Shown here: positions 1 to 52,515 of the stretch, one piece after another | Position numbering within the stretch: position 1 is the first letter of the stretch | How the letters are laid out: the number at the start of each line of letters is the position of its first letter | NCBI RefSeq assembly: GCF_016786325.1 | Contig: NZ_JADWYU010000131.1 | Coordinates: 16,523-69,037, forward strand | Length of the DNA: 52,515 nucleotides | Reading direction: 5' to 3' | Source of the DNA: Frankia nepalensis | GTDB taxonomy: Bacteria; Actinomycetota; Actinomycetes; Frankiales; Frankiaceae | Translations under genes and position numbers: made by a program | The notes under the pieces: generated by a model | Databases searched by the model: none | What the model saw: only the letters and a program-made list of their open reading frames with translations | Told to the model about the DNA's origin: nothing

Positions 1-184
1 GCCCACCGCCCGGGCCCCCCGCGCGGCGCGCGCCGGCTCCGCCCGCCCGGCGTGCCGGGAGCCACCGCGACCCGCCAGCCGTGGGCGAGCCCGAAGACGC
101 CCGCGCCCGCCGGTCACCGACTCGGGGACCAGCGGGCGGCAGATCTCGACGTGCCGGTCAAGGAACGACCAGGCCGAGCAACGG

Positions 185-904
185 TCAGGAGGTGGCGACC
201 TCGGCGAGCGCGTCGGCGACCGCCTTCGGCTCGGTGATCATCAGATCATGCCCGGTGTCGATGTCCCAGAGCCTGCCCGCCGCGCGCGCCTTCGCCATCA
301 GCTCCGGGTCTCTGGTCGCCAGGGTGGAGGTGCAGACGATGTGGTACTGCGGGATCGCCCACAGCGCGGCCTCGTTGGTGAGCGTGAGCGGCTGCTCGAA
401 GCACCGCCAGGGGTGCGGGGTCAGCCGCTCGGCCATCCAGGCGATGTCCTCGGGGTCGGTCACCCCGTAGAAGGCGCCAGCCTCGGGGAACGGGATGAGC
501 ACCAGCTCGACCCCGTCGACCACCTTCCCCAGCGGGCGGGTGGCCTCGATGATCGGCCCGGCGACGTCCAGCAGCGACTGGCCGTTGACGGGATTGGCCG
601 CGTCCAGGTAGACGAGACGGCCCACCCGGTCGGCGGCGCGGTCGGCGATGCCGGTGATGACCATTCCGCCGTAGCTGTGGCCGACCAGGATCACGTCCCG
701 CAGGTTCTCGTGGTGCAGCAGCGCGACGACGTCCTGGACGTGCAGGTCGAGGTCGACGTGTGGGCCGACCAGGTGCGCCCGCTCCCCTAAGCCGGTGAGC
801 GTCGGCGCGTACACCTCGTGCCCGGCCGCCCGCAGCAGCCGGGCCACCCGCTGGTAGCACCAGCCGCCGTGGCCGCCTCCGTGTACCAGGACGTATGTCG
901 CCAT
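185..904 (-). CDS. alpha/beta hydrolase (methylesterase/hydroxynitrile-lyase-like)
   Basis: A 239-residue cytosolic alpha/beta hydrolase. The ATG at 904 is chosen because a GGAGGAG site lies 8 nt upstream and the protein then opens directly with the first strand and oxyanion motif VLVHGGGHGGW (5-15). The nucleophile elbow is GHSYGG with Ser78; the C-terminal catalytic His is in TGHDLM (about His219). Size and motifs fit the plant SABP2/methylesterase-like branch of the superfamily, but the substrate is unknown. The gene is divergent from a TetR gene and the space between them holds a perfect inverted repeat, so it is probably the target of that repressor. Confidence 0.88.
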   Translation of the reverse strand: MATYVLVHGGGHGGWCYQRVARLLRAAGHEVYAPTLTGLGERAHLVGPHVDLDLHVQDVVALLHHENLRDVILVGHSYGGMVITGIADRAADRVGRLVYLDAANPVNGQSLLDVAGPIIEATRPLGKVVDGVELVLIPFPEAGAFYGVTDPEDIAWMAERLTPHPWRCFEQPLTLTNEAALWAIPQYHIVCTSTLATRDPELMAKARAAGRLWDIDTGHDLMITEPKAVADALAEVATS

Positions 905-977
905 GATCGCGTCTCCTCCGCGTCGCCGGCGCCGGGCGGAACCGGACGCAACGACCGGAACCAGGACCAGACACCCG

Positions 978-1009
978 AGTAACGTGGTTACCGAAGTAAC
1001 CACGTTACT
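978..1009. promoter_or_regulatory. putative TetR operator, perfect 14+14 bp inverted repeat
   Basis: AGTAACGTGGTTAC (978-991), spacer CGAA, then its exact reverse complement (996-1009). Each arm is itself palindromic: GTAAC-3 nt-GTTAC, so the site could hold two repressor dimers side by side. It lies 74-105 nt upstream of the hydrolase start and about 92 nt upstream of the TetR start, the expected place for an autoregulated divergent operator. Confidence 0.8.
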
Positions 1010-1100
1010 GTGGTGGTGTCAACCGAGGCCGCGTGGCCGGACGCAGGGATGCCAGGACCCGGGGACACCCGCCGGGAGGACACGAAGGGAGCTCGCGGAG

Positions 1101-1706
1101 GTGGCGGAGTCACGGCGGCCTACCGGCGCGATCGTCGACGTCGTTCTCACGCTGCTGGAGTCCGAGGGCTACGACGCCGTGCAGCTGCGGACGGTGGCCC
1201 GGCGGGCCCACGTCTCGCTCTCCACGATCTACAAGCTCTTCGGCACCCGCGACGAGCTCATCATCACCGCCGTCGAGCGGTGGCTGGCGAGCAACACCTG
1301 TGCCCCGGTGCCGGGGCCGCCACCCGGCGAGAGCCTCTATGACGGCCTGATGCGGGTGTTCCGGCACGTCTTCGAACCGTGGGAGCGCAACCCGCGCATG
1401 CTCGAGGCCTACCACAGGGCCCGCGCGACCCCGGGCGGCGAGCGGCTCGAACGGCAGACGATGGCCATCATCGGGCCCGCCGGGCGCGCCGTGCTCGCGG
1501 ACGGCGAGCCCGGCTACGTCGAGGACGTCGCACTCGTTCTGACCAACGTCGCGTACGCCGTCGGCGCCCGGTTCGCCGCCGGCGAGCTCGACATCACCGA
1601 CATCCTCCCGACACTGGAACGCGCCGCCTACCGGCTCACCGCGAACAACGAGCCCGCGGCGCGGGCCGCCGGAGCGCGTTCCACCGCGCCAGGCCAGGAG
1701 AGCTGA
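1101..1706 (+). CDS. TetR family transcriptional regulator
   Basis: A 201-residue TetR regulator. The N-terminal helix-turn-helix covers about residues 10-55, with the recognition region RTVARRAHVSLSTIYKLFG; the C-terminal ligand domain shows no family I can name. A GTG at 1101 preceded by GGGAG is preferred to upstream in-frame starts, since those would translate the palindromic operator region into low-complexity residues. Its TGA shares one base with the next ATG (TGATG), so the downstream esterase is translationally coupled. It probably represses the divergent hydrolase and its own operon, responding to a hydrophobic substrate of these enzymes (inference). Confidence 0.85.
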   Translation: MAESRRPTGAIVDVVLTLLESEGYDAVQLRTVARRAHVSLSTIYKLFGTRDELIITAVERWLASNTCAPVPGPPPGESLYDGLMRVFRHVFEPWERNPRMLEAYHRARATPGGERLERQTMAIIGPAGRAVLADGEPGYVEDVALVLTNVAYAVGARFAAGELDITDILPTLERAAYRLTANNEPAARAAGARSTAPGQES

Positions 1707-2680
1707 TGCCCAGCGAGGGATCGTTACCAGCACCGCCGTTCGACCGCGAGCTCCAGCCGGTCCTGGCCACGGGCCGGCTGCTGTCGACCGTCGACGTGGA
1801 CACCATGATCAGATCGCGGATCTCCCTGCCGCTCACCGAGGTCGACGCGGCGCTCGCGGCGCGGGGCCTCGTCCGCGAGGACCACCTGGTCCCCGGCCTG
1901 GACGAGGATCCGGAGGTCACCGTGAGCGTCATCCGGAAGCAGTCCGGGGCGCCGGGCGGCCCCGGTTTCTACTTCGCCCACGGGGGCGGCATGGTGACGG
2001 GCGACCGGTTCTCCGGAATGGACCGCTACCTCGACTGGATCGAGCTGTTCGACGCGGTCGTGATGACCGTGGAGTACCGGCGCGCGCCCGAGCACCCGGA
2101 CCCGGCGCCGCTGCGCGACTGCTATGCCGGCCTGGTCTGGACGGCCGCGCGGGCCATGGAGCTGGGGTTCGACCCCGGCCGGCTGTTCGCCGTCGGGCTG
2201 AGCGCCGGCGGTGGTCTCGTCGCCGGCTCCGTGCTGCTGGCGCGCGACTACGGCGGCCCGAGGCTCGCCGGGCAGCTCCTGCTCTGCCCGATGCTCGACG
2301 ACCGCGACAAGACACTCTCCAGCCGCCAGATCCGCGGGATCGGCGTGTGGGACGGCGCCAGCAATGCCGCCGGCTGGTCCGCCCTGCTCGGCGACCGGCG
2401 GGGCACCGACGCGGTGTCGATCTACTCCGCGCCGGCGCGCGCCACGGACCTGGCCGGCCTGCCGCCCACCTACCTCGACTGCGGGTCGGCCGAGGTCTTC
2501 CGGGACGAGGTGGTCGCCTACGCGGGCGCGATCTGGGCCGCCGGCGGCTCGGCGGACCTGCGTGTCTGGGCTGGCGGCTTCCACGGCTTCGACGGGATCG
2601 CGCCGGGGGCGGCGATCTCCGCCGAGGCGCGGGCCGGCCGGGTCGCGTTCCTCCGCCGGGTCCTGCGCGCGCTCGGGTGA
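1706..2680 (+). CDS. HSL-family esterase/lipase (alpha/beta hydrolase-3)
   Basis: A 324-residue hydrolase of the hormone-sensitive-lipase group. The oxyanion-hole motif HGGG is at 92-95, the nucleophile elbow GLSAGGG contains Ser166, and the catalytic His is in GGFHGFDG near the C terminus, preceded by a conserved region with the acid residue. No signal peptide is seen, so it is cytosolic. It overlaps the TetR stop by one base. Together with the SDR and Baeyer-Villiger monooxygenase downstream, an esterase that cleaves the ester made by the monooxygenase is the natural role; the substrate cannot be read from sequence. Confidence 0.88.
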   Translation: MPSEGSLPAPPFDRELQPVLATGRLLSTVDVDTMIRSRISLPLTEVDAALAARGLVREDHLVPGLDEDPEVTVSVIRKQSGAPGGPGFYFAHGGGMVTGDRFSGMDRYLDWIELFDAVVMTVEYRRAPEHPDPAPLRDCYAGLVWTAARAMELGFDPGRLFAVGLSAGGGLVAGSVLLARDYGGPRLAGQLLLCPMLDDRDKTLSSRQIRGIGVWDGASNAAGWSALLGDRRGTDAVSIYSAPARATDLAGLPPTYLDCGSAEVFRDEVVAYAGAIWAAGGSADLRVWAGGFHGFDGIAPGAAISAEARAGRVAFLRRVLRALG

Positions 2681-2701
2681 CGGGCCACACCCGGCCCGTA
2701 C

Positions 2702-2721
2702 ACAAGTAAGCGTTCACTTGT
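2702..2721. promoter_or_regulatory. near-palindromic operator-like site
   Basis: ACAAGT (2702-2707) and ACTTGT (2716-2721) are exact inverted arms around an 8-nt centre that is itself partly symmetrical; 16 of 20 positions obey the dyad. It sits 63 nt before the SDR start and resembles TetR-type operators of actinomycetes. It differs in sequence from the 978-1009 site, so a different regulator is likely. Confidence 0.5.
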
Positions 2722-2783
2722 CCTCCCGAAAAACCCCGGTTACCGTGCCCTGCACACGACGAGTCGGGCCGGGAGCGTGACGC

Positions 2784-3626
2784 ATGACCGCACAGGGACG
2801 CCTCGCGGGCAAGGCCGCCATCGTCACCGGAGCCGGCTCGACCCCCGGCCCCGGCATGGCGACCGGCCGCGGCTGCGCCATCCTGCTGGCCCGCGAGGGC
2901 GCGCGGGTGGTGCTCGCCGACATCGACCCCGACCGGGCCGCCGAGACCCAGAAGATCATCGAGGACGAGGGCGGCACGGCGGTCGTCTTCGGCGGCGACA
3001 TGACGAAGGCCGCCGACTGCGAGGCCATGGTCGCCGCCGCCGTCGACGCCTTCGGCACGGTGGACGTCCTCGTGAACAACATCGGGGTCTCCGTGATGGG
3101 CACCGTCGTCGACACCAGCGAGGCCGACTGGGACCGGGTGCAGGCACTCAGCCTGCGCACCATGTTCCTCGCCAGCAAGAGCGCGGTGCCCGTCATGGCG
3201 GCCAAGGGCGCCGGGTCGATCGTGAACATCGGCTCGATCGCGGGAGCCCGCGGCGGCGGCTACGCCAGCTACGCGGCGGCGAAGGGTGGCGTGCACGCGC
3301 TCACCGTCGACATGGCGTACGCGCACGGCCGCGACGGCATCCGGGTGAACGCCATCGCCCCCGGCCACATCACCACTCCCCTGCTGTTCTCGGTCCTCGG
3401 GGTCACGCCGGAGGCGGACTACCGCCAGCGGCTCGCGGCGGCCTCGACCATGCTCGGCACGAACGGCGACGGCTGGGACGTCGGCTGGGCCGCCGTGTTC
3501 CTCGCCAGCGACGAGGCCCGCTGGATCACCGGGGTCGTCCTGCCGGTAGACGGCGGAGTCATGGCCGTGACACCGCTGATGATGGCCGACCAGTTGCGGG
3601 CCGAGCAGCGACCGCCATCGGCCTGA
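2784..3626 (+). CDS. short-chain dehydrogenase/reductase
   Basis: A 280-residue classical-type SDR. The nucleotide-binding motif is TGAGSTPGPGMATG (15-28), which is longer than the usual TGxxxGxG; NNIG follows at 98-101, and the catalytic residues are Ser151, Tyr163 and Lys167 (YAAAK). The C-terminal PVDGG region is typical. ATG at 2784 follows a GGGAG site. Such enzymes interconvert alcohols and ketones with NAD(P); upstream of a Baeyer-Villiger monooxygenase the likely job is oxidation of a secondary or cyclic alcohol to the ketone substrate (inference). Confidence 0.9.
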   Translation: MTAQGRLAGKAAIVTGAGSTPGPGMATGRGCAILLAREGARVVLADIDPDRAAETQKIIEDEGGTAVVFGGDMTKAADCEAMVAAAVDAFGTVDVLVNNIGVSVMGTVVDTSEADWDRVQALSLRTMFLASKSAVPVMAAKGAGSIVNIGSIAGARGGGYASYAAAKGGVHALTVDMAYAHGRDGIRVNAIAPGHITTPLLFSVLGVTPEADYRQRLAAASTMLGTNGDGWDVGWAAVFLASDEARWITGVVLPVDGGVMAVTPLMMADQLRAEQRPPSA

Positions 3627-3640
3627 GCGCGCGGTCCGAC

Positions 3641-3710
3641 CCGAGAACCGCGGGGCCGAGAAACGCCTAGTCCAGCCCGAGAAACGCCTAGTCCGACCCG
3701 TGAAACTGGC
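3641..3710. repeat. 21-bp direct repeats in the SDR-BVMO spacer
   Basis: CCGAGAAACGCCTAGTCC occurs at 3656-3673 and again at 3677-3694 (period 21), flanked by two degraded copies beginning at 3641 (CCGAGAAC) and 3698 (CCGTGAAAC). The array fills most of the spacer before the monooxygenase. Confidence 0.8.
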
Positions 3711-3740
3711 GCCCACGGCGCGGGTGGAGGAACCGAGAAC

Positions 3741-5696
3741 ATGACCAGCGAGGACCAGCGGACCAGACCGGAGCTTCTCGCCGCCAGCGACGAGCAGATC
3801 GACGACGCCGTCGAACACGCCGATCCCCTGGCGTTACGCGGGCTTCTGTACCAGCTCACCGGCGACGAGAGCGTCGCCGCGACGAAGATCGGCCCGGTGC
3901 GCGGCTATGTCGGCGGAAAGCTCTCGTTCGGGCTGACCGATCCGGCCGACATCGCGCTGCTGCGGGCGAAGGCCGCCCGTTTCCTGAAGGACTACCGTGA
4001 CGCCGGCGCGGGCCCGGTCGCCCCCGGCCCCCGCGAGCGGCTGCCCCGCAGTCTCGCGCTCGCCGGCGGCGTGGACGAGCTGCCGGCCGAGGACGCCGAG
4101 CTGTGGGTCGAGGAGCTCTCCCTCGACCCGTGGGCCCGTGGGCTGACCTGGGACCAGCCGGCCCCGGACCGGCGCCGCCTGCAAGATTTCTCCGTCGTCA
4201 TCGTCGGCGCGGGTATGGGCGGCCTGAACGTCGCGGCCCACCTCAAGCACGCCGGGATCAGTTTCACCCTGCTCGAGAAGAACTCGGGCGTCGGTGGAAC
4301 GTGGTTCGAGAATCACTATCCGGGCGCCCGCGTCGACTCCCCCAGCCGGGCCTACACGCACATCCTCGGCGTCGAGTTCGAGACCCCGTCGCCGTGGTGC
4401 TCACGGGACGAGAACCAGCGCTACTTCAACTGGTTCGCCGACCGGTTCGGGGTGCGCGAGCACATCGTGTTCGACACCGAGGTCTCCACGATGACCTGGC
4501 GCGAGGACACCGCGACCTGGGAGGTCGTGGCCAAGGGGCCGGACGGCGAGCGGGTGCTGCGAGCCGACGCGGTCGTCAGCGCGGTCGGGCTGCTGTCGCG
4601 GCCGAGCCTGCCCCGCATCGACGGCATGGAGACGTTCGAGGGCCCGTCGTTCCACACCGCGCGCTGGCCGGACGAGCTCGACCCGGCGGGCAGGCGGTTC
4701 GCGGTGATCGGCACCGGCTGCTCGGGCGTGCAGATGGTCCCCGAGCTGGCCAGGCTCGCCGGGCACGTCACCGTGTTTCAGCGCACCCCGCAATGGCTCT
4801 TCGAGCACAACGGGTACCGCTCGCCGTTCCCGGACCAGGTGGGCTGGCTGGACCGGAACCTGCCGTTCCACCCGCATTTCATGCGTTTCCGGACCACCTG
4901 GCTGCTGGGCCCGTACCTATCCGGGCCGCTGCGCGAGATCGACCCGGACTTCGAGGACCCGTACGCCCGCAGCGCGGTCAACAAGCAGATCCGCGACGAG
5001 CGGGTCGCGTTCATCCGGCAGAAGCTCGCGAGCCGGCCGGACCTGGTCGACAAGATGATCCCGCCGCACCCGCCGTTCTCGGCCCGCCCGATCCAGGTCG
5101 ACGCCGCCTACAACATGTACGACGCGATCCTGCGGGACGACGTCAGCCTCGTCACCGACCCGATCGAGCGAATCACGCCGACCGGCGTGCGCACCGTCGA
5201 CGGGACCGACCACGACGTCGACGCGATCGTCTACGCGACCGGGTTCCGGGCGAACGAATGCCTCTGGCCGATGGACGTGGTCGGCCGCGACGGGCAGTCG
5301 GTGCACACCCTGTGGCAGAAGGACGGCCCCCGGGCATACCTCGGCGCCATGCTGCCCGGCTTCCCGAACCTCTTCCTCATCTACGGGCCGAACATGAACC
5401 CGTACGGCGGGCTCGGCGTCATCAACCACCAGGAGATGGTGACGCGCTACCTCCTGGACCTCGTCAAGGAGCTGATCCTCACCGGGAAACGCTCCGTCGA
5501 GGTCACCGAGGAGGCCTACTGGCGGTACAACGACCAGCTCGACGCGCGCGAGAAGTTCAAGATCTACATGGATCCGCGGGCGAACAGCTACTACCGCAAC
5601 GGGCACGGCCGCTCGGTCACGAACTGCCCCTTCCCCGGGAACGAGATGTGGCACCGGCTGCGCAGGCCGAACCACGACGACCTGGTCGTCAGATAG
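3741..5696 (+). CDS. Baeyer-Villiger monooxygenase with N-terminal extension (HAPMO-like)
   Basis: A 651-residue type I Baeyer-Villiger monooxygenase. The FAD motif GAGMGG is at 156-161, the family fingerprint F-x-G-x3-H-x3-W-P is exact at Phe299-Pro310, the second Rossmann motif (NADPH) is GTGCSG at 324-329, and YATGF lies further on. The first ~150 residues form an extension also found in 4-hydroxyacetophenone monooxygenase, whose length (about 640) matches. It inserts oxygen beside a ketone carbonyl using NADPH and O2, giving an ester or lactone. The SDR before it and the two hydrolases upstream complete an alcohol-ketone-ester-acid route. Substrate unknown; an aryl or long-chain ketone is plausible. 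Confidence 0.93.
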   Translation: MTSEDQRTRPELLAASDEQIDDAVEHADPLALRGLLYQLTGDESVAATKIGPVRGYVGGKLSFGLTDPADIALLRAKAARFLKDYRDAGAGPVAPGPRERLPRSLALAGGVDELPAEDAELWVEELSLDPWARGLTWDQPAPDRRRLQDFSVVIVGAGMGGLNVAAHLKHAGISFTLLEKNSGVGGTWFENHYPGARVDSPSRAYTHILGVEFETPSPWCSRDENQRYFNWFADRFGVREHIVFDTEVSTMTWREDTATWEVVAKGPDGERVLRADAVVSAVGLLSRPSLPRIDGMETFEGPSFHTARWPDELDPAGRRFAVIGTGCSGVQMVPELARLAGHVTVFQRTPQWLFEHNGYRSPFPDQVGWLDRNLPFHPHFMRFRTTWLLGPYLSGPLREIDPDFEDPYARSAVNKQIRDERVAFIRQKLASRPDLVDKMIPPHPPFSARPIQVDAAYNMYDAILRDDVSLVTDPIERITPTGVRTVDGTDHDVDAIVYATGFRANECLWPMDVVGRDGQSVHTLWQKDGPRAYLGAMLPGFPNLFLIYGPNMNPYGGLGVINHQEMVTRYLLDLVKELILTGKRSVEVTEEAYWRYNDQLDAREKFKIYMDPRANSYYRNGHGRSVTNCPFPGNEMWHRLRRPNHDDLVVR

Positions 5697-5865
5697 GAGC
5701 GTCCCGCCACCCGCCTCCGCGCGCCCTTTGCCACCGTCGTGCGGGTCCGACGGCTTTTGCCACGCGGACCCCGGCGAGGCGGACATGGGCGAAACGCGCC
5801 GTTCCCTACACTCGACCGGCGGCGGCCGCGACGGTAGGCGCGTGCGGGCCGCGACGGGGGACGAG

Positions 5866-5976
5866 ATGGCCGAGCCTTTTGTCGTCGAAGGTCCGATCGC
5901 CGAGCGGTGGCACGCCTGGGGCGGGGCCGAGGGCGCGTTCGGCGCGCCGACGGGGCCCGCGCAAGCGGACCGGTGA
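5866..5976 (+). pseudogene. LGFP-repeat remnant (36 codons)
   Basis: An ATG-started 36-codon frame encodes GPIAERWHAWGGAEGAFGAP, which fits one LGFP repeat (G-x-I-x3-W-x2-GG-x2-G-x-hydrophobic-G-x-P), a motif of cell-wall-associated proteins of Frankia, mycobacteria and relatives. Functional proteins carry several repeats and a signal peptide or enzyme domain; here there is one, then a stop. The rest of the 435-bp gap 5697-6131 shows nothing else I can support. Remnant of a larger gene is more likely than a real microprotein. Confidence 0.45.
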
Positions 5977-6131
5977 GCCGGACCGGGCCGGGCCATGGAG
6001 GGCCGGGCCAGTAGCCGGCGGCCTTGCCTGGTTTGTCACGCCGTCGCCTGGCCACGCAGCGCGGTCATCGGACGTGCGCGGTGCCCGTGCGGCAGCCATC
6101 GTGGAGTGAACGGCGTGAGGGAGGCCGGATC

Positions 6132-7766
6132 TTGCCAGATGGCGGCGTCGAGACGCGACCGGCGGGCCGTGCCGGCGCCATGGCGGCGCGGCCCGTCACC
6201 GACCGGACGTTTCGGGCCATGCTCACGCTGGTGCTGGCGTTGCTCGCGCTGTCGACGGCCAGCCAGCTGGCCCTGTCCGGTCAGCCGCGGCTGGTCGCCC
6301 AGGCGGCGACCATGTTCGCCACCGGAGCGCTGGCGACCGTGTTCGCGGTCGTCGGCATCGCGCGGACCCGCGGCGTCGAGCGGCGCTGGCGGCTGCTGGT
6401 CGCCGCCGGCCCGCTGTCCACCCTGCCCGGCGCGGTCGAGTGGACCCGCCAGTACTTCTCCGGCAACCCGGAGCTGCTGCGGCTGACTCCGCCCGAGAGC
6501 GTGTTCCTCGTCGCTCCGGTGCTCGCGATCGCCGGTCTGATCTGCATGCCGGCCGGCACCGACGAGCGGCAGAAACGGGCGCCTCCGCGGCCGGACGGCG
6601 GGGTATGGCCCCGCTACTCCCACACGGTCATCGCCCTGGACGGGCTGATGATCGTCCTGTCCATCTTCCTGATCGCCTGGTTCGCGCTGCTGCGGCACGT
6701 CGTGGGCAGCGGGATCAGCGGGACGTCGTTCGTCATCGCCCTCGCCTTCGCGATGACCTCGGCGCTGCTCGTCGTGGTCCTCGCGCTGGTGGCGACCTTC
6801 CGCCGGCCCAGCAACGGCCGCGCGCTCGCCCTGCTCGGCGTCGGCCTGGTCGCGCTCGCCGCCTCCGAGACGGTGCTGGTCCGGCTCAGCCTGCCCGGCG
6901 CGGACGTGCAGGGCACCGTGCCGCTCTGGATCGGCGCCGCCGCCGGCCCCGTCCTGGTAGCCCTCGCCATGATCGCCCCGGCACGGGACACGCGGCACCA
7001 GCGACCGCCCGAGCGCGACCGGGTGACGATCGGCCGGTTTCGCTGGCAGGGGGACGAGGTCCGCCGATGGCTCCACGCCTACCTGCCTTACCTGCCTCTC
7101 GCCGTCGCGGCCGTCCTCGTCCTCGCGACCGCCGTCCGCGACGGCGCGCTACGCGGCCTCACCCTCTACGTGGCGCTCTGTCTCACCGCGCTCGCCACCC
7201 TCCGCCAGCTCATCGTCGTCGCGGAGAACCGGCGGCTCGTCAGCGATCTGCGGGTAGTGCATCAGCAGCTTCGACACCAGGCGTACCACGACGGGCTGAC
7301 CGGCCTGGCCAACCGCGCCTTGTTCATCCTCGAGCTCGAACTCGCGGTCACCGCGCACAGCGAACGTGGTCAGCCGGTAGTCGTGCTCTTCTGCGACATC
7401 GACCATTTCAAGACCGTCAATGACACCCACGGTCATGCCGCGGGCGACCAGTTCCTGCGCACCGTCGCCGACCGCCTTCGGACCGCCGTGCGCGAGGATG
7501 ACCTCGCAGCCCGCCTCGGCGGCGACGAGTTCGCCGTTCTCCTCACCCGCAGCGACGCAGACCCGCACACCGCCGGCAGGCAGTGCGCCAGGCGCATCAC
7601 CGCGGCCATGGACCGGCCTGTCACCCTCGCCGGGCATCTCCAGCGGATACAGATCAGCATCGGCGTGGCACTCGCCGACAGCCACCAATCACTTGTCAGC
7701 GCCGAACAGATCCTCCACCAGGCCGACACCGCGATGTACCACGTCAAACAGCTGCAAAAAGGGTGA
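6132..7766 (+). CDS. membrane diguanylate cyclase (GGDEF)
   Basis: A 544-residue protein with about ten hydrophobic segments in the first 350 residues followed by a short coiled linker and a GGDEF domain (about 384-540). The active-site GGDEF is at 463-467, the metal/GTP segment DIDHFKTVNDTHGHAAGD is intact, and RxxD (REDD) lies five residues before GGDEF, an intact inhibitory I-site. It should make cyclic di-GMP from GTP and be product-inhibited; no EAL domain is present. TTG at 6132 is chosen for the AGGGAGG site 7 nt upstream; ATG at 6180 is an alternative without a clear site. The membrane part resembles MASE-type sensors but I cannot assign it. Confidence 0.88.
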   Translation: MPDGGVETRPAGRAGAMAARPVTDRTFRAMLTLVLALLALSTASQLALSGQPRLVAQAATMFATGALATVFAVVGIARTRGVERRWRLLVAAGPLSTLPGAVEWTRQYFSGNPELLRLTPPESVFLVAPVLAIAGLICMPAGTDERQKRAPPRPDGGVWPRYSHTVIALDGLMIVLSIFLIAWFALLRHVVGSGISGTSFVIALAFAMTSALLVVVLALVATFRRPSNGRALALLGVGLVALAASETVLVRLSLPGADVQGTVPLWIGAAAGPVLVALAMIAPARDTRHQRPPERDRVTIGRFRWQGDEVRRWLHAYLPYLPLAVAAVLVLATAVRDGALRGLTLYVALCLTALATLRQLIVVAENRRLVSDLRVVHQQLRHQAYHDGLTGLANRALFILELELAVTAHSERGQPVVVLFCDIDHFKTVNDTHGHAAGDQFLRTVADRLRTAVREDDLAARLGGDEFAVLLTRSDADPHTAGRQCARRITAAMDRPVTLAGHLQRIQISIGVALADSHQSLVSAEQILHQADTAMYHVKQLQKG

Positions 7767-7800
7767 ACGGCCCGAGTGACCGCCGCGGCGGCGGGCGACC

Positions 7801-7817
7801 CGCGCGCTCGACGCGCG
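7801..7817. terminator. possible hairpin between convergent genes
   Basis: CGCGCG-CTCGA-CGCGCG forms a 6-bp stem between the convergent GGDEF and TetR genes. There is no U-run, so it is a weak call. Confidence 0.3.
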
Positions 7818-7826
7818 TCCCGGTCG

Positions 7827-8465
7827 TCAGACGCGCTGGGGGGCGTGCTCGGCCAGGTCCGCCGGCACCGGGGGCTCGGCCAGCGCGCACAGGCCCGCGC
7901 CGAGCAGGTCGAACGCGACCTCGGTGAGGTGGCGCAGGTCGGCGTCGCCGTCGCTGGCGCCCCAGAACTCGGCCACCGAGGCCAGCGCGGCGACCACGAG
8001 ATCGGCGATGAGGCGCGGGCGGATGTCGCGGGCCTGGTCCATCCCCAGCCGGTCGGCGATCTGGGCGGCCAGTTCCTGCCGGACGCGATACTGCTCCTCG
8101 AGCTGGCGTCCGCGCAGCGACGGATTGGTGCACAGCATCCGCAGGACCTTGGCTGCCTGGTCGGCGTTCTGTTCGTGGGCGTCGACGGGCGCGTGCGCGG
8201 CGACCCGCAACGACGTCATCAGTGGCTCGGTGCGCGGCCTGTCCGCGAAGGTCTGCATGATGTCGAGCGTCACCGCGCGCAGGATCTCGACCGCCACGTC
8301 CCCCTTCGTCGGGAAGTAGCGGAAGAACGTGCGCGGTGACACCTCCACCGCCGCGGCGATGTCCTCGACGGTGGTCGCCTCGTACCCCCGCTCGGTGAAC
8401 AGGTGGCAGGCGGTGGCTGCGAGCTGGTCGCGCGTCCGTTCCTTCTTGCGCTGGCGCAGTCCCAC
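7827..8465 (-). CDS. TetR family regulator (paralogue 1)
   Basis: A 212-residue TetR regulator starting at GTG 8465, chosen because GGAGGAG lies 6 nt upstream and the preceding in-frame residues are non-conserved. The HTH region reads RKKERTRDQLAA followed by TVEDIAAAVEVSPRTFFRYF; the C-terminal half is the type found in many MftR-like TetR proteins. It shares long blocks with the TetR gene at 9491-10225, so the two are recent paralogues. It lies downstream of the phosphatase gene on the same strand but 176 nt away, so it may have its own promoter. Ligand unknown. Confidence 0.87.
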   Translation of the reverse strand: MGLRQRKKERTRDQLAATACHLFTERGYEATTVEDIAAAVEVSPRTFFRYFPTKGDVAVEILRAVTLDIMQTFADRPRTEPLMTSLRVAAHAPVDAHEQNADQAAKVLRMLCTNPSLRGRQLEEQYRVRQELAAQIADRLGMDQARDIRPRLIADLVVAALASVAEFWGASDGDADLRHLTEVAFDLLGAGLCALAEPPVPADLAEHAPQRV

Positions 8466-8641
8466 CGAGGGCTCCTCCGATCGGGCCCGCCGCCCACCGC
8501 CCGTGGGGGCGGGGTGCGTCGCGACGGGCGACGTGAACAGGCCGATTATCGGCATCCGGCCTTGTCGGGGCACGGACTCCACCATCTGGTGGCCCAGTGG
8601 TCACCGGGGCGCCGCCTGGCGGCCGCGCGGGCGGGTCCTTG

Positions 8642-9340
8642 TCAGCGCAACCGGTTCCACAGTAGCCGCGGGCTGTCCAGGACCCGGCTCGTCGCGGTGA
8701 CCACGAGGCCCGGCCCGTCGATGTCACCGCGCTCCAGCCGGGCGATGAAGACGATCTGCTCCAGGGACGGCGGCCCGACGGCGAGGCTCTGGCGCAGCGC
8801 GTCGTCGCTGTCGAGCCGGCCGGTGCTCACCTGGTAGGCAGCGACCATGCTGCCGGTCCGGCCGACACCCGCCCCGCAGTGCACGAGGACCGGGCCCCGC
8901 GCCTCGCTCACGACCGACAGGAACTGCTCGACCTGACCGGCCGAGGGAGTGTGGCCATCCTTGATCGGAATGCGGACCAGCCGCACCCCGAGCTCCGGGA
9001 GGACGTCCTGCGTGCCCGGATTGCGGCGCAGCCCGGCGTCGTCCAGGTCACGCAGGTCGACGACGGTCCGCACACCCGCCGCGGCGAACGCCCGGTAGCC
9101 GTCGGCGGACGGCGCGGCCGACCGCCACAGGTGCTCGTCGACGCGTTCCACGTTGCCGGTCCCGGCGAACGCCGCCAGCGGCGGGGCGTGCCGGGCGGCG
9201 AGCCAGTGGCTGACGCCGAGGATCGCGCCGTTGCCGAGCGCCCAGAACAGGACGAGGCCGACGGCGAGGCGCAGCGCCCATCGTCCGGCGCGGGCCGGGC
9301 GGGACGGGACGACCAGTTCGAGCGCGACATACGAGACCAC
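8642..9340 (-). CDS. membrane-anchored dual-specificity/tyrosine phosphatase
   Basis: A 232-residue protein with one transmembrane helix (about 22-45) and a C-terminal cysteine-based phosphatase domain. The P-loop HCGAGVGRTG (about 154-163) carries the nucleophilic Cys and the phosphate-binding Arg; DLRDLDD upstream may supply the general acid. The domain probably faces the cytosol, since the helix is followed by no export signal, but topology is not certain. It lies between two paralogous TetR genes on the same strand. The start is uncertain: GTG 9340 is used, as the frame continues upstream without a good ribosome site. Confidence 0.8.
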   Translation of the reverse strand: MVSYVALELVVPSRPARAGRWALRLAVGLVLFWALGNGAILGVSHWLAARHAPPLAAFAGTGNVERVDEHLWRSAAPSADGYRAFAAAGVRTVVDLRDLDDAGLRRNPGTQDVLPELGVRLVRIPIKDGHTPSAGQVEQFLSVVSEARGPVLVHCGAGVGRTGSMVAAYQVSTGRLDSDDALRQSLAVGPPSLEQIVFIARLERGDIDGPGLVVTATSRVLDSPRLLWNRLR

Positions 9341-9490
9341 CGCAGTCGACTCTAGGCGGCCGGTCCACGCCGCGTGACACCCGGTCCCCCTTTCGGGCCG
9401 CCGTCCGGGCACGGGACGCCGCCCGGAACAGACCGTCGGCGCGGCGCGAGTCGCCGTCGCCCCGCGGCGCCTCGCGGCTCCCGCCGCCCG

Positions 9491-10225
9491 CTACCCGGTC
9501 GCCGGCCAGCCGCCGCCCGCGAGGACTCCAGGCGCCTCCCGCGCCTGACAGGCACGACCGGCACCGGCGGCCGCCACGACCGCGCAGGCCGTCGCGCCGG
9601 ATTCCAGCAGGTCGAAGCCGTAGTCGACCATCGCGCGCAGGTCGGCCTCGCCTCCGATCGCCGCCCACCGGTCCACCGCGGCGGACAGGATCTCCACCGT
9701 CAGCGCGGCGATCATCGGCGCCCGGCCGTCGGTCGGCTCCGCGTCGAGCCTGCGCGCGATCAGGACCGCGAGATCCGCCTGGCAGCGGCGCTTCTCGTCG
9801 GCGAACCGCGCGCGCAGCGTCGGCGCGGCGTCGAGCACCCGCGCCAGCCGCACCGCCTTCGCCCGCTCCCGGCCGATCGCGTCGACCAGGGTGTGCGCCG
9901 CGGACCGCAGCGAGCTCATCAGCGGCTCGTCTCCCGCGCGCGCGGCGAACACCTCGGCCAGCAGGGCGAGCTTCCCGTCCGCCCGGAGCGTCTCGGCGAT
10001 CGCGTCGTCCTTCGTGGGGAAGTAGCGGAACAGGGTCCGCGGCGAGACGTCGACCGCCGCCGCGATGTCGTCGACCGTCGTCGCCTCGTACCCACGCTCG
10101 ATCACCAGGTCGCGCGCGGCGGCGGCGAGCTGGTCCCGGGTCCGCTCCTTCTTGCGGTCCCGCAGCCCGGCACCGTCCCCGCCCCGGCGGCATTCCGCGG
10201 CCGGCAGGTCCTTGCGGTGGATCAC
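9491..10225 (-). CDS. TetR family regulator (paralogue 2)
   Basis: A 244-residue TetR regulator closely related to the one at 7827-8465: both have RKKERTRDQLAA, ERGYEATTV, and the recognition helix region DIAAAVDVSPRTLFRYFP. GTG at 10225 starts one base after the stop of the upstream gene (TGAcGTG), so it is translationally coupled to the 13794-10227 operon and is presumably its regulator. The tail after about residue 215 is Ala/Gly-rich. Binding site and ligand are unknown. Confidence 0.85.
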   Translation of the reverse strand: MIHRKDLPAAECRRGGDGAGLRDRKKERTRDQLAAAARDLVIERGYEATTVDDIAAAVDVSPRTLFRYFPTKDDAIAETLRADGKLALLAEVFAARAGDEPLMSSLRSAAHTLVDAIGRERAKAVRLARVLDAAPTLRARFADEKRRCQADLAVLIARRLDAEPTDGRAPMIAALTVEILSAAVDRWAAIGGEADLRAMVDYGFDLLESGATACAVVAAAGAGRACQAREAPGVLAGGGWPATG

Positions 10226-10226
10226 G

Positions 10227-10640
10227 TCACCCGCTCGCCCGGACCGCGGCGGGGACCATCGAGATCGACGTGACCGAGCCGAGGAGGTGGTCGATCCGGT
10301 GATCCTCCAGGCAGCCGCGCAGCCGCCGCTGCCCGTGCTCGCCGATCGCGGGCGTCACCGTCACGGAGAACCGCCCGTCGCCGAGCCAGGTGAGCTGCCC
10401 GGGTGCCCGCGCGGAGGCGCCGATCGTCGTTCGGGCGCAGCCGGTCCACAGGGCGGCGGCGTCCAGGCTGTCGGGGGCGCGCTGGTTGGACCGCAGGGAA
10501 ACGGTGACCACGCTCGCCGTGCCCGGCGGCACCGCGTCTGACCGGCTCTCGGTGGCCTCACGCAGGGCGCCGAGGGCGACCACCGCCCCCACGGCCACGG
10601 CGAGGACCACGACGAGGGCGCCGGTCCGGCGGGCGCTCAT
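10227..10640 (-). CDS. small membrane-anchored or secreted protein, unknown function
   Basis: A 137-residue protein with a short basic N terminus (MSARR), a 20-residue hydrophobic segment (about 7-28) and a C-terminal extracytoplasmic domain of about 105 residues with two cysteines (in WTGCARTT and LRGCLEDH) that could form a disulfide. I recognise no family. The ATG at 10640 has GGGAGGGG upstream and overlaps the previous stop by 4 nt (ATGA), so it is a true member of the operon led by the PEP-utilizing enzyme, and followed at one base by a TetR gene. Confidence 0.75.
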   Translation of the reverse strand: MSARRTGALVVVLAVAVGAVVALGALREATESRSDAVPPGTASVVTVSLRSNQRAPDSLDAAALWTGCARTTIGASARAPGQLTWLGDGRFSVTVTPAIGEHGQRRLRGCLEDHRIDHLLGSVTSISMVPAAVRASG

Positions 10641-11305
10641 GATCCCGCCCCTCCCGCCGGCGCGCCGCCGGTCGGCGCCGGCTGCCCCGAGGCGACGGTC
10701 ACCGCGGCCGTGGCGGTCCATGACCAGGCTCCCGGCCGGTAGGCCCAGCCCGGGTCGACGCGGGGCGGCACCAGCCGGGCTGGCAGCCGCAGCGACGCGA
10801 GCTCGGCCGCCATCGAGCTGACCGCCCGCGGCTTGGCGACGGCCGCCGCGACCCGCTCGACCACCCACGCCAGCGCCGACAACAGCAGGCCCGCGCCCAG
10901 CAGGAGCGGGATGAACACGTTCGTGCGGCCGCTCGCGGGGTCGAGCCAGGAGAACGGGTTCGACAGCGCGGGCCGGCCCGCGGCGAGGACGGCCCGCAGC
11001 CGCCGCTGCTCGGACGACACCGCGGCCCCGGTCCACCCAGCCGTGGGAACGGAGCCGGCCAGGAGACCGTCGGTGGCGGGGTGGGCCGGGGCGGCCGGCG
11101 CGGCCCACGGCGCCGGCCTGGAGCTGGCGGCGCCGAGCCGGTTAGTGATCCACAGAGCGGCCAGCGCCACCTCGGCGGCGAGGAACACCAGGGCGGAGAA
11201 GACGGCGCGCTGCCACTCCCAGCGCACCAGGTAGGTGATGACGTAGCCGCCGCTGCCGAGCAGGGTCGCCAGGAGCGCCAGCACGGTGAGCCGACGAATG
11301 ATCAT
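10637..11305 (-). CDS. three-helix membrane protein, unknown function
   Basis: A 222-residue protein with hydrophobic segments at about 5-26, 34-53 and 130-150, separated by an Ala/Pro-rich loop, and a C-terminal region of about 70 residues containing VPPRVDPGWAYRP. No known family is recognised. The start has AAAGGAG 7 nt upstream and overlaps the stop of the PEP-utilizing enzyme gene by 4 nt; its own stop overlaps the next gene in the same way. The coupling implies a stoichiometric or functional link with the enzyme. Confidence 0.78.
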   Translation of the reverse strand: MIIRRLTVLALLATLLGSGGYVITYLVRWEWQRAVFSALVFLAAEVALAALWITNRLGAASSRPAPWAAPAAPAHPATDGLLAGSVPTAGWTGAAVSSEQRRLRAVLAAGRPALSNPFSWLDPASGRTNVFIPLLLGAGLLLSALAWVVERVAAAVAKPRAVSSMAAELASLRLPARLVPPRVDPGWAYRPGAWSWTATAAVTVASGQPAPTGGAPAGGAGS

Positions 11306-13794
11306 GGCGTGCTCCTTTCGGACGTGGACCCGTCCTGGCTGCGAGGGCCGGCGACGGGGCGTTCCCTGACGGCCTCGGGAAGCCCCGCGCCGAGGCTGCG
11401 CGGGCTGTCCGGGACGATGTCGACGCGCCCCGAGTTCCCGTCCACGACGACGTGGGCGCCGGCCGGAAGCGCCTGGCGGGCGTCCGCGACGCCCACGACG
11501 GTGGGGACACCGAGCTCGCGGGCGAGGATCGCCAGGTGCGACAGCGGGCTGCCCGTGGTGCTGACCAGCCCGGCGAGGCCCGGTAGCGACGCCGCCAGCT
11601 GGGGACTGAGGGTGTCGACGACCAGGACCGCGCCGGTGCCAGGGTTCTCGCCGTGATGGACGGTGCCGGCCCCGATGCCGCCGCCGGCGGGGACCCCGGT
11701 CACGCTGCCCGGGTCGGCCGACTCCCGGCGCGACCCGCCGAGCCGCGCCGGGACGACCTCGCCGTCGGCGGACAGCTGGAACGCCGCTGGCAGGGGGACG
11801 TCGGCACCCGGCGAGGCCGGCCGGCCGGCGAGGCGCTGCCCGGCAGGCGTCCAGGTGCCGGTGACCGCCCCGGCGAGCTCGTCGAGGCGCAGCCCGGTGA
11901 CGGCGGCCGGATCGTCGAGCAGGCCGCGCGCGGTCAGCCGCCGGCCCAGCTCCATCGCGATGCGCGCCGTCAGCTCGTGCAGCCAACGGGCCCGCAGCCG
12001 CAGGGCCTCGCGCAGCACCCGCGGGTCGGCGGCGCCCGGGTGCGGGTCGTCGGCCGCCGGCCCCGCGAAGGGCGCCGCGCCCAGGGGCGGCGGGGCCTCG
12101 GCGGTCAGGCGGTTCCCGCCGGCCCGGCCGTCGGGCCCCTCCTCGGCCCGCGCGGCCCGGGGCACCGGCGACGCCGGCGTCATCACGGGCAGCGTGGCGC
12201 TCGGCGGGATGGACGGGGACGAGAGCGTCAGCAGGACGGGGCGGTCGGCGATGAGGCGGTCGGTGGCAGCGGGACGATCAACGGCGGCGGGACGATCAAC
12301 GGCGAGGCGGTCGGCCCGGGTCGCGTCGCCGGCCTGTTCGGCGAGCAGGATCCGCAACGCCGCGCTGGCGGCGCCGTGGAACGAGTCGTCGCCAGACGTC
12401 CTGGCCACGCCGGGCAGCGCGCGGGCCGTGCCCGCCGACCGGCGGCCGCCCGCGCCCGATGAGGCTGGCGAGTCAAGGGCGCCGAGGATGCCGACGAGGA
12501 TCTCGTAGCCGTGCGCGGTGGCCAGGGCGTCCGCGCCGCGGCGCAGCGCGACGAGCAGCTGCCGGTCGTCGAGGCCGGCCAGCGGCGGCACGTCGGCGAG
12601 CAGGTCGTCGAGGTCGGCGATGGTACGAGCGGCGAGCGCCGGCAGCCCGACCCGCAGCCGGCCGACGCGCCAGGCGGCCGTGAGGCGGCGCAGGCCCGGA
12701 CGCGGGTCGAGCACGTACCAGACGCGATGGTGGCGGCGGGCCGCGCCGAGCAGCTCGAGGTCGGCGACCGCCCGGTCGGCGACGACCCGCACCGGCGGCG
12801 TGCGGGCCAGCTGGCGGCGCGACGCGCCGCCGACGACCCGCAGCGCCGTGGCGACGCCTTCCGTCAGCGGGGGGATCCAGAGATCTTGTTCCAGGGGTGT
12901 CAGGGGCTCGGGAAAGGTCTCCGCGACCGGCCCGGGCCCGAGGATGTGGGCACCTCGGGCCGGGCGGGGCTGGCGCCGGGCGGTGGCGGTGACCGGACGG
13001 CTCTGCAGCAGCCGCAGCGTCCCGGAGCGGTCCTGTGCCCACTCCATGTCCTGCGGCCCGCCGAACAGGCGGTCGGTGGAGCTGGCCAGCTCGGCGAGGG
13101 ACCGCAGCAGGTCGGGCGGGAGCCAGTCGGGGCGCGGGGCGAGCGGCCGGCCCCGGCGGCTGAGCGGGACGGTGACGCCGTCGAGGTCACCGGAGACCAG
13201 GCCCGCCGGGGTGTCGGGGACCGCGGCGAGGATCAGCGCGTCCGGGTGGGTGCCGACCGGGTCGACACCGAACAGCACGCCACCGGCGCGGGCCTCGAGC
13301 TGGGGCTGGACGAGCACGGCCATGGGCGCGCCGTCGGCGGAGGCGACCACGTCCGCGAGCGCGGCGGGCACGTCGTCCGGGGCCACGTCCAGCACCGACC
13401 GGAACCGCCCGGCCTGGGAGGACACCGAGCCGTCCTCGACGGGGGAAGAGGAGCGGACGACGAGCGACGAGCCGGGACGCAGCCGGCCGGTGAGCCGGCC
13501 GACGGCCGTGGCCAGCGCCGCGAGACCGGCCGCGTGCCCGGGATGGCCCGGGTCGGCCACGGCGGCGGCCGTGGCCGTGGTGACCACGAAGCCAGGCAGG
13601 ACGGGCAGGCCGGCGGCTCGGGCGCGTGCCAGCGCCGCCGCCTTGCCGCCCACGTCGTCGACGGCCCACCCGCCGCCGGCGACCACGCCGGCGGCCGCGC
13701 CGGCATCGCCGCCGGCGTCGTCGAGGTCACGGATGTCAGCCGTTCCGACCGGCGGATCGGGCTGCTCGGGAATGCCGTGCGTCGCGTTGGCCAC
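11302..13794 (-). CDS. PEP-utilizing enzyme, rifampin-phosphotransferase-like
   Basis: An 830-residue protein of the PEP synthase/PPDK group. The N-terminal ATP-grasp half has VGGKAAALARARAAGLPV, VVRSSSPVEDGSVSSQAG, GGVLFGVDPVG and MEWAQDRSG..LLQSRPVT; a central region of about 400 residues is poorly conserved and contains a low-complexity DRPAA-type stretch near 490-515; the C-terminal swivelling phosphohistidine domain has GSPLSHLAILARELG with the catalytic His at 753. Length and three-part order match rifampin phosphotransferase, which phosphorylates its substrate with ATP through a phosphohistidine. The target here is unknown. GTG 13794 follows GAGGAGA. It heads an operon with two membrane proteins and a TetR gene. 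Confidence 0.85.
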   Translation of the reverse strand: MANATHGIPEQPDPPVGTADIRDLDDAGGDAGAAAGVVAGGGWAVDDVGGKAAALARARAAGLPVLPGFVVTTATAAAVADPGHPGHAAGLAALATAVGRLTGRLRPGSSLVVRSSSPVEDGSVSSQAGRFRSVLDVAPDDVPAALADVVASADGAPMAVLVQPQLEARAGGVLFGVDPVGTHPDALILAAVPDTPAGLVSGDLDGVTVPLSRRGRPLAPRPDWLPPDLLRSLAELASSTDRLFGGPQDMEWAQDRSGTLRLLQSRPVTATARRQPRPARGAHILGPGPVAETFPEPLTPLEQDLWIPPLTEGVATALRVVGGASRRQLARTPPVRVVADRAVADLELLGAARRHHRVWYVLDPRPGLRRLTAAWRVGRLRVGLPALAARTIADLDDLLADVPPLAGLDDRQLLVALRRGADALATAHGYEILVGILGALDSPASSGAGGRRSAGTARALPGVARTSGDDSFHGAASAALRILLAEQAGDATRADRLAVDRPAAVDRPAATDRLIADRPVLLTLSSPSIPPSATLPVMTPASPVPRAARAEEGPDGRAGGNRLTAEAPPPLGAAPFAGPAADDPHPGAADPRVLREALRLRARWLHELTARIAMELGRRLTARGLLDDPAAVTGLRLDELAGAVTGTWTPAGQRLAGRPASPGADVPLPAAFQLSADGEVVPARLGGSRRESADPGSVTGVPAGGGIGAGTVHHGENPGTGAVLVVDTLSPQLAASLPGLAGLVSTTGSPLSHLAILARELGVPTVVGVADARQALPAGAHVVVDGNSGRVDIVPDSPRSLGAGLPEAVRERPVAGPRSQDGSTSERSTP

Positions 13795-13873
13795 CTGGAT
13801 CTCCTCAGCAGCGGGACGCCCCGTCGGCTGGAGCGCGGCGCGGCGCGAAGCGATCTGTCATTCGACTGACATA

Positions 13874-13903
13874 AGTCTCAGCAACGACAAAAGTCCGTGT
13901 CAA
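13874..13903 (-). promoter_or_regulatory. promoter and dyad symmetry of the PEP-enzyme operon
   Basis: On the minus strand TTGACA (13903-13898) is a perfect -35 box; GAGACT (13879-13874) lies 18 nt on and is an acceptable -10. The start would be about 73 nt before GTG 13794. A dyad GTCAA-5 nt-TTGAC (13899-13913) overlaps the -35 box and TGACA/TGTCA arms occur at 13867 and 13898, so the coupled TetR may bind here. Confidence 0.5.
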
Positions 13904-14119
13904 GACATTTGACGCCGAGATGTCGCGGGTGTGGCCGACGGCACGTCCCGTCCCAGGCGTCAAGATCCGAAACGCTCCCCACCCGGACGCCCCGAGCCGG
14001 ACCGCCCTGCCGGGCACCGGGCCCGAGAGCACAGGACAGAACGGTTTTGCCACCTGGGTGCCGCCACGCGCCGTCACGATCGACAAGACAGGACCCGCCG
14101 GGTCGGTTCCGACCGGAGG

Positions 14120-14367
14120 CGAAGTGTCAGCTCGAACGCGCGCTATGACTCGTCTTCTGGGCGAACAGGTGCGGGCGTGCCGGCAGTCATGGGGCGCGGA
14201 GGGCGGCGGTGCGGGCCGGACCGCGGACTTGTCCGCCGATCCGCGGTCCATGACTCGCGTTTTGCCGGACAAGTTCCGAGCGTGCCGGTAGGCCTGGGGG
14301 CGCGGGGCAGGTTGCGGGCTTGTTCGCCGATCCGCGAGTCATGGACCGCGCTACCGCTGACACTTCG
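14120..14367. repeat. palindromic repeat cluster with inverted ends
   Basis: The 810-bp gap 13795-14604 holds the promoter above and this structure. The ends are exact 12-bp inverted repeats, CGAAGTGTCAGC (14120-14131) and its complement (14356-14367); an inner 8-bp pair ATGACTCG (14145-14152) / CGAGTCAT (14335-14342) keeps the same 13-nt offset on both sides. Inside, CTTGTyCGCCGATCCGCG is directly repeated at 14228-14245 and 14319-14336, and ATGACTCG recurs at 14250-14257. No protein is encoded. It resembles a small non-autonomous or REP-like element. Confidence 0.65.
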
Positions 14368-14604
14368 GTGGCGCCAGCCCGCGGCGCGGGTCCGCGACCG
14401 GGCGAACCTTGACTGACGCGGCACCAGCATCGGATCGGTGAACCCGCGTCGTCACCACCGACCACCATCGCGCGGCCCTCAGCGGTCTTTCGCGAACGCC
14501 GGGCGGACGTCGCCGTAGCAGGCGCGGACACACCGTTCGGACCGGCCCCGCGGTCGGGCCGGTCTGCCGGGGCGACGCGCTGACGACGTGAGAGGCTCGG
14601 CACC

Positions 14605-15042
14605 GTGACCACGTTGGAGGACCTGACCGAGCTGGGGCGCGAGGAGCACGGGCTGGCCGTCGTGTCCACGACCCGGGCGGATCGCACGATCCAGTCGTCG
14701 GTGGTCAACGTCGGCGTGCTCGCGCACCCGCTCACCGGCGAGAACGTCGTCGCGTTCGTGACCTACGGGGCGGTCAAGCTCGCGAACCTGCGGGCCAGGC
14801 CCGAGCTGACCGTCACCGTGCGCTCAGGCTGGCGGTGGGTCACCGCGGAAGGCACCGCCGAGCTGATCGGGCCGGACGACCCGCACCCGGAGGTGGACTC
14901 CGAGCGGCTGCGCCTGCTGCTGCGCGAGATCTTCACCGCCGCCGGCGGCACCCACGACGACTGGGACACCTACGACCGGGTGATGGCCGAACAGCGCCGC
15001 GCCGCGGTTTTCCTCCACCCCCGCCGCGTCTACAGCAACTGA
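14605..15042 (+). CDS. PPOX-class (split-barrel) F420/FMN-dependent protein
   Basis: A 145-residue single-domain protein of the pyridoxamine-phosphate-oxidase-like split-barrel fold, in the group called F420-dependent (Rv1155 type) in actinomycetes. Typical features are the N-terminal LGREEHGLAVVSTTRADRT, a barrel core with VNVGVL and KLANLRARPELTVTV, and the C-terminal AVFLHPRRVY. GTG at 14605 is the start. Such proteins bind F420 or flavin and reduce small molecules, but the substrate cannot be told. It is convergent with the catabolic cluster and appears monocistronic. Confidence 0.85.
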   Translation: MTTLEDLTELGREEHGLAVVSTTRADRTIQSSVVNVGVLAHPLTGENVVAFVTYGAVKLANLRARPELTVTVRSGWRWVTAEGTAELIGPDDPHPEVDSERLRLLLREIFTAAGGTHDDWDTYDRVMAEQRRAAVFLHPRRVYSN

Positions 15043-15075
15043 CGACCACGCGTCAGGCTGGGCTCGCGCCGGTCA

Positions 15076-15567
15076 CTAGCCGGACTGGCGGGTGGCGAGG
15101 TAGCCGAGCCAGCCGTCGGGGTGCCGGATCTCGACGGCGCCGGCCAGGGCAGCCGCCCGTACCCGCATGCTCAGGGATCCGCTGCCGTCGGCCAGCTCGA
15201 TGACCGTCAGTTCCAGCTCGGGTGGTTCGAGCGGGAGCAGGCGGTCGCGCAGCACCGCGTAGCTGACGGCGTAGAGCTCGCCCGGCACCGACCAGCCGCC
15301 GGCGGTGACCGGTTCCAGGCCGGGGAACTCGTCGCGGAACGACCAGAAGCGGTACCGCGGCGCGGTCCACGCCCGGCCCAGGAACTCGGCGTCCGCGAGC
15401 GGCGCGTGGATCGATCCGCCGCTCATCGCCTGGCCGTTGACGAACATCCGGACGATGTCGGACCGGTTGTCGAGGCGGGAGCGGTCGATGGCGGGAGCGC
15501 CCGCGCCCAGATCGTTCGCGCCGAGGTCGTCCGCGCCGGGCCGGGTGCCCGTGGTCAGGTCGGTCAT
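15076..15567 (-). CDS. stand-alone allophanate-hydrolase C-terminal-like domain
   Basis: A 163-residue protein matching the C-terminal domain of allophanate hydrolase (AtzF type), a gamma-glutamylcyclotransferase-like fold: VNGQAMSGGSIHAPLADAEF, then GGWSVPGELYAVSYAVL. The amidase half of allophanate hydrolase is absent here and not encoded next door. ATG 15567 is preferred (GGAGGG 9 nt and GAGGAGC 3-4 nt upstream); ATG 15576 overlaps the GntR stop as ATGA but has no spacing to its ribosome site. As last gene of the catabolic cluster it could act on an N-carboxy or carbamoyl intermediate (inference). Confidence 0.72.
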   Translation of the reverse strand: MTDLTTGTRPGADDLGANDLGAGAPAIDRSRLDNRSDIVRMFVNGQAMSGGSIHAPLADAEFLGRAWTAPRYRFWSFRDEFPGLEPVTAGGWSVPGELYAVSYAVLRDRLLPLEPPELELTVIELADGSGSLSMRVRAAALAGAVEIRHPDGWLGYLATRQSG

Positions 15568-15572
15568 GCTCC

Positions 15573-16400
15573 TCATCCCTCCGACAGGCCGGTGCGGCGC
15601 GCGTGCCCGCGGACGGCGTGCGCGAGGGCCGCGGCGACGGCCTGTTCCTCGTCACCGCTGGCGAGAGCCGCGATCAGCGCCCGGTGCTGCTCGATCGGTT
15701 CGTAGCCGCCCTGCTGGACGTAGTCGTCGGTCGGGTACAGGAACGCCTGCGACTGGAGGAAGGTCGACGTCCGCGGGCTGAACGCGGCACGGTTGACGGC
15801 CATGTGCAGGTCGAGATGCGCCATCGCGAACGCGGGGCCGCCGATCCCGCCCTCGCGCAGCGCCGCGTCCAGCGGGCCGAGCTTGTCGAGGATCGCCTGC
15901 CAGTCGATCTCGGCCGCGCGCCGGCTCACCAGCCGGGCCACCACCTCGTCGAACGCGACCCGTAGCAGGTGCATCTCGGCGCGCTCGCGCGGGCCGACGG
16001 CGCAGACCTCCAGCTGGCCGCGCCGGATCCGGGTCACCAGCGCCTCGCTGGTCAGGCGCTGCAACGCCTCCCGGACGGGGGTGCGGCTCACCCCGAGCTC
16101 CTCGGCGATGCGATCCTCCACGAGCCGGGTGCCGGGCGCCAGCTCGCCGGTCATGACGGCCTGGCGCAGGTAGCGGTACACCCGCTCGCGCACGGTCGCG
16201 GTACCCGTGCCCGCCGGCCGCGGCCAGCCCTCGCCTGGCACGGCGTCGCCAGGCACGGCGTCGCCAGGCACGGCGTTGCCGGCCACGGTGTTGCCGGCCA
16301 CGGAGCCGCCTGACCCGGAGCCGCCTGACACGGTGTCGTCGGGAGCCGCGCCGCGGGTGAGCTCGCCTCCGTCGGAGGGGCGCAGTACCTCGGGTGTCAT
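15573..16400 (-). CDS. GntR family regulator (FadR/FCD type)
   Basis: A 275-residue regulator with a winged HTH at about 67-135 (ELGVSRTPVREALQRL) and a C-terminal all-helical FCD ligand domain with the expected His/Asp region (HLDLHMAVN). The first 66 residues are an unusual extension made by a 15-bp DNA repeat giving V-P-G-D-A-type pentapeptides; GntR proteins normally begin at the HTH, so this is a lineage-specific expansion or the true start lies further in. ATG 16400 has AGGAGA upstream and overlaps the previous stop by 4 nt. It probably controls the surrounding catabolic cluster in response to a carboxylic-acid intermediate. Confidence 0.85.
   Translation of the reverse strand: MTPEVLRPSDGGELTRGAAPDDTVSGGSGSGGSVAGNTVAGNAVPGDAVPGDAVPGEGWPRPAGTGTATVRERVYRYLRQAVMTGELAPGTRLVEDRIAEELGVSRTPVREALQRLTSEALVTRIRRGQLEVCAVGPRERAEMHLLRVAFDEVVARLVSRRAAEIDWQAILDKLGPLDAALREGGIGGPAFAMAHLDLHMAVNRAAFSPRTSTFLQSQAFLYPTDDYVQQGGYEPIEQHRALIAALASGDEEQAVAAALAHAVRGHARRTGLSEG
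16231..16335. repeat. seven-copy 15-bp tandem repeat inside the GntR gene
   Basis: Units of 15 bp such as TCGCCAGGCACGGCG run from 16231 to 16335; units 2 and 3 are identical and the others differ at a few bases. They encode pentapeptides like VPGDA/VAGNT in the N-terminal extension of the regulator. As the unit is a multiple of three, copy changes keep the frame. Confidence 0.85.
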
Positions 16401-17386
16401 GGGGTCTCCTGGGTCAGGATCGCGCGGACCGCCGCCGCGCGGGCGGCGTGCGTCGCGCGTTGCATCAGCGTTCCCGAGTTCACGGTGCAGCCCGCGGCCA
16501 GCGCGCGGGCCTGCAGGTCGGACAGGCGGTTGTTCAGGTCGAAGAACCCGCTGCCCGGCCCGAGCAGCGCCTCGGTCGGGAAGGGGAACGGGTGGGCCTC
16601 GGAGTCGGCCGTCTCCCCCCACGCGGTGGAGTTGATCACGATCGTGGGGAGCTGGCCGCCGAGCGCGTCCGGGAGGTCGGCGGGCGCGGCCGCCTCGGCG
16701 CCGGCCAGCGCGGCGAGCTCCCCCGCGGCCGTGGCGGACCGCGCGCTGACCAGCAGCGGGGCGGCCGGCCACACGCGGCGCACGGCGAGCGCGACCGACC
16801 GGGCCGACGCGCCGGCGCCGAGCAGCACGACGCTGGCCGGGGTACGGCCGGCGGCGAGCAGTTCGAGCACGGCCTGCGCCGCCCACGAGTTGGTGTTCAG
16901 GCCGATCGGCGCCGTCCGGGCCGCGGCGCCCGTCGACGAGCCGGCCGGCGGGCGCAGCACGGTGTCGACGACCCCGGTCGCGGCGGCCGACGCGGACAGC
17001 TGGCCCAGCCGGGCGGCGACGTCGCGCTTCCACGGGCTGAGCACGACGCCCAGCGTCCAGTCGGGGTCCGCGACGAGCGCGTCCGGGTCGGCGAAGGGCC
17101 GGGCGGCGCCGAGCGAGAGGCCGGCGGCCGTGACCGCGCTCGCGAGCATCGGGCTGCCGACGGCGTGCCGCGCGGTGGTGCCGATGGCACCGATGGCGAC
17201 CGTCGGGGCGGGCCCGCCGGCCGTGGCCCGGGCGCCGCCGGCCGGCTGGACACCGAGCGGGGCGAGCTCCGCGGCGAGGAAGGCGGCGACCGCCGCGCCG
17301 ACGACGTCGTCCTTCGGCGCCGGGCCCCCCTTCGGCCAGATCGGCGCGGGGGCGAGGCCTGTCCAGGCGGTCACGGTGGCGATCAT
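16397..17386 (-). CDS. shikimate dehydrogenase-like protein with altered NTD motif
   Basis: A 329-residue protein with the two-domain layout of shikimate/quinate dehydrogenases: substrate domain with GSPMLASAV (77-85) and SPWK (catalytic-type Lys120), then the NADP domain with GAGASAR (190-196) and late motif FFDLNNRLSDL. The usual G-x-N-T-D, whose Asp is catalytic, reads GLNTN here (Asn166). The protein may therefore act on another substrate or be non-dehydrogenase. It is coupled by 4-nt overlaps to the dihydroorotase-type hydrolase before it and the GntR gene after it, so it belongs to the catabolic cluster and not to aromatic amino-acid synthesis. Confidence 0.75.
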   Translation of the reverse strand: MIATVTAWTGLAPAPIWPKGGPAPKDDVVGAAVAAFLAAELAPLGVQPAGGARATAGGPAPTVAIGAIGTTARHAVGSPMLASAVTAAGLSLGAARPFADPDALVADPDWTLGVVLSPWKRDVAARLGQLSASAAATGVVDTVLRPPAGSSTGAAARTAPIGLNTNSWAAQAVLELLAAGRTPASVVLLGAGASARSVALAVRRVWPAAPLLVSARSATAAGELAALAGAEAAAPADLPDALGGQLPTIVINSTAWGETADSEAHPFPFPTEALLGPGSGFFDLNNRLSDLQARALAAGCTVNSGTLMQRATHAARAAAVRAILTQETP

Positions 17387-18837
17387 GCCATGCTCCCGGC
17401 GGGGGTCGCCGGGGCGAGGGCCGGCGTCGCGGTGGCGGGTGTCGAGGGAGCGGGTGTCGCGGTGGCCGGCGCCGGGGCGAGGTGGCGCCCGCGTGGCGCG
17501 CCGACGGCCTGGCCGTCCTTGGCGACGAGCTCGCCGCGCAGGTAGGTGGCCCGCACGGCGCCGACCGTCGGCCAGCCCGCGTACGGCGTCACCGGGTGCT
17601 TGGAGTGCAGCCGGTGGGGGTCGATCTCACCGGGCGCGGCCGGGTCGACGAGCACGAGGTCGGCGTCGGCGCCCACGCCGAGGTGGCCCTTGCGGTCGTC
17701 GAGCCGCCAGGTCCTGGCCGGCGTGTGGCAGCACAGCCGGACCAGGTCGGGCAGGGACAGCCGGCCCCGGTGCACCTCGGTGAGCAGCAGCGGCAGCATG
17801 GTCTCCACGCCGATGAAGCCGCCGTGCGCGTGCCACACGTCCGTCTCGGCCTGCTCCTCGGCGGTGTGTGGCGCGTGGTCGGTCGCGATGATGTCGACGT
17901 CGCCGGCGGCGATCCCCCGCCACAGGGCGGCGACGTCGTCGGCCGGCCGGATCGGCGGGTTCAGCTTCACCAGGTTCCCGTACCTGTCGTACGCGGTGTC
18001 GTCGAGCAGCAGATGGGCGACGAGGACCTCGACCGTGACCCGGTGGCCGAGCGAGCGCAGCAGCCGGACCCGGTCGAGGCCGGCGGCGGTGGACAGGTGG
18101 TGGATGTGCAGCTGGGTGCCCGCCACGCTGGCCAGCGTGCTGATCCTGGTGACGGCCTCGACCTCGACGACGGCCGGCCGGCCCTCCAGGTGGGCGCGGG
18201 GGTCGGTGCGCCCGGCCGCGCGCAGCTCGGCGGACAGCCGGCGCAGCAGGGCGTCGTTCTCCGCGTGCACGCCGACGACGAGGCCGGCGGCCGTGGCCGC
18301 GCGCAGGCCGGTGAAGATCGCGCCGTCGTCCGGGCACGGGTTGTCGCCGGTGGTCTGCCCCATGAACAGCTTCAGGCCCATCGCGCCCGCGGTGGCGAGG
18401 CCGGCGATCTCGTCCGCGTTCGTCTTGCCGAGCATCCCGTACAGCCCGAAGTCGACGTGCGCCTTCGGCGTGACCAGCGCCAGCTTCTCGGCGAAGCCAG
18501 CCGTGGTCTCCACCGGGGGCAGCGTGTTCGGCATGTCGACGACGGTGGTCACCCCGCCGGCCGCCGCCGCCCTGGTCCCGCTGGCGAAGTCCTCCTTGCG
18601 CGTCATTCCCGGCTCGCGCAGGTGGACGTGCACGTCGACGAGGCCGGGCAGCACCACCAGCCCGGTCGCGTCGAGCTCGCGCAGCCCACCGCCCAGCCCG
18701 GCGCCGACCGCCGCGACCCGGCCGTCGCGGATGCCGAGGTCGGTGCGTACCGCCCGGTCGTGCGAGACGACCGTGCCGCCGCGTACGACGAGGTCGAACG
18801 GCGGGCTCGCCGTGGCGGAACCGGTATGGCTGTCCAT
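17383..18837 (-). CDS. dihydroorotase/allantoinase/hydantoinase-family cyclic amidohydrolase
   Basis: A 484-residue metal-dependent cyclic amidohydrolase. Ligands are HVH (His70, His72) in DVHVHLREPG, the lysine to be carboxylated Lys156 (GLKLFMG), His191 (VHAEN), His246/247 (HIHHLS) and Asp320 (ATDHAPHT), so it should be active with two metals. It opens a cyclic amide or ureide ring. The motif KLNPPIR is closer to dihydroorotase, but no pyrimidine biosynthesis genes are near and the neighbours are catabolic. The last 30 residues are a Pro/Ala/Thr-rich tail. ATG 18837 has GAGGAGC upstream; the stop overlaps the next start. Confidence 0.85.
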   Translation of the reverse strand: MDSHTGSATASPPFDLVVRGGTVVSHDRAVRTDLGIRDGRVAAVGAGLGGGLRELDATGLVVLPGLVDVHVHLREPGMTRKEDFASGTRAAAAGGVTTVVDMPNTLPPVETTAGFAEKLALVTPKAHVDFGLYGMLGKTNADEIAGLATAGAMGLKLFMGQTTGDNPCPDDGAIFTGLRAATAAGLVVGVHAENDALLRRLSAELRAAGRTDPRAHLEGRPAVVEVEAVTRISTLASVAGTQLHIHHLSTAAGLDRVRLLRSLGHRVTVEVLVAHLLLDDTAYDRYGNLVKLNPPIRPADDVAALWRGIAAGDVDIIATDHAPHTAEEQAETDVWHAHGGFIGVETMLPLLLTEVHRGRLSLPDLVRLCCHTPARTWRLDDRKGHLGVGADADLVLVDPAAPGEIDPHRLHSKHPVTPYAGWPTVGAVRATYLRGELVAKDGQAVGAPRGRHLAPAPATATPAPSTPATATPALAPATPAGSMA

Positions 18838-18914
18838 GAGGGATGCTCCTCGGTCGCGTGTCCAGGGTGGCGGGGCGGGGCCCGGGATGACGGCGCGGCG
18901 GCGCGGCGCGGGGG

Positions 18915-20363
18915 TCAGGCGGGCAGCTGCATCGCCTTCACCTCGGTCAGCTCGGCGAGCCCTTCCAGGCCGTGCTCGCGCCCGTTCCCGGACTCCTTCA
19001 CCCCGCCGTACGGCGCGGACAGGTTGAACCCGCCGCCGTTGACGACGACCTGGCCGGCCTGCACCCGCCGGGCCACGGCGATCGACTGGTCGAGGTCGCC
19101 GCTCCACACCGACGCGGTCAGCCCGTAGCGGGTCCCGTTCGCCACCGCGACCATCTCGTCGACGTCGTCGCAGGCGTGCACGGTCAGCACCGGTCCGAAG
19201 ATCTCCTCCTGGGCCAGCGGGTGGTCGGGCGGGACGTCGCTGAACACCGTCGGGCGGACGTAGTAACCGCCGGCGGCGTCGTCCGGGAGCCCGCCCGGCG
19301 CGCCCGGGCCGCCCGCGAGCAGCCGAAGCCCGGTGTCGACCCCGGTCTGGATGTAGCCGGCGACCCGGTCGCGCTGGACCGCGCTCACTACCGGGCCGAG
19401 CCGGGTCCCGGCGGCCCGCGGCGGCCCGGCCACGATGTCCGCCACCAGCGCGACGAGCCGCTCCTCCACCTCGGCGAGCAGCGGGCGCGGCACGATCAGC
19501 CGGCTCTGCGCGCCGCAGACCTGGCCGTTGTTGAAGTAGCAGCTGCCGAGCACGGCCGGCAGCGCCGCGTCCAGCGGCGCGTCTGGCAGCAGCAGCGCCG
19601 GGTTCTTGCCGCCGAGCTCCAGCACGCTACGGGTGATCGTGGCCGCGGTCGCGGCGAGGATCTGCCTGCCGACGGCCCGGGAGCCCGTGAAACTGATCAT
19701 GTCGACGTCCGGGTGGGCGACCAGCGCCGCGCCGACGGTCGGGCCGGTTCCGCCGACGACGTTGACGACGCCGGGCGGCAGGTCGAGCTCGGCGAGCAGC
19801 CGGGTCGCGGCCCACGCGGCCAGCGGCTTCACCTCCGAGGGCTTGAGCACCACCGTGTTGCCGAGCACCACCGCCGACGAGATCTTGCTGACCAGCATGT
19901 GCAGCGGGAAGTTCCAGGCGGTGATCGCGGCGACCAGGCCGGCGGGCTCCCGCACGACGAGCGAGATGCCCTCCCGGCGCGGCGCGAGCACCGCCTCGGC
20001 CAGCTTCTCCAGGTGCTCCAGGCAGGCGACCGCCCGGCCGACGTGGATGTTGCGGGCGAACGCCGGCAGCAGGCCCATCTCGTCGATGACCAGCTCGGTC
20101 AGCGCGTCCGCGGCGGCGGCGAGCTTGCCGCGCCAGGCGTCCAGGTAGGCCATCCGCTCGCGCAGCGGGGTCGCCGCCCAGCCGGGCCGCGCGGCGGAGG
20201 CGGCGGCCAGCGCCCGCGCGACGAGCGCGTCGTCGGCCTGCCCGGCGTACCCGATCACCTCCCCGGTCGACGGGTCGTGCACCGCCATGGCGTCGGTGGC
20301 GGCGCCGGCGAGCAACTCGCCGGCGACGAGATGGCCGGTGACGGGCAGATCGCTTCGGGCCAC
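18915..20363 (-). CDS. aldehyde dehydrogenase (NAD(P)+)
   Basis: A 482-residue aldehyde dehydrogenase of the classical superfamily: Asn151 in WNFP, FTGSRAVG cofactor loop (225-232), general base Glu249 in ELGGKNP, nucleophile Cys283 in NGQVCG, and EEIFGPV. It oxidises an aldehyde to the acid. GTG 20363 follows AGGAGG by 6 nt. It lies 148 nt after the M20 gene and 77 nt before the cyclic amidohydrolase gene, on the same strand. In this setting it may oxidise an aldehyde released by the ring-opening or deaminating enzymes, or one made by the 2-oxoglutarate oxygenase. Confidence 0.92.
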   Translation of the reverse strand: MARSDLPVTGHLVAGELLAGAATDAMAVHDPSTGEVIGYAGQADDALVARALAAASAARPGWAATPLRERMAYLDAWRGKLAAAADALTELVIDEMGLLPAFARNIHVGRAVACLEHLEKLAEAVLAPRREGISLVVREPAGLVAAITAWNFPLHMLVSKISSAVVLGNTVVLKPSEVKPLAAWAATRLLAELDLPPGVVNVVGGTGPTVGAALVAHPDVDMISFTGSRAVGRQILAATAATITRSVLELGGKNPALLLPDAPLDAALPAVLGSCYFNNGQVCGAQSRLIVPRPLLAEVEERLVALVADIVAGPPRAAGTRLGPVVSAVQRDRVAGYIQTGVDTGLRLLAGGPGAPGGLPDDAAGGYYVRPTVFSDVPPDHPLAQEEIFGPVLTVHACDDVDEMVAVANGTRYGLTASVWSGDLDQSIAVARRVQAGQVVVNGGGFNLSAPYGGVKESGNGREHGLEGLAELTEVKAMQLPA

Positions 20364-20511
20364 GGTTCCTCCTGGGTGGGCGCGGGCCTGGCAGGCAGGC
20401 GGGACACGGCGGTGGTCAGGACGTCGCGGTGGTCAGGGCCTCGTGGTCGTCAGGGCGCGTAGCGGTGTTCGGTCGCGCTCGGTTCCGGTCAGCGGCGGAT
20501 CGCTCGGGTAC

Positions 20512-21987
20512 TCACCTCGGCGGGTCGAGCAGCGGGACGCCCAGGTCGAGGACCTCGGCGGCGCGGGCCTCGGCGCGCCGGGCCGACCGCCTGGCCGGGG
20601 AGCCGGCGGCGAGGTAGTGCTCGGCGTGCCGGGTCCCGGCCGACAGGAAGCTCAGCGCGAGCGCCCGCGCCCCGTCGGCGAGCAGCAGCCGGGCGCTCGG
20701 GGACGCGGACGCGGCGGCGAACGCCGCCTCGTGGTTGCCGCAGCCACCGGTCTCCAGCCGCAGCATCGGCTGGATCATCGGGATCGCCCAGGACAGGTTG
20801 CCGACGTCGGTGCTCGCGGCCCGCCCGGATGGCGGCGTGTACGTCTCGCCGGCGTCGCGCACGCTCTCAGGACCGTCAGGACCGTCAGGACCGTCAGGAC
20901 CGTCAGGACCGTCAGGACCGTCAGGACCGGCAGGACCGTCAGGACCGGCAGGACCGGCAGGACCGCCGGGGCCGCCGGGGCCGGCGAGGAAGTCGAGGTC
21001 GACGCCGTCGAACCGGGGGCAGGCCTGGGCGAACAGCCGGGACAGCAGCCGGTCGTAGCGGATCTCGGAGAACCGCGGCAGGGTGCGGCGCAGGGTCGGC
21101 TCACAGCCGGCGGCGAGCCCGCCGGCGCGCAGGCAGTCGCCGACCCGGGAGGTGACGCCCTCGAGCGTGCTGGCGTCGGCGGCGCGCACCTTCACCGTCA
21201 TCGCGGTCCGGTCCGGAATGATGTTGACCGCGTCCCCGGCGTGGTTGACCAGGGTGTGGACGCGGACGCTGTCCGGCAGCTGCTGGCGCAGCAGGCCGAT
21301 CGCGACACTCGCGACGGTGATCGCGTCGTAGGCGTTGCGGCCGCGCTCCGGGAACGACGACGCGTGCGCCGCCTTGCCCGCGTAGCTGACCGCGAGGGTG
21401 TCGTTGGCCAGGGTCGCCGGGCACAGCTCGTCCCGGTTGGCCGGGTGGATCTGCCCGGCCAGGTGGACGTCGTCGAACACCCCGGCCTCGATCAAGTAGA
21501 TCTTGCCGCCGGCGTTCTCCTCGGCCGGGCAGCCGATCACCAGCACCCGCAGCCCGGCCGCGTCGGCGACCGTCGCGAGCGCGGCGCCGGCGGCGACGGC
21601 CATCGTCCCGATCAGGTTGTGCCCGCAGGCATGCCCGATGCCGGGCAGCGCGTCGTACTCCGCGGTGAACGCGACGGTGAGCGGGCCGCTGCCGTACTCG
21701 GCGCGAAACGCCGTCGGCATGCCGGCGAGCCCGCGGGTGACGGCGAAGCCGTGCTCGGCGAGCGCGCCGCACAGCGCGTCGGCGGCGTGGTGCTCGACCA
21801 GCCCGAGCTCGGGGCGGGCGTGGATCGCCAGCGCGAGCTCCCACCAGCGGTCCAGGCGAGCGGCGAGCTGCTCCTCGACGCGGGCGACCAGCGCCGGGTC
21901 GGCGTCGACCACCCCCGCCAGCGACGACCCGCCCGACTCGCCGAACGCCAGCTCGGCGGGAGCGACGGCGAGCGCGAGGCCGGTCAC
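20512..21987 (-). CDS. M20 family amidohydrolase with collagen-like insert
   Basis: A 491-residue zinc amidohydrolase of the AbgB/IAA-amino-acid-hydrolase-like M20 group. GHACGHN (118-124), PAEEN (155-159) and the lid-domain segment AGKAAHASS are intact. It should cleave an N-acyl or N-carbamoyl amide. Residues 337-375 are thirteen G-P-x triplets, a collagen-like run not found in the family, encoded by a 9-bp tandem repeat, set between the lid domain and the C-terminal metal-binding part. GTG 21987 overlaps the stop of the permease gene (GTGA), so it is coupled to the importer. Confidence 0.85.
   Translation of the reverse strand: MTGLALAVAPAELAFGESGGSSLAGVVDADPALVARVEEQLAARLDRWWELALAIHARPELGLVEHHAADALCGALAEHGFAVTRGLAGMPTAFRAEYGSGPLTVAFTAEYDALPGIGHACGHNLIGTMAVAAGAALATVADAAGLRVLVIGCPAEENAGGKIYLIEAGVFDDVHLAGQIHPANRDELCPATLANDTLAVSYAGKAAHASSFPERGRNAYDAITVASVAIGLLRQQLPDSVRVHTLVNHAGDAVNIIPDRTAMTVKVRAADASTLEGVTSRVGDCLRAGGLAAGCEPTLRRTLPRFSEIRYDRLLSRLFAQACPRFDGVDLDFLAGPGGPGGPAGPAGPDGPAGPDGPDGPDGPDGPDGPDGPESVRDAGETYTPPSGRAASTDVGNLSWAIPMIQPMLRLETGGCGNHEAAFAAASASPSARLLLADGARALALSFLSAGTRHAEHYLAAGSPARRSARRAEARAAEVLDLGVPLLDPPR
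20871..20978. repeat. 9-bp tandem repeat encoding Gly-Pro-x triplets
   Basis: Twelve 9-bp units; the first six (20871-20924) are identical, GACCGTCAG, the rest drift (GACCGGCAG, GACCGCCGG, GGCCGCCGG). On the coding strand they give GPD/GPA/GPG triplets in the M20 protein. Slippage would alter the tract by whole triplets without a frameshift. Confidence 0.9.
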
Positions 21988-22811
21988 CGGCCACCTGCCT
22001 GGGCTCCGGACGCGGTCGGGGCGACGGCGAAGCCCAGCCGGTCGGCAAGCGCGACCAGGCCCGACGGCAGCACGTAGGCGGCGAGCCCGAGCAGCGCGGC
22101 GACGGCGGACGTCGCCCACAGCAGCTCGCTGTCCCGGTTCGCCAGCGACGTCGTCATCAGCTCCCCCACCCCTTCCAGCCCGGACAGCCATTCGGCGAGC
22201 AGCGCGGCGAGCACCGCCATGGGCGCGGCGACCCGCAGGCCGACCAGCAGGCTGCCGACCGCGTTCGGCAGCAGCCCGGTGCGCAGCCGGCGCGTGAACG
22301 GCGTCGCGTAGAGGTCCTGCAGCTCGCGCACCTCGGCCGGCAGCGACTCCATGCCGTCCAGCGCGGCGATCAGCAGGGTGAACACGGTGACCACGACGAC
22401 GCAGGCGACCGACGTGCCAAGCCCCCGGCCGGTGATCATGGTGAGCAGCGGCGCGACGCCGACGATCGGCAGGGTCCTGAACAGCAGCGCGTAGGCGGTC
22501 AGCGGCGTGCGGACCAGCGGCAGCCGGATCGCGACGACCGCGAGCAGCAGCGCCGCCGCGGCGGACGCCGCGAGCCCCAGCGCCGCGCCCTGCGCGGTGA
22601 CCCAGCAGCGCTCGGCCAGCAGCGGCGCGTTCGACCACGCCGCCTTCGCCGCCTCGGCCGGCGAGGCGACCTGGTAGGTGGGCACGTCGCCGGCCCAGAC
22701 GTAGAGCTGCCAGCCGGCGACGAGGACGACCAGCGCCCCGGCGACGCTGACCGCGTGGCTGCCCGGGCGGATCGCCGCGCCGCGGCGGCGGCCGTTCGAC
22801 GGGGCGTTCAC
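21984..22811 (-). CDS. ABC transporter permease (NitT/TauT type), subunit 2
   Basis: A 275-residue permease with about six membrane segments and an EAA-type loop (LQDLYATPFTRRLRTGLLPN) that docks on the ATPase. GTG 22811 has AGGAGG 6 nt upstream and overlaps the preceding permease stop by 4 nt; its own stop overlaps the M20 start. With the next permease, ATPase and lipoprotein it makes a heterodimeric importer of the nitrate/sulfonate/hydroxymethylpyrimidine group. Confidence 0.88.
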   Translation of the reverse strand: MNAPSNGRRRGAAIRPGSHAVSVAGALVVLVAGWQLYVWAGDVPTYQVASPAEAAKAAWSNAPLLAERCWVTAQGAALGLAASAAAALLLAVVAIRLPLVRTPLTAYALLFRTLPIVGVAPLLTMITGRGLGTSVACVVVVTVFTLLIAALDGMESLPAEVRELQDLYATPFTRRLRTGLLPNAVGSLLVGLRVAAPMAVLAALLAEWLSGLEGVGELMTTSLANRDSELLWATSAVAALLGLAAYVLPSGLVALADRLGFAVAPTASGAQAGGR

Positions 22812-23713
22812 CGGATCCTCCTGCGCAGCGGGGTCATCAGGGCGGCGGCCAGCGCGAACAGCGCGAGGGCCGCGAGCGCGGCGAGCAGCAGCGCCGCCCA
22901 CAGCACCTCGGGCTGGTAGCTGAACAGGGCGTTGACCATCACCTGGCCCAGCCCCCGGGTGCCGGTCGCCCCGGACCACTCGGCGACGATCGCGCCGACG
23001 AAGCAGGCCGGCAGCATCGCGCGCAGCCCCAGGTCGAGGACCGGCACGCTGTTCCAGAAGCCGACGTGCCACCACCAGCGCAGCCGGCCGGCCGAGTACA
23101 GCGCGCCGAGTTCGTCGCGGCCGCGGGCGGCGGCGAGCGCCGAGCCCGCGAGCATCGCCGCGACCGGCACCAGCCCGGACAGGACGGTCACCGTGGTCAC
23201 CAGCGTCTGGCCGCGGGTCATCACCAGCGCGAGCGCCGGGGTGACGGCGATCAGCGGCAGCGACCCGATGACGACGGAGGCACCGCCGAGCGCCGGGGTG
23301 AGCGCCGGCACGGCGGCGACGGCGACGACGCCGACGGCGGTCACCGCGAGCAGGATCCCGGCCCCGACGACCGTCGCGGTCAGCGTCGGCTCGGCGTTCC
23401 ACCAGATCATCGACCACTGGTCGTGCAGCGCCCGCACGGTCGCGACCGGGCCGATCAGGCTGGGGCCGAGCCAGCCGGTCGCGGCCAGCGCCGCCCACAG
23501 CGCCGGCAGCGCGGCGACCGCCGCCGCGGCGACGAGCACGCGGACCGGCGTCGACGGGCGCGCCGCTCCCGACACGCTCCGGGAGGCGGCGGCGCGCCGC
23601 GCCGTCGCCTTGTCCGGCGTCGAGGCCGCGGCGGATGCCGCCGGAGATGTGGCGGATGCCGCCGGGGATGTGGCGGCCGGCGCGGCGGCGGGTGCCGCGG
23701 TGGTCGCCGTCAT
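22808..23713 (-). CDS. ABC transporter permease (NitT/TauT type), subunit 1
   Basis: A 301-residue permease whose first ~55 residues are an Ala/Ser/Pro-rich extension containing the repeat ATSPAAS; about six membrane segments follow, with the EAA-like loop LGALYSAGRLRWWWHVGFWN. It starts at ATG 23713, overlapping the ATPase stop by 4 nt. It is only distantly similar to the second permease, so the pore is a heterodimer. Confidence 0.87.
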   Translation of the reverse strand: MTATTAAPAAAPAATSPAASATSPAASAAASTPDKATARRAAASRSVSGAARPSTPVRVLVAAAAVAALPALWAALAATGWLGPSLIGPVATVRALHDQWSMIWWNAEPTLTATVVGAGILLAVTAVGVVAVAAVPALTPALGGASVVIGSLPLIAVTPALALVMTRGQTLVTTVTVLSGLVPVAAMLAGSALAAARGRDELGALYSAGRLRWWWHVGFWNSVPVLDLGLRAMLPACFVGAIVAEWSGATGTRGLGQVMVNALFSYQPEVLWAALLLAALAALALFALAAALMTPLRRRIR

Positions 23714-24672
23714 CGCGCGGCTTCCAGGTCGGCGCGGATCGCGCGGCAGCGGGCCGCGAACTCGGCGCTGTCGCGCAGCTCGCGGCGGTCGGCGCGCGGC
23801 ACCGGCACGTCGTGGACCGCGTGCACCGAACACGGCCGCGGGCCGAGCACGACGACCGTGTCGGCCAGCAGCACCGCCTCGTCCACCGAGTGGGTGACCA
23901 GCAGGCAGGTGGTGGCGGTGTCGGAGACGATGCGCAGCAGCTCGAAGTTCAGGTCGGCGCGGGTGATCTCGTCGAGGGCGCCGAACGGTTCGTCGAGCAG
24001 CAGCACGTCCGGCCGGGTCGCCAGCGCCCGGGCGAGGGCGACGCGCTGGCGCATCCCGCCGGACAGTTCCCGCGGGCGCCGGCCCGCCCAGTCCGCGAGG
24101 CCCGTGATCTCCAGCAGGTGGTCGACCCACGCGGGGTCCTTCGGCAGCCTCGCCAGGTCGAACGGCAGCTCGATGTTGCGCCGCACCGACCGCCAGGACA
24201 GCAGGCCCGGGTCCTGGAACGCGAACCCGGCCCGGCGGTCGCGCCTGAGCTGGGCGGGTGCGACGCCGGCGACGTCGATGGTGCCGGCGGTCGGCTCCAG
24301 CAGCCCGGCGACCAGGCGCAGCAGCGTCGACTTGCCGCAGCCGGACGGCCCCACCAGCACGCCCATGCCGCCGACCGGCACGGTGAAGCTGACGTCGTCG
24401 ACGGCGGTGACCGCGCCGCGCCGGCCGGGGTAGCCAAAGCTCACGCCCTCGATCCGCAGCGCCGGCGCGCCGGCACCGCCGGATGTCGCGGGCGCGGCCT
24501 GCCCGCCCGGGCTCGCCGACACGGTCGCCGAGGCGGGGGCCGATGAGGAGGCCGGCGCGGAGGCAGACCTCGCGGACCTGGGTTCGGGCACGACGGCACC
24601 GCCTTCGTTCTCGCCGACGGCGGCCGGGCCGCCGGTCTGGGTGCGGCCGGCGGCGGGTGAGGCCAGGCTCAT
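23710..24672 (-). CDS. ABC transporter ATPase (NitT/TauT type)
   Basis: A 320-residue ATPase. After a ~70-residue Ala/Ser/Gly-rich extension the domain shows Walker A GPSGCGKST, Q-loop FQDPGLLSW, signature LSGGMRQR, Walker B LLLDEPFG and switch VTHSVDEA. It powers the importer formed by the two permeases that follow. ATG 24672 has GGGAGG 8 nt upstream and overlaps the amidohydrolase stop by 4 nt. The N-terminal extension is unusual for the family; a start nearer the domain cannot be excluded. Confidence 0.92.
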   Translation of the reverse strand: MSLASPAAGRTQTGGPAAVGENEGGAVVPEPRSARSASAPASSSAPASATVSASPGGQAAPATSGGAGAPALRIEGVSFGYPGRRGAVTAVDDVSFTVPVGGMGVLVGPSGCGKSTLLRLVAGLLEPTAGTIDVAGVAPAQLRRDRRAGFAFQDPGLLSWRSVRRNIELPFDLARLPKDPAWVDHLLEITGLADWAGRRPRELSGGMRQRVALARALATRPDVLLLDEPFGALDEITRADLNFELLRIVSDTATTCLLVTHSVDEAVLLADTVVVLGPRPCSVHAVHDVPVPRADRRELRDSAEFAARCRAIRADLEAAR

Positions 24673-26030
24673 GCGGGAACCTCCCGGGGTCGGTGCGCCT
24701 GGGCGCTGGACGGTTCGGGGCGGCTGGATGGCTCGGGGCGGTGGTGCACCCGGGTTCCGGCGACCCACACCTCGGCGACGCGCGCCGGGCCGGCCGCCGC
24801 GACCGCGATGTCGGCGAGCGGCCAGTCCGGGTGGCCGAACAGGTGCCGCCATGGGCTCAGGTCGAGCAGGACGAAGTCCGCGGGCCGGCCCTCGGCCGGC
24901 GGCGCGGGCGCGGCCGCGCCGAACGCGGCCCGCCCGGCGGCGGTGGCTAGGGCGAGCGCCTCGGCGCCCGGCACCCGCCGGTGGGTCTGGGCCTGCCAGA
25001 GCCCGCGGGCGAGGCGCAGTTCCGCCCAGCCGTCGTGGTCGTCGGACAGGGCGAGCCCGTCGAGGCCGAGGCAGGCGGCACGGACCTTCGCCGCGGCCCG
25101 CGCGACCGGCGCGACGCCGGAGGCCAGCCGCAGGTTCGAGGAGGCGTTCAGGGCGAGCGTGACGCCACGCTCGTCGAGCAGCGCCAGCTCGTCGTCGCGC
25201 AGCTGGGTGCCGTGCGCGACGGTGGTCCGTTCGGTGAGCAGCCCGAGCCGGTCCATCGCCGGCAGAAGCCCTTCCGGGTAGACCTCGTCGGCCCACGCCC
25301 GCTGGGCCGGGCTCTCCAGCAGGTGCAGGTGCAGCCGGCGGCCCGTGGCGGCGCTGTGCTCGGCGAGGCGGGCGAGCGTTGCCTCGGCGACCCACTGCGG
25401 GCCGACCGGGCCGAACTGGAGGTCGACCAGTCCCGCCGCCGGCGTGCCGGCGACCTCGTCCGCCAGCTCGCCGGCGAGCCGTTCGACCTCGGCGATCAGC
25501 GCGTCTGCCGCGGCGGCGCCAGCGCCCCGGGCGTCGCGCCGCCGGCCCCGGCGGTCGCCACCCGCGTCGAGGACCGGGAACACGACGGCGGCGCGGATCC
25601 CCCGGGTGTACGCCGCCCGGGCCGCCGCGCGCACCTCGTCGACGACGTCGGGCCCGGTCGGGTTGACGCAGAAGACCGCGGCGCCCACGCCGGCGCGCAG
25701 CATGGCGTCCGCGGCCAGGCCGACCAGCTCATCCTGGCCGCGCGGGCGGACCGGCCGGCCCAGCAGGTCCAGCCAGTCCTCCAGCGGGGCGTCGGGGATG
25801 CCCGCGTCGACGGTGCCCGGGCCGCGGCCGTGGTCGTGCCCGTTCAGCAGCGGCGGGCACAGCACCAGCGTCGGTGCCGCCGCCGAGCCGGCCGGCGCGG
25901 GGCGCAGGGTGGCGATGACGCCGTCGTCGACCGCCAGCTCCCACCCGGTGCCGGTATCCGCCCCGGCCGCGGGCAGGCCGGCGTCGCCAATGACGCCGGC
26001 GAGCCGCCAGCGGCCGGTGCGTACGCTCAT
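24669..26030 (-). CDS. ATZ/TRZ-type amidohydrolase (cytosine deaminase-like)
   Basis: A 453-residue amidohydrolase of the ATZ/TRZ/guanine-cytosine deaminase group. Metal-site segments are NGHDHGRG (near 63), HLHLLES, TVAHGTQL and the late Asp in LSDDHDG; the second HxH is of the shortened H-x-H type and should be checked. Such enzymes remove an amino or other group from an N-heterocycle. It is translationally coupled to the ABC ATPase and follows the binding-protein gene by 49 nt, so its substrate is likely the imported compound or its first product. Confidence 0.8.
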   Translation of the reverse strand: MSVRTGRWRLAGVIGDAGLPAAGADTGTGWELAVDDGVIATLRPAPAGSAAAPTLVLCPPLLNGHDHGRGPGTVDAGIPDAPLEDWLDLLGRPVRPRGQDELVGLAADAMLRAGVGAAVFCVNPTGPDVVDEVRAAARAAYTRGIRAAVVFPVLDAGGDRRGRRRDARGAGAAAADALIAEVERLAGELADEVAGTPAAGLVDLQFGPVGPQWVAEATLARLAEHSAATGRRLHLHLLESPAQRAWADEVYPEGLLPAMDRLGLLTERTTVAHGTQLRDDELALLDERGVTLALNASSNLRLASGVAPVARAAAKVRAACLGLDGLALSDDHDGWAELRLARGLWQAQTHRRVPGAEALALATAAGRAAFGAAAPAPPAEGRPADFVLLDLSPWRHLFGHPDWPLADIAVAAAGPARVAEVWVAGTRVHHRPEPSSRPEPSSAQAHRPREVPA

Positions 26031-26079
26031 CGTCAGGCCTCGGTCCCTGGTCCGGTCCTCGCGGGTCGGGCGCCGTCGG

Positions 26080-27138
26080 CTACGCCGTCGCCCCGGCGCC
26101 GACCAGGATGTCGGTCGTCAGAACGGAGGCGTAGTCGACCGGCTTGTCGATGAGGCCGGCGGCCTTGTACAGGTCGTAGACCTTCTCGAAGGCGGCCTCG
26201 TCGACCCACATCAGGCCGTGCTTCTCGGTGTCCGGCCCGGTGATCAGCGGCACGGCGGCCTTCGCCGACTCCTTCTCGTCGGCGAGCACCGCGCCCGTCT
26301 CGTTGTGGTACTGGTCCCAGGTGTACTGGGCGATCTCCTCGGGGTTCTTCACGAAGTAGTCCCAGCCCTTGCGGTCCGCCCGCAGCCACCGGGTGAGCAG
26401 GTCCTTCTTGCCCTCGATGGTCTCCTTCGTCGCGAACAGGGCGTTGCCGTAGTCGGGGTTGCCGAGTTCGGAGAAGTAGGTGATGGTGACCGGCACGCCG
26501 GACTGCCGCAGCGACAGGCCCTGCTGGGTGCCGTAGCCGATGTAGCCGTCGACCTGCTTGGAGCTCAGGATGCTCGGGTCGGTGCCGACCGGGACCATGT
26601 TCACGGTGGACGGGTCGACGCCCGCCTGGCTGAGCATCGCCGACAGCAGCGGCCGTTCGGTGTTCGGCAGCCCGACCGTCTTGCCCGCCATGGCGGCGAG
26701 CGAGTTCACCGGGTTGTCCTCGAGGGACATCAGCGCGTTCGGGGTCGACTGGTAGATGGTGGCGAACGCCATCACCGGGATGTTCTTGCTGACCGACAGC
26801 AGGATGTCGGAGCCGTTCGCGTCGCCGATGTCGGCCTGGCCGCTGGTCACGACCGAGACCGGGTCGATGTTCGGGCCGCCGGAGACGAACTTCGCGTCGA
26901 TGCCCTCGGCGGTGAAGTAGCCGTTCTTCAGCGCGGCGAAGTGGCCGCCGAACTGGGTGAACTTCTTCCAGCCGAGCTGGCAGGTGACGGTCGTCAGGCC
27001 GGCGGCGGTCGTGGACGAGCTGTCGTCGTCGTCCGAGCCGCAGGCGGCGAGCAGCGGGCCGGCGGCGAGCAGGGCGCCGCCGCCGAACAGGCCGCGCAGC
27101 ACGGCACGGCGGCTGGCGGTGGAGTTGAGCGCAGACAT
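26080..27138 (-). CDS. ABC substrate-binding lipoprotein (NMT1/THI5-like)
   Basis: A 352-residue periplasmic-type binding protein. The N terminus has a twin-arginine-like SRRAVLRG, a hydrophobic stretch and a lipobox LAAC with Cys33, so it is a lipid-anchored protein probably exported by Tat. The body has the NMT1/SsuA-like layout (GYFTAEGIDAKFVSGG, GQADIGDANGSDIL). The family binds pyrimidines, sulfonates, nitrate and similar small solutes. ATG 27138 has GAGGG upstream. It is the receptor for the importer encoded next to it. Confidence 0.9.
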   Translation of the reverse strand: MSALNSTASRRAVLRGLFGGGALLAAGPLLAACGSDDDDSSSTTAAGLTTVTCQLGWKKFTQFGGHFAALKNGYFTAEGIDAKFVSGGPNIDPVSVVTSGQADIGDANGSDILLSVSKNIPVMAFATIYQSTPNALMSLEDNPVNSLAAMAGKTVGLPNTERPLLSAMLSQAGVDPSTVNMVPVGTDPSILSSKQVDGYIGYGTQQGLSLRQSGVPVTITYFSELGNPDYGNALFATKETIEGKKDLLTRWLRADRKGWDYFVKNPEEIAQYTWDQYHNETGAVLADEKESAKAAVPLITGPDTEKHGLMWVDEAAFEKVYDLYKAAGLIDKPVDYASVLTTDILVGAGATA

Positions 27139-27268
27139 GGTTTTCCCTCTCGGAAGCACACCGAAGGAAGCGGGGGCGGCGAAGGACGGGGAACGCGGGG
27201 CTGGACGGCCGCGGGCAGAGGCCGTGAACACCTCCGCGGCACGGCGGAGGGCGGGGGACGGAGGGGCG

Positions 27269-28345
27269 TCAGGTGGTGACGCGCTGCTGGAGCTTGCGGC
27301 GGCGGACCCAGGCGCCCACGTCCAGCGGGCGGGCGTCGCGCAGCGCGTCGGCCAGGACCGTGTCGGCGAGGAAGCCGTCGGTCAGCGGCGTGCCGGCGGG
27401 CGCGGGCCCGGCGCCGCGCGCGGCGCCATGCTCGTGGAACGGGACGAGCTCACGGTGGTCGCTCGGCCGGTAGAAGAACGGGATGGTGAGCCGGTCACCG
27501 GTGGCCGTCGAGTCGGCCGGCCGGACCTCGTGCGGCACCGCCCACCAGGCGCCCTGGGTCAGATAGGTGAGCAGCTCGCCGACGTTGACGACGAACTCGC
27601 CGGCGGCCGGCTCGACGTCATGCCAGCCGCCCGAGCGGTCCCGCATCACCAGGCCGCCGTTGCCCGGCGGGTCCTGGAGCAGGACGGTGAACAGGGTCAG
27701 GTCGGAGTGCACCGCGTTGCGGATCGCTGGCGGCGCCGACGGCCGCGGCGGCGGGTAGTAGTTGGCGGCGAGGTCGGCCCAGTTGCCGGCCACCATGTCC
27801 GACCACCGGGCCTGCGCCACGCCGAGCGCCGCCGCCATCACCGTTCCCAGCAGGGCCGCGGACTCCTGCATGGCGGCGTAGTAGCGGTGCCAGGCGTCGA
27901 CGAACCCGGGCAGCTCGGCCGGCCACAGCCCGCAGCCCTCGACGGCCGCGGCGAGCAGCCCGGATCCCTGGCGCGGCGCTGGCTCGGCCGGGTGGGACGC
28001 GGCGTGCTCGCCGAGGCCCAGCAGGGTGGCGGCGACCCGCGGGCCGATGTGGAACATCTCCTTCTCGTCGGCGTAGCCGTACTCGTTGCGGTTGCCGTCG
28101 GTGCCGCGCCAGCCGACGTACTGGTCGTCCGCGCTCACCCGGGCCGCCTTCGCCGCGAACGGCAGCGCGAAGAACTCCCGGGTCCGCGCGAGCACGTCGT
28201 CCACGAGGCCGGCGGGCAGCGGCAGCCCGGTCAGCACGAAGGCGCCGACCTCCCGGCAGACCCGGTCGAACTCCCCGCCCGCGGGCGCCCGGCCAGCCCG
28301 GACATCCGCGACGACCTCTGGCAGAGAGAACGACGGAACCCGCAC
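27269..28345 (-). CDS. 2-oxoglutarate/Fe(II)-dependent oxygenase (IPNS-like)
   Basis: A 358-residue oxygenase of the isopenicillin-N-synthase-like family. The facial triad is His213-x-Asp215 (HSD) and His272 (VPHEV); Arg285 in RLTIPFF binds 2-oxoglutarate. The N-terminal DIOX_N part (EVGAFVLTG) is present. It hydroxylates a substrate with O2 and 2-oxoglutarate. GTG 28345 is chosen for GGAGG 7 nt upstream; GTG 28363 lacks this. As first gene of the minus-strand catabolic cluster it probably acts first on the imported compound. Thymine 7-hydroxylase is in this superfamily, but no residue-level evidence ties this gene to thymine. Confidence 0.85.
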   Translation of the reverse strand: MRVPSFSLPEVVADVRAGRAPAGGEFDRVCREVGAFVLTGLPLPAGLVDDVLARTREFFALPFAAKAARVSADDQYVGWRGTDGNRNEYGYADEKEMFHIGPRVAATLLGLGEHAASHPAEPAPRQGSGLLAAAVEGCGLWPAELPGFVDAWHRYYAAMQESAALLGTVMAAALGVAQARWSDMVAGNWADLAANYYPPPRPSAPPAIRNAVHSDLTLFTVLLQDPPGNGGLVMRDRSGGWHDVEPAAGEFVVNVGELLTYLTQGAWWAVPHEVRPADSTATGDRLTIPFFYRPSDHRELVPFHEHGAARGAGPAPAGTPLTDGFLADTVLADALRDARPLDVGAWVRRRKLQQRVTT

Positions 28346-28363
28346 GAGAGCACCTCCAGGCAC

Positions 28364-28388
28364 TTCGGATCCGAACTTGGATCCGAAC
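28364..28388. promoter_or_regulatory. repeated operator-like site before the catabolic cluster
   Basis: TTCGGATCCGAA (28364-28375) is a perfect 12-bp palindrome, and GGATCCGAAC is repeated at 28367-28376 and 28379-28388 (12-bp period). The pair lies just upstream of the oxygenase start, a sensible place for a regulator of the cluster to bind. Confidence 0.5.
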
Positions 28389-28512
28389 GCTAGAGGCGTC
28401 AGATTTCGGGCGTATCACGCCGACGTGGCGGCGCGTAACGCTCTTCGGCGGGGCTGTCCGGCCGGGCAGCCCCGCGCGAAGGGGCAGCTCACAGGCGTTA
28501 CCGTCGCAAGCC

Positions 28513-29631
28513 ATGCATCCCCACACCACCTCAGCCGCCCCCGCCGCCGCTGCCGCGCCCGCCCCCGCGCCCGCCGCGCCCGGCGGCCCCGTCGACCTGC
28601 GCAGCGACACCGTGACCCGCCCGAGCGCCGGGATGCGCCGGGCGATGGCGGACGCCGAGGTCGGCGACGACGTCTACGGCGAGGACCCGTCCGTGCGCGC
28701 CCTGGAGGAGCACGCGGCGGACCTGCTCGGGCACGAGGCGGCACTGTTCGTGCCCAGCGGCACGATGGGCAACTTCTGCGCGCTACGGGCCAGCGCCCCG
28801 GCCGGCACCGAGATCGTCGCCGACACCGAGGCGCACATCGTGACCTACGAGCTCGGCGGCCTCGCCGCGCTCGGGGGCGTGCAGACCCGCACCCTCACCG
28901 GGCTCGCCGGCCCGCTCGACCTCGCCGAGGTCGCGGCGCAGATCCGGGCCCACTCGATCGGCCACAACTACAACATGATCAGGACCAGCGCGCTCGCGGT
29001 GGAGAACACCCAGGCGCGCGCCGGCGGCCGGGTCTGGCCCGTCGAGCGGCTGGAGCGGCTGCGCGCGATCACCGACGACGCGGGGGTGGTGCTGCACTGC
29101 GACGGCGCCCGGATCTGGAACGCCGCCGTCGCGCTCGGCGTCCCCCCACGGCGCCTCGGCGAGCTCTTCGGCACGCTGTCGGTCTGCCTGTCCAAGGGGC
29201 TCGGCGCGCCGGTCGGCTCGCTCGTCGTCGGGGACGCGGCGCGCGTCGAGCGCGCCCACGAGTGGCGCAAGCGGCTCGGAGGCGGGATGCGCCAGGCCGG
29301 GGTGCTCGCCGCCGCCGGTCTGTACGCGCTGCGGAACCACCTCGACCGCCTCGCCGAGGACCACCGCCGCGCCAGTGAGCTCGCCGCGACGCTCGCCGAC
29401 GCCGCGCCCGGCAGCCTCGAGCCGAAGCTGGTCGAGACGAACATGATCCTGGTGCGGGTCGCCGACTCGGGCGCCTTCGTCGCCCGCGCCGCCGAGCAGG
29501 GCGTCCTCGTCGGCGCGGTCAGCCCGACGACGCTGCGGATCGTCACCCACCTCGACGTCGACGACGCCGGGATCCGGCGCGCCGGCGACATCCTCGCCCG
29601 GCTGCTCGCCACCGACCAGCCGACCGCCTGA
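28513..29631 (+). CDS. ltaE: low-specificity threonine aldolase
   Basis: A 372-residue PLP enzyme of the beta-eliminating-lyase/threonine aldolase family. After an Ala/Pro-rich lead of about 25 residues come DLRSDTVTRPS, GDDVYGEDPS, the PLP-stacking and phosphate segment FVPSGTMGN, DGARIWNA, and the Schiff-base lysine in CLSKGLGAPVGS. It splits L-threonine or L-allo-threonine to glycine and acetaldehyde. It is divergent from the catabolic cluster, with the operator-like repeats between them. No strong ribosome site precedes ATG 28513; the low-complexity lead suggests a later start is possible, but none is better supported. Confidence 0.9.
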   Translation: MHPHTTSAAPAAAAAPAPAPAAPGGPVDLRSDTVTRPSAGMRRAMADAEVGDDVYGEDPSVRALEEHAADLLGHEAALFVPSGTMGNFCALRASAPAGTEIVADTEAHIVTYELGGLAALGGVQTRTLTGLAGPLDLAEVAAQIRAHSIGHNYNMIRTSALAVENTQARAGGRVWPVERLERLRAITDDAGVVLHCDGARIWNAAVALGVPPRRLGELFGTLSVCLSKGLGAPVGSLVVGDAARVERAHEWRKRLGGGMRQAGVLAAAGLYALRNHLDRLAEDHRRASELAATLADAAPGSLEPKLVETNMILVRVADSGAFVARAAEQGVLVGAVSPTTLRIVTHLDVDDAGIRRAGDILARLLATDQPTA

Positions 29632-29709
29632 CCGCCGCCGCACGTCGTGACCGGCCCTGGCACCGCGCGACGCGTCCCAGCAGCCGCGATGCACGTCCGC
29701 CGAGCTCGG

Positions 29710-29790
29710 ACATGATCACCGTTTCTGCCCCGGCGGGGTCGTGAACAGGGCCTGTTCACGACCCCGCCGGGGCACTATCGGCGATCATGT
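29710..29790. repeat. long perfect palindrome, member of a dispersed repeat family
   Basis: The 299-bp gap between convergent ltaE and response-regulator genes holds a 24+24 bp perfect inverted repeat: arms 29726-29749 and 29751-29774 around a single G. Outside it, ACATGATC (29710-29717) and GATCATGT (29783-29790) extend the symmetry with few mismatches. The hairpin would terminate both genes. The left arm recurs in degenerate form at 52401-52443. Confidence 0.9.
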
Positions 29791-29930
29791 GGAGCAGGCG
29801 GACATTGGTGGTTACGGAGTTGGCGGGACCGGACGGTCAGGAGACGCATCGCGGCCCGCCAGCCCGCGGGCAGCCGACGCGGGGGCGGCCTGGGCGCCCA
29901 GCCGATGAATGGCGCCGTCTGGCGCGCGGG

Positions 29931-30599
29931 TCAGGGGCCGGGGGCCGTCATGTCGACGAAGCCGGCGCGGTAGGCCCACACGACGGCCTGGGTGCGGTCC
30001 CGGACGCCGAGCTTGCTGAGGATCCGCTTGACGTGGGTGCGGACCGTCTCAACCGACACGTTCAGCGCCGCCGCGATCTCCGTGTTCGACCGGCCGTCGG
30101 CCAGCGCCCGCAGCACCTCCGCCTCCCGGTCGGTCAGCTCGTCGGCCAGCGCCAGCAGCTCGCGCTCCGGCGCGCGCCGGCGGGCGAGGGTGGCCAGCAG
30201 CCGGCGGGTCACCGCCGGGGCGACGAGCGCGTCGCCCGCGGCGACCACCCGGATGCCGTCGATCAGCTGCTCGGGGGTGGCCCGCTTGAGCAGGAAGCCG
30301 TCGGCCCCGGCCGCCAGCGCGTCCTCGACCACCTTGTCGACGTCGAAGGTGGTCAGCACCAGGACCCGCGGCCGGGGATGCGGCCAGCCGGTGATCTGAG
30401 CCGTCGCCCAGACCCCGTCCCGGCGGGGCATCCGCACGTCCATGAGCACGACGTCGGGCCGGTAACCGCGCGCCGCCAGCACCGCCTCCTCCCCGGTGGC
30501 CGCCTCGGCGACGACCCGGATGCCCGGTTCCGCGTCCAGCAACGCCCGCAGCCCACTGCGCACGAGGCCGTCGTCGTCGGCCAGCAAAACGCTGATCAC
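29931..30599 (-). CDS. NarL/LuxR-type response regulator
   Basis: A 222-residue response regulator: receiver domain 1-120 with acidic pocket ADDD, phosphorylated Asp54 (LMDVRMP) and Lys104; LuxR-type HTH at about 150-215 (LTDREAEVLRALADGRSN then AALNVSVETVRTHVKRIL). GTG 30599 overlaps the kinase stop by 4 nt, so the pair is co-expressed. The divergent DUF2306/ABC exporter operon next to it is the obvious candidate target. Confidence 0.93.
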   Translation of the reverse strand: MISVLLADDDGLVRSGLRALLDAEPGIRVVAEAATGEEAVLAARGYRPDVVLMDVRMPRRDGVWATAQITGWPHPRPRVLVLTTFDVDKVVEDALAAGADGFLLKRATPEQLIDGIRVVAAGDALVAPAVTRRLLATLARRRAPERELLALADELTDREAEVLRALADGRSNTEIAAALNVSVETVRTHVKRILSKLGVRDRTQAVVWAYRAGFVDMTAPGP

Positions 30600-31921
30600 G
30601 AGCCGGTGGCCGGGTGCGTCGGGAGGGTGGCCAGCACCCGGAAGCCGCCTTCGACAGGTCCCGCCTCGAACGACCCGCCCTCGAGCCGGGCCCGCTCCCG
30701 CATGCCGATCAGTCCCCGGCCCGGCACCGGGGACGCGAGCCCGGCGCCCTCGTTGAACACCTCGACCCGGATCTGGTCGGCGACCCGGCCGACCCGAACC
30801 TGGATCCGCCCGGTGTGGGTGTGCCTCGCGGCGTTGGTCAGCGCCTCCCGGACGATCCGGTACAGCGCCCGCTCGCTACCCGTCGACAGGTCCACGGGCT
30901 CCGCGTCGAGATCCACCTCCCGGCCGGTGGCCCGGATCCGGTCGGCGAGTTCCGCCAGGCCGCGGACGCCGGTCCGGTCACGGGTGTCGCCCGTGTCCCC
31001 GTCACCGGCGTCCGGACCGATCTCGAAGTTCTCGGCACCCAGCGGCTCGTCTGCCCGCGGATGCAGCACCCGCAGCATCCGGTCCAGCTCGCCCAGTGCC
31101 TCCCTGCCCACGTTCTCGATGTCGGCGAGGGCTTGGCGCGCGAAGGCCGGGTTCTCCGCGAACAGCCGCCGGGCGACGCCCGCCTGTAGCACCATCACGT
31201 TCACGGTGTGGCCCAGCGCGTCGTGCAGCTCACCCGCCAGCCGGCCCCGTTCCTCGTGCAGCAGGCGCTCGGCGGCCAGCGCCTGCTCCCGCGCCTCGCC
31301 GCGGACCCGGGCGTGCTGCGCCGCGGCGACCGCGCGGCGGCTGCGCGCGGCGTCACCGCCGACCGTCGCGATGAGAAACGACATGGTGATCCCGGCGAGG
31401 TCCTCGACCGTGAGCTCGCCACGGTCGAACAGGGCGTAGCCGCCGACGGCCAGGACGCACAGCGCGGTGCCGGCGACCCGCAGGCCACGGCCACCCACCG
31501 AGAAACAGCTGAACAGGGCCAGCCACGCCGGCCACTGCACGGCCACGACGCTGTAGCCGGCCGCCGCGTTGACCGCGACGATCACCGACGTCACCGCCGT
31601 CGCCGCGAGCGGCGCGGCCTGCCGCCAGGCCAGCGCCAGCGCGGACACCGCGGCCAGCGCCACCATGACCGCGTCCGGCGAGTGGTAAGGCGCCCGGCCG
31701 GACGAGACCAGAGTCACCGTGATCATCACGACCGCCAGCCCGGCCGCCAGCCAGACGTCGGCCCGGTACGGGCGCGCGCGCCACAGCGGATGACCTGACC
31801 CGGCTCCGGGGGAGGCGGTGGCCTCCCGGGGCGGCGGGGCCGGCGGGACGGGCAGGACGTCGGAGGCGACCGTGGCCGAGGACACAGCACATGGTGACCG
31901 GCTTCGCCGCCGTGACGCCAT
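30596..31921 (-). CDS. NarL-type sensor histidine kinase
   Basis: A 441-residue kinase with about five or six membrane segments in residues 55-190, no extracytoplasmic sensor domain of size, then HisKA_3 with phospho-acceptor His233 (GELHDALGHTVN) and a HATPase domain (REALTNAARHTH, RGLIGMRERA). It resembles the short-loop kinases that sense cell-envelope stress or work with ABC exporters. ATG 31921 is used, though no good ribosome site precedes it and GTG 31885 is possible. It is divergent from the exporter operon at 32159. Confidence 0.88.
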   Translation of the reverse strand: MASRRRSRSPCAVSSATVASDVLPVPPAPPPREATASPGAGSGHPLWRARPYRADVWLAAGLAVVMITVTLVSSGRAPYHSPDAVMVALAAVSALALAWRQAAPLAATAVTSVIVAVNAAAGYSVVAVQWPAWLALFSCFSVGGRGLRVAGTALCVLAVGGYALFDRGELTVEDLAGITMSFLIATVGGDAARSRRAVAAAQHARVRGEAREQALAAERLLHEERGRLAGELHDALGHTVNVMVLQAGVARRLFAENPAFARQALADIENVGREALGELDRMLRVLHPRADEPLGAENFEIGPDAGDGDTGDTRDRTGVRGLAELADRIRATGREVDLDAEPVDLSTGSERALYRIVREALTNAARHTHTGRIQVRVGRVADQIRVEVFNEGAGLASPVPGRGLIGMRERARLEGGSFEAGPVEGGFRVLATLPTHPATGS

Positions 31922-32158
31922 CCCCAGGCCGGGCAATCGGCGTCACCCGCGCGGGTGACGCCGAGGGTGACCGGACGTGCGGCGAGACGACCCGCCAGGG
32001 TGTCGACCCCCGCCGCCCCGCCCCGCGACCCTGATCGAGGCGATGACCACCCAGCGTGGAAGACCGCCGCAGCCCGCCCATCCCGCTCCCCCAGCACCGC
32101 CCTGAGCTGCTCCATGCCTGCTCAGCGCCCACCCCGCACTCTGCCCCGGAGGCATCCG

Positions 32159-32854
32159 ATGGCCACCCTGGCCTCTCCCACCGGCCGGGGCCGCGGCCAC
32201 GGCCTGGGCCGCGCGGCCGCCGCCTGGTGGTTCGCGCTCAGCGCGGTGGCCATCGCGCTGTTCGCCCCGCTCCCGTACCTGACAACGTCCCTGACGGCCC
32301 TGGCCCAGCAGGACAGCGACCTGGCGCTGAACTACGTCGACCGGTCGACGCCGATCCAGGTCGCGTTCTACCTGCACGTCGTGTTCGGCGGGCTGGCCCT
32401 GCTGTTCTCGCCGATCCAGCTCTCCGCCCGAGTGCGGGCCCGGGCGCCCCGGCTGCACCGGACGGCCGGACGGATCACGCTCGGCGCCATCCTGGTCGCC
32501 GGGGTCGCGGGAGCCGTGCTGTCGTCGGTGAACCTGGCGGGCCCGGTCGGCGTCGCCGGCTTCGGCCTGCTGGCGCTGCTGTGGGTGAGCTTCGCCGTCG
32601 CGGCGTGGCGGGCCATCCGCCGCCGGGACGTCCCCGCCCACCGGCGCTGGGCGATCCGGGCCTTCGCCCTGACCTACGCCGCGGTGACCCTGCGGCTGTG
32701 GCTCGGGGTGCTGATCGCCGCCCAGACGGGGCTCGCGGGCACCGACGCCGACGTCGCGTTCGACCGGGCGTACCACGTCGTGCCGTTCCTGTGCTGGATG
32801 CCGAACCTGCTCGTCGCCCAGTGGTTCCTGGCCCGGCGGGGGGTGTCGGCATGA
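32159..32854 (+). CDS. DUF2306 membrane protein
   Basis: A 231-residue protein with about six membrane helices and the DUF2306 pattern: LHVVFGGLALLFSPIQ in the second helix, H-R (RLHRTAGR) loop, HRRWAIRAFALTYAAVTLRLWL. Function of the family is not established. ATG 32159 has GGAGG 7 nt upstream; its stop overlaps the ABC ATPase start by 4 nt, making it the first gene of the exporter operon. Confidence 0.85.
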   Translation: MATLASPTGRGRGHGLGRAAAAWWFALSAVAIALFAPLPYLTTSLTALAQQDSDLALNYVDRSTPIQVAFYLHVVFGGLALLFSPIQLSARVRARAPRLHRTAGRITLGAILVAGVAGAVLSSVNLAGPVGVAGFGLLALLWVSFAVAAWRAIRRRDVPAHRRWAIRAFALTYAAVTLRLWLGVLIAAQTGLAGTDADVAFDRAYHVVPFLCWMPNLLVAQWFLARRGVSA

Positions 32855-33693
32855 CGGCGGCGGTGGCGCTGCGTGGCGTCAGCAAGGTCTACGGCCGGCG
32901 GACCGCCGCGGTGACGGCGCTCGACGACGTCACGCTCGCCTTCGTGCGCGGCACCTTCACCGCGGTGATGGGCCCGTCGGGCTCGGGCAAGTCCACGCTG
33001 CTGCAGTGCGCGGCCGGCCTGGACCGGCCGACGGCGGGCGAGGTCCTCCTCGACGGCGAGGACCTGGGCCGGCTGAGCGAGCACGCGCTGACGGTGCTGC
33101 GCCGGGACCGGGTCGGATTCGTCTTCCAGGCGTTCAACCTGGTGCCGTCGCTGACCGCCGAGCTGAACGTGGCGCTGCCCCTGCGGCTGGCCGGCCGGCG
33201 GCCGCGCCGCCGCGAGGTCCGGGAGGTGCTGGCGGCGGTGGGCCTGGCCGACCGGGGCCGGCGCCGGCCGGCGGAGCTGTCGGGCGGCCAGCAGCAGCGG
33301 GTCGCGATCGCGCGGGCGTTGGTGACCCGTCCGGCGGTGCTGTTCGCCGACGAGCCGACCGGCGCGCTGGACTCGGCGACCGGCCGCGAGGTGCTGACGT
33401 TGCTGCGCGGGCTGGTCGACGGGGACCGGCAGACCATCGTGATGGTGACCCACGACCCGATCGCCGCCTCCTACGCCGACCGGGTGGTGTTCCTGGCCGA
33501 CGGCCGGCTCGCGGGTGAGCTGCGGGACCCGACCCCGCAGACGGTCGCCGCCCGGCTGGCCGGCCTCGAGCCCACGGCCGAGCCGGCCGGGGCCGCCGAG
33601 CCAGCGGGGGCGCCGACGGCGGCAGTCGCGCGGGCCAGGAAGACCGGCCCGCCGAGCGGGCGGCTAGCCCGGCCGGCGGGTGAGCGGCCATGA
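32851..33693 (+). CDS. MacB/LolD-type ABC ATPase
   Basis: A 280-residue ATPase with Walker A GPSGSGKST, Q-loop FQAFNLVPSLTAELN, signature LSGGQQQR, Walker B LFADEPTGALD and switch VTHDP, all typical of ATPases that drive FtsX-like mechanotransmission exporters. The last ~55 residues are an Ala/Pro-rich tail. Both ends overlap neighbours by 4 nt (ATGA), so DUF2306 protein, ATPase and FtsX permease are made together. Confidence 0.93.
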   Translation: MTAAVALRGVSKVYGRRTAAVTALDDVTLAFVRGTFTAVMGPSGSGKSTLLQCAAGLDRPTAGEVLLDGEDLGRLSEHALTVLRRDRVGFVFQAFNLVPSLTAELNVALPLRLAGRRPRRREVREVLAAVGLADRGRRRPAELSGGQQQRVAIARALVTRPAVLFADEPTGALDSATGREVLTLLRGLVDGDRQTIVMVTHDPIAASYADRVVFLADGRLAGELRDPTPQTVAARLAGLEPTAEPAGAAEPAGAPTAAVARARKTGPPSGRLARPAGERP

Positions 33694-36251
33694 TCCGGAT
33701 CGTCTGGCACACCGTCCGCGCCCGCAAGGGCAGCCTGGTGGGCACGTTCGTCGCGCTGGCGCTCGGGGTGGCGCTGCTGGCCGCGATGGCGCTGACCCTC
33801 GTGAGCAGCGTCGGGGGCGGCGAGGGCCGCCCGACCTGGTACGTCGACGCCGACGTGGTGGTGGCGGGTGGCGGCACGGTCAGCGTCACCACCGGCTCTG
33901 GCGACGACCGGGAGACGGCCTCGCTGCGCACGGCCGGCACGCGCGGGCTGCCGGGTGGCCTGCCCGAGCGGCTCGCCGGCCTGGACGCCGCCCTGGTGGT
34001 GGACTTCGCGGCGTACGCGGTGTCGCCCGGCGCGCCCGGCGACACCGCCCACCCGTGGTCCGCCGCCGCGCTGCACCCCTACGAGTGGGTCGCGGGCGGG
34101 CCGCCCCGCGACCCCGCCGACGTCGTGCTCACCGCGCCGACCGACCACCGGCCGGGAACCGAGGTCACCGTCGTCAGCGGGCGCGGCGTGGAACGCTTCG
34201 TGGTCAGCGGCGTGCTGCGCACCGACGCCCCGGCGGCGCTCTACATCACCGACGCCGTCGCGCGGGACCTCGCCGACGGCCGCGTCGCGGCGGTCGCGCT
34301 GACCCTGCCAGGCGCGGGGCCGAGCGCGGAGCCGAGTGTGGGGCCGGACGCGGAGCCGGGTGCCGGCGCCGCGCGGTCCGTCGCCTCGCTGGCCGGCGCG
34401 GCCCGCGCCGCCGTCGGCGACGCCGCGCTCGAGGACGGCTCCGTCCAGGTGCTCACCGGGAACGACCGGCGCCGCGCCGAGCCCGATCCCGACGCCGAGC
34501 GGCGGACGGAGGCGGTCGCGCTGCTCGCCGCCACCACCGGCCTGGCCGGCTTCGTGTCCATCTTCGTGGTGTCCGGGACGTTCGCCTACGCCGTGACGGC
34601 CCGGCGTCGTGAGTTCGGCCTGCTGCGCGCCGCCGGCGCCACGCCCCGCCAGGTATTCCGGATCGTGCTCGGCGAGGCCCTCCTCGTCGGGGTGCTCGCC
34701 TCGCTGGCCGGCGGAGCCCTGGGAGCGGCGATCGCGCCGGACTTCGCCGCGCGCTTGGCCAGGACCGGGTTCGTGCCCAGCGACTTCACCGCCCGGTTCG
34801 TCTTCTGGCCGGTGGCCGCCGCGTTCGGGACCGGGCTCGGCGTGGCGCTGCTCGGTGCCTGGGTGGCGGCGCGGCGGGCGGGGCGGGTCCGCCCGGTCGA
34901 GGCGCTGCGCGAGGCGGCGGTGGACCGACGGCCGATGACGACGGCGCGGGCGGTGGCCGGCCTGGTCGCGCTCGGCTGCTGCGTGCCGCTGGTCGCGGTG
35001 CTGATGGCGAACCCGAGCGCGGACGCCGTCGCGCTCATCATGATCACGGCGCTGTTCCTGATCGTCGCCTGCGCGATGTTCGCCCCGCTCGTGGTTCCGC
35101 CGCTGGTGTCGCTGCTGTGCGCCCCGCTCTCGGGCTCCTCGGGGGCGGTGGGCCTGCTCGCCGGCCACGGCGCCCGGGCGGCCGTGCTGCGCACCGCGGC
35201 GACCGCGGCGCCGATCCTGGTGACCGTCGGCATCGCCGGCTCGACCCTGACCGGGCTCGGCACGCTGCAGGCCGCGACGCAGAACGCGGCCCGGGAGCGG
35301 ATCACGGCCGAGGCGCTCGCCGTCCCCGTCACCGGACGAGGGCTGCCGGACGCCGCCGTCGCCGCGCTGCGCGCGGTCGGCGGGGTGAGCGCCGCCGTTC
35401 CCGTCACCGAGAGCCGGGTCTACGTCCGGGACGGCGACGAGCCGGAGGGCTGGACCGGCCGCTACGCGTCGGGCGCGGACCTCACCACCGTGCTCGACGT
35501 CCCGCTGGTCGCCGGATCGCTGGCCGACCTCGCCGGCACCGACACGGTCGCCGTTCCGGCGGGGCGCTGGGAGCTCGGCGAGACGGCCGAGCTGTGGCTC
35601 GGCGACTCGACGCCGGCGCGGTTGCGGGTGGTGGCCGTGCTCGGGCGGCAGCTCGACCTGGCGGAGACCGTCCTGCTGCCGTGGCGGCTGCGCGCGGGCC
35701 ACGCCGTCCCGGTGGCCGACGTCGTCTACCTGCGGCTGGCCCCGGGCGCGTCGCTGGAGCAGGTGCGCGCGGCGGCCGCCGCCCAGGCCGCGACGGTGGC
35801 CGACACCGGGAGCTACCTGTCGGCCGCGGGCGAGCAGGAGGCGCGGGTGGGCCGGCAGGCGTCGGTCGCGATGCTCGGCCTGTCGCTCGTCTACACCGGC
35901 ATCGCGATCGCCAACACCCTCGTGATGGCGACCCGGGACCGCGCCCGGGAGTTCGCGACGCTCCGGCTCGCCGGCGCCACCCGCCGGCAGGTGCTGGCGG
36001 TGGTCGGCGTCGAGGCGGTGCTGGTGACCTGCGTCGGGGTGCTGCTGGCCGTGGCCGTCACGGCGGTCACCGCGCTCGGGGCCCGCCACGGCCTGGCCGA
36101 CGTCGCGCCGTCGGTGCCGCTCGCCGTGCCCTGGGCGCCGCTGGCCGCGATCGTCCTGGCCTGCCTGGTCACGGCCGTGCTGGCGAGCGTGCTCCCGGCG
36201 GCGCTGCTGCTGCGCCGCCGCCCCGCCGAGCTGGCCGGCGTCCGCGAGTAG
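33690..36251 (+). CDS. FtsX-like ABC permease
   Basis: An 853-residue permease of the type VII (MacB/LolC/FtsX) superfamily: one N-terminal helix, a large extracytoplasmic region (about 45-270, with a Gly/Pro/Ala-rich spacer near 205-230), three helices of the first FtsX core, two further helices, then a second extracytoplasmic region and a last three-helix FtsX core (SVAMLGLSLVYTGIAIANTL). The ten-helix form is common in actinobacterial exporters of peptides or antibiotics. It works with the upstream ATPase; the neighbouring two-component system may sense the exported or toxic compound. Confidence 0.92.
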   Translation: MIRIVWHTVRARKGSLVGTFVALALGVALLAAMALTLVSSVGGGEGRPTWYVDADVVVAGGGTVSVTTGSGDDRETASLRTAGTRGLPGGLPERLAGLDAALVVDFAAYAVSPGAPGDTAHPWSAAALHPYEWVAGGPPRDPADVVLTAPTDHRPGTEVTVVSGRGVERFVVSGVLRTDAPAALYITDAVARDLADGRVAAVALTLPGAGPSAEPSVGPDAEPGAGAARSVASLAGAARAAVGDAALEDGSVQVLTGNDRRRAEPDPDAERRTEAVALLAATTGLAGFVSIFVVSGTFAYAVTARRREFGLLRAAGATPRQVFRIVLGEALLVGVLASLAGGALGAAIAPDFAARLARTGFVPSDFTARFVFWPVAAAFGTGLGVALLGAWVAARRAGRVRPVEALREAAVDRRPMTTARAVAGLVALGCCVPLVAVLMANPSADAVALIMITALFLIVACAMFAPLVVPPLVSLLCAPLSGSSGAVGLLAGHGARAAVLRTAATAAPILVTVGIAGSTLTGLGTLQAATQNAARERITAEALAVPVTGRGLPDAAVAALRAVGGVSAAVPVTESRVYVRDGDEPEGWTGRYASGADLTTVLDVPLVAGSLADLAGTDTVAVPAGRWELGETAELWLGDSTPARLRVVAVLGRQLDLAETVLLPWRLRAGHAVPVADVVYLRLAPGASLEQVRAAAAAQAATVADTGSYLSAAGEQEARVGRQASVAMLGLSLVYTGIAIANTLVMATRDRAREFATLRLAGATRRQVLAVVGVEAVLVTCVGVLLAVAVTAVTALGARHGLADVAPSVPLAVPWAPLAAIVLACLVTAVLASVLPAALLLRRRPAELAGVRE

Positions 36252-36296
36252 ACCGGCCCGGCTCGCTCCGGGTCCGGCCACGGGGCGCTTTCCGGT

Positions 36297-36551
36297 GTGC
36301 TGCTCTCGATCCCCGGGCAGCTGCTCGCGTTGGCCCTGATCACCGTGCTGGGCAAGGGCGACACCGTCAACGTCGCCATCGCGATCGGCGTCGCGGCGAT
36401 CGCGAGCACCGCCCGGGTGATGCGGGCCGAGGTGCCGCGGGTCCGCGAGCGCCTCTTCGTCGAGGCGGCGCACTCCGGCGGCGCCCGCTGGCCGCGGGTC
36501 CTCTTCCAGCATGTGCTGCCGAACGCGGTGGGGCCGGTCTGGGCCCTGACT
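36297..36551 (+). pseudogene. fragment of an oligopeptide ABC permease (DppC/OppC)
   Basis: The 715-bp gap 36252-36966 holds this remnant. About 85 codons match the inner-membrane permease core of dipeptide transporters: LLSIPGQLLALALITVLG, ARVMRAEVPRVRERLFVEAA and LFQHVLPNAVGPV. Coding similarity runs a few codons upstream of the GTG without a proper start, and breaks after VWALT; the N-terminal half and the C-terminal tail are missing and no partner genes remain. A second coding-like stretch in another frame (36552-36638, containing VGKNVRRFALDVDARG) is unassigned. The locus looks like a deletion scar. Confidence 0.75.
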
Positions 36552-36810
36552 CGTCGCGGTCGGCAAGAACGTGCGGCGCTTCGCGCTCGACGTCGACGCC
36601 CGAGGTCCCTCACTGGTCGACGTCTGGCTGGCATCCTGAACCAGCGGATCCACCACCAGCGGGAGCTGGGCCGACCGAGCCGTTGCTCGGCCGGCCTGAC
36701 TCCCGCCGGCCTCGGCCCGCCCGCCGGCCGGCTGAGACAGCGTGGTCCAGTCGGCCGGCACTGCGCGCGGCGCCCACGGGCGGGCCGGACGGCGTCGGCG
36801 GGACATAGCT

Positions 36811-36826
36811 AACCACACCGGTGGTT
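36811..36826. promoter_or_regulatory. operator-like palindrome in the scar region
   Basis: AACCAC-ACCG-GTGGTT, exact 6-bp arms, in a locally A/T-richer stretch (36808-36850). No intact gene starts nearby on either strand, so it may be a leftover operator of the lost transporter genes or the downstream hairpin of the cupin gene. Confidence 0.35.
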
Positions 36827-36966
36827 TAGGTAGGGATAGTGGCACTGTCCACGCGACCTCGATCATGTGACCGCGTCTCAGTCATGGCGATCACAGGCGC
36901 CGTCCTAGCGTGGAGCGTGCACTGGGTGGCGCACCAGGCGGCCGAGCACGTTCCACGGGAAGGGCC

Positions 36967-37488
36967 TTAGTCGGCGCGCCGGTCCCCCCAGTCGGGATCG
37001 ACCGGTCCGGTGGCGACCGGGCCGACCCAGCGCAGGTCTGGCAGGTTCACGACGATCGCCTCCTGCGTGGTGCGCGCGATCACCACGACCGCCTCCTCGT
37101 CGGGGTCGGGGTTCTCCTCCCGGTGCGGCACCCACGGCGGCACGTAGATGTAGTCGCCGGGTCCGGTGTCGATCCGCGTCTCGTCCTCGCCGTCCAGGAA
37201 GACGAAGCTCGGGTTGCCCGTGACGACGTAGATACCCGTCTCGGAGCGTCCGTGGTGGTGGTTGGCCGACCTCGTCGCGGCCGCGACGTGCGTCTGCCCC
37301 ATCCACAGGTCGACGGAGCCGACCGTGTCGCCGGAGATGGCCTCGACCCGGCGCATGCCGTCCGTCTGTGCCGTGCGCGCGGACAGCCCGGCCGGCCTGA
37401 TCCGGTGCAGCCGCCGGTGAAAACCGTCGGCTGGCGCCGGGGTGGGCGACAGTGCCGAACGGTCGGCCGGGTCGCCTGCTTCCTCCAC
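36967..37488 (-). CDS. cupin-domain protein
   Basis: A 173-residue single-domain cupin. Motif 1 is HHHGRSETGIYVVTG with metal ligands from the HHH cluster and the Glu; motif 2 is GDYIYVPPWVPHREEN with the second His. GTG 37488 has GGAGGAG 6 nt upstream and is preferred to GTG 37533, which has none. Similar small cupins are isomerases, dioxygenases or ligand-binding proteins; nothing decides here. A/T-rich DNA at about 37565-37590 (GATTTTGTAGAAATTATC) probably holds its promoter. It follows the TetR gene at 37677 on the same strand with a 188-bp gap. Confidence 0.82.
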   Translation of the reverse strand: MEEAGDPADRSALSPTPAPADGFHRRLHRIRPAGLSARTAQTDGMRRVEAISGDTVGSVDLWMGQTHVAAATRSANHHHGRSETGIYVVTGNPSFVFLDGEDETRIDTGPGDYIYVPPWVPHREENPDPDEEAVVVIARTTQEAIVVNLPDLRWVGPVATGPVDPDWGDRRAD

Positions 37489-37676
37489 TCGGACCTCCTC
37501 CAGGCGGGTCGCCACCGTGGCGCGGCCGGACACCAGCCCGACACCAGCAACTCCGAGATCCCTACCGATTTTGTAGAAATTATCTCGCGCCGGCCACCGC
37601 GTGCCACTCCCCGGCGACGCGGCGACGCACGGCGGGATACCGGCATCGGCGGAGCATCCCGCGGCACGCCGGGATC

Positions 37677-38315
37677 TCAGGCTGAAACGTCACGCGATGA
37701 CTGCTCGTTCCGCGCGCCTTCGGGCGACGGGACGCGCAGCAGGGTGCGCTCGGCCGTGGCGAGCAGGCGGGCGGCGGCGGCGTCGACCGACAGGCCGCGG
37801 CCGGTGCGCAGGGCCTCGAACGCCTCGAAGCCGGTGAGCATCCACAGCACGTCGACGGCGACGTCCTTCGGCACCGCCAGCAGGTCGTGCTCGGCGAGCC
37901 GGCTGGCGAGGTGCTCCAGCCCGCCCAGACGGCCCTGCTCGGTCCGCTCCAGCGCGCCCTCGAGCGCGGCCGCCTCCGCGCGCAGGGCGACCAGGACGTC
38001 GCGTTGCCGGCCGTAGATCCGGGTATTGGCGAGGATGGCGCCCCGCAGGTGGGTGAGCGGGTCCGGGTCCCGCACGGCCCGGACGAGGTCGGCGAACCCG
38101 CCCCGCTCGCTGACGTCGCGCAGCAGGGCGTCGAACAGCCCCGCCCGCGAGCCGAAGACCAGGTAGACGGTCGAGCGGGCGACGCCGGCCTGCCGGGCCA
38201 CCGCGTCCACGCTGGGGATCTTCGGGAGCTGGTCGTACATCGCGTCGAGGATGCGCCGCCTGGTCTGCTCCGCGCTCTGCGCGCGCAGCCGCTGCTCGTA
38301 CCGCCGGCTCGTCAT
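37677..38315 (-). CDS. TetR family regulator
   Basis: A 212-residue TetR regulator with HTH at about 20-63 (VDAVARQAGVARSTVYLVFG). It is divergent from the FAD monooxygenase gene, with the start codons 89 nt apart and dyad sites between them, the standard layout for a repressor of an aromatic hydroxylase responding to its substrate (inference). ATG 38315 lacks a clear ribosome site. Confidence 0.88.
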   Translation of the reverse strand: MTSRRYEQRLRAQSAEQTRRRILDAMYDQLPKIPSVDAVARQAGVARSTVYLVFGSRAGLFDALLRDVSERGGFADLVRAVRDPDPLTHLRGAILANTRIYGRQRDVLVALRAEAAALEGALERTEQGRLGGLEHLASRLAEHDLLAVPKDVAVDVLWMLTGFEAFEALRTGRGLSVDAAAARLLATAERTLLRVPSPEGARNEQSSRDVSA

Positions 38316-38374
38316 GACGCCAATCTTACATTCGATGGACAGCCTGACCGACCGAAGACAGCATGCCCATTGAA

Positions 38375-38387
38375 AGACAAGCTGTCT
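38375..38387. promoter_or_regulatory. putative TetR operator in the divergent spacer
   Basis: AGACA-AGC-TGTCT is a perfect dyad 18 nt before the monooxygenase start. AGACAGC at 38356-38362 is a second half-site facing GCTGTCT at 38381-38387. Position suggests repression of the monooxygenase. Confidence 0.5.
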
Positions 38388-38404
38388 CGCGAAATGAGGG
38401 CATC

Positions 38405-39895
38405 ATGACCGTTCTCGTCGTCGGCGCCGGCCCGGCCGGCCTCGCCGCCGCCATCACCCTGGCCCGCTACGGCGTGCCCACCCTGGTGGTCGAGCGCCGG
38501 TCGGAGCCCTCCCCGCTGCCCCGGGCCACCGGGATCAGTACCCGGACCATGGAGCTGATCCGGTCCTGGGGCCTGGAGGAGCCCGTCCGCGCCGGCGGCG
38601 TCGACGTCCGGTGGCAGGCCTGGATCGGCCCGAGCCTCGTCTCGCCGCACGGGAACGAGCTCGACACCGTCTGGCCCCATCCCGACGTGGTCTCCCGACT
38701 GAGCCCGACCGCGCCGGCCTGTGCCCCGCAGGACACGCTGGAGGCCGTCCTGCTCGACCACCTGGCCGGGTTCACGCATGTCGAGGTCCGGTTCGACACC
38801 GAGTTGGTGACGCTGCGCCAGGCCGACGGGACTGTCGAGGCGCGCCTGCGCGACACCGGTACCGGCGCGACCAGCACGGTCCAACCGGCCTACGTCGTCG
38901 CCGCCGACGGCGCCCACAGCCCGCTTCGGGGCATGCTCGGGATCGAGACGGAGGAGGTCGGCGGCGGCGTCGGCGCTCGTGGTGTTCTCGGTTCCCCCTG
39001 GCTGGGCGCGCGCGCCACCCTGTTCAAGGCGCCGCTTCCCGAGGGGTCCCTGTTGGATCTCCTCGGCGAACGCCGCCACCTCATCTACACCATCACCAAC
39101 CCCGAGGCGAGCGGCGTCCTGCTCCCGGCCGGTGACGGCCGCTGGCTGTTCGGGCAGGACCACGACCCTGACACGCCCGCGCCCACCGACGAGGACCTGG
39201 CCGACCGGATCGCGACGGCGATCGGCCTGCCCGGCCTGCGCCCGACCATCCTGCGCACCGGGACGTTCCGCTTCGACGCCAGGATCGCCCGCCGCTACCG
39301 CGACGGCGCCGTCTTCCTCGCCGGCGACGCGGCGCACCGCATGACCCCGCGCGGCGGCACCGGCCTGAACACCGCCGTCCACGACGGCCACGACCTCGGC
39401 TGGAAACTCGCCTGGGTGACGCTCGGGTGGGCGTCCCCCGAACTGCTCGACAGCTACGAGGCCGAGCGCGCGCCGGTCGGCCGCCGTAACGCGACACTGT
39501 CCGCGCAGTTCGACGGCTCCTACCGCGACCCGGCCGAGGAACTGGAGTTCGACCTCGGCGGCCGGGTGGCGCATGCCTGGGTCGACCGCGCGGGCACCGA
39601 GGACGGCCACGGCGCCATCGGCGGGCGCGCCACCGGGCGGGTCTCCACCCTCGACCTCCTCGGCCCGGGCCTGACCGTGCTCACCGGCCCTGACGGCCCG
39701 GCGACGGACCGATCGGCACTCGCGCTGGCCCTGGGCGGCACGCTCACGCCCCAGGTGCCCGTCGAGACGCACCGCCTCGACCGACGCACCGCCGAGGCCC
39801 TGGGCATTCCGGCCGGCGGCGCGCTGGCACTGCGCCCCGACGGCCGGCCCGCGCTCCGGGAGGCGCCCGCGCTGGCCGCCGCCGGCCGCCGGTGA
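38405..39895 (+). CDS. FAD-dependent aromatic monooxygenase (PheA/TfdB type)
   Basis: A 496-residue class A flavin monooxygenase. GAGPAGL (7-13) binds FAD ADP; VVAADGAHSPLR is the DG motif for FAD/NADPH; FLAGDAAHRMTPRGGTGLN is the GD motif contacting FAD ribose. The C-terminal region is the short thioredoxin-like tail of the group. It hydroxylates a phenolic or polyketide substrate with NAD(P)H and O2. ATG 38405 is preferred over ATG 38363 because it has a GAGGG site and places the Rossmann strand at the N terminus. No ring-cleavage genes follow, so a tailoring or detoxifying role is as likely as catabolism. Confidence 0.9.
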   Translation: MTVLVVGAGPAGLAAAITLARYGVPTLVVERRSEPSPLPRATGISTRTMELIRSWGLEEPVRAGGVDVRWQAWIGPSLVSPHGNELDTVWPHPDVVSRLSPTAPACAPQDTLEAVLLDHLAGFTHVEVRFDTELVTLRQADGTVEARLRDTGTGATSTVQPAYVVAADGAHSPLRGMLGIETEEVGGGVGARGVLGSPWLGARATLFKAPLPEGSLLDLLGERRHLIYTITNPEASGVLLPAGDGRWLFGQDHDPDTPAPTDEDLADRIATAIGLPGLRPTILRTGTFRFDARIARRYRDGAVFLAGDAAHRMTPRGGTGLNTAVHDGHDLGWKLAWVTLGWASPELLDSYEAERAPVGRRNATLSAQFDGSYRDPAEELEFDLGGRVAHAWVDRAGTEDGHGAIGGRATGRVSTLDLLGPGLTVLTGPDGPATDRSALALALGGTLTPQVPVETHRLDRRTAEALGIPAGGALALRPDGRPALREAPALAAAGRR

Positions 39896-40082
39896 GCCGA
39901 CGCGCCGGCCGCCGGCGCCGAGCAGTCGCGCGCTCTTGGATGGTGCCGCGTTCAGCGACATTCGCCCGTACCAGAACGACAGCCGAAAGATCAGTCAGAC
40001 GTTCCGCGTCGCGGGCGACGCGCTGCGTCCGACTGGCCTCGGTTTCGCGGGGGCGGGCGGCAGGGAAACGTTCGCGGAGGTG

Positions 40083-41048
40083 TCACCGGCCGGGGCCGGG
40101 GGTGGCGCCGACCGGCCGGCGACCGGCGACCGGGGTGAAGGCGGCCCGGTGTTCGGCCACGAACGCCTCGATCGTCTGCGCGGGCAGGCCGGTGACCTGC
40201 TCGACCGTCCGGGTCAGCCGGTCGAACCTGTTCTCGCGGTGCATCCGCGCGAGGGTGAGCAGGTGCTGCTGGGCGAACGGCGGGAGCCCGGCGGCGGGCA
40301 GGATCTCGCGGGACCACCAGTCGGGGGCGACGTCCACGTAGGACACGGTCCGGCCCAGCGCGCGCGAGTACTCCTCGGCCACCGCGCTCATGTCCTGCGC
40401 TCGAGGGCCGGTGAGCTCGTAGACGTGCTCCCGGTGCGCCTCCGGGTCGGCGAGGAGCGCCGCGACGACCCGGGCGACGTCCCGGGCCGCCACCGGTGAG
40501 GTGCGGCCGGCGCCGAAGGGGAGGCTCAGGGTCCCGTCCCGGCGGATGGAGTGCGCCGCGAGGGACAGGAAGAGCGGGTTCTCGCAGAAGGCCGTCGGGC
40601 GGACGTGGGCCACCGGCAGGCCGGACCAGTCGAGCACCTGTTCGGACAGCCAGTGCAGCCGCTGCTGGTGGGACTCCCGCGTGCGCAGCGGGTTCATCTG
40701 GGACACCGTGAGCTGTGACATCGCCACCAGCCGCTCCAGGCCACCGGTGGCGCGGGCGACCGTGGCGACGGTCGCCGCCGCCTCCAGGTAGTCGGGCGAG
40801 ACGCTCATGGCGAAGTACATCCGGCGGCACCCGTCCAGCGCCCGGGCGACGTCGTCGGGCCGGGTGAGGTCACCGACGACGACCGGCACACCCAGCCCTC
40901 GCAGCGCGGCCGCCCGCTCGTCGTCCCGGTGCGCCATCGCGCGTACCGGCACCGACCGGGCCACCAGCAGTTCGACCACCATGCGGCCGACCCCGCCGAG
41001 GCCGCCCGCCGCTCCGGTCACCAGCACGGGGCCCGCGTCAGGACTCAC
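40083..41048 (-). CDS. NmrA-like NAD(P)-binding protein
   Basis: A 321-residue Rossmann protein of the NmrA/atypical SDR group: VLVTGAAGGLGGVG at the N terminus, GVPVVVGDLTRPD, and SHQQRLHWLSEQVLDWSGL in place of a YxxxK motif. GTG 41048 is chosen since it begins right at the Rossmann strand; GTG 41144 and ATG 41114 further upstream give a non-conserved lead. Members are redox sensors or quinone/isoflavone reductases. It is on the same strand as the EFE gene but 272 nt behind the small ORF that follows EFE, so co-transcription is uncertain. The interval 41049-41319 shows nothing else. Confidence 0.83.
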   Translation of the reverse strand: MSPDAGPVLVTGAAGGLGGVGRMVVELLVARSVPVRAMAHRDDERAAALRGLGVPVVVGDLTRPDDVARALDGCRRMYFAMSVSPDYLEAAATVATVARATGGLERLVAMSQLTVSQMNPLRTRESHQQRLHWLSEQVLDWSGLPVAHVRPTAFCENPLFLSLAAHSIRRDGTLSLPFGAGRTSPVAARDVARVVAALLADPEAHREHVYELTGPRAQDMSAVAEEYSRALGRTVSYVDVAPDWWSREILPAAGLPPFAQQHLLTLARMHRENRFDRLTRTVEQVTGLPAQTIEAFVAEHRAAFTPVAGRRPVGATPGPGR

Positions 41049-41319
41049 GTCATCACCCGCCCCCTCGCCCGCGGACGTCCAGCCGTCTCCGCCGGCGCGC
41101 GGGCTTCTGGGCATCGCTGCCCGCCCGCCATCGGCGGAAACCACACCACCGAAGACCAGGAGGCACCGGCGAGGCCGGCAGGCGCGGAATCACCCGACTC
41201 ACCCGAATCACGGGAGAATGCCGCGCGCAGGAGCCGAAGCAAATCATCACGGAATCGCCGCGATCCGGCGGGATTGGATCAAAATGCCCCGTCGGCGGCG
41301 CCCCGGGAGGGGCCGGCCC

Positions 41320-41520
41320 TCAGGCCGGCGCCGCGCTCGTGTCAGCGGCTCGCCCAGTACCGCCGCCACCGGTCAGCCCACGGTCCTGACCGCCGGCGTA
41401 ACCGGTGATCGGGGCCCGCGGTCGCGGCCCGGCCGATTCCACGACCTCCGGCGGGCGGAAATCACGATCGGGTCGAGCCCCATAGCCGCGCCAAAGCCGC
41501 GCGGCTCGGCGCTCGTTCAT
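41320..41520 (-). CDS. possible 66-residue protein coupled to the EFE gene
   Basis: An ATG at 41520 overlaps the EFE stop by 4 nt (ATGA), the coupling seen throughout this window, and the frame runs 66 codons (MNERRAARLWRGYGARPDRD...). No family is recognised; the second half is Gly/Ala/Thr-rich. A hairpin within it (41484-41506) could instead be the EFE transcript terminator. Treat as tentative. Confidence 0.35.
   Translation of the reverse strand: MNERRAARLWRGYGARPDRDFRPPEVVESAGPRPRAPITGYAGGQDRGLTGGGGTGRAADTSAAPA
41484..41506 (-). terminator. hairpin after the EFE gene
   Basis: AGCCGCGC (41484-41491) and GCGCGGCT (41499-41506), exact 8-bp arms with a 7-nt loop, 11 nt beyond the EFE stop. 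There is no U-run on the minus strand. Confidence 0.4.
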
Positions 41521-42533
41521 GGGACCAGGAGCGACAGCCGGTCCTCCTCGACGATCCGCCGCGTGGTGATGCGTTCGGGGTAGGAGCGCATGAACATGCT
41601 GGTGAAGTGTCGTCCGTAGTGGATGTGGTCGCCGTCTCCCCCGCCGGACAGCGGGCGGACGCGGGCCTGGAAGTTCGGCTCGTGGAAGTAGGCCAGGGCG
41701 AAACGCTCTCGGGTGTTGAGTATCACCTTGTGCGGAGTGGAGAGCAGGAATCCGTCGGTGATCAGCTGGAGCATGTCGCCCGGAAAGACCGTGAACACGC
41801 TCGGCACCGGCTTCACGTACGTCCACGGATCCTCGTTCTCGTACCTGCCCGCCATGCTTTGGCCGGGCAGCCAGTTCCTGCTCCGGCGCTCGCCGTGGAC
41901 CGGCGGGCGTATGTAGAGCCCGCCCACGTCGTCCTGCGCGGCGATCACCAGCAGCCCGTAGTCGGTGTGCGCCCCGATGCCCCTGCTCGTGTGCTCCGAC
42001 CGGGCCGGGAAGCGGAGCACGCGCATGTGGTGCCAGCCGTCCTTCGTCAGGTCCGTCAGCGCGTCGATGCCCACGCCCAGGCCGAGCGCCGTCAGCTTCA
42101 GCAGCTTCTCGCCGACGGTTCCCAGCTCCGCCATGAAGGCCAGCATCGCGCGGCGGTATTCGCCGTCCGGCCAGGGAGCCGGGCCGTGACATGGCCGCCG
42201 CGCCAGCACCCGGGGGTCGTCCAACGGGACGTCCGGGCAGACGGTGAAGATCTCCGAATAGTCCGATTCGCCGGCCGTCTGCTCCTCTCCCGACGCTATG
42301 TATCCGCTGTAGGTCAGGTCGCTGACGCATCCGCGTTTGAACTCGGCCGGCATGCCGAAGAAGCGCCTGCTGGACTCGATCGCGTCCTTCGTCTTCAGGT
42401 CCTGTGTCGGGTCGGTGGCGACCTGGAGGATTCCGTCGGTCCGCCACGCCTGGATCAACTCGTCGGCCAACTTGATGTTCGAGCCTCCGCCGTCGACGAA
42501 GTCGGGGAGCTGGAAGGTCCGGAGGTCGGCCAT
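41517..42533 (-). CDS. efe: ethylene-forming enzyme (2-oxoglutarate/Fe(II) oxygenase)
   Basis: A 338-residue protein strongly similar along its whole length to Pseudomonas syringae EFE (350 residues), which converts 2-oxoglutarate and O2 to ethylene plus CO2 and in a side reaction hydroxylates L-arginine, giving succinate, guanidine and pyrroline-5-carboxylate. From memory of that enzyme, the iron ligands His189, Asp191, His268, the 2-oxoglutarate-binding Arg277 and Arg171, and the L-arginine pocket Glu84, Thr86, Tyr192, Phe283, Arg316 and Tyr318 are all present at identical numbers; position 317 is Ser where P. syringae has Cys. Blocks such as CVSDLTYSGY, HTDYGLLVIAAQDDVGGLYI and NTRERFA are near-identical. 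ATG 42533 has AAGGAG 7 nt upstream. Local G+C is visibly lower than in neighbours (34 of 60 bases at 41701-41760), hinting at transfer. Confidence 0.93.
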   Translation of the reverse strand: MADLRTFQLPDFVDGGGSNIKLADELIQAWRTDGILQVATDPTQDLKTKDAIESSRRFFGMPAEFKRGCVSDLTYSGYIASGEEQTAGESDYSEIFTVCPDVPLDDPRVLARRPCHGPAPWPDGEYRRAMLAFMAELGTVGEKLLKLTALGLGVGIDALTDLTKDGWHHMRVLRFPARSEHTSRGIGAHTDYGLLVIAAQDDVGGLYIRPPVHGERRSRNWLPGQSMAGRYENEDPWTYVKPVPSVFTVFPGDMLQLITDGFLLSTPHKVILNTRERFALAYFHEPNFQARVRPLSGGGDGDHIHYGRHFTSMFMRSYPERITTRRIVEEDRLSLLVP

Positions 42534-42971
42534 CTCGGTCTCCTTCTGGAATTTGCGCGTCGATCCCACGGCACAATGGCGACGGTCTCACCCGACTTGT
42601 ACCAGAGGCGAATGCGCGACAGAACCGAAAGCGCGCCAGAGCCGCCGTGAACGGGGTTCCTTGACGGGCGCCGTACGCCCCAGATACCTGGTCCGGCCAT
42701 GTGACGGGGCCGGCCAACTTCACTGTCACTTTGGTGGGGTCAGATGTTCTCCGCGTACGGGCGGAACCTTCGCGGCCGGGTGCTCGCCGCCGTCGCGACG
42801 GCCGCGCCGCGCCCTCGTGGCGCGTCGTCGGGTGGCTTCGCGGGCGCGCTCCTGGCCCGCGTCCGGCCCGGTCGCTACCGTGGGGCGGTGATCCGCCGGC
42901 GGTGATCCGCCGGCGGGGCTCGACCGCCGCGCGGAAGGCGGACGGGCTGGGATCCGGCGGGGGGCATCTGC
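42534..42971. other. divergent spacer between EFE and lipoprotein genes
   Basis: The 438-bp spacer must contain promoters in both directions. A plus-strand TTGACG (42661-42666) with ATACCT 17 nt on is a possible promoter. GTGATCCGCCGGCG is duplicated in tandem at 42888-42915. No convincing operator or riboswitch was seen on the EFE side. Confidence 0.4.
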
Positions 42972-44033
42972 ATGGCCAGGCCACTGAGGCGGGTCTCACC
43001 GGCGTCGGCGGTGGCCTGCGCCGTCGCGCTGGGGCTCGTTCTGATCACCTCGTGCTCGGACGAGCCGGCGCGGCCGACGGTGGCCGCCTCGGCCACTGCG
43101 GCGCCCGCGGCGCCCGCGGCGGCCTCCCACGGGTGCCTGCCGGCGGATGATCCGGCCGCCTCGACGCGGGGCGGCTACGGCGTCGGCCAGACCCAGGTCA
43201 CGTTCGTCGACGACAGCCGTCCGACGGACGCCGTGCCCGACCGCGGCCTGGCCGGCAGGCCGGACCGCGCGATCCCGGTCGTCGTGAGCTACCCGGTCAC
43301 CCCGGCGGCCGGCGCCGCCCCGGACGCCCCGCCCGTCGCGGGCGCGCAGCCCGCCCCGGGCCAGTTCCCGCTGGTCGTGCTGTCCCACGGAGTGACCGCG
43401 GACGGGACCGTCGCGGCGAACGTGATCGCGGCGCCGCTCGTCCGCCACGGCTACGTCGTGGCCACCCCGACCTTCCCGCTGTCCAGTGGCCCCGGCGGGA
43501 CGATCCTCGACCTGCCGAACCAGCCGGCCGACGTCAGCTTCGTCATCACCTCGCTCGGCGCCTGGAGCACGGCCAAGGGGGCGCCGCTGGCCGGTCACCT
43601 CGAGCCGAGCTGCGTGGCGATCACCGGCCACTCGCTCGGCGCCGCGACCACACTCGCAGCCGCCTACCTGTCATGCTGCCGGGATTCCCGGGTCAAGGCC
43701 GTGGTGTCGATGGCGGGGACGCTCGCGCCGTTCAACGGAACCTTCGCCGACAACCCGCCGATCCCGCTGCTGATCCTGCACGGCGACCAGGACCAGACCG
43801 TGCCGCCGGCCAAGAGCGACGAGATGTTCACGACCCTGCGCGGGCCGCGCTACTACCTCACCCTGCACGGCGCCGGCCATTCGACGATGTTCTTCGACCA
43901 GGCGGGCCAGACCGTCGACCACGCGGTGGCCGCGTTCCTCGACGCCTACCTCAAGGGCGACTTCACCGCGCTGCGCGCGCTGCCGGACGACGTCCGCCGC
44001 TCCGGGCTCGCGACCTACCAGGCGGCCAGCTGA
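42972..44033 (+). CDS. secreted lipoprotein alpha/beta hydrolase (PET-hydrolase/lipase-like)
   Basis: A 353-residue hydrolase with a lipoprotein signal: basic start, hydrophobic stretch, lipobox ITSC (Cys28), then an Ala/Pro/Thr linker. The mature domain has LVVLSHG (oxyanion), nucleophile elbow GHSLGA, LLILHGDQDQTVP with the acid residue, and HGAGHSTMF with the catalytic His. This order matches platelet-activating-factor acetylhydrolase/dienelactone-type lipases exported by actinomycetes. Two adjacent Cys (SCCRDS) and one Cys before (PSCVAI) could pair. It is divergent from the EFE gene; no link in function is evident. Confidence 0.87.
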   Translation: MARPLRRVSPASAVACAVALGLVLITSCSDEPARPTVAASATAAPAAPAAASHGCLPADDPAASTRGGYGVGQTQVTFVDDSRPTDAVPDRGLAGRPDRAIPVVVSYPVTPAAGAAPDAPPVAGAQPAPGQFPLVVLSHGVTADGTVAANVIAAPLVRHGYVVATPTFPLSSGPGGTILDLPNQPADVSFVITSLGAWSTAKGAPLAGHLEPSCVAITGHSLGAATTLAAAYLSCCRDSRVKAVVSMAGTLAPFNGTFADNPPIPLLILHGDQDQTVPPAKSDEMFTTLRGPRYYLTLHGAGHSTMFFDQAGQTVDHAVAAFLDAYLKGDFTALRALPDDVRRSGLATYQAAS

Positions 44034-44045
44034 CGCAGGGCGCGC

Positions 44046-44069
44046 CGGTGAGCGCAATCCCGCTCACCG
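44046..44069. terminator. bidirectional terminator hairpin
   Basis: CGGTGAGCG-CAATCC-CGCTCACCG, a perfect 9-bp stem 13 nt past the hydrolase stop and between convergent genes. Confidence 0.6.
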
Positions 44070-44119
44070 CGCGGGAAGATCCGGAAATCGAGTCACTCCC
44101 GCGCGGCCGTGGTCAACGA

Positions 44120-44518
44120 TCAGACGAGTTCCTGGTCCGAGGCCGCGGCGGCCGCCGCGGGGCTGGGCTCGTCGCGCAGGTCGAGGCCGAGATGTTCGAC
44201 GTGGTAGAGGGCCTGGTCGAGGAGCTCGGCGACGTGGCTGTCGTACAGGGAGTACACGACGGATCGGCCCTGGCGGGTGCCGGTCACGAGGCCGAGGTTG
44301 CGCAGCAGGCGAAGCTGGTGGGAGCAGGCGGACTGCTCCAGGCCGACCTCGGCCGCGAGCTCCGTGGCGGGCAGCGGACCGTCGCGTAGCCGCGCGAGGA
44401 TCAGCAGCCGGGACGGCGTGGCCAACGCCTGCAGCGTGGTGGCGACCTTCGCCGCGGTGGCCGCGTCGAGGCGTGCCCGCGGGGCGCCCCGGGTCGGCGG
44501 CGCGGCTCCATGACCCAC
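44120..44518 (-). CDS. nmtR: NmtR-type Ni/Co-sensing ArsR repressor
   Basis: A 132-residue SmtB/ArsR repressor very like Mycobacterium tuberculosis NmtR: it opens MGHG (Gly2/His3 are nickel ligands in NmtR), has ALATPSRLLIL and the recognition helix EQSACSHQLRLLRNLGLV, and carries the alpha-5 metal motif D-x-H-x10-H-x2-H exactly (Asp93, His95, His106, His109). Metal binding should release the operator 44545-44567 and induce the divergent P-type ATPase. GTG 44518 is the start because it restores the MGHG terminus; no strong ribosome site precedes it, so the transcript may be leaderless. Confidence 0.92.
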   Translation of the reverse strand: MGHGAAPPTRGAPRARLDAATAAKVATTLQALATPSRLLILARLRDGPLPATELAAEVGLEQSACSHQLRLLRNLGLVTGTRQGRSVVYSLYDSHVAELLDQALYHVEHLGLDLRDEPSPAAAAAASDQELV

Positions 44519-44544
44519 CAGGCCAGCCTAGCCCGTCCAAATAG

Positions 44545-44567
44545 ATGAACAAATGTTCATGTGAACA
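44545..44567. promoter_or_regulatory. NmtR operator, three interlocked half-sites
   Basis: ATGAACA-AA-TGTTCAT (44545-44560) is a perfect inverted repeat, and TGTTCA-TG-TGAACA (44554-44567) is a second that shares its right half. The TGAACA half-site and 2-nt centre fit the ArsR/SmtB-type operator. It lies between nmtR and the ATPase gene in the most A/T-rich DNA of the area. Confidence 0.85.
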
Positions 44568-44618
44568 TGCTAGCGTTGGTGCTCGCCTCGTTCCTCACCC
44601 GCGGAGGGCTCGCCGCCT

Positions 44619-46655
44619 ATGTCGTCCACGCTGGCCACTCCCCGCCCGGCGCCCACGGCCGATCTCGCGCGGCCCGCGAGCTCCGCCGGAGGCTGGCGGC
44701 TGGCCGTCCTGGCGGAGGGCCGCTGGGCGACCGCCGCGGTGGCGCTGTTCCTGCTGGCGCTGCCGCTCCACCTGCTCGGGGCACCGGGCTGGGTGTGGGG
44801 GCCGCTGTACGCGGCCGTCTACGTGGCCGGCGGGTGGCGACCAGGCCTCGACGGCCTGGTCGCCCTGCGCGACAGGACGCTGGATGTCGACCTGCTCATG
44901 GTCCTGGCCGCGCTCGGCGCGGCGGCGATCGGACAGGTGCTGGACGGGGCGCTGCTGATCGTGATCTTCGCGACGTCCGGGGCGTTGGAGGCGATCGCCA
45001 CCGCCCGGACCGCCGACTCGGTGCGCCGCCTGCTCGACCTGGCGCCCACCACCGCCAGCCGGCTGGCCGACGACGGCACCGAGGAGACGGTCCCCACCGA
45101 GCGGCTGCGGGTGGGTGACCTCCTGCTGGTACGCCCCGGGGAGCGCGTCGGCGCCGACGGCCGGGTAGTGGGCGGCGTGAGCGAGGTGGACCAGGCCACG
45201 ATCACCGGCGAGCCGCTGCCGGTGGCGAAGGAGACCGGTGACGAGGTGTTCGCCGGCACCCTCAACGGCACCGGCGCGCTGCGGGTACGAGTCGCGCGGG
45301 ACCCGGCGGACTCGGTGATCGCCCGGATCGTGGCCATGGTCGAGGAGGCGTCGGGCACCAAGGCGCCGACGCAGCTGTTCATCGAGAAGATCGAGCGGCG
45401 CTACAGCGTCGGCATGGTCGCGGCGACGGCGGCGCTGTTCACCCTCCCGCTGCTGCTCGGCGCGGACCTGCGCCCGACGCTGCTGCGCGCCATGACCTTC
45501 ATGATCGTCGCTTCGCCCTGCGCGGTCGTGCTGGCGACCATGCCCGCGCTGCTGTCCACGATCGCCAACGCCGGCCGCCACGGCGTCCTGATCAAGTCAG
45601 CCGTCGTCCTGGAACGCCTGGCGGAGGTCGACATGGTCGCGCTGGACAAGACCGGCACCCTCACCGACGGCTCCCCCACCGTGACCGACGTCTGGCCGTC
45701 GCCGGGCAGCGGCCTCACCCCGGACGCCCTGCTCACGCTGGCGGCGGCGGCGGAGTACCCCAGCGAGCACCCGCTCGCCCGCGCCGTCGTGGCCGCCGCG
45801 CGCGACCGCGGCCTGCGGGTCCCATCGGCGCGGCGCTTCGCCGCCCTCCCCGGCACCGGGGTGACCGCCACCGTCGGGGGGCGCGCGGTCGCGGTCGGCA
45901 GCCCCGCCCGGCCGCCGGCGGGCCGGCCGGAGCCGGCCGCCACGGCGCTGGCCGCCCGGCTGGAAGAGGACGGGCGCACCGCCGTCCTGGTCGCCGTCGA
46001 CGGCCGCGCGGCGGGGGTGCTGGGCATCGCCGACCAGCCGCGCCCGGACGCCGCCGCCATGGTCGAGGCGCTCGCCGGCCTGACCGGCGCCGCGCCCATC
46101 CTGATCACCGGGGACAACCCGCGCACCGCCGCCCACCTCGCCGATCGGGTCGGCATCGTCGACGTCCGCGCCGGCCTGCTGCCCACCGACAAGGTCACCG
46201 TCGTCAGGGACCTCGAGCGGTCGGGCCACAAGGTGCTCGTCGTCGGCGACGGCGTCAACGACGCGCCGGCGCTCGCCGCCGCCCACCTCGGCGTCGCGAT
46301 GGGCGGGGTCGGCTCCGACCTCGCCCTGCGCAGCGCCGACGCCGTGGTCGTCCGCGACGAGCTGGCGTCGATCCCCACGGTCATCGCCCTCGCGCGGCGC
46401 GCCCGGCGCGTGGTGACGCAGAACCTGGCCGTCTCGGCGGCGTTCATCGCCGGCCTCGTGGCCTGGGACCTGGCGGGCACGTTGCCGCTGCCCCTGGGCG
46501 TCGCCGGCCACGAGGGCTCGACGGTGCTGGTCGGCCTCAACGGGCTGCGGCTGCTGACGGACGGCGCCTGGCGCCGAGCCGGAGGCGATCAGGCCGCGCC
46601 CGCCGGCGCGCCGCCACCGTCTCGAAAGACGGCGCCGGGGTCCGTTACGGTCTGA
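44619..46655 (+). CDS. ctpJ: P1B-4-type metal-efflux ATPase (CtpJ/NmtA-like)
   Basis: A 678-residue heavy-metal P-type ATPase: actuator TITGEPLPV, membrane metal site SPC (VASPCAVVLA), phosphorylation site DKTGTLT, ATP-binding SEHPLA and hinge GDGVNDAPA, and in the last helices HEGSTVLVGLNGLRLL. The SPC plus HEG(G/S)T pair defines the P1B-4 class that exports Co, Ni, Fe or related ions. No soluble N-terminal metal-binding domain is present, as usual for the class. Divergent nmtR and its operator make Ni/Co the likely inducer. ATG 44619 has GGAGGG 10 nt upstream. Confidence 0.93.
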   Translation: MSSTLATPRPAPTADLARPASSAGGWRLAVLAEGRWATAAVALFLLALPLHLLGAPGWVWGPLYAAVYVAGGWRPGLDGLVALRDRTLDVDLLMVLAALGAAAIGQVLDGALLIVIFATSGALEAIATARTADSVRRLLDLAPTTASRLADDGTEETVPTERLRVGDLLLVRPGERVGADGRVVGGVSEVDQATITGEPLPVAKETGDEVFAGTLNGTGALRVRVARDPADSVIARIVAMVEEASGTKAPTQLFIEKIERRYSVGMVAATAALFTLPLLLGADLRPTLLRAMTFMIVASPCAVVLATMPALLSTIANAGRHGVLIKSAVVLERLAEVDMVALDKTGTLTDGSPTVTDVWPSPGSGLTPDALLTLAAAAEYPSEHPLARAVVAAARDRGLRVPSARRFAALPGTGVTATVGGRAVAVGSPARPPAGRPEPAATALAARLEEDGRTAVLVAVDGRAAGVLGIADQPRPDAAAMVEALAGLTGAAPILITGDNPRTAAHLADRVGIVDVRAGLLPTDKVTVVRDLERSGHKVLVVGDGVNDAPALAAAHLGVAMGGVGSDLALRSADAVVVRDELASIPTVIALARRARRVVTQNLAVSAAFIAGLVAWDLAGTLPLPLGVAGHEGSTVLVGLNGLRLLTDGAWRRAGGDQAAPAGAPPPSRKTAPGSVTV

Positions 46656-46698
46656 GTACCGGTGCCGGCCACAGCGGGGACAGGGCAGGGGGACGGGT

Positions 46699-47322
46699 AT
46701 GGGCGCGCAGGTCGCCGTGGTGACGTTCGACGGGTTCAACGAGCTGGACAGCTTCATCGCCGCCGCGATCATCAACCGCTGCCGTCCCGACGGTCTGACG
46801 GCCTACCTCACCACCCCGACGCCGGTCGTCACCTCGATGAACGGTGTCGAGGTCACCGGCCAGCGCCCCCTCGGGTTCGCCGCGCAGGCCGACGTCGTGC
46901 TGGTCGGAAGCGGCATCAGGACGCGGGACGTCGTCCAGGACGACCGCCTGCTCGGAGCGCTTCCGCTGGACCCCGCCCGGCAGCTGATCGGTTCGCAGTG
47001 CTCCGGCGCGCTGGTGCTGGCGCGCCTCGGCCTGCTGGCGGCGGTCCCGGCCTGCACGGACGCCACCAGCCGCCCATGGGTCGAGGCCAGCGGCGTCGAG
47101 GTGCTGGACCGGCCGTTCCACGCGGTCGGGAACATCGCGACGGCCGGCGGCTGCCTGGCGTCGCAGTACCTCGCCGCCTGGGTGATCAGCCGAACGCTCG
47201 GCGAGGCCGCGGCCCGTGCCGCGATCGACTACGTGGCGCCGGTCGGCGAGAAACAGGACACGGTGGACCGGGTGCTCTCCGTCCTGCGGGCGGGCGACCA
47301 GCAACTCGCGGCCAGGCCGTAG
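46699..47322 (+). CDS. DJ-1/PfpI family protein
   Basis: A 207-residue class I glutamine-amidotransferase-like protein of the DJ-1/PfpI group: VAVVTFDGFNELD (Glu15 conserved), nucleophile elbow GSQCSGAL with Cys101, and GNIATAGGCLASQYLA at the C-terminal end. Members include isonitrile hydratases, glyoxalase III and regulators of unknown action. ATG 46699 follows GGGGGA. It starts 44 nt after the ATPase on the same strand and may be co-transcribed; a stress-related role would suit the metal context, but this is inference. Confidence 0.85.
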   Translation: MGAQVAVVTFDGFNELDSFIAAAIINRCRPDGLTAYLTTPTPVVTSMNGVEVTGQRPLGFAAQADVVLVGSGIRTRDVVQDDRLLGALPLDPARQLIGSQCSGALVLARLGLLAAVPACTDATSRPWVEASGVEVLDRPFHAVGNIATAGGCLASQYLAAWVISRTLGEAAARAAIDYVAPVGEKQDTVDRVLSVLRAGDQQLAARP

Positions 47323-47419
47323 GGCACCGCCGACCCAGGGGGCGGCATTTCTCCTCCGAGGGTTTCCCGTTCCGCCGGTGGCCGGTAAAGCCCCGGCCGG
47401 TGGATGGAAAATATGGGCC

Positions 47420-48904
47420 ATGTCGGGGGACGCCGATGCCGCGGCGCGGCTGGACTTCTTCGTCTCCTCCACCCGCGCCGACCAGGCGTGGGCGGAGTGG
47501 GTGGCGTGGTGGCTGGAGGACGCCGGCTACCGGGTGCTGTGCCAGCCGTGGGACTTCGTCCCCGGGTCGAACTGGCGGGTCAAGATGCAGGAGGGGATCA
47601 CCCGGGCATCCCGGACGATCGCGGTGCTGTCCACCACCTATCTCACGTCCGTGTATGGGCAGGAGGAATGGCAGGCCGCGCAGGCGGCGGACCCGCGAGG
47701 GCTGGAGCGCAAGCTGCTCCCGGTCCGCGTCGAGGACTGCGACCGTCCCGGTCTGCTCGGCTCCGTGATCTCGATCGACCTGTTCGGTCTGTCCGCCGAG
47801 ACGGCTCGGCTCCATCTGCTGCGTCATGTCCGCGCCGCGCTGGATGGCCGGATGAAGCCGGCCTCCGCCCCGGCTTTCCCAGCCACGCCGGGTCCACGTT
47901 CGCCGGCTCGGGAACCATCCTTCCCCGGTCACCCGGCCCCGCCGTCCGTACCCAGGCGCGGACCGGTCGCCGGCCTCCTCCCGGGTCACACGGGCGAGGT
48001 GGGGTCGGTGGCGTTCGCGCCGGGCGGGCACATCCTGGCGACCGGTGGCGTCGACATGACGGTCCGGATGTGGGAAGTCACCGACCCGCCCGCTCTGCGC
48101 CCCGCCGGCCAGCCCGTCGCCGGCCACACCGACCGGGTGAGGTCGGTCGTGTTCGCCCCGGACGGGCGCGTCATGGCGACCTCCAGCGCCGACGGCACGA
48201 TCCGCCTGTGGGACGTCACCGACCCGGCCAGGCCCCACCTCAGCGGCCGGCCCCTCACCGGCCACACCCCTTGGGCGTGGTCGATGGCGTTCGCGCCGGG
48301 CGATCGGATCCTGGCCACCGTCGACGACCGCAGAGCGCGGTTGTGGGATGTGACGCGTCCTGCCCGGCCCCGCCTGCTCGCGAACTGGTCGACCGGCCAC
48401 GCGGACTGGGTACGGTCGGTGGCGTTCGCGCCGGACGGTCGGACCCTGGCCACCAGCAGCACCGACGGGACCGTGCGCCTGTGGGACGTCACCGACCCGG
48501 CCACGCACCGGCCGATCGGTGATCCCCTGACCGGCCACGGCCGCGAGATACGACAGGTGGCGTTCGCGCCGGACGGACGCACGCTGGCCACCGCCGGCGC
48601 CGACACGGCGGTGTGGCTGTGGGACCTGACCGATCGGGCAGCGCCCTGCCCGATCGGCGAGCCGCTCGCCGGCCACACCGCCTCGGTGCGCTCGGTCGCG
48701 TTCGCGCCGGACGGACGGACGCTGGCCACCGGCAGCACCGACGCGACCGTGCGCCTGTGGGACGTCGCCGACCCGGCAGCGCCCAGACCGCGCGGAACCC
48801 TCACGGGCCATACCGACAGGGTGAAGGCGGTCGCGTTCGCGCCGGGTGGGAATCTCCTGGCCACGGGCAGCAGCGACGCGACGGCGCGGCTGTGGGTCAT
48901 CTGA
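47420..48904 (+). CDS. TIR-domain WD40-repeat protein
   Basis: A 494-residue protein with a TIR domain (about 10-140: LDFFVSSTRADQAWAEWVAWWL, GSNWRVKMQEGI, AVLSTTYLTSVYGQEEW), a Pro-rich linker (145-182) and seven WD40 blades (185-494), each ending in a version of TVRLWDVTDPA: one complete beta-propeller. The TIR domain keeps acidic residues Glu82/Glu83 where bacterial TIR NADases have the catalytic Glu. TIR domains of this kind cleave NAD+ or act as adaptors; the propeller probably recognises a partner. Blades 2, 4 and 6 are nearly alike, a sign of recent internal duplication. No second defence gene is adjacent. Confidence 0.9.
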   Translation: MSGDADAAARLDFFVSSTRADQAWAEWVAWWLEDAGYRVLCQPWDFVPGSNWRVKMQEGITRASRTIAVLSTTYLTSVYGQEEWQAAQAADPRGLERKLLPVRVEDCDRPGLLGSVISIDLFGLSAETARLHLLRHVRAALDGRMKPASAPAFPATPGPRSPAREPSFPGHPAPPSVPRRGPVAGLLPGHTGEVGSVAFAPGGHILATGGVDMTVRMWEVTDPPALRPAGQPVAGHTDRVRSVVFAPDGRVMATSSADGTIRLWDVTDPARPHLSGRPLTGHTPWAWSMAFAPGDRILATVDDRRARLWDVTRPARPRLLANWSTGHADWVRSVAFAPDGRTLATSSTDGTVRLWDVTDPATHRPIGDPLTGHGREIRQVAFAPDGRTLATAGADTAVWLWDLTDRAAPCPIGEPLAGHTASVRSVAFAPDGRTLATGSTDATVRLWDVADPAAPRPRGTLTGHTDRVKAVAFAPGGNLLATGSSDATARLWVI

Positions 48905-49057
48905 AGCCGGACGCCGGCGAGGCTCGGAAATCCGACGCGGCGGCACCGTCCGCTTCGCCCGCTTCGCCGGCGGCGGACGTCCCAGCGGGCGCCGGTAACC
49001 GCGCCCCCAGCCGTTCACCCACCTGACGGGCGGTTCAGAACCAGCCGGCGGCGGACC

Positions 49058-49825
49058 TCAGGTCGTTTCCCGTTCGAACCAGCCTTCCGGAGAGCGCAAA
49101 GACGATTCAAGGGTTGCCTGAGCACCGCTGGGAGCGCACCACTGGACCGCGTTCGCGAGCACCAGCTGGACCTCGGGATGATGGTAGACGGGATGGGTCT
49201 CGTGGCCAGGGCTGAAGTAGAAGACCTTTCCCTGACCGCGGGTCCAGCACATACCGCTACGGAAGACCTCCCCGCCCGAGAAGTTACTGATGAACAGAAG
49301 GGAATCCGGGGCCGGTACGTTGAAAGGCTCCCCGTACATCTCGTGGGCGGGAAGGACGATGGGCCCAGATATCCCCCGCAGAATCGGGTGCCCGGGCATG
49401 ATCGGCCAGAGGATCTCCCTGTCGTTTCCCTCGCGCCAGCGCAGGTGACAGTTCGTGCCCATCAGCCGACGGAAGATCTTCGACAGGTGGCCGCTGTGCA
49501 GCACGATCAAGCCCATCCCCTGCTGCACGCGGCGCTGCAGCCGGTCCACGACCTCGTCCGCGATCACGTCGTGCGCGACGTGTCCCCACCACAGCAGGAC
49601 ATCGACCTCGGCGACGCGGGCCGAGCTCAACCCGTGGTCGGGCTCCTGCAGGGTCGCGGTCTCCACCAGCGCGCGTTCCCCGAGCAGCCGACGCAACGCG
49701 GCGGCGATCGTCTCGTGCATGGTCAGCGGATACGCCTGCCGTACTTCGTGATCCTCCTGGTCGTGCACGTTCTCGCCCCAGACCAGGACCCGCGGCGGAC
49801 GTCGGGAACCATCCATTTCCAGCAT
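49058..49825 (-). CDS. ThuA-like (trehalose-utilization) glutamine-amidotransferase-fold protein
   Basis: A 255-residue ThuA-family protein: RVLVWGENVHDQ at the start, DVLLWWGHVAHD, QGMGLIVLHSGHLSK, WPIMPGHPILRGI, GKVFYFSPGHETHPVYHHPEV at the end. Family members sit in sugar-utilization operons and have an amidotransferase fold without a proven reaction. ATG 49825 has GAGGA upstream. It stands alone between the TIR-WD40 and NUDIX genes with no sugar genes nearby. G+C is somewhat lower than in flanking genes. Confidence 0.85.
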   Translation of the reverse strand: MLEMDGSRRPPRVLVWGENVHDQEDHEVRQAYPLTMHETIAAALRRLLGERALVETATLQEPDHGLSSARVAEVDVLLWWGHVAHDVIADEVVDRLQRRVQQGMGLIVLHSGHLSKIFRRLMGTNCHLRWREGNDREILWPIMPGHPILRGISGPIVLPAHEMYGEPFNVPAPDSLLFISNFSGGEVFRSGMCWTRGQGKVFYFSPGHETHPVYHHPEVQLVLANAVQWCAPSGAQATLESSLRSPEGWFERETT

Positions 49826-50280
49826 GCCAGTTCCTCGTCTCAGATTCCTTGGCGCCGGTGCCTTGGCTCCGGTGCCGCTCTCGCGCTGGGCCAGGCGGCG
49901 CGGCGCCGCGTCGGCCATGGGCGGCGGGCCGTCGCCGGGGTCACCACACGATCCGCCGCCCCGGAGATCCGTGCCGTCAGCGCCGGGACAGCCGGTCCGG
50001 TCCGCCGCCCAGATCCACCCGGTCGAGCACTGACGGCCGCGCCCAGAACGTCCAGAAAAGCCGTAAAAGGATGCGGCATCCGAGCGTGACGACACCCAGG
50101 AGACCGGCCGCTGGCCGTAGCCCGCCGGCAGGGCGACTGGGCGGCCGGGCGTCGGCACATCGCCGGCCGCCCGCCCTGGCGGACGCGGGCCACCGGGACG
50201 CGGACCAGCTCGCTGGTCCACGGCGGTGGATCGCCTACGTCAGTGAATGGCCCAGGTCAGATGCCCGGGTCGCCGGCCGG
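49826..50280. other. intergenic, no gene found
   Basis: 455 bp without a supported gene. It should contain the ThuA promoter near its left end. The only structure seen is the hairpin at 50202-50219. Confidence 0.5.
50202..50219 (-). terminator. hairpin downstream of the NUDIX gene
   Basis: GGACCAG-CTCG-CTGGTCC, a 7-bp stem with a 4-nt loop, about 60 nt after the NUDIX stop on the minus strand. Confidence 0.4.
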
Positions 50281-50808
50281 TCAGGTGGCGGGGAGGGAGG
50301 CGCGCCCGGCCACCTGGGCGAAGTACGAGGCCATCGCGTCCGTGTGGGTCGGGAACACGAGCCGCCGCGGTTCCGTGACCACCAGCCACTCCGTTGCCTC
50401 CTCCGTGGCCGTCACCGGCGGCAACTCGGCCCAGGAACGCTCCGGAAGGAGGCCGAACACCAGCAGCACCCCGCCGTCGGTCCCGCTGTGGACGTCGAAC
50501 AGGCGGACGTCGGCCGCGTCCGCGGTAATTCCCGTCTCCTCGCGCAGCTCCCGGACGGCGGCCTCCCGCCAGACCTCGCCGACCTCCATGAAGCCTCCGG
50601 GCAGCGACAGCTCACCGCGGCCGGGGTCGATGTCACGGCGCACCACCACCAGGCCGCGATCACCCTCGGGCATGGCGACGGGCAGCAGCGCCACCGCGAC
50701 CGGAAGCGGATTGCGCCAGGTCGTTTCGCCACAGGCGTCGCATACCCGTGGCCACAGCGCCTCGGGCTGATAACCAGTACCGCAGTACGAGCAAAACGAA
50801 TTCTGCAT
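50281..50808 (-). CDS. NUDIX hydrolase with N-terminal zinc ribbon
   Basis: A 175-residue NUDIX protein. Cys6, Cys9, Cys23 and Cys26 (CSYC, CDAC) form a zinc ribbon as in NADH pyrophosphatase (NudC)-like proteins; the Nudix box from Gly72 (GGFMEVGE...REAAVRELREETG) is complete, so Mg-dependent diphosphate hydrolysis is expected. The NudC-specific SQPWPFPxS motif is not seen. ATG 50808 is used; ATG 50856 would add 16 residues. An overlapping start on the other strand (50807) may be a small lipoprotein gene. Confidence 0.88.
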   Translation of the reverse strand: MQNSFCSYCGTGYQPEALWPRVCDACGETTWRNPLPVAVALLPVAMPEGDRGLVVVRRDIDPGRGELSLPGGFMEVGEVWREAAVRELREETGITADAADVRLFDVHSGTDGGVLLVFGLLPERSWAELPPVTATEEATEWLVVTEPRRLVFPTHTDAMASYFAQVAGRASLPAT

Positions 50809-51145
50809 GAACCGTGACCATAATCGGTCCGCACCCGTTACCGCGACCACCTTCATCCGGTCCGTGGCAGCCGCGGTAACGATGACCGCCGTAACGGTGG
50901 CAGCGGCGGCCGGTGCCTGCTCGCGGCGAGCCCGCCCTCCTGACCAGGGCTCCGCGCGGGCCGCCGTCGCGTCGCCGGCGGCGAAGCTCGCGATCAGGCA
51001 CGCCGACCAGCCAGCCAGGAATCGGAGATCGCCGAATCCGTACGCGGATCAGCGGGCGGGCCGGGCCGCCGCTGTCCCGCCGCCAGGCGTGTCCGATCGC
51101 TTCCTGTCGGCCATGTGGCATACGGCACGGTGGTGTCGCTGTTAA
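50807..51145 (+). CDS. possible small lipoprotein
   Basis: A 112-codon frame whose N terminus (basic start, hydrophobic SVAAAVTMTAVTVAAAAGAC) looks like a lipoprotein signal with Cys38. The remainder is Arg/Pro/Ala-rich and unlike any family known to me. Its ATG overlaps the NUDIX ATG head to head, which leaves no room for a ribosome site free of the other gene. It fills most of the 433-bp gap 50809-51241, which otherwise shows only the dyad at 51152. Confidence 0.25.
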   Translation: MNRDHNRSAPVTATTFIRSVAAAVTMTAVTVAAAAGACSRRARPPDQGSARAAVASPAAKLAIRHADQPARNRRSPNPYADQRAGRAAAVPPPGVSDRFLSAMWHTARWCRC

Positions 51146-51151
51146 TGAGAT

Positions 51152-51166
51152 TGTCATAGTCTGACA
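51152..51166. promoter_or_regulatory. dyad in the A/T-rich leader of the patatin gene
   Basis: TGTCA-TAGTC-TGACA, 76 nt before the patatin-like gene and just after the A/T-rich run GTTAATGAGATTGTCATAG. A promoter/operator here is plausible. Confidence 0.4.
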
Positions 51167-51241
51167 TCGGCTTTGGGCGGCGGTGTCCTCCAGGCGAGGC
51201 GACGGGGCCCTTCAGGCCGCTGAACATGCCCGGGAGGTCCG

Positions 51242-52261
51242 ATGACCGAGCCGCTGCTTCCCTCTCAGTCGTCGCGTCCCTCGGTCCCGCCGCGGGCCGG
51301 TGCTCGCCTCGCGGCCGGCCCGCGGGCCGCCGACACCACGGACACGAAGGACGCCGGCGAGGGCTCCGCCGAAGGCGGGGTCGCGTTCGTCTTCCAGGGC
51401 GGGGGGAGCCTCGCCGCGGCCCAGATCGGGATGCTGCGGGCGCTGACCGAGGCGGGCGTCGTCCCGGATCTCGTCGTGGGTGCCTCGGCCGGCGCGCTCA
51501 ACGCCGTCGCCTACGCCAGCGATCCCACCGCGGTGGGCATCGAACGGGTGGCCGACATCTGGGCCTCGTTGCGCCGCAAGGACGTGGCCCCGTTGTCCCT
51601 GCGTGGGCTGGTGGGTGGCCTGGTCGGCCGGCAGGACGGGCTGACCTCCAGCACCGGGCTGCGCCACCTGCTGGAAAGCGGGCTGGTGGTGCCCCGCCTG
51701 GAGCAGACGATCATCCCGGCGCACGTCGTCACCACCGACCTGGAGACCGGATGCCCGGTCGTGCTCTCGTCCGGGGACGCGGTCGAGGCCCTGCTGGCGA
51801 CCTCCGCCTACCCGGGGGTCTTTCCGCCGGTCACCGTCGGGAGCCGGCGGCTGATCGACGGCGGGGTGAGTGCCGACACGCCGGTCCGGCAGGCCGAGAG
51901 CCTGGGCGCGACGACCACCTACGTGCTGCCCTCGGTCGGCCCGACCGTCGGCGGCGCGACCCCCGAACTCGTCCCACGCGGAGCGTTCGCGCTGGCGCTG
52001 CGCGCGGTCAACCAGATCCTCGGCAACGCCGCCAGGGCGGACATGTCCGTCGCCCGGGGGACGGTGTACCTGCTGCCCACGCCCAGCACGGCGACCGTCA
52101 ACCCGTTCGACTTCCGCGGCACCCGGACCCTGATCGCCGCCGGCTACCGGCTCACCCGAGCCTGGCTTCGCGACCCGGTCCCGGTCCCGGCGCTGTCTCC
52201 GGCGCCGTCGCCGGCGCAGCGCCGGCCCCCGCTCGCGGCACCGGCTCCCGGACTGGCCTGA
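51242..52261 (+). CDS. patatin-like phospholipase
   Basis: A 339-residue bacterial patatin. After a ~45-residue Ser/Ala/Pro lead the domain shows the oxyanion motif GGGSLAAAQ (53-61), nucleophile elbow GASAG with Ser82, and the catalytic dyad partner Asp206 in DGG. These enzymes deacylate phospholipids or neutral lipids without a third catalytic residue. ATG 51242 has GGGAGG 5 nt upstream. The Pro-rich tail after residue 310 is dispensable-looking. No partner genes are adjacent within the window. Confidence 0.92.
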   Translation: MTEPLLPSQSSRPSVPPRAGARLAAGPRAADTTDTKDAGEGSAEGGVAFVFQGGGSLAAAQIGMLRALTEAGVVPDLVVGASAGALNAVAYASDPTAVGIERVADIWASLRRKDVAPLSLRGLVGGLVGRQDGLTSSTGLRHLLESGLVVPRLEQTIIPAHVVTTDLETGCPVVLSSGDAVEALLATSAYPGVFPPVTVGSRRLIDGGVSADTPVRQAESLGATTTYVLPSVGPTVGGATPELVPRGAFALALRAVNQILGNAARADMSVARGTVYLLPTPSTATVNPFDFRGTRTLIAAGYRLTRAWLRDPVPVPALSPAPSPAQRRPPLAAPAPGLA

Positions 52262-52268
52262 CGGCCGC

Positions 52269-52300
52269 GCCCGCCGCCGCGCGGACCGGCGGCGGCGGGC
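52269..52300 (+). terminator. terminator hairpin of the patatin gene
   Basis: GCCCGCCGCCG (52269-52279) pairs with CGGCGGCGGGC (52290-52300) to give an 11-bp stem, 8 nt after the stop, followed by TTCTCC. Confidence 0.6.
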
Positions 52301-52400
52301 TTCTCCGACGCCTCGGCGCCGCGTCCCGGGGACGAACGCCGCCGGATGCGGCTCCTGGTGCCGGCCCCGCGAAGGTTCGCCCTGTCTCTGTCTCGACGCC

Positions 52401-52443
52401 GGACATGATCGCCGTTTGTGCCCTGGGGAGGTCGTGGACGGCG
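52401..52443. repeat. second copy of the dispersed intergenic repeat
   Basis: GGACATGATCGCCGTTTGTG and the following bases align with 29708-29750 without gaps, 35 of 43 positions the same by eye. Here the right-hand arm of the palindrome is degraded. The rest of 52301-52515 shows no gene. Confidence 0.7.
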
Positions 52444-52515
52444 GTTTCCAGGGGTGCTCGCAACACCTGGTGGTCTATGTGGCTGCTAGTAGATCACGGA
52501 GGCGTTCGGCGGGGG

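Follow-up and report, generated by a model that had tools for sequence, protein, structure and literature searches.

A predicted ethylene-forming enzyme gene in Frankia nepalensis and its possible link to guanidine metabolism

We analysed a stretch of 52,515 nucleotides from Frankia nepalensis (hereafter the window) and found that the gene at 41517-42533 on the minus strand very probably encodes a true ethylene-forming enzyme (EFE), with ethylene and guanidine as its likely output. An earlier note on this DNA had proposed an EFE gene in an actinomycete, and this proposal is supported by the sequence, the predicted fold and the phylogenetic tree. The wider interest of the gene is its pairing with a guanidine hydrolase and its occurrence in Frankia relatives without detectable nitrogenase. 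The predicted enzyme would be an Fe(II)/2-oxoglutarate (2OG) oxygenase that, with bound L-arginine, splits 2OG into ethylene and CO2; in a second branch, arginine would be hydroxylated at C5 and fall apart into guanidine and pyrroline-5-carboxylate (P5C). The host can probably degrade guanidine via a guanidine hydrolase that is encoded elsewhere in its genome. The analysis establishes homology, active-site residues, predicted fold, tree position and the presence of the hydrolase gene; what the enzyme catalyses, in which ratio the products form, whether efe is expressed and how plants would respond are inferred. The features around the gene are as follows.

41517..42533, minus strand: efe, ethylene-forming enzyme homologue of 338 amino acids (homology, residues, tree, predicted fold)
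42545-42540, minus strand: AAGGAG, likely ribosome-binding site, 6 bases ahead of the efe ATG (sequence)
42534..42971, no strand: gap of 438 bases between efe and its divergent neighbour, within which the efe promoter would lie
40083..41144, minus strand: NmrA-like NAD(P)H-binding protein, the next gene 3' of efe, 372 bases away
42972..44033, plus strand: alpha/beta hydrolase (PAF-AH/PETase-like), divergent neighbour of efe
47216-48904, plus strand: TIR-domain protein that also has seven matches to WD40 repeats (domain search)

We prefer the ATG at 42533 to the GTG at 42569 as the start of efe because of the AAGGAG motif. The plus strand over 41517-42533 also reads as protein, which differs from the efe product. 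The region upstream of efe was inspected by eye for a nitrogen-regulator box, and no Rfam family reached its gathering threshold in the window. Proteins that combine TIR and WD40, as at 47216-48904, are met in signalling or defence. The efe gene appears to act as a lone gene with no obligatory partner.

The efe protein carries the Pfam domains DIOX_N and 2OG-FeII_Oxy, the usual pair of 2OG oxygenases, and none of the NCBIfam models matched it. It is encoded by the single efe of the host genome, where the second-best match is 29% identical. Residues 1-335 align to residues 1-335 of the Pseudomonas enzyme (PsEFE) with zero gaps, 63% identity and an E-value of 2.1e-147; both the end-to-end alignment claimed beforehand and its suggested repetition were thus borne out. 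An AlphaFold2 model, based on 37 aligned sequences, has a mean pLDDT of 90.6. With Foldseek, this model matches 6vp4_B, the complex with Fe, arginine and 2OG, with a TM-score of 0.97 and 63% identity over 336 columns.

The active site is largely that of PsEFE. The earlier note had listed 11 residues that define the activity (E84, T86, R171, H189, D191, Y192, H268, R277, F283, R316 and Y318), and all are present at the same numbers; arginine-site position 85 was missing from that list, and the window protein has Gln there, two relatives Arg. When we consider the ligand-site residues listed in PMC9101411, 21 of 23 are kept, the exceptions being Val85 to Gln and Cys317 to Ser. The Fe(II) ligands (H189, D191, H268), the residues for the 2OG carboxylates (R171, R277) and the hydrophobic 2OG cage (10/10 residues named in PMC11025135) are all kept. 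In the L-arginine site, which is our own grouping of the residue list in PMC9101411 (E84, V85, T86, A87, D91, Y192, F314, R316, C317, Y318), eight of ten residues are kept; Ser317 is also found in the active Myxococcus stipitatus EFE (PMC9101411). The long beta-11 loop retains E215 and aligns to PsEFE without a gap.

Relatives of efe were retrieved by scanning genome contigs. Among the best 80 of 570 matches, L007-L057 form the EFE group with 55-76% identity (tblastn), and L058-L086 have 26-31%; L056 and L057, which contain internal stops, scored lower in the multiple alignment. The tree comprised 58 rows, of which 48 were EFE-group loci and seven were outgroup rows; the other three were the window and two more genomes from the same genus. 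It left out L053, L056 and L057, which are incomplete or carry internal stops, as well as L089 and L090 (duplicates of L007 and L008); PsEFE itself is absent from the rows and four other Pseudomonas EFEs are included. In this tree, whose bootstrap is not fully settled, the five Frankiaceae rows form one clade (100/96) that is nested in a larger, supported one (21 rows, 96/84), whose other members are from myxobacteria, cyanobacteria, Pseudomonas and Hahella. The 21-row clade contains Scytonema NIES-4073 (L009), which is 71% identical to the window protein and for whose EFE ethylene formation is documented both in vitro and within E. coli (PMC9101411). The EFE of Myxococcus stipitatus, not itself a tree row, is active too (PMC9101411). 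A tree of 2OG oxygenases had been suggested as a check, and the window protein falls inside a supported clade (96/84) with a proven ethylene former.

Two observations concern EFE genes outside this family. A plasmid gene of Streptomyces clavuligerus (NZ_CP065243.1 243067-244161) is 44% identical to the window protein. We rejected plasmid-borne EFE, this gene being the one match at E 1e-60 in 72,556 records. In Kibdelosporangium (L018 9003-9923), a second DIOX_N gene lies directly 5' of efe.

The earlier note had described a lower local G+C and taken it to suggest acquisition by transfer. The dip is present: the two 1-kb bins at 41001-43000 have a G+C of 0.705 and 0.697, compared to 0.753 in the next bins on both sides; bins with still lower G+C occur at 26001-27000 (0.680) and 49001-50000 (0.679). 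As background for codon usage we used 166 genes from 17 stretches (one of them on the contig of the window) together with 35 window genes, all called with a simple GC rule. Among these 201 genes, efe lies at the 2.5th percentile of G+C, and at the 3.5th and 6.5th percentile for first and second codon positions. The same protein encoded with host codons would have a G+C of 0.675, compared to the observed 0.673, and GC3 (39th percentile) and the codon-usage score (34th percentile) are unremarkable. We thus conclude that the low G+C of efe is no sign of transfer because the protein composition accounts for it, and the step from G+C to transfer fails.

A recent horizontal acquisition, seen as a low-G+C gene, appears unlikely. 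Besides the dip in G+C, it would fit the patchy spread over 5 of 35 Frankiaceae genomes, the lack of adjacent neighbours common to the intact Frankiaceae efe loci, a weak integrase-core match by efe in G006, and the best tree, in which the Frankiaceae stand apart from other actinobacteria and beside cyanobacteria and gammaproteobacteria. However, codon usage and GC3 are native, the expected G+C equals the observed one, and the Frankiaceae EFEs form one clade. Furthermore, a single clade of all actinobacterial rows is not rejected by the AU test (p 0.366), and transfer inferred from the tree was rejected for this reason. The missing synteny says little, since the genes flanking efe also have no conserved neighbours in the genus.

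The adjacent neighbours of the five intact Frankiaceae efe loci all differ. The NmrA-like gene at 40083-41144 adjoins efe in none of the other Frankiaceae loci examined; in G001, about 19 kb separate its relative from efe. The alpha/beta hydrolase at 42972-44033 has relatives in five further genomes of the genus, none of them adjacent to efe. When the flanking genes were used to look for an empty site, their relatives in the genus lay elsewhere with no further shared neighbours, except in G001 (about 19 kb). In G006, an integrase-core match is located just upstream of efe (L107 10841-11107; 27.2 bits versus a cut-off of 26.5). A conserved operon around efe was rejected, as only three of the first 45 neighbour clusters with at least three loci cross genera, combining Lentzea and Rhodococcus (8 loci), Myxococcus and Pyxidicoccus (4 loci), or Kibdelosporangium, Nostoc and Streptomyces (3 loci). 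A further survey passed over twelve loci of the same genus and gave 76 neighbours, 17 of which were compared with Pfam, plus three from L106 and L107.

The gene can also be lost. In G003, a close relative of G001, only a remnant of efe is left (G003:C17; L108 9843-10093), with about 84 residues retained and about 254 codons gone. It sits at the place that matches G001, in a shared block whose genes are 89-97% identical. We counted this case against the EFE reading, as the gene is dispensable there.

The host (G000) belongs to the Frankiaceae, which also hold Candidatus Frankia meridionalis (G015, L007) and Frankia sp. CIT1 (G009, L008). An EFE with more than 70% identity is found in 5 of 35 Frankiaceae genomes: three of eight in the genus of the window, two of five in the genus of the cluster-2 strains and none of 22 elsewhere in the family. 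The 393 genomes drawn from the class include all 35 Frankiaceae genomes; eight of the 393 have an EFE at a threshold of E 1e-90, and five of these eight are the Frankiaceae genomes above.

Ethylene formation has previously been connected to nodulation in Frankia. In PMC9392346, efe was found in all metagenome-assembled genomes (MAGs) of island-lineage cluster-2 Frankia, together with expression in field nodules of Coriaria, and nodulation there was suggested to need ethylene; L008 corresponds to the MAG CiT1 of that study, and L007 (Cppng1) is among the genomes that it used. By analogy, efe in the window might be a symbiosis gene that provides ethylene for intercellular nodulation, and the earlier note had envisaged a role in root nodules of this host. 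The MAGs and the nodule expression favour such a role. However, the best nifH match in the host scores 29 bits (cut-off 394) in an assembly of 398 contigs with 96.8% completeness, and the root-nodule role is not supported for this host. No nifH exceeds the cut-off in the EFE-bearing G001 and G006 either. Overall, 25 of 35 Frankiaceae genomes have nifH above the cut-off, including two of the five EFE genomes, and EFE is missing from 23 of these 25. Since nifH exceeds the cut-off in none of the three EFE genomes of the genus, EFE does not track nitrogen fixation, and we regard the symbiosis gene as a quite improbable explanation. The lack of nifH is compatible with nodulation without fixation.

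These findings qualify the nodulation proposal of PMC9392346, since efe also occurs in Frankiaceae without detectable nifH. That study used the genomes of F. inefficax and F. saprophytica for its phylogeny; the passages on efe in its main text do not report the gene from either species, and the word guanidine is absent from the main text. ACC deaminase, the counter-activity, exceeded the TIGR01274 cut-off in none of 35 Frankiaceae genomes, of which 25 have weak matches; according to PMC6624747, genes associated with ACC deaminase are present in all its Frankia strains but F. casuarinae. For Frankia, that paper refers to ACC deaminase; EFE comes up there with Pseudomonas and Penicillium. In the literature searched, including the accessible text of PMC6624747 and PMC6786969, we found no efe in Frankia beyond PMC9392346. 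The novelty for an actinomycete that the earlier note implied does not hold, as efe had already been published in Frankia (PMC9392346) and a homolog in Streptomyces scabiei (PMC8369830). Its view that the characterised EFEs come from plant pathogens and a fungus is likewise dated, as cyanobacterial, myxobacterial and Ralstonia EFEs have been shown to form ethylene (PMC9101411).

To interpret the second product of the enzyme, two further features of the host genome are relevant (L160, which is G000:C88:28000-37000).

G000:C88:33604-34794 (L160 5602-6795), minus strand: guanidine hydrolase (GdmH, arginase family; homology to proven guanidinases)
G000:C88:34842-34982 (L160 6843-6983), minus strand: guanidine-I riboswitch-like RNA (Rfam match below the cut-off)

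The host GdmH has end-to-end homology to proven guanidinases, with E-values of 1.7e-218 for 9fek, the Nitrospira inopinata guanidinase (PMC11410670), and 5.9e-171 for 7esr/7oi1 (Synechocystis GdmH); the next best solved relative is a proclavaminate amidino hydrolase (E 2.3e-53). The riboswitch-like RNA lies directly 5' of gdmH and is a full-length match (1-107) with 43.3 bits versus a gathering cut-off of 63. The gdmH gene is followed by genes for the binding protein and permease of an ABC transporter. A riboswitch match (45.7-49.5 bits, below the cut-off), the hydrolase and the binding-protein gene also occur together in G004, G005 and G006.

In the host, efe and gdmH are located on separate contigs. 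We found the two genes next to each other in two other genomes. In Ca. F. meridionalis (L007, 10001-12271), the hydrolase starts about 75 bases past the efe stop on the same strand, with an ATG near 11099 after GAAGGAG. In Nostoc mirabile (L010, 10001-16623), it lies 264-300 bases past efe, both genes having the same orientation, and hypA, hypB and an ABC transporter come next. Both cases fell below the count of at least three loci in the neighbour clusters and were found by a separate search for the hydrolase. The L007 hydrolase is 92% identical to that of CIT1, which is not beside efe, and 61% identical to that of Nostoc, which suggests that the two pairings arose separately. No riboswitch was detected near the pair in L007 up to E 0.1 or in L010 up to E 0.01. 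In Nostoc mirabile, three tandem NsiR1-like nitrogen-stress RNAs (L010 3086-3436), one of them above the Rfam cut-off, precede efe by about 6.6 kb. To our knowledge of the literature searched, including the accessible text of PMC12186494, PMC11410670 and PMC12335538, a natural efe-gdmH pair has not been described.

Both efe and the hydrolase are present in 13 of the examined genomes (11 of 48 genomes of the retrieved loci, plus G000 and G006); the search in 48 genomes omitted L042, L056 and L057. If genomes are independent and gene positions uniform, the chance probability of two adjacent pairs in 13 genomes is about 4e-5 to 1e-4. In the remaining 11 of 13, no hydrolase gene was found in the examined stretch around efe, which speaks against a link, as do the separate contigs in the host. 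Within the Frankiaceae, the hydrolase occurs in four of five EFE genomes, compared to 5 of 30 without EFE (Fisher p 0.010, uncorrected for kinship). For other actinobacteria, the frequencies are 6 of 30 EFE genomes and 13 of 358 genomes in the class draw, where taxa differ and three EFE genomes are among the 358. Also against a link, the hydrolase is absent from the EFE-bearing G001 and from all four myxobacterial and all six gammaproteobacterial EFE genomes examined. The EFE genomes G167, G210 and G301 of the class draw have none; in the third cyanobacterial EFE genome (G769), none lies within 20 kb of efe. We rejected the guanidine-I riboswitch as tracking efe: in the genus, match and efe occur together in G000 and G006, efe alone in G001 and the match alone in G004 and G005, all matches being below the cut-off. 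No guanidine-III riboswitch was found in the eight genomes of the genus.

In these bacteria, EFE may thus form guanidine as a physiological product. Tentatively, we consider it possible that the EFE of Frankiaceae and of some cyanobacteria, being encoded beside the hydrolase or in a genome that also has it, serves guanidine metabolism mainly or to an equal degree, with ethylene as a gaseous co-product. Arginine would then be converted to P5C and guanidine, and the hydrolase would recover guanidine as urea and ammonia.

The guanidine branch could also dominate. The window protein might be an EFE-like arginine 5-hydroxylase, in which a polar residue 85 and other changes favour guanidine release with little ethylene. 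Position 85 is Gln in the window protein, Arg in G006 and G001 (the other EFE members of its genus), Val in both cluster-2 Frankia and Glu in five other actinobacterial rows, and it is Val, Ile or Leu in the tested EFEs (PMC9101411). Furthermore, seven of the ten positions correlated with ethylene by Johansson 2014 (PMC4202696) are kept, and E213H, E235D and I254M differ; in that study, E235D had no major effect and a double change at 212 and 213 reduced ethylene. The differences at position 85 and at these three positions also count against the EFE reading. The presence of the hydrolase in four of the five EFE-bearing Frankiaceae genomes points in the same direction. However, the 2OG pocket is of the ethylene-forming type, and in molecular dynamics simulations (MD) of the variants R171A and Y306A, arginine touches the backbone and not the side chain of V85 (PMC11025135), so that a side-chain change at this position may be tolerated. 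In addition, both activities go back to the primordial enzyme according to PMC12329707, which gives ethylene:P5C ratios of about 2-6:1 for PsEFE, the Penicillium enzyme and the most active ancestors. A hydroxylase with little ethylene is therefore very unlikely in our view.

The 2OG pocket can be followed at position 279, which is Ala in all five Frankiaceae, six cyanobacterial, four Pseudomonas and two Hahella rows and in three of four myxobacterial rows. In 24 of 30 other actinobacterial rows it is Thr or Ser. PMC12329707 lists Ser280, which aligns to Ala279, among the changes by which the 2OG pocket becomes more hydrophilic in an ancestor with almost no activity. By these residues, the Frankia EFEs look closer to proven ethylene formers than most other actinobacterial homologues do. 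For the actinobacterial homologues L012-L052 (Thr or Ser279 in 24 of 30), ethylene formation merits attention. Single rows of the Streptomyces/Actinomadura/Nonomuraea EFE group have Ala84, Asp86 or His318. The residue counts from the multiple alignment include L056 and L057, which distort single letters there.

A 2OG oxygenase outside the EFE family with another substrate is extremely unlikely: the superfamily (Pfam DIOX_N and 2OG-FeII_Oxy) has many functions and no NCBIfam model matches, but the protein is 63% identical to PsEFE, its arginine and 2OG sites are conserved and it falls in the EFE clade.

So far, EFE has been read as a tool with which a pathogen disturbs plants; for Frankia it has been seen as a factor in nodulation. 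Two findings point instead to a metabolic function independent of plants: the enzyme occurs in Frankiaceae in which nifH is not detectable, and it is paired with gdmH in members of two phyla. For natural guanidine, which many bacteria sense, the efe-gdmH pair offers a concrete candidate source and sink. If EFE does serve guanidine metabolism, non-fixing relatives of Frankia would be natural soil sources of ethylene and guanidine, and the view of efe as a marker of ethylene-dependent nodulation would need revision.

Lastly, we compared the window protein to known systems. PsEFE of Pseudomonas savastanoi/syringae (PDB 6vp4, 5v2y) shares 63% identity without gaps, the same predicted fold and the same metal, 2OG and arginine residues apart from positions 85 and 317, whereas the window protein has Q85, S317, L280, S93, H213, D235 and M254 and an actinomycete host. 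The Penicillium digitatum EFE (PDB 9eir, 9eis) is alike in fold, and its active site is reported to be similar to that of PsEFE; identity is 51-54% for seven of the eight chains listed and 49% for 9eis_D, and it has Asn at the position of Cys317. The EFE of Scytonema sp. NIES-4073 (Efe_SS, PMC9101411), for which ethylene has been shown, is 71% identical and in the same clade, but comes from a cyanobacterium and has V85 and C317. The EFEs of island-lineage cluster-2 Frankia (Candidatus Frankia meridionalis Cppng1 and CiT1), published in PMC9392346, have 73-76% identity and share one clade with the window protein. They differ in having V85 and nifH-bearing hosts, and in Ca. F. meridionalis, unlike in the window, the guanidine hydrolase is the next gene downstream of efe.
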